10,265 bases of DNA from a bacterium UBP3_UBA6266 (GTDB lineage: Bacteria; Auribacterota; UBA6266), in assembly GCA_002440765.1 (NCBI GenBank), contig DJVC01000129.1, forward strand, positions 1 to 10,265, read 5' to 3'. Every line of letters begins with the position of its first letter. Positions within the stretch are counted from its first letter, which is position 1. Positions 1 through 10,265 of this stretch are shown here, piece by piece. The notes beneath the pieces are model-generated. The model ran no database searches. It saw nothing but the letters and a program-made list of their open reading frames with translations, and had not been told where the DNA came from. The translations under genes and the position numbers were made by a program.

Positions 1-119
1 CAGAGAAATTCAGAATTCTTTTCGGCGCTCAAGTCAAAAATCTCCCTAATGGGAAGAAGCTTGAAATTTAGCTTCCCCTTCTGCCCTCCAGCCCCAAAAT
101 AATTAATACTACACGACAC
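1..119 (-). CDS. Possible start of an unknown protein running off the left edge
   Basis: A minus-strand frame stays open from 176 to the left edge. The first usable start in it is GTG at 119, preceded by a weak AGGCGA. The translation begins MSCSINYFGAGGQKGKLN and continues FKLLPIREIFDLSAEK, which has protein-like composition, but I recognise no family. The opposite strand is also open from base 1 to a TAA at 100-102, ending in CPPAPK, so chance or a repeated sequence is possible. The frame would be divergent from the lipoprotein operon. Little more can be said from about 39 residues. Confidence 0.22.
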   Translation of the reverse strand, partial: MSCSINYFGAGGQKGKLNFKLLPIREIFDLSAEKNSEFL

Positions 120-137
120 AACGTCGTCGCCTATCTT

Positions 138-146
138 TGCTACAAT
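138..146 (+). promoter_or_regulatory. Extended -10 promoter of the lipoprotein operon
   Basis: TGCTACAAT is an extended -10 element (TG, one base, then TACAAT at 141-146). It would start transcription near 153, about 26 bases before the ATG at 179. No good -35 is visible at the right spacing, as is usual for extended -10 promoters. Just upstream there is a small inverted repeat, ACGAC at 113-117 and GTCGT at 123-127, which could be an operator or chance. Confidence 0.45.
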
Positions 147-178
147 CCGCTCTGAATATAGAAAAAGGAGAGGATTTT

Positions 179-577
179 ATGAATCAAGAAACAGGAGTAA
201 AAATAGTCTGTGCCATTTTGATGCTTCTCTTGTGCGCGGGGTGCGCAACGTTTCCGGAGAAACGGGGCGAAAAGACTTCCCCTCTTAGCGCAGGGAATGT
301 AACTATGACAATCAAAAAGGGCGTAACCACCAAATCTGAAATACTGAAGATCTTTGGAGCGCCCAACATTGTTACGAAAAACAGGGCTGCGGATGAAGTA
401 TGGAATTATAACCGCATGAATTACACAACCCGCGTTGGGGAAGACGGCGGAAGTCTGATTTTTTGGAGCGGGAGCAGAGCTGTTTCTACATCAACAACCA
501 AGAGTTTCGATCTTATGATTACATTCGATTCCAATGATATTGTAAAAGATTATTCTATTATTCAGGCAAGTTTCTAA
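179..577 (+). CDS. SmpA/OmlA (BamE)-like lipoprotein
   Basis: Encodes 132 residues. The start chosen is the ATG at 179, preceded by AAGGAGAGG at 165-173; an upstream TTG at 137 is in frame but lies in the promoter. The N-terminus is a lipoprotein signal: a hydrophobic stretch at about 8-20 followed by C-A-G-C22, where Cys22 would be lipidated. A Cys at the -3 position is slightly atypical. After a short linker, residues about 40-75 read I-KKG-TTKSEIL-FGAPN-VT and then EVWNYNR, which is the pattern of BamE/SmpA-OmlA domains. These are small periplasmic domains of outer-membrane lipoproteins, known in BamE to support the BAM complex. Whether this one serves BAM is not shown; many paralogues of the fold do not. 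It is 12 bases from the next lipoprotein gene, in a probable operon. Confidence 0.75.
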   Translation: MNQETGVKIVCAILMLLLCAGCATFPEKRGEKTSPLSAGNVTMTIKKGVTTKSEILKIFGAPNIVTKNRAADEVWNYNRMNYTTRVGEDGGSLIFWSGSRAVSTSTTKSFDLMITFDSNDIVKDYSIIQASF

Positions 578-589
578 TTGGGGGATATT

Positions 590-1078
590 ATGAAAAAAAT
601 TATGGTTGCTGTTATGGTGTGTGTTTTGATTACGGGATGTGCTACAACCCGCGCGAATCTTTCTCCAATGCAGAAAAGGCAAATTACCACCAAACAAATA
701 GAAGGGCTTTATGAGAATGTTTATCGGGCTTCTATGACAGTGCTGCAGGATCAGGGGTATGTTCTGAAAACCACTGATATGGCAAGCGGTTTGATTGTAG
801 CGAATATTGATAGGGAAACCAGTAAATCCAGCCAGTTCTGGCAAGCGTTTTTTGTGGGCAGCGTGTATGATAAGGGCACCTTTATTGAAGTTACTATGAC
901 AATTAACAAAATTAACGAAACCCTTCAGGAATTGAGGATGAACCTGCAGGAAACAAGGTATAATCAGTTTGGCGGAAAGGTGGATATTAAACAGATTAAT
1001 GAAGCTAAAGTATATGATGAGTTGGCAAATCAGATTCGTGTTGAAGTAAAGCGGCGTGAAGCGCTTGGGCGGATGTAA
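590..1078 (+). CDS. Lipoprotein of unknown function
   Basis: Encodes 162 residues from the ATG at 590, with a GGGGGA ribosome site at 580-585; an in-frame TTG at 578 is less likely. The signal peptide MKKIMVAVMVCVLITGC has a good lipobox (I-T-G-C17). The mature part begins with a polar linker, then YENVYRASMTVLQDQGYVL and SGLIVANIDRE. This is a pattern I have seen in small envelope lipoproteins of diderms, where an alpha-beta domain opens with 'V-x-A-x-x-x-x-L-Q-D-x-G-Y'. I cannot name the family with certainty. The C-terminus is charged and helical (ANQIRVEVKRREALG). The gene follows the BamE-like lipoprotein after 12 bases and shares its promoter, so both probably act at the outer membrane or periplasm. 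Confidence 0.75.
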   Translation: MKKIMVAVMVCVLITGCATTRANLSPMQKRQITTKQIEGLYENVYRASMTVLQDQGYVLKTTDMASGLIVANIDRETSKSSQFWQAFFVGSVYDKGTFIEVTMTINKINETLQELRMNLQETRYNQFGGKVDIKQINEAKVYDELANQIRVEVKRREALGRM

Positions 1079-1135
1079 TAAGAGATTTACTTTCTTCTCC
1101 TTATCATGTAAAATTCAAGAAAAGTGGAGGCAAGT

Positions 1136-1483
1136 ATGATTTTAACAGAAAGAATCCCCGGAAAAGTTCTCATCCCAGTTGTTTTCTCAACACTTTGTTT
1201 TTTATCGGTATTTACGCCTTTTCAGTTAATTCCTTTTGTAACGAGCCCAAACGGTAATTTTATTATATGGATTTCTATGTTTATCAGTGTTGTTTTGGGT
1301 TTTGCCGGAATGATTTCCGGGATAAAATATTCTAAAATTTACAGGCGCCCTCTCTACAGATTCTTTACCGTTAGCGGTTTGGTATTGGGTGTCATTATGT
1401 CGTTATTCCTGACTGTCTTTGTTTCTCTTGCGGGGTACTGGTGGGTTAAGATTTTGATTGGGAGATTGCATATTGCTTTTTGA
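1136..1483 (+). CDS. Small integral membrane protein, three predicted helices
   Basis: Encodes 115 residues from the ATG at 1136, preceded by TGGAGG at 1125-1130; an in-frame GTG at 1124 would overlap that ribosome site. Three hydrophobic segments are visible at about 10-35, 42-66 and 76-108, with a short basic loop (KYSKIYRRPLYR) between the second and third. No conserved motif is recognisable. It lies 57 bases after the lipoprotein genes on the same strand and may be read with them. No terminator is evident in the 51 bases before the convergent gene that ends at 1535. Confidence 0.65.
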   Translation: MILTERIPGKVLIPVVFSTLCFLSVFTPFQLIPFVTSPNGNFIIWISMFISVVLGFAGMISGIKYSKIYRRPLYRFFTVSGLVLGVIMSLFLTVFVSLAGYWWVKILIGRLHIAF

Positions 1484-1534
1484 AAGCAGGTGGGGAAGTT
1501 ATTCTTAAGATATATTATTTTGCAAGATTCAGAC

Positions 1535-2200
1535 TTAATTTGTGTAGTTTAATATTTTTTTCATGATGTCACATTTTTTCCCAACCAGCCTAGCTGGTCT
1601 GGCACAAGCGTTTTCATTTTCCCGTAAACGAGCAACACGTTCACTGAAATTTTTTCTAGGCCCATTGGTAAATGTGATAAATTTTTTCTTTCGAGGTGTT
1701 CCTGTTTGAAAACTAACCAGGGATTCAATCAGGCGGTAGGTTTTTTTTGTCACGTCTTCAAAGTTTAATCCATTTTCCTCTAATAAACGTTTATTTTTCT
1801 TGGAATGTGTTCTGTCTTTACCGGTAACGGGACAATCCTGTTCAAGTGCCATATAATAAATAGTTTTGGTATCCAAAGTATTCTTCAATTTGAGTCCCTC
1901 TGCCCAATATTTAATATTGGGTAATGGACAAAATGGATCAAAGATTGAGTGTTCATTTAACAAGGGGAAGTTTACTACGAATAACACGATGATGTCAGCG
2001 TGTTCGAACACAGATAAGCGTTTTGGGAAAGCTCGAAGCGGATATCCATCGCCATATTTTCTTAACGCCCGCACTAATTCAGAAGTATTTTTGCCGTCGA
2101 GTAATTCATTTAAAACAGAGTTTGGCAGTTTTTTAAATTGACGAAAAAGTTCTTCATAAGCATTCTTTAATTCATTGTAATGATATTTTAATTTTTCCAT
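1535..2200 (-). CDS. Unknown protein, third gene of the ATPase operon
   Basis: Encodes 221 residues. Its ATG directly abuts the TAA of the upstream ATPase gene with no base between, so translation is probably coupled; AGAAGG just before the stop can act as the ribosome site. I do not recognise the family. The N-terminal 50 residues are helical and charged, the middle has a hydrophobic strand (ADIIVLFVVNFPLL) followed by a Pro/Cys-rich stretch (FDPFCPLPNIKYW), and the last 70 residues are strongly basic (GTPRKKKFITF, NFSERVARLREN). The basic tail could bind nucleic acid; that is inference. Its constant partner should be the ATPase if the operon is a functional cassette. The gene is AT-rich like the rest of the operon. 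Confidence 0.7.
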   Translation of the reverse strand: MEKLKYHYNELKNAYEELFRQFKKLPNSVLNELLDGKNTSELVRALRKYGDGYPLRAFPKRLSVFEHADIIVLFVVNFPLLNEHSIFDPFCPLPNIKYWAEGLKLKNTLDTKTIYYMALEQDCPVTGKDRTHSKKNKRLLEENGLNFEDVTKKTYRLIESLVSFQTGTPRKKKFITFTNGPRKNFSERVARLRENENACARPARLVGKKCDIMKKILNYTN

Positions 2201-3514
2201 TTAATAGCCTTCTTTTTCATTTTGATACTCACGCCAAGCAGAATTGAATGTTTCAGATGATATTTCTATTGCATCTTTTACAGTATTGCAGTGTTCTTTA
2301 ATGAGTATGGATAGGAAACGGAAAGCATTTCTGGGCGTTGTCAAGTTTGTTATAATGTCGGCTTTTTCTTCACCCTTTTCACTAAACATACTGTGGATGG
2401 AAATGCTATTATTTTGGCTCGAACATGCCTTCATTCTCTTTTCAATAAGTTCCTTCATTTTTAAGTTTGTCCATTGAAGAGGACAAGTTGTTTTTACTCT
2501 ATCACTTCTATATTTTTTTCTGAGGTCTGCTAATTCAAATGGTAAAAACAATAGGACCCCGAGGTTTTTAACCTGAAGTAATTGGTCTTCCAATAAAGGA
2601 GAAATCAATTTTCTCATACCCTCCGAGTCCCCTTTAATACTGGTGGGTTCATCTACTCTGTCAACTAATAGGTAAATCCCCTTTAATTCCAGGCGGTCTA
2701 TTATTTCCATAAAATACCTGAAAAGGGAAAAACGATCCTCTGTATTCTGTGGGACACCAACTGTATCATAAAGCCCTACCCCGGTTGTTTGTACAGTGGC
2801 TAATGCGTCTTCAGTAGAAACAGGTATCCCCTTGATATTCAAATATATTTTTTCTGCTATTTCTTTTTTTTGTTTTTTCTTAAACCATTTCCCGCTTTTC
2901 TTGTATTTAAGGAGTGTCATTGTTTCTTTTAATTTCTTTAGTTTTTTAGATCGGTCGTTGGGTGCGTAATAAAGAGATATGAGCAAGAGAATCTTCTCGA
3001 TAAGATGGGAGCTTTCTTTAAAATGTTTTTTAACGTGTTTTTTGCCGGCATCTTTTATCTTTTTATCGATATGTTCCATAAAACTCTCAATCCCGAGTTT
3101 CAATATATTATCCAAGTGATCATCTAATGTAATCTCTCGATTTTCATGACCTTGATATTCTATGCGGGAGAAAAAGACAAATCTGCGGACTTTTTTAGGA
3201 ATTTTTCTGGGTTTCTTTTTTTCGCTTAATAGTTCATTGAAATCAATGTATTTGATAATCAATATCTCTTTAGATGGGTTTTCTTTGTTATATTTCTTTA
3301 GTGCTTTTTCGGCAAAAATTCTCATGGCAGATTTCCCGGAACCTCTTATGCCGAATATTACATATGGCGTGGGAGTGTCAAATTGGTTCAATATAGATTC
3401 AAGCGATGTGTTTTGTACTAACGAGTTATCCAAATAAGGGTCTTTATCTGCATCAACGATAACAAAAGGGTCCCCCTTAAATCCCATTTTAGTTAACCAT
3501 AAATCGACTTCCAT
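2201..3514 (-). CDS. P-loop ATPase, Sll1717/ORC-CDC6-like
   Basis: Encodes 437 residues from an ATG at 3514 with AAGGGGGC as ribosome site, which overlaps the stop of the preceding gene. Residues 10-30 (MGFKGDPF then ADKDPYLDN) and the Walker A loop G55-IRGSGKS62 open an ATPase core. Walker B is LLVDRVDE with acidic residues D285, D288 and E289. Later come a sensor-like segment (VLLFLPFELADLRKKY) and a C-terminal TTPRNAFRFL motif. The arrangement resembles the Sll1717 / ORC-CDC6-type P-loop ATPases that recur in accessory loci. A lysine-rich helical insert at about 95-225 is unusual and may be a partner- or DNA-binding region. It sits between a membrane protein and an unknown basic protein. 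Likely an NTP-driven switch; the substrate is unknown. The family assignment is from memory of the motif pattern. Confidence 0.72.
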   Translation of the reverse strand: MEVDLWLTKMGFKGDPFVIVDADKDPYLDNSLVQNTSLESILNQFDTPTPYVIFGIRGSGKSAMRIFAEKALKKYNKENPSKEILIIKYIDFNELLSEKKKPRKIPKKVRRFVFFSRIEYQGHENREITLDDHLDNILKLGIESFMEHIDKKIKDAGKKHVKKHFKESSHLIEKILLLISLYYAPNDRSKKLKKLKETMTLLKYKKSGKWFKKKQKKEIAEKIYLNIKGIPVSTEDALATVQTTGVGLYDTVGVPQNTEDRFSLFRYFMEIIDRLELKGIYLLVDRVDEPTSIKGDSEGMRKLISPLLEDQLLQVKNLGVLLFLPFELADLRKKYRSDRVKTTCPLQWTNLKMKELIEKRMKACSSQNNSISIHSMFSEKGEEKADIITNLTTPRNAFRFLSILIKEHCNTVKDAIEISSETFNSAWREYQNEKEGY

Positions 3515-3523
3515 AAAGCCCCC

Positions 3524-4039
3524 TTATGTTTGTTTTAAAGATTTTTTATTGCTTAACATATATTTGATATATTTGAGCTTAAATATACACATTTTTATTT
3601 TATATGCAAGAACGAACCCTCTCTTTGCCCAGTCATAATTTGTTTGTTTATTTTCTCCGCATATAAAATGAAGCTTTATAATATTTCCTTCCAAAATTTC
3701 ATAATCAGTTACATATTGGAGGTACTGCCAGGTATCTTTAAGCTTTAATGAAACGGGTTCTTCTACTGCTAAACTAGGGTGCAAGTGAATGTTTTCATCT
3801 TTGCCAATAAGACTAATGTTCCCTTTGTCTAAACTAAATTCCTCATTTATGGTAACGTTTTTAAATAGACTTGAATAGAAAGCCAAAAATGCTATAAAAA
3901 TTAACATGATGATATAACCGCATAATTTCCAATAATTTCTTTTTTGCTTTCGACACTCAGTTATTATTTTTGCGATATCGAAAACTATAGCAATTAATAG
4001 TGCGAGAAAAATACATACTTGACCAATATAATCTAACAT
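3524..4039 (-). CDS. Two-helix membrane protein, first gene of the ATPase operon
   Basis: Encodes 171 residues from an ATG at 4039 preceded by GGGAAGGG. Two transmembrane segments are visible at about 4-27 (IGQVCIFLALLIAIVFDIAKI) and 40-60 (LCGYIIMLIFIAFLAFYSS), joined by a short basic loop (ECRKQKRNYWK). The remaining 110 residues form a soluble domain with beta-strand character and one W-A-K-R segment, ending in a very basic tail (KCI..KLKYIKYMLSNKKSLK). No family recognised. The spacing to the ATPase gene is 9 bases, so the two are co-translated. A membrane anchor or effector next to an ATPase is a layout seen in defence and signalling cassettes, but nothing here proves that role. Confidence 0.68.
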   Translation of the reverse strand: MLDYIGQVCIFLALLIAIVFDIAKIITECRKQKRNYWKLCGYIIMLIFIAFLAFYSSLFKNVTINEEFSLDKGNISLIGKDENIHLHPSLAVEEPVSLKLKDTWQYLQYVTDYEILEGNIIKLHFICGENKQTNYDWAKRGFVLAYKIKMCIFKLKYIKYMLSNKKSLKQT

Positions 4040-4095
4040 CTGCCCTTCCCAACTTGTTTAAAGAGAGATTGTTGTACTAATTACTGGGAAATAAT

Positions 4096-4124
4096 CTTAT
4101 ACCATATTTTTTATAGCAAGTAAA
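4096..4124 (-). promoter_or_regulatory. Promoter of the three-gene ATPase operon
   Basis: Read on the minus strand, TTTACT (4124-4119) and TATAAG (4101-4096) are 17 bases apart, and the -10 carries the TG-n extension (TGGTATAAG). Transcription would start near 4089, leaving a leader of about 50 bases before the ATG at 4039. It lies between the tRNA-Ser terminator and the operon, so the operon is independent of the tRNA. Confidence 0.6.
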
Positions 4125-4201
4125 TTCCTAATTCAAATGTCTTAGAGTGGTTTGATGTTGTGGATTTTGCTGCGTGAGTTCTCAAACTACACACCTGCTA
4201 T

Positions 4202-4236
4202 AAATAAAAAACCCCCATAAAGGGGGTGTTTTATTT
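4202..4236 (-). terminator. Intrinsic terminator of tRNA-Ser(UGA)
   Basis: Arms 4202-4216 and 4222-4236 pair over 15 positions with one mismatch, built on CCCCC/GGGGG with a 5-base loop. On the minus strand the GGGGG arm is followed by TTTTTT, directly after the CCA end of the tRNA. The mirror T-run is weaker on the + strand (GTTTTATTT), so it may stop both directions. Confidence 0.85.
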
Positions 4237-4237
4237 A

Positions 4238-4325
4238 TGGCGGAGGAGGTAGGATTCGAACCCACGGTCCCGTGAGGGACAACGGTTTTCAAGACCGCCG
4301 CGATCGGCCACTCTGCCACTCCTCC
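4238..4325 (-). tRNA. tRNA-Ser(UGA)
   Basis: An 88-base tRNA with encoded CCA (4240-4238). The acceptor arms are GGAGGAG and CTCCTCC with discriminator G. The anticodon loop is CTTGAAA, giving anticodon TGA at 4291-4289. A long variable arm (GTCCCTCACGGGAC) marks it as serine class, followed by the T-arm with GTTCGAATC. Reads UCA and other UCN codons. The 5' half is duplicated upstream at 4578-4757, and the GIY-YIG frame overlaps its first 37 bases. Confidence 0.95.
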
Positions 4326-4561
4326 GTGCTTATATTCTTCTTTAGCCAGCGTCTGCCCCCGCCCGATTTTAAATATCGTTCCCTCTTGGCGGCTTTTACT
4401 TTTGACTCATACTCTTCAAGCAATATTCTTTTCCAGGGGCGATATCTTTTTGTCCATCCGCCTCTGCCGGCGTTGTGGGCTTTTAATCATTCATCTGGCT
4501 TGGTGCTGCTTCCGATATAAAGTTTTTTGCTGGAGCTTAAAAGAACATATACGTAATACAT
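4289..4561 (-). pseudogene. GIY-YIG nuclease domain frame with one internal stop, overlapping tRNA-Ser
   Basis: From ATG at 4561 the frame reads MYYVYVLLSSSKKLYIGSS, with the GIY-like YVYVL and the YIG motif, then TKPDE, a TGA at 4489-4487, and LKAHNAGRGGWTKRYRPW, ILLEEYE, AAKRERYLKSGGGRRWLKKN. This is a complete small GIY-YIG domain of the YhbQ/UPF0213 kind, about 79 residues, including the expected A-x-x-R-E-x-x-L-K with the metal-binding Glu. The stop replaces the Arg that aligns with the catalytic R27 of I-TevI (CGA to TGA is one transition). After ST79 the frame continues into the tRNA and ends at the TGA that is the tRNA anticodon. No ribosome site is clear before the ATG. As it stands it should yield only 24 residues, so I call it a pseudogene; a sequencing error at one base is the alternative. 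Confidence 0.8.
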
Positions 4562-4587
4562 AATTATACAATTTTTTAACGGTTTTT

Positions 4588-4634
4588 CGCGTGATTATAT
4601 TTAAACTTCTGCGGCAGTTTAAATATAAAACGCG
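4588..4634. repeat. Palindrome D, inserted at the anticodon-loop position of the tRNA-Ser fragment
   Basis: Arms TTATATTTAAACT and AGTTTAAATATAA are perfect complements over 13 bases, extended outward by CGCGT / ACGCG with a small internal mismatch (GA against AA) and a loop of TCTGCGGC. Together with palindrome C it separates CTTG from AAAACCGTT of the tRNA copy. Confidence 0.75.
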
Positions 4635-4635
4635 A

Positions 4636-4668
4636 CCACGTTTTTCGTGCTTGCACGAAATCACGTGG
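4636..4668. repeat. Palindrome C, adjacent to D
   Basis: CCACGT (4636-4641) pairs with ACGTGG (4663-4668), and TTTCGTGC (4643-4650) with GCACGAAA (4653-4660), around a 2-base TT loop with small bulges. It abuts the tRNA piece CTTG and shares the ATCACGTG string with palindrome B. Confidence 0.75.
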
Positions 4669-4681
4669 CAAGACCGCCGCG

Positions 4682-4711
4682 ATCACGTGAAGAACTGCGT
4701 TCTTACGTGAT
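4682..4711. repeat. Palindrome B, inserted between D-arm and anticodon arm of the tRNA-Ser fragment
   Basis: ATCACGT (4682-4688) pairs with ACGTGAT (4705-4711), and AAGAAC (4690-4695) with GTTCTT (4699-4704), with one bulged G and a TGC loop. On the tRNA strand the trinucleotide GAT flanks both sides of the insert, which could be a short target duplication or chance. Confidence 0.75.
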
Positions 4712-4722
4712 TTTCATCGGCC

Positions 4723-4745
4723 GCTTCCGCCAAAGGCGGACAAGC
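4723..4745. repeat. Palindrome A, in the D-loop position of the tRNA-Ser fragment
   Basis: TCCGCC (4726-4731), AAA, GGCGGA (4735-4740) form a perfect hairpin, with outer GCT / AGC pairs. It replaces about three bases (AGT) of the tRNA D-loop. Short GC hairpins of this form are a recurring intergenic repeat in some candidate-phylum genomes, as I recall. Confidence 0.7.
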
Positions 4746-4767
4746 TGCCACTCCTCCGCGAAACATC

Positions 4768-4845
4768 AGTTATTGAGTTATTCAGTTAATAGTTATTAAG
4801 TTTTGATTATTAATTCTTTATTTCTTCCCCAGTAACTCAATAACT
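4768..4845. repeat. AT-rich inverted repeat
   Basis: AGTTATTGAGTTA (4768-4780) is the exact reverse complement of TAACTCAATAACT (4833-4845). The DNA between is made of imperfect AGTTATT-like units. A small hairpin CTGCC-ATCA-GGCAG follows at 4846-4859. The stretch from 4760 to about 4960 has no gene that I can see. Confidence 0.6.
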
Positions 4846-4968
4846 CTGCCATCAGGCAGTTAACTTAACACGACATAGATAAAAATGCAAGCGTATATTG
4901 TCCCGGCGAAAGTGGTTTTGCCGTTACAAAAATAGCGGGATCTTGTAATTTCCAACTCCTTCTCCGCG

Positions 4969-4977
4969 TGTTATATA
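4969..4977 (+). promoter_or_regulatory. Possible extended -10 promoter of the first PilZ gene
   Basis: TGTTATATA reads as TG-n plus a 4-of-6 match to TATAAT. It would start transcription near 4984, before the ribosome site at 4996-5003. No clear -35 is seen. Confidence 0.3.
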
Positions 4978-5009
4978 AAGGTGACATTGGGGGCGAAGGA
5001 GGTGGAGCG

Positions 5010-5375
5010 ATGAAAGAAGTAATCAGAGGTTATGAAAGACGTCAAAAGAGCCGGATGAGCGTTAAAGGGTTAATCCGCCTGAATGAGGAAAAACTTTTTT
5101 CAAAAGGCGACTTTATGAGCGCCCGGGTTTTTGATATATCCGAGGCCGGTGTTAAAGTCGCAGTTCCATTTCCTCTGAAGGATTCCTGTAATGTGAACCT
5201 GCATTTTCAGGGAAGGGATATGATAGTGCCCATTGTAATCAAAGGAAAAGTCTGCTGGACCAGAGCGGCAAGTTCCGGAGAAAAAAGGTTTACTGTTGCC
5301 GGAATTGAATTCAGGAACGCGACAAGAGCTATATTTGACAGGGTTGCCACAATGCTCATCGCGAATATGGCATGA
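5010..5375 (+). CDS. PilZ domain protein (first copy)
   Basis: Encodes 121 residues from the ATG at 5010, preceded by a near-ideal AAGGAGGT at 4996-5003. It is a single PilZ domain: the c-di-GMP-binding arginine motif RxxxR is R11-QKS-R15, and the second motif D/NxSxxG is D42-ISEAG47, followed by beta strands (NVNLHF, IVIKGKVCWTR, FTVAGIEF) typical of the barrel. It ends in a helix FDRVATMLIANMA. PilZ proteins bind cyclic di-GMP and relay it to motility, surface polysaccharide or transcription targets; the target here is unknown. A paralogue lies at 5618-5989 on the other strand with the same ending (FERVATMLYARML). Both binding motifs are intact, so nucleotide binding is likely. Confidence 0.88.
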   Translation: MKEVIRGYERRQKSRMSVKGLIRLNEEKLFSKGDFMSARVFDISEAGVKVAVPFPLKDSCNVNLHFQGRDMIVPIVIKGKVCWTRAASSGEKRFTVAGIEFRNATRAIFDRVATMLIANMA

Positions 5376-5387
5376 AAATGGGTTCCT

Positions 5388-5597
5388 TTAACGCTTTTTC
5401 TTCTGAAGGGAGTCGATTTTTTTTCTGAAAAGGTCTTTATAATGTGTAAGGCATACAGGGCACACGCCATCTTTTTCAATCCACTCGGGATGGCCTTTTT
5501 TGATTTCTTCGACGATATGTTCTTCCGTATGCAGTTTAACGGTAAGAACGTCGTTAGATATTCTTTTATTACAGATGGGGCATTTTATTTCTTTCAT
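5388..5597 (-). CDS. Small zinc-finger protein
   Basis: Encodes 69 residues. Metal-ligand pairs are C6-PI-C9 with H23 and H27 (TVKLHTEEH), and C46-PV-C49 with H52 nearby. This suggests one C2H2-like finger and one zinc knuckle, joined by a helix VEEIKKGHPEW. The tail is basic (LFRKKIDSLQKKKR). The family is not recognised; nucleic-acid or protein contact is the usual use of such modules. It starts 20 bases after the second PilZ gene on the same strand, with only a weak GGGA ribosome site, and is probably co-transcribed with it. It converges on the first PilZ gene with 12 bases between stops and no terminator visible. Confidence 0.7.
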   Translation of the reverse strand: MKEIKCPICNKRISNDVLTVKLHTEEHIVEEIKKGHPEWIEKDGVCPVCLTHYKDLFRKKIDSLQKKKR

Positions 5598-5617
5598 AAC
5601 AGTGTTTCCCGGGAAGA

Positions 5618-5989
5618 TTATAACATCCTTGCGTATAACATTGTCGCTACTCTTTCGAATAGCTTTCCATTTTGTGAGGTAAACTTTAATCCGGCAAGCG
5701 TGTAATCCTTATTATCCGATTTCAGGATTCTTGTCCAGAGTATAACCCCTTTCATTTCAATCGGCTTTATCATTTCTTTTGTCTGAAAGGAAAGGACTAC
5801 TTCCTGTTTCGGTTTTAATTGTTTTTCCGAAACTATCTTCGCGCCGCCTTCAGATATGTCATACATCTTTACTTCGAAGGGTTCGGTTTTCGCGAAGAGG
5901 GACTTTTCCAGTATTTTTATTTTCCCGCGGACTTTCAGGCGGCTGACTTTACGACGACCTTTAACAACCAGCTTGGGTTGTTTGATCAT
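5618..5989 (-). CDS. PilZ domain protein (second copy)
   Basis: Encodes 123 residues from the ATG at 5989, which has GGGGGGAAG directly upstream. A longer frame to 6073 exists, but its extra codons run through the promoter at 6022-6050, so I reject it. The PilZ signatures are R13-KVS-R17 and D44-ISEGG49, followed by barrel strands (EVVLSFQ, KGVILWTRIL, YTLAGLKF). The C-terminal FERVATMLYARML nearly repeats that of the first PilZ protein, so the two are paralogues from a duplication. Expected role: cyclic di-GMP receptor. It heads a two-gene unit with the zinc-finger protein. Confidence 0.88.
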   Translation of the reverse strand: MIKQPKLVVKGRRKVSRLKVRGKIKILEKSLFAKTEPFEVKMYDISEGGAKIVSEKQLKPKQEVVLSFQTKEMIKPIEMKGVILWTRILKSDNKDYTLAGLKFTSQNGKLFERVATMLYARML

Positions 5990-6021
5990 TTTTCTTCCCC
6001 CCATAAATACATAACTACATA

Positions 6022-6050
6022 ATTCTATTTTTTGTTGCGGTTTCTTACAA
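6022..6050 (-). promoter_or_regulatory. Promoter of the second PilZ gene
   Basis: On the minus strand, TTGTAA (6050-6045) and TAGAAT (6027-6022) are exactly 17 bases apart. Transcription would begin near 6015, giving a 26-base leader that contains the GGGGGGAAG ribosome site. It supports the start at 5989. Confidence 0.65.
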
Positions 6051-6093
6051 GAAAAAACTTTTATAATTTTCACGCAGATTTTCTAAATTCTGG

Positions 6094-6099
6094 TAGAAT
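6094..6099 (+). promoter_or_regulatory. -10 element close to the start codon at 6106
   Basis: TAGAAT lies only 6 bases before the ATG at 6106, so transcription would start at or next to the A of the start codon. There is no ribosome site between. A good -35 is not apparent. This predicts a leaderless mRNA. Confidence 0.4.
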
Positions 6100-6105
6100 A
6101 TAAAT

Positions 6106-6411
6106 ATGGGCAGGGTTATTTTCTTTTTTTTAGTTTTTGCGTTTATTATTTCAGGGACAGCTTTCTCTGAAGATTGGGAAACTATGATGGAAGACCAGTC
6201 TGTACAGGGCACTTCATCTCATGAAGGTTCAGGGCCCAAGCCGTTCGGACCTAATAACCAACCGGATATCCCTTCAGTGGAAAGGGGGTTGGACGCAATG
6301 CCTTTCGGGAAGGATAGCCCGGTCAATCAACCTTCCGCGGTTGAGATAAATGACGGTCCCCGGCCTTATGACGCGCCGGGGCCCGGTTACGGTATTACAT
6401 CTGATGATTAA
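6106..6411 (+). CDS. Small secreted Pro/Gly-rich protein
   Basis: Encodes 101 residues. The N-terminus MGRVIFFFLVFAFIISGTAFS is a signal peptide, with cleavage expected after A-F-S before EDW. The mature 80 residues are acidic and disordered-looking, with related motifs KPFGPNNQP, MPFGKDSPVNQP and RPYDAPGPGYG, so it may be built from a degenerate repeat. No cysteines remain after cleavage. No family recognised. It is divergent from the second PilZ gene, with 116 bases between starts. There is no ribosome site before the ATG; the promoter position suggests a leaderless transcript. Confidence 0.65.
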   Translation: MGRVIFFFLVFAFIISGTAFSEDWETMMEDQSVQGTSSHEGSGPKPFGPNNQPDIPSVERGLDAMPFGKDSPVNQPSAVEINDGPRPYDAPGPGYGITSDD

Positions 6412-6441
6412 ACTAACCCCGTAACACCCTGTTTTGAATAA

Positions 6442-6469
6442 TTGTTTACTGCGTTTTGTAAGTTATAGT
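6442..6469 (+). promoter_or_regulatory. Possible promoter of tRNA-Ser(CGA)
   Basis: TTGTTT (6442-6447) and TATAGT (6464-6469) are 16 bases apart, placing the start near 6476, just before the tRNA at 6478. The fit is moderate. Confidence 0.35.
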
Positions 6470-6477
6470 TTCACATA

Positions 6478-6566
6478 GGAGAGGTGGCAGAGTGGCTGAT
6501 TGTGGCGGTCTCGAAAACCGTTGTCCCTTTTTGGGACCCAGGGTTCAAATCCCTGCCTCTCCGCCA
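6478..6566 (+). tRNA. tRNA-Ser(CGA)
   Basis: An 89-base tRNA with encoded CCA at 6564-6566. Acceptor arms are GGAGAGG and CCTCTCC with discriminator G. The anticodon arm is GCGGT-CTCGAAA-ACCGT with anticodon CGA at 6512-6514. A long variable arm (GTCCCTTTTTGGGAC) is the serine hallmark, followed by GGGTTCAAATCCC. Reads UCG. It closely resembles the UGA tRNA at 4238-4325 in the D-arm, anticodon arm and variable arm. Confidence 0.95.
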
Positions 6567-6608
6567 TTTTCAAACGGGGATTCGAACCAGCGCCCGGAAT
6601 TTGAAAAT
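6566..6608. repeat. Inverted repeat just after tRNA-Ser(CGA)
   Basis: ATTTTCAAA (6566-6574) pairs with TTTGAAAAT (6600-6608), with CGGG and CCCG pairing further in. The loop holds GGGGATTCGAACC, which looks like the antisense of a tRNA T-arm, but its stem does not pair well. No T-run follows on the + strand, so it is not a standard terminator. Confidence 0.4.
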
Positions 6609-6649
6609 CGCAAAACAAAGATAAAAATAGAGACGAGACACCATTTAAC

Positions 6650-6856
6650 ATGAATAATCTTAACGGAATACACTGCTACCCGGACACAAACCGATCGGCG
6701 CTTGTAATAAGATACAAAAAGCCGTTTGTCGACTGGCTGGTTTATATTAGCAAGGAATACGATGGTTTTCTACCGGCCGAAGTGGAAAGAGGGCGGGGGT
6801 TTGGCTGGTGGTCAGAAGTTGACCACGAAACAGGTCAGTCTTATGAATTTGATTAA
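6650..6856 (+). CDS. Short unknown ORF before the winged-helix ORF
   Basis: Encodes 68 residues beginning MNNLNGIHCYPDTNRSALVI, then RYKKPFVDWLVYISKEYDG. The first 40 residues look like a genuine folded start (strand-rich, 'YPDTNRSALVI'), while the last 25 (VERGRGFGWWSEVDHETG) fall in a region also used by the next frame. No good ribosome site precedes the ATG. It overlaps the winged-helix ORF by 14 bases. It may be a truncated relative of a longer protein joined to unrelated DNA. No family recognised. Confidence 0.35.
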   Translation: MNNLNGIHCYPDTNRSALVIRYKKPFVDWLVYISKEYDGFLPAEVERGRGFGWWSEVDHETGQSYEFD

Positions 6857-7004
6857 GCAGAACCATACGATTTCCGGAAAAGAGATTTCTGAGAAACTTG
6901 GTATTAATGAATCAGCTGTCCAGAAGCGGCTCGATTCTTTGAGAAAGAAAGGAATATTGCGACGTGTAGGCCCGGATCGTGGCGGGCATTGGGAGATATT
7001 ATGA
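6843..7004 (+). CDS. Winged-helix DNA-binding protein or C-terminal remnant
   Basis: Encodes 53 residues from the ATG at 6843 (weak AGG at 6832-6834). The sequence is one winged helix: NLIKQNHTISGKEISEKLG, a recognition helix NESAVQKRLDSLRKKG, and the wing ILRRVGPDRGGHWEIL. The same frame is open upstream to at least 6726 and includes GGGLAGGQKLTTKQVSLMN. That linker plus wing pattern is what I know from the C-terminus of RecG-like / AlbA_2-domain regulators, so this may be the tail of a lost larger gene. Its TGA overlaps the ATG of the potassium channel gene (ATGA at 7001-7004), so the two are translationally coupled if it is expressed. Confidence 0.55.
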   Translation: MNLIKQNHTISGKEISEKLGINESAVQKRLDSLRKKGILRRVGPDRGGHWEIL

Positions 7005-8332
7005 AGGATTATTTTAAAAGCTTTCTTTACAAATTAAGGACAGCCAATCCGGTGCGGTTGGTAGTCATGGGATATATGTCCTATATTTTTATAGGCTTTG
7101 TTCTTTTGTGCCTGCCGTTTATGCAAAAAAACTATGTTCCTGTCCTTGATAATCTTTTTACCGCCACATCCGCTGTTTCGACAACGGGACTGACGACGGT
7201 TACGGTGATTAACGACTATAACTTCTGGGGACAGTTGGTTATCCTTGTTCTTATCCAGCTTGGTGGTATAGGATACATGACTTTTAGCTCTTTTGTCATC
7301 TTATCCACCAAAAAACACCTGGATGACAGGACAAAGAATGTGGCTGGAACGGTATTCAGTATACCGAAAAATTTCAAGATAGAAAAATTCATCGTAAGTG
7401 TTATAAGCTTTTCCGCCATAGTAGAGTTAATGGGTGCTATAGGGCTGTTCTTCGTTTTTTGGCGCTCAGGCACGGAGAATCCGATCTGGAGTGCGATATT
7501 CCACAGCGTATCCGCTTTTTGTACGGCAGGGTTCAGCCTGTTCCCCAACAGCTTCGAGGGCCTGGCAAATAACTTTGGCCTCAATGCCATCATATCCGGA
7601 TTAAGCATTATGGGAGCCATGGGATTTATTGTATGTGTGGATGTCTGGCGGCTTATCAGGGGTAAAGAAAAACATGTAACGCTGACTACAAAAGTCATTC
7701 TTTCCATGACATTTTGGCTTCTTGTGATTGGAGGAGCTTTGATGTTGTTGACGGAAACCTACGGTGGAGGAGTCGGTCCGGAGAACAGGATTATGTTTTC
7801 TTTCTTTCAGGCGATGACTTCGCTTACTACCGTAGGTTTTAATACCGTTACTGTCAGTACGATGTCAAAATCGGCTATTATGCTAATTTGCATTTTGATG
7901 ATTATAGGAGCTTCCCCTTCAGGAACTGGCGGCGGTTTAAAGACCACTACCTTTTCTGCTATTTGGGGCCTGATGAAAAGTGCTGTCCGAGGCGATAAAA
8001 ATGTGCGTATATGGGGTGCGTCGGTGCCTGAAGATCGCGTTAGGACAGCAGTGGCCACGTTTAGTTTTTATATCTCGGCTTTGGTTGTAGGAACTTGGCT
8101 GCTTACGCTGACAGAAAACGGGACGTTTTTAGATATATTCTTTGAAGCGGCTTCAGCCTTAGGTACGGTAGGATTGAGTTTAGGTATCACCGGCACGCTG
8201 ACCGCTTTGGGCAAGCTGGTAATTATTCTGATGATGTATATCGGACGTGTCGGACCGCTTACATTTGGCACGGCTCTTTATGTAAAGCCACAGCTTATAT
8301 TTGATAATGAAAAGACGGATCTCGCGATATAG
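7001..8332 (+). CDS. ktrB: KtrB/TrkH-family potassium uptake channel subunit
   Basis: Encodes 443 residues from the ATG at 7001, with GGGAG at 6991-6995; a TTG at 6989 is in frame but poorer. The family start TANPVRLVVMGY leads into eight membrane segments and four pore loops, each with its filter glycine: STTG63, CTAG177, TTVG279 and GTVG391. The intramembrane gate loop GASPSGTGGG, at about 303-312, is intact. It forms the K+ translocating subunit in the inner membrane; KtrB works with a cytosolic RCK protein (KtrA/TrkA). No such gene lies downstream, where the strand changes at the terminator, so the partner must be elsewhere. The length and the short N-terminus favour KtrB over TrkH. The overlapping winged-helix ORF suggests coupled translation. 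Confidence 0.93.
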   Translation: MKDYFKSFLYKLRTANPVRLVVMGYMSYIFIGFVLLCLPFMQKNYVPVLDNLFTATSAVSTTGLTTVTVINDYNFWGQLVILVLIQLGGIGYMTFSSFVILSTKKHLDDRTKNVAGTVFSIPKNFKIEKFIVSVISFSAIVELMGAIGLFFVFWRSGTENPIWSAIFHSVSAFCTAGFSLFPNSFEGLANNFGLNAIISGLSIMGAMGFIVCVDVWRLIRGKEKHVTLTTKVILSMTFWLLVIGGALMLLTETYGGGVGPENRIMFSFFQAMTSLTTVGFNTVTVSTMSKSAIMLICILMIIGASPSGTGGGLKTTTFSAIWGLMKSAVRGDKNVRIWGASVPEDRVRTAVATFSFYISALVVGTWLLTLTENGTFLDIFFEAASALGTVGLSLGITGTLTALGKLVIILMMYIGRVGPLTFGTALYVKPQLIFDNEKTDLAI

Positions 8333-8341
8333 AGTCTGAAA

Positions 8342-8589
8342 CTATCGTATAGATTCGAGGAGTTGATTTATTTCGTTTTTCTGTTCTTTTTCGGTTTTAA
8401 GGCGGGATATCTGCAGGAGCTTTCTGCCAGAGAAACTTTTAAGTGGGGTTTGTTCGGCTATAAAACAGCGGTTTCGGTGGATTTTAGGCGATTTCGTGAT
8501 AAAATACCCTTGACGTAAGGGCGGGAAGTGTCGATCGGTTTACCTAATGATATCAGGGTACCCATACTACGCTTTCTATAAAGTTTCAC
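8342..8589 (-). pseudogene. Possible decayed coding region between ktrB and tadA
   Basis: On the minus strand two frames look protein-like one after the other. One runs from GTG 8589 (VKLYRKRSMGTLISLGKP, later SRPYVKGILSRNRLKS) to TAG at 8458. The other is open from 8539 to TAG at 8342 (KIHRNRCFIAEQTPLKS, later LQISRLKTEKEQKNEINQ). Neither has a ribosome site, and the second has no usual start. A frameshifted remnant is possible; chance openness is equally so. I recognise no family. Nothing else is visible in the 388 bases between ktrB and tadA apart from the terminator. Confidence 0.2.
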
Positions 8590-8651
8590 AAGTAGTTGTA
8601 TTTCCGGGGGTTGCGAACTTCGCTTAATGATGCTTTCGGCCTGCCATAAAT

Positions 8652-8683
8652 AAAAAAAGCCCTATTCAACAGGGCTTTTTTTT
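8652..8683. terminator. Bidirectional intrinsic terminator between ktrB and tadA
   Basis: AAAAAAAGCCCT (8652-8663) and AGGGCTTTTTTT (8671-8682) pair perfectly around a 7-base loop. A T-run follows the stem on both strands, so it can end transcripts from the convergent ktrB (+) and tadA (-). Confidence 0.9.
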
Positions 8684-8720
8684 ATGCCTTATTATTTTGT
8701 GAGAGAAAAAGCTTCGATTA

Positions 8721-9179
8721 TTATTTTTTCCTTAATTTCCTAAAGAACGATTCAAGCAGTTGCGCGCATTCCTCCTTTTCCTGAAATTCTATTTCAAGAA
8801 ATGCCTCGATCTCCGGGAATTTTCCCGTTTTAATCAGTTGTATAAGCCCGCCGGCCCTTTTTTCCGGGCATCCGTAAACCACTTTCTTTATTCTTGATAA
8901 AAAAATGGCTCCTGCGCACATTACACACGGTTCTTTGGTGACATACATGGTGCAGTCATCCAGCCTCCAGTCGCCTGTCGCGTTTGAGGCCTGTGTAATG
9001 GCTATCATCTCAGCGTGGGCGGTCGCGTCTTTTAGTGTCTCGGACTGGTTATGAGCTCTTGCAATCAGGCTCCCGTCTTTGTTTATTATTACGGCGCCGA
9101 TAGGCACCTCTCCCTTATCAAAGGCTTTCAGGGCTTCTTTGACGGCTTCGGCCATATAATCCGGTTTTATTAATGTCAT
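8721..9179 (-). CDS. tadA: tRNA-specific adenosine deaminase TadA
   Basis: Encodes 152 residues from the ATG at 9179; a TTG at 9197 is in frame but lies across the -10 element. The cytidine/deoxycytidylate deaminase fold shows the zinc site H55-A-E57 (catalytic Glu57) and P84-C85-VM-C88. VPIGAVI, HN44 and the C-terminal ECAQLLESFFRKLRKK are typical of TadA rather than of free-base deaminases. TadA converts A34 to inosine in tRNA-Arg(ACG), so that one tRNA reads CGU, CGC and CGA. That very tRNA is encoded at 10119-10195. Length is normal for the family. No ribosome site is visible before the ATG. Confidence 0.93.
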   Translation of the reverse strand: MTLIKPDYMAEAVKEALKAFDKGEVPIGAVIINKDGSLIARAHNQSETLKDATAHAEMIAITQASNATGDWRLDDCTMYVTKEPCVMCAGAIFLSRIKKVVYGCPEKRAGGLIQLIKTGKFPEIEAFLEIEFQEKEECAQLLESFFRKLRKK

Positions 9180-9188
9180 AGGCAAAGA

Positions 9189-9194
9189 ATTATA
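9189..9194 (-). promoter_or_regulatory. -10 element directly before tadA
   Basis: A consensus TATAAT reads on the minus strand at 9194-9189, ending 9 bases before the ATG at 9179. Transcription would start about 3 bases before the start codon, leaving no room for a ribosome site. No convincing -35 is present. Confidence 0.45.
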
Positions 9195-9235
9195 CAAAAA
9201 ATAAAACCGAAAATGTAGAAGAGTTTTAAAGATTT

Positions 9236-9376
9236 TTATTTGGCTTTAAGGAATTCGATTTGGAAAGAGACAGAATTTTGTGTGCCGCTTATTTTTTCTT
9301 TCAGGGAAAAAGCGCATAAAAAAACCGCGGCAATAAAAGTTAAAAGGAAAAGCATATATAAAATTTTTGTTCTCAT
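9236..9376 (-). CDS. 46-residue single-pass membrane or secreted peptide
   Basis: A minus-strand ORF reads MRTKILYMLFLLTFIAAVF, then LCAFSLKEKISGTQ, and ends in QIEFLKAK. Residues 5-24 are one hydrophobic segment after a basic N-terminus, so it is either a signal anchor or a signal peptide with a roughly 20-residue mature part. AGG at 9384-9382 is a plausible but short ribosome site, and a promoter sits at the right distance (9392-9420). It precedes tadA by 56 bases on the same strand. No family recognised. Confidence 0.5.
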   Translation of the reverse strand: MRTKILYMLFLLTFIAAVFLCAFSLKEKISGTQNSVSFQIEFLKAK

Positions 9377-9379
9377 AAT

Positions 9380-9677
9380 TTACCTATGGATATTATATAA
9401 AAAACCCCTCGGAATCCCAATAAAAACCGTTTTTATCAGGCAGGAGCAAAAAATGGCTATGCTTCTTGAAGGAGCGTTGGTTTCCCATCCGGCTCCAGAC
9501 CTATCGTATAAAGACAGATAGAACGAGGGATTATTCTGGGGATTTGATACATAAATCCCTGGTGTAAACCTGTCGTGACGGGCAGAATCATAGCCATTGA
9601 CAGCGTATAGGCTGTAAAACAAAAAAATAAAAGTAAAAACCCCCTGTTATGCTTTGCATAATAGCCTGATTTCTCAT
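9380..9677 (-). pseudogene. Frameshifted, truncated N-terminus of a secreted protein (protease-like)
   Basis: From ATG 9677 the frame gives MRNQAIMQSITGGFYFYFF and soon stops. If the GGGGG run is read as GGGG, the frame becomes MRNQAIMQSITGVFTFIF, LFYSLYAVNGYDSARHDRF, TPGIYVSNPQNNPSF, YDRSGAGWETNAPSRSIAI. That is a good signal peptide followed by a mature start. The Y-D-x-x-x-H-D-R-F ... NPSF ... YD-x-SG-x-GW pattern is one I associate with the N-termini of secreted trypsin-like proteins in planctomycete-type bacteria, from memory. After SIAI the frame degenerates (FCSCLIKTVFIG) and stops at 9380, with no catalytic region. So it carries both a single-base frameshift and a truncation. Confidence 0.45.
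9392..9420 (-). promoter_or_regulatory. Promoter of the 46-residue peptide gene
   Basis: On the minus strand, TTGGGA (9420-9415) and a perfect TATAAT (9397-9392) are 17 bases apart. The predicted start near 9385 leaves a leader of about 9 bases. Confidence 0.5.
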
Positions 9678-9678
9678 A

Positions 9679-9688
9679 GAAACGTTTC
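9679..9688. promoter_or_regulatory. LacI-type operator-like palindrome near the proximal promoter
   Basis: GAAACGTTTC is a perfect 10-base palindrome centred on CG, resembling catabolite-response/LacI-family half sites. It lies about 8 to 17 bases after the predicted start of the proximal promoter and directly before the ATG at 9677. Confidence 0.4.
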
Positions 9689-9702
9689 GATATCTGTTCT
9701 TT

Positions 9703-9730
9703 AATATAATGACAGAATGTTGTTTGTCAA
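9703..9730 (-). promoter_or_regulatory. Proximal promoter
   Basis: On the minus strand, consensus TTGACA (9730-9725) and TATATT (9708-9703) are 16 bases apart. The start would be near 9696. Confidence 0.6.
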
Positions 9731-9750
9731 GGCGACAATATAAATTCCCA

Positions 9751-9774
9751 TATTATGTAACCGGTTACATAATA
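9751..9774. promoter_or_regulatory. Perfect 24-base palindromic operator over the distal promoter
   Basis: The half-site TATTATGTAACC (9751-9762) is followed by its exact reverse complement (9763-9774). The core GTAACCGGTTAC has the central CG and symmetry of LacI/GntR-type operators. It overlaps the -10 and start site of the distal promoter, the classic position for a repressor. Confidence 0.65.
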
Positions 9775-9799
9775 TACAATCCAGTACTCTTTTTGTCAA
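9771..9799 (-). promoter_or_regulatory. Distal promoter
   Basis: On the minus strand, consensus TTGACA (9799-9794) and TATATT (9776-9771) are exactly 17 bases apart. The start would be near 9764, inside the palindrome. Confidence 0.7.
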
Positions 9800-10009
9800 G
9801 CCGTCCGGTTTAAAAAACATTAAAATATCGGGCGTTAAAGACAAATTAATACTGGCTTGATTTTTTTATTATGATTATGTTACCCTTAATCGCTTTTGTG
9901 GGAAAAGAAGCCTTTATTAACATTTTTCCTTAACCACAGAGAACTTTTTAACGCTCTATAATTTTTTTATCTATGTATATGTGGTTTAAAAAGGTTTTTA
10001 TAGGTTTCT
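9800..10009. other. AT-rich intergenic stretch, no gene seen
   Basis: No convincing gene is visible on either strand. A 22-codon minus-strand frame (MLIKASFPTKAIKG) with AAGGA before it is too short to support. Confidence 0.5.
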
Positions 10010-10011
10010 CC

Positions 10012-10050
10012 CCCCTACTGTTTTGCTTTGTAAAACAAAGCGTCGAGGGG
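10012..10050. repeat. Stem-loop upstream of tRNA-Arg
   Basis: GCTTTGT (10025-10031) pairs with ACAAAGC (10035-10041) around AAA, and CCCCT (10012-10016) with AGGGG (10046-10050) outside it. No T-run follows closely, so its role is unclear. A TATAGT at 10062-10067 just after it could be the -10 for the tRNA, but the distance to 10119 is long. Confidence 0.4.
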
Positions 10051-10118
10051 TGAAAAAAGGGTATAGTATTAACGGTTTTATAAAATTTTAGGTTTTAGGG
10101 TAGTGAATGTTTTGGATT

Positions 10119-10195
10119 GCGCCCGTAGCTCAATTGGATAGAGTGTCTGGCTACGGACCAGAAGGTTAGGGGTTCAAATCCTCTCGGGCGCGCCA
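10119..10195 (+). tRNA. tRNA-Arg(ACG)
   Basis: A 77-base tRNA with encoded CCA at 10193-10195. Acceptor arms are GCGCCCG and CGGGCGC with discriminator G. The D-arm reads AGCTCAATTGGATAGAG, the anticodon arm TCTGG-CTACGGA-CCAGA with anticodon ACG at 10153-10155, and the T-arm contains GGTTCAAATCC. A34 is the inosine site made by TadA, whose gene lies about 0.9 kb upstream on the opposite strand. Confidence 0.96.
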
Positions 10196-10201
10196 CAATT
10201 G

Positions 10202-10210
10202 TGATATAAT
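10202..10210 (+). promoter_or_regulatory. Extended -10 promoter before the SRP RNA
   Basis: TGATATAAT is a consensus TATAAT (10205-10210) with the TG-n extension. The start would be near 10217, about 25 bases before the SRP RNA-like sequence, so a short leader may be trimmed. Confidence 0.55.
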
Positions 10211-10241
10211 CGAAAATGTTATTTCTTTGAAATTGAAATTT

Positions 10242-10265
10242 GCCGTGCTAGACGGGGAGGTAGCG
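10242..10265 (+). ncRNA. ffs: Signal recognition particle RNA, 5' end only
   Basis: The last bases GCCGTGCTAGACGGGGAGG followed by TAGCG match the start I know for the small bacterial SRP RNA (…GTGCTAG-GGGGAGGTAGCG…), which would continue with GGTGCCCTG and the conserved GNRA-capped domain beyond the window. This RNA binds Ffh and FtsY to target membrane proteins. Only the 5' edge is present, so the call rests on about 24 bases and the promoter before it. Confidence 0.65.

Follow-up and report, generated by a model that had tools for sequence, protein, structure and literature searches.

Probable small mobile elements encoding a single-domain GIY-YIG nuclease within bacterial tRNA genes

The DNA analysed here, referred to as the window, is a contig of 10,265 bp from a 140-contig, 1.84-Mb assembly. 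On its minus strand a copy of the 5' part of tRNA-Ser, split into pieces, is followed by a GIY-YIG frame and then by a complete tRNA-Ser(UGA); this order had been read in the original prediction, and was confirmed by alignment, by ARAGORN and by the PF01541 profile. The locus probably represents a very small mobile element in a decayed state, belonging to a family of single-domain GIY-YIG genes located inside bacterial tRNA genes. The reading is based on the anatomy of the loci, their recurrence and polarity, the bias for the same strand, the empty sites, the position of the promoter and the selection acting on the ORF, and it is from these that we infer mobility.

All features of the locus lie on the minus strand. 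The complete tRNA-Ser(UGA) extends over positions 4238..4325 (ARAGORN; Rfam RF00005, 49.5 bits), with the anticodon TGA at 4291-4289. The GIY-YIG frame, 90 residues long up to the anticodon stop, covers 4292..4561 starting from an ATG at 4561, and scores 57.3 bits against PF01541, for a cut-off of 22.6, when an internal stop is read through. Upstream of it is the broken tRNA copy, which spans nt 1-45 and is interrupted by inserts. Its nt 1-13 (4745..4757; 13/13 identical, E 0.003) are followed by a 19-nt palindromic insert, a TCCGCCTTTGGCGGA hairpin (4726..4744), then by nt 14-23 with one mismatch (4716..4725) and by a 31-nt palindromic insert with repeated GAT flanks, placed between nt 23 and the next piece of the copy (4685..4715), all three being read from the sequence. 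Nucleotides 21-36 (4669..4684; 16/16 identical, blastn-short E 5e-5) end at the CTTG of the anticodon loop; an insert of 82 nt containing two adjacent hairpins comes next, within that loop (4587..4668), and recurs at related loci. Nucleotides 37-45, the 3' side of the anticodon arm, complete the copy (4578..4586). One copy of the tRNA is broken at the insertion site, while a complete one persists. Just past the intact tRNA a hairpin followed by a T run (4211..4227) is terminator-like as a pattern match only; three terminator-like patterns occur between 4150 and 5010, compared to 1.2 expected in shuffles.

The insert measures 432 bp in the window and contains no integrase gene: besides the GIY-YIG frame, no same-strand ORF of at least 60 aa is present. 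DNA search revealed no second tRNA-Ser(UGA) in the genome, whose assembly is 89.7% complete. Intron families gave no Rfam match in the window between 4100 and 5000 (E up to 1), and were absent from 8 loci scanned at the gathering threshold; these scans, in which no catalytic intron RNA appeared, rule out a group I intron. A chance arrangement is ruled out by the copy in the same genus, by the clade spanning different phyla and by the control with other tRNA isotypes, all reported below.

The frame had been thought to run into the tRNA without a stop and to end at the anticodon. It does enter the tRNA and stop at the anticodon TGA (4291-4289), but it is not open, because a premature in-frame TGA is located at 4489-4487, at residue 25. 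An Arg and a Glu are invariant in 19/19 aligned homologues, and the premature TGA falls on that Arg position. An Arg and a Glu are described as catalytic in GIY-YIG enzymes (PMC2988022), and by our own comparison the two invariant columns would correspond to them. Since a stop codon is found where all 19 homologues have Arg, the window copy is very probably an inactive pseudogene. The genome of the window contains seven PF01541 matches, six of which exceed the cut-off. Ending at the anticodon is incidental: the stop is located at or before the ORF-tRNA junction in L051, L056, L057 and L058, members of the same clade, and this variability of the stop position rules out that the frame overlap is a functional fusion with the tRNA.

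The arrangement is not unique to this assembly. The same layout is found at the same locus in a separate assembly from the same genus (G002, JAQUNG010000002.1), and also in other assemblies, including the strain genome of P. sulfatireligans F21, where it lies on a 3.7-Mb contig. The G002 frame, 93% identical to that of the window, has no premature stop and is open to the anticodon; the two ORFs differ by 14 synonymous and 7 non-synonymous changes, with a dN/dS of 0.10. The corresponding dS is 0.38 in the ORF and varies from 0.10 to 2.66 across four flanking genes, values too patchy to date the arrival of the element. An empty site, as sought by the original prediction, is provided within the same family by G003. 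Its tRNA-Ser(UGA) is 94% identical to that of the window and adjoins a PilZ gene which aligns to window positions 5605-5788, and neither a half copy nor a nuclease is found between the two. The region upstream of the half copy in the window has no visible match to that of G003 beyond a few bases. A recombinase-like ORF, which is a separate element, was observed beside the empty tRNA of G003. No tRNA-Ser(UGA) was matched in G001, which is hence uninformative as an empty site.

The association with tRNA genes was evaluated in three sets of genomes. In the phylum of the window, 61 GIY-YIG matches (profile-search E cut-off 1e-8) were collected from 29 of the 44 genomes; 25 of them are within 200 nt of a same-strand tRNA and 36 are not. 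A tRNA is nearby for 20 of the 31 best-scoring matches, and for 5 of the 30 weaker ones. By eye, many of these weaker matches are YhbQ-like. As a control, HNH-domain matches of the same phylum were found near a tRNA in 1 case out of 28. A sample of 387 Verrucomicrobiota genomes provided at least 102 matches (E cut-off 1e-15) in 75 genomes, a lower bound, as no more than 14 candidates were scored in each genome. A same-strand tRNA within 200 nt is present for 48 and missing for 54, while an opposite-strand one is found for none; when the distance is raised to 700 nt, there are 66 same-strand tRNAs versus a single one on the opposite strand. Finally, named-species genomes scanned with close homologues gave 40 loci. 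In 15 of them the start of a same-strand tRNA falls at -80 to +150 nt relative to the first stop of the ORF, and a clear 5' partial copy is located upstream of the ORF in 11 of the 15; the copy is weak in L065, and none was found by that test in L049, L059 and L071.

A second, partial copy of the tRNA is located beyond the ORF in 42 of the 56 distinct loci whose tRNA is at most 90 nt away, compared to 13/672 when the same test was run with tRNAs of other isotypes; with a stricter threshold, requiring a 30-nt match, the figures are 31/56 and 0/672. GIY-YIG ORFs placed between a tRNA and a partial copy of it, which the original prediction proposed to look for, are recurrent. The 56 near loci combine the own-phylum and Verrucomicrobiota matches with 16 of the 40 named-species loci, after removal of identical ORFs; those 16 were picked after tRNAs had been seen near most, and the value of 42/56 is a rate among near loci, not a measure of abundance. 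The second copy went undetected at 14 of the 56, including L014 of the window's clade. In L014 a 5' remnant is visible by eye only.

The copies follow a definite polarity. When the intact tRNA is downstream (24 loci), the copy begins at nt 1-3 in 21 of them, the exceptions being L013 (nt 13), L065 (nt 17) and L093 (nt 11). When it is upstream (18 loci), 17 copies reach the last base of the tRNA and the remaining one, in L117, falls one base short. In another alignment a separate match to nt 1-11 was seen in L013. Contrary to the rule, L095, of the downstream type, has an extra 9-nt match to the 3' end of the tRNA. The anatomy proposed at the outset, a nuclease-bearing insertion which keeps a complete tRNA, is therefore retained, but it does not cover the mirror-image form, made up of intact tRNA, ORF and broken 3' part. 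Copies are seen not only for tRNA-Ser but also, among other isotypes, for Pro, Asn, Asp, Gly, Gln, Arg, Leu, Met, Thr and Cys. Similarly, insertion at the anticodon region, as first suggested, applies to the anticodon arm of the window, but not to L060 (Gln), L062 (Arg), L026 (Gly) and L041 (Asp), where the copy ends in the T arm. The copies are of the host type and mostly identical to the tRNA where aligned; the suggestion that the element had brought in a replacement 5' half finds no foreign sign in them. Some loci, such as L063 and L061, are arrays.

A tree was built on 95 rows and 79 columns, using matches that have a tRNA no more than 200 nt downstream or 260 nt upstream and omitting the others; many of its forks are unresolved, and L052 and L182 in it represent one gene. 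The window falls in a clade of 16 rows (SH-aLRT 99; L052 and L182 are both in it), all associated with tRNA-Ser (15 UGA, 1 CGA), whose members come from its own phylum and from records with Omnitrophota, Lentisphaerae and Verrucomicrobia in their titles. The members of a different clade, 36 in number (SH-aLRT 99), lie 3' of many tRNAs. The whole tree has 46 isotype changes, compared to 54-60 in 200 shuffles, a moderate signal. Near loci taken separately account for 21 changes versus 23-27 in shuffles, a small difference which is outside the shuffle range, and no isotype signal is present in the far, 3'-side group (26 changes versus 25-30).

Empty and occupied sites were compared in the Pontiella family, where 30 loci were fetched from 29 genomes and 23 tRNA-Ser(UGA) loci were recognised, 3 of them occupied and 20 empty. 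At the 20 empty loci a second copy of the first 20 nt of the tRNA is absent from the fetched stretch, which for some loci reaches only a short way upstream (186 nt for L166 and 350 nt for L161), and a DNA query containing the ORF matched the tRNA part only; a 5'-half copy devoid of nuclease, which would have contradicted the original prediction, was found at none of them. In the three occupied loci, the 45 nt before the broken half have a mean gapped identity of 0.65, 0.55 and 0.71 to the 20 empty upstream regions, compared to 0.28, 0.25 and 0.28 for the 45 nt before the intact tRNA. The motif TATACATT is present in 11 of the 20 empty upstream regions, and in G060 and G072 it precedes the broken half. 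Since a region resembling the native promoter precedes the broken half and not the intact tRNA, these comparisons place the element inside the tRNA gene, 3' of its native promoter, in the three Pontiella-family genomes. One of the copies, in G072, is decayed, being composed of the promoter, a 5' half with one hairpin, an ORF without start and the intact tRNA. The half copies of G060 and G065 have the same sequence as several empty relatives, so that no foreign half is visible. For a Pontiella-family ORF pair dN/dS is 0.08, with a dS of about 1.5, near saturation; as judged from substitution patterns, the ORF is under purifying selection.

A pattern anchored on GGTCTTG located the 82-nt insert at 12 places, and counterparts in other genomes were also seen independently of this pattern. 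A set of 13 sequences, 12 of them obtained by a pattern anchored on GGTCTTG and one (L057) by eye, and including three pairs of close kin, adopts a predicted Y fold, where the anticodon stem encloses two hairpins; 19 of its 30 predicted pairs show compensatory changes. No Rfam family describes the Y structure in the window or in 8 loci. A strict double-hairpin pattern, which missed known variants and gave no match in 9 of the 16 genomes scanned, produced 11 matches in 7 genomes: 9 are at tRNA-Ser/GIY-YIG loci (4 of these clustered together), and the other 2 are in G023, away from such loci and with no tRNA predicted around them. The double hairpin is tied to this kind of locus, as these 9 of 11 strict matches indicate. 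A single match was found in the genome of the window (G000) and a single one in the 7.4 Mb of Pontiella, which rules out a dispersed, REPIN-like palindromic repeat.

The other inserts of the window, at 4744-4726 and 4715-4685, are missing from the broken copy of G002, whose D arm is instead incomplete. Copies of exactly nt 1-36, with the double hairpin behind them, are found in L050 (Omnitrophota), L051 (Pontiella sulfatireligans F21) and L056 (Verrucomicrobia); L058 has the same nt 1-36 with only one, shorter hairpin behind it. L052, L054 and L055 are mirror images, in which intact tRNA-Ser, ORF, anticodon arm with double hairpin and 3' part follow each other. In each of these loci the hairpin-bearing arm directly adjoins the ORF. 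In most Ser(UGA) members examined the broken, hairpin-bearing anticodon arm is next to the ORF; it probably belongs to the element, and is perhaps a form of the target which cannot be cut. A second clade carries a conserved palindromic leader immediately 3' of the tRNA CCA, with compensatory changes in 7 of 16 pairs, as evaluated on 14 loci hand-chosen from 37 selected for a gap of 60-260 nt. When perfect stems only are counted, 14 of the 42 copies contain a hairpin longer than any found in the intact tRNA and in 30 shuffles; the truncated copy of L060 has no internal hairpin.

The proteins of the family are 78-90 aa long. A separate C-terminal DNA-binding domain, similar to that of I-TevI, is absent: PF01541 was the only domain in one protein scanned against Pfam, and an AlphaFold2 model of the G002 homologue (pLDDT 85.5) has a GIY-YIG fold. 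Foldseek top matches of this model are UPF0213 (1zg2, E 9.5e-4) and SLX1 (7cq2, E 4.6e-3), and UPF0213 proteins and SLX1 are the best sequence matches by profile too. SLX1 is named as a structure-specific endonuclease. NCBIfam had no name for the three proteins tried, PHROGs produced a single weak homing-endonuclease match, for L190 only, PADLOC did not match the G002 homologue, and no relatives were found among viral contigs or phage records.

In the mobile-element reading, the window form would result from an element lying within the only detected tRNA-Ser(UGA) gene, at the 3' edge of the anticodon arm. The original 5' part would have been left upstream to decay, followed by the ORF and by a complete tRNA, itself made up of a second 5' part joined to the original 3' part. 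The nuclease would open an intact tRNA gene by cutting it, repair from a donor would copy the element in, and only the products keeping one full tRNA would survive. Transcription would probably start from the tRNA promoter, and RNase P would free the tRNA from the nuclease message. The second tRNA part may have been carried by the element and later homogenised, or may derive from a local duplication during repair; the latter route seems favoured, since the copies are identical to the host type. Against the mobile-element reading, the copies are of the host type and a local duplication would look alike. The matches with no same-strand tRNA within 200 nt, the 14 near loci lacking a second copy, the additional 3'-end match of L095, the poor upstream resemblance between window and G003, the patchy dS and the lack of relatives in viral contigs and phage records also count against it. 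Moreover, the intact tRNA retains any target internal to the tRNA, which leaves the self-protection of the element unaccounted for, and the lack of a separate DNA-binding domain in a 78-90-aa protein is unusual for a site-specific homing enzyme.

A structure-guided version of the same reading may be advanced tentatively. In this version, tRNA genes would be recognised through a folded, tRNA- or Y-shaped DNA and not through a long linear site, and the arm used for insertion (anticodon, T or 3') would depend on the clade; the gene would be driven by the tRNA promoter, RNase P would part the tRNA from the message, and the essential tRNA would shield the element from loss. The resulting class would be widespread and among the smallest autonomous ones, with a GIY-YIG domain of about 80 aa and a palindromic arm.

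A different, rather unlikely explanation is that the mobile unit is the palindromic or Y-shaped sequence itself, the GIY-YIG protein being a structure-selective mobiliser of hairpin or branched DNA derived from tRNA-like sequence and not directed to a linear target. The conserved Y structure, with its compensatory changes in 19/30 pairs, the palindromic leader following the tRNA CCA in the second clade (7/16 pairs compensatory) and the resemblance to UPF0213 and SLX1 of a protein with no DNA-binding domain agree with it. However, a unit of this sort is not seen dispersed, as 9/11 strict matches of the double hairpin are at tRNA-Ser/GIY-YIG loci, loci such as L060 have a truncated copy with no hairpin inside, and the strict hairpin test was passed by only 14/42 copies.

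It is less probable still that nothing moves, and that a local tandem duplication of the tRNA trapped a GIY-YIG gene, the spare copy being left to decay. Host-type, mostly identical copies, the occurrence of both polarities and the arrays at some loci, such as L063 and L061, would all be produced in this way. Such duplications do not explain one nuclease clade residing with the same tRNA across several phyla, nor the many isotypes affected, nearly always on the same strand; empty sites have no trace in the stretch seen, and the ORF appears to be under purifying selection.

A domesticated host nuclease, tied to tRNA genes for repair or defence and not selfish, is very improbable. Purifying selection and an occupied locus shared by two genomes of the genus are in line with it, but the distribution is patchy, with 20/23 detected Pontiella-family loci being empty, copies are decayed in the window and in G072, hosts differ in the tRNA occupied and the G002 homologue has no PADLOC match. 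An assembly or binning artefact might be suspected from the window being one 10.3-kb contig among 140, and is refuted by the repetition of the layout in separate assemblies, including the 3.7-Mb contig of P. sulfatireligans F21.

If the mobile-element reading is correct, a large family of nuclease elements residing in tRNA genes and devoid of integrase would form a new class of selfish DNA, and would offer a natural example of essential RNA genes being broken and remade. It could also explain small proteins annotated as 'GIY-YIG nuclease family protein' in which the C-terminus results from translation of a tRNA. The element is present in a named strain, Pontiella sulfatireligans F21, which could be used for direct tests.

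Elements encoding an integrase use tRNA genes as attachment sites, duplicating part of the tRNA and restoring it. The same design is seen here, with a tRNA target, a partial duplication and a restored tRNA, but the 432-bp insert has no integrase. Two adjacent palindromes are found as an insert in mitochondrial double-hairpin elements and in REPIN/RAYT systems; unlike these, the insert described here is not dispersed through the genome. The small GIY-YIG proteins UPF0213/YhbQ and SLX1 are alike in fold and profile, but differ in location, since among own-phylum matches the weaker ones are near a tRNA in 5/30 cases, versus 20/31 for the best-scoring ones. With free-standing homing endonuclease elements, the loci share presence and absence at one site in relatives.

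Known precedents are SegB of phages and the mORFs of fungal mitochondria, whereas a bacterial family with half-tRNA copies is apparently unreported. Among the matches listed from the open-access literature, seen as titles and abstract openings, none described a bacterial GIY-YIG element accompanied by a partial tRNA copy; no bacterial tRNA-gene elements of such kind are described in the available portions of PMC13096335, PMC3630166, PMC2988022 and PMC10448857.

A tRNA-targeted GIY-YIG enzyme is not wholly new, contrary to what had been supposed, as tRNA genes are among the sequences cut by SegB of T-even phages (PMC13096335). SegB of phages T4/T6 is a free-standing GIY-YIG enzyme, and the motif RAWTSGAAC was reported at 23/83 of its sites (PMC13096335); segB lies between tRNA-Arg and tRNA-Ile, and its listed target is the tRNA intergenic region (PMC2988022). 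By our own comparison, RAWTSGAAC read as its reverse complement gives the consensus of the tRNA T arm, and it is in this arm that several of the copies described here end. The two systems have in common a GIY-YIG nuclease gene adjoining tRNA genes, but segB belongs to a phage tRNA cluster, and no duplicated tRNA part is described around it in the available portions of these papers. The elements described here, in contrast, are located in bacterial chromosomes, encode single-domain proteins of 78-90 aa and are provided with half-tRNA copies and structured inserts.

Fungal mitochondrial mORFs, found in Allomyces atp6 and in Glomus atp6, atp9, cox2 and nad3, carry a replacement gene end, and that of Glomus atp9 encodes a GIY-YIG enzyme (PMC3630166). 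As described there, an endonuclease ORF lies in an essential gene, flanked by a duplicated gene part, and one complete gene is kept, which is the same architecture; the genes are, however, mitochondrial and protein-coding, and the C-terminal piece is foreign and divergent. In the elements reported here the genes are bacterial tRNA genes, either end may be duplicated, and the copies are of the host type, possibly through later homogenisation.

A second clade of GIY-YIG proteins is located on the 3' side of tRNA genes, as found at loci L190, L203, L209, L196, L215, L217, L227 and others. In many of 37 loci, chosen by a gap of 60-260 nt, a palindromic leader, CCTTCGC...GCGAAGG followed by GCCC...GGGC, is conserved immediately 3' of the tRNA CCA, and compensatory changes were detected in 7 of its 16 predicted pairs within a set of 14 chosen leaders. 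At L227, the leader and the final 10 nt of the tRNA are repeated 3' of the ORF.

Further GIY-YIG loci are contained within the genome from which the window derives. One of them (L038, contig C33, from 1437) holds the same element as that found in the relative G001 (L027, from 1437), the two being 90% identical over 211 nt, in an alignment which starts at the 3' end of the tRNA. The G001 copy sits immediately 3' of tRNA-Asp, whereas no tRNA was predicted adjoining the element in C33. Within the first 700 nt of contig C44 (L115), which includes scaffold gaps, a GIY-YIG ORF is flanked on both sides by tRNA-Pro-like pieces; tRNA prediction returned none in this region, and a tRNA-Pro is present at the related locus of G002, a genome of the same genus.

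Arrays were also observed: at L061 a single tRNA-Ser(UGA) is surrounded by several double hairpins, the paired adjacent palindromes of the anticodon loop of broken tRNA-Ser copies, while at L063 a further tRNA-Leu 3' remnant is followed by a second GIY-YIG ORF.

Visual inspection of database GIY-YIG proteins revealed C-terminal tails resembling translated tRNA or hairpin sequence in P0004, P0009, P0010, P0012, P0016 and P0026, with the motifs AGLAT/GLAT, CQSG and MAERSNAAVSKT. Such tails may provide a fast marker of GIY-YIG/tRNA loci.

In the window, three successive minus-strand ORFs of 221, 437 and 171 aa occupy positions 1535-4039. None of them matched Pfam; the middle one, where a GIRGSGKS nucleotide-binding motif was recognised by eye, was alone in matching PADLOC, weakly (E 0.006).

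Possible elements of other kinds were found at tRNA genes. In G003, a relative of the same family, the empty tRNA-Ser(UGA) is directly adjoined by a minus-strand ORF of 486 aa (L043, 1493-2953), a putative serine recombinase by its sequence, so that this tRNA gene seems to be used by a further, recombinase-like element too. Among 28 HNH-domain matches from the window's own phylum, evaluated as a control, one was near a tRNA: at L287 the match lies 11 nt from tRNA-Ser(GCT), with its stop inside, and is possibly an HNH element sharing a similar tRNA habit.
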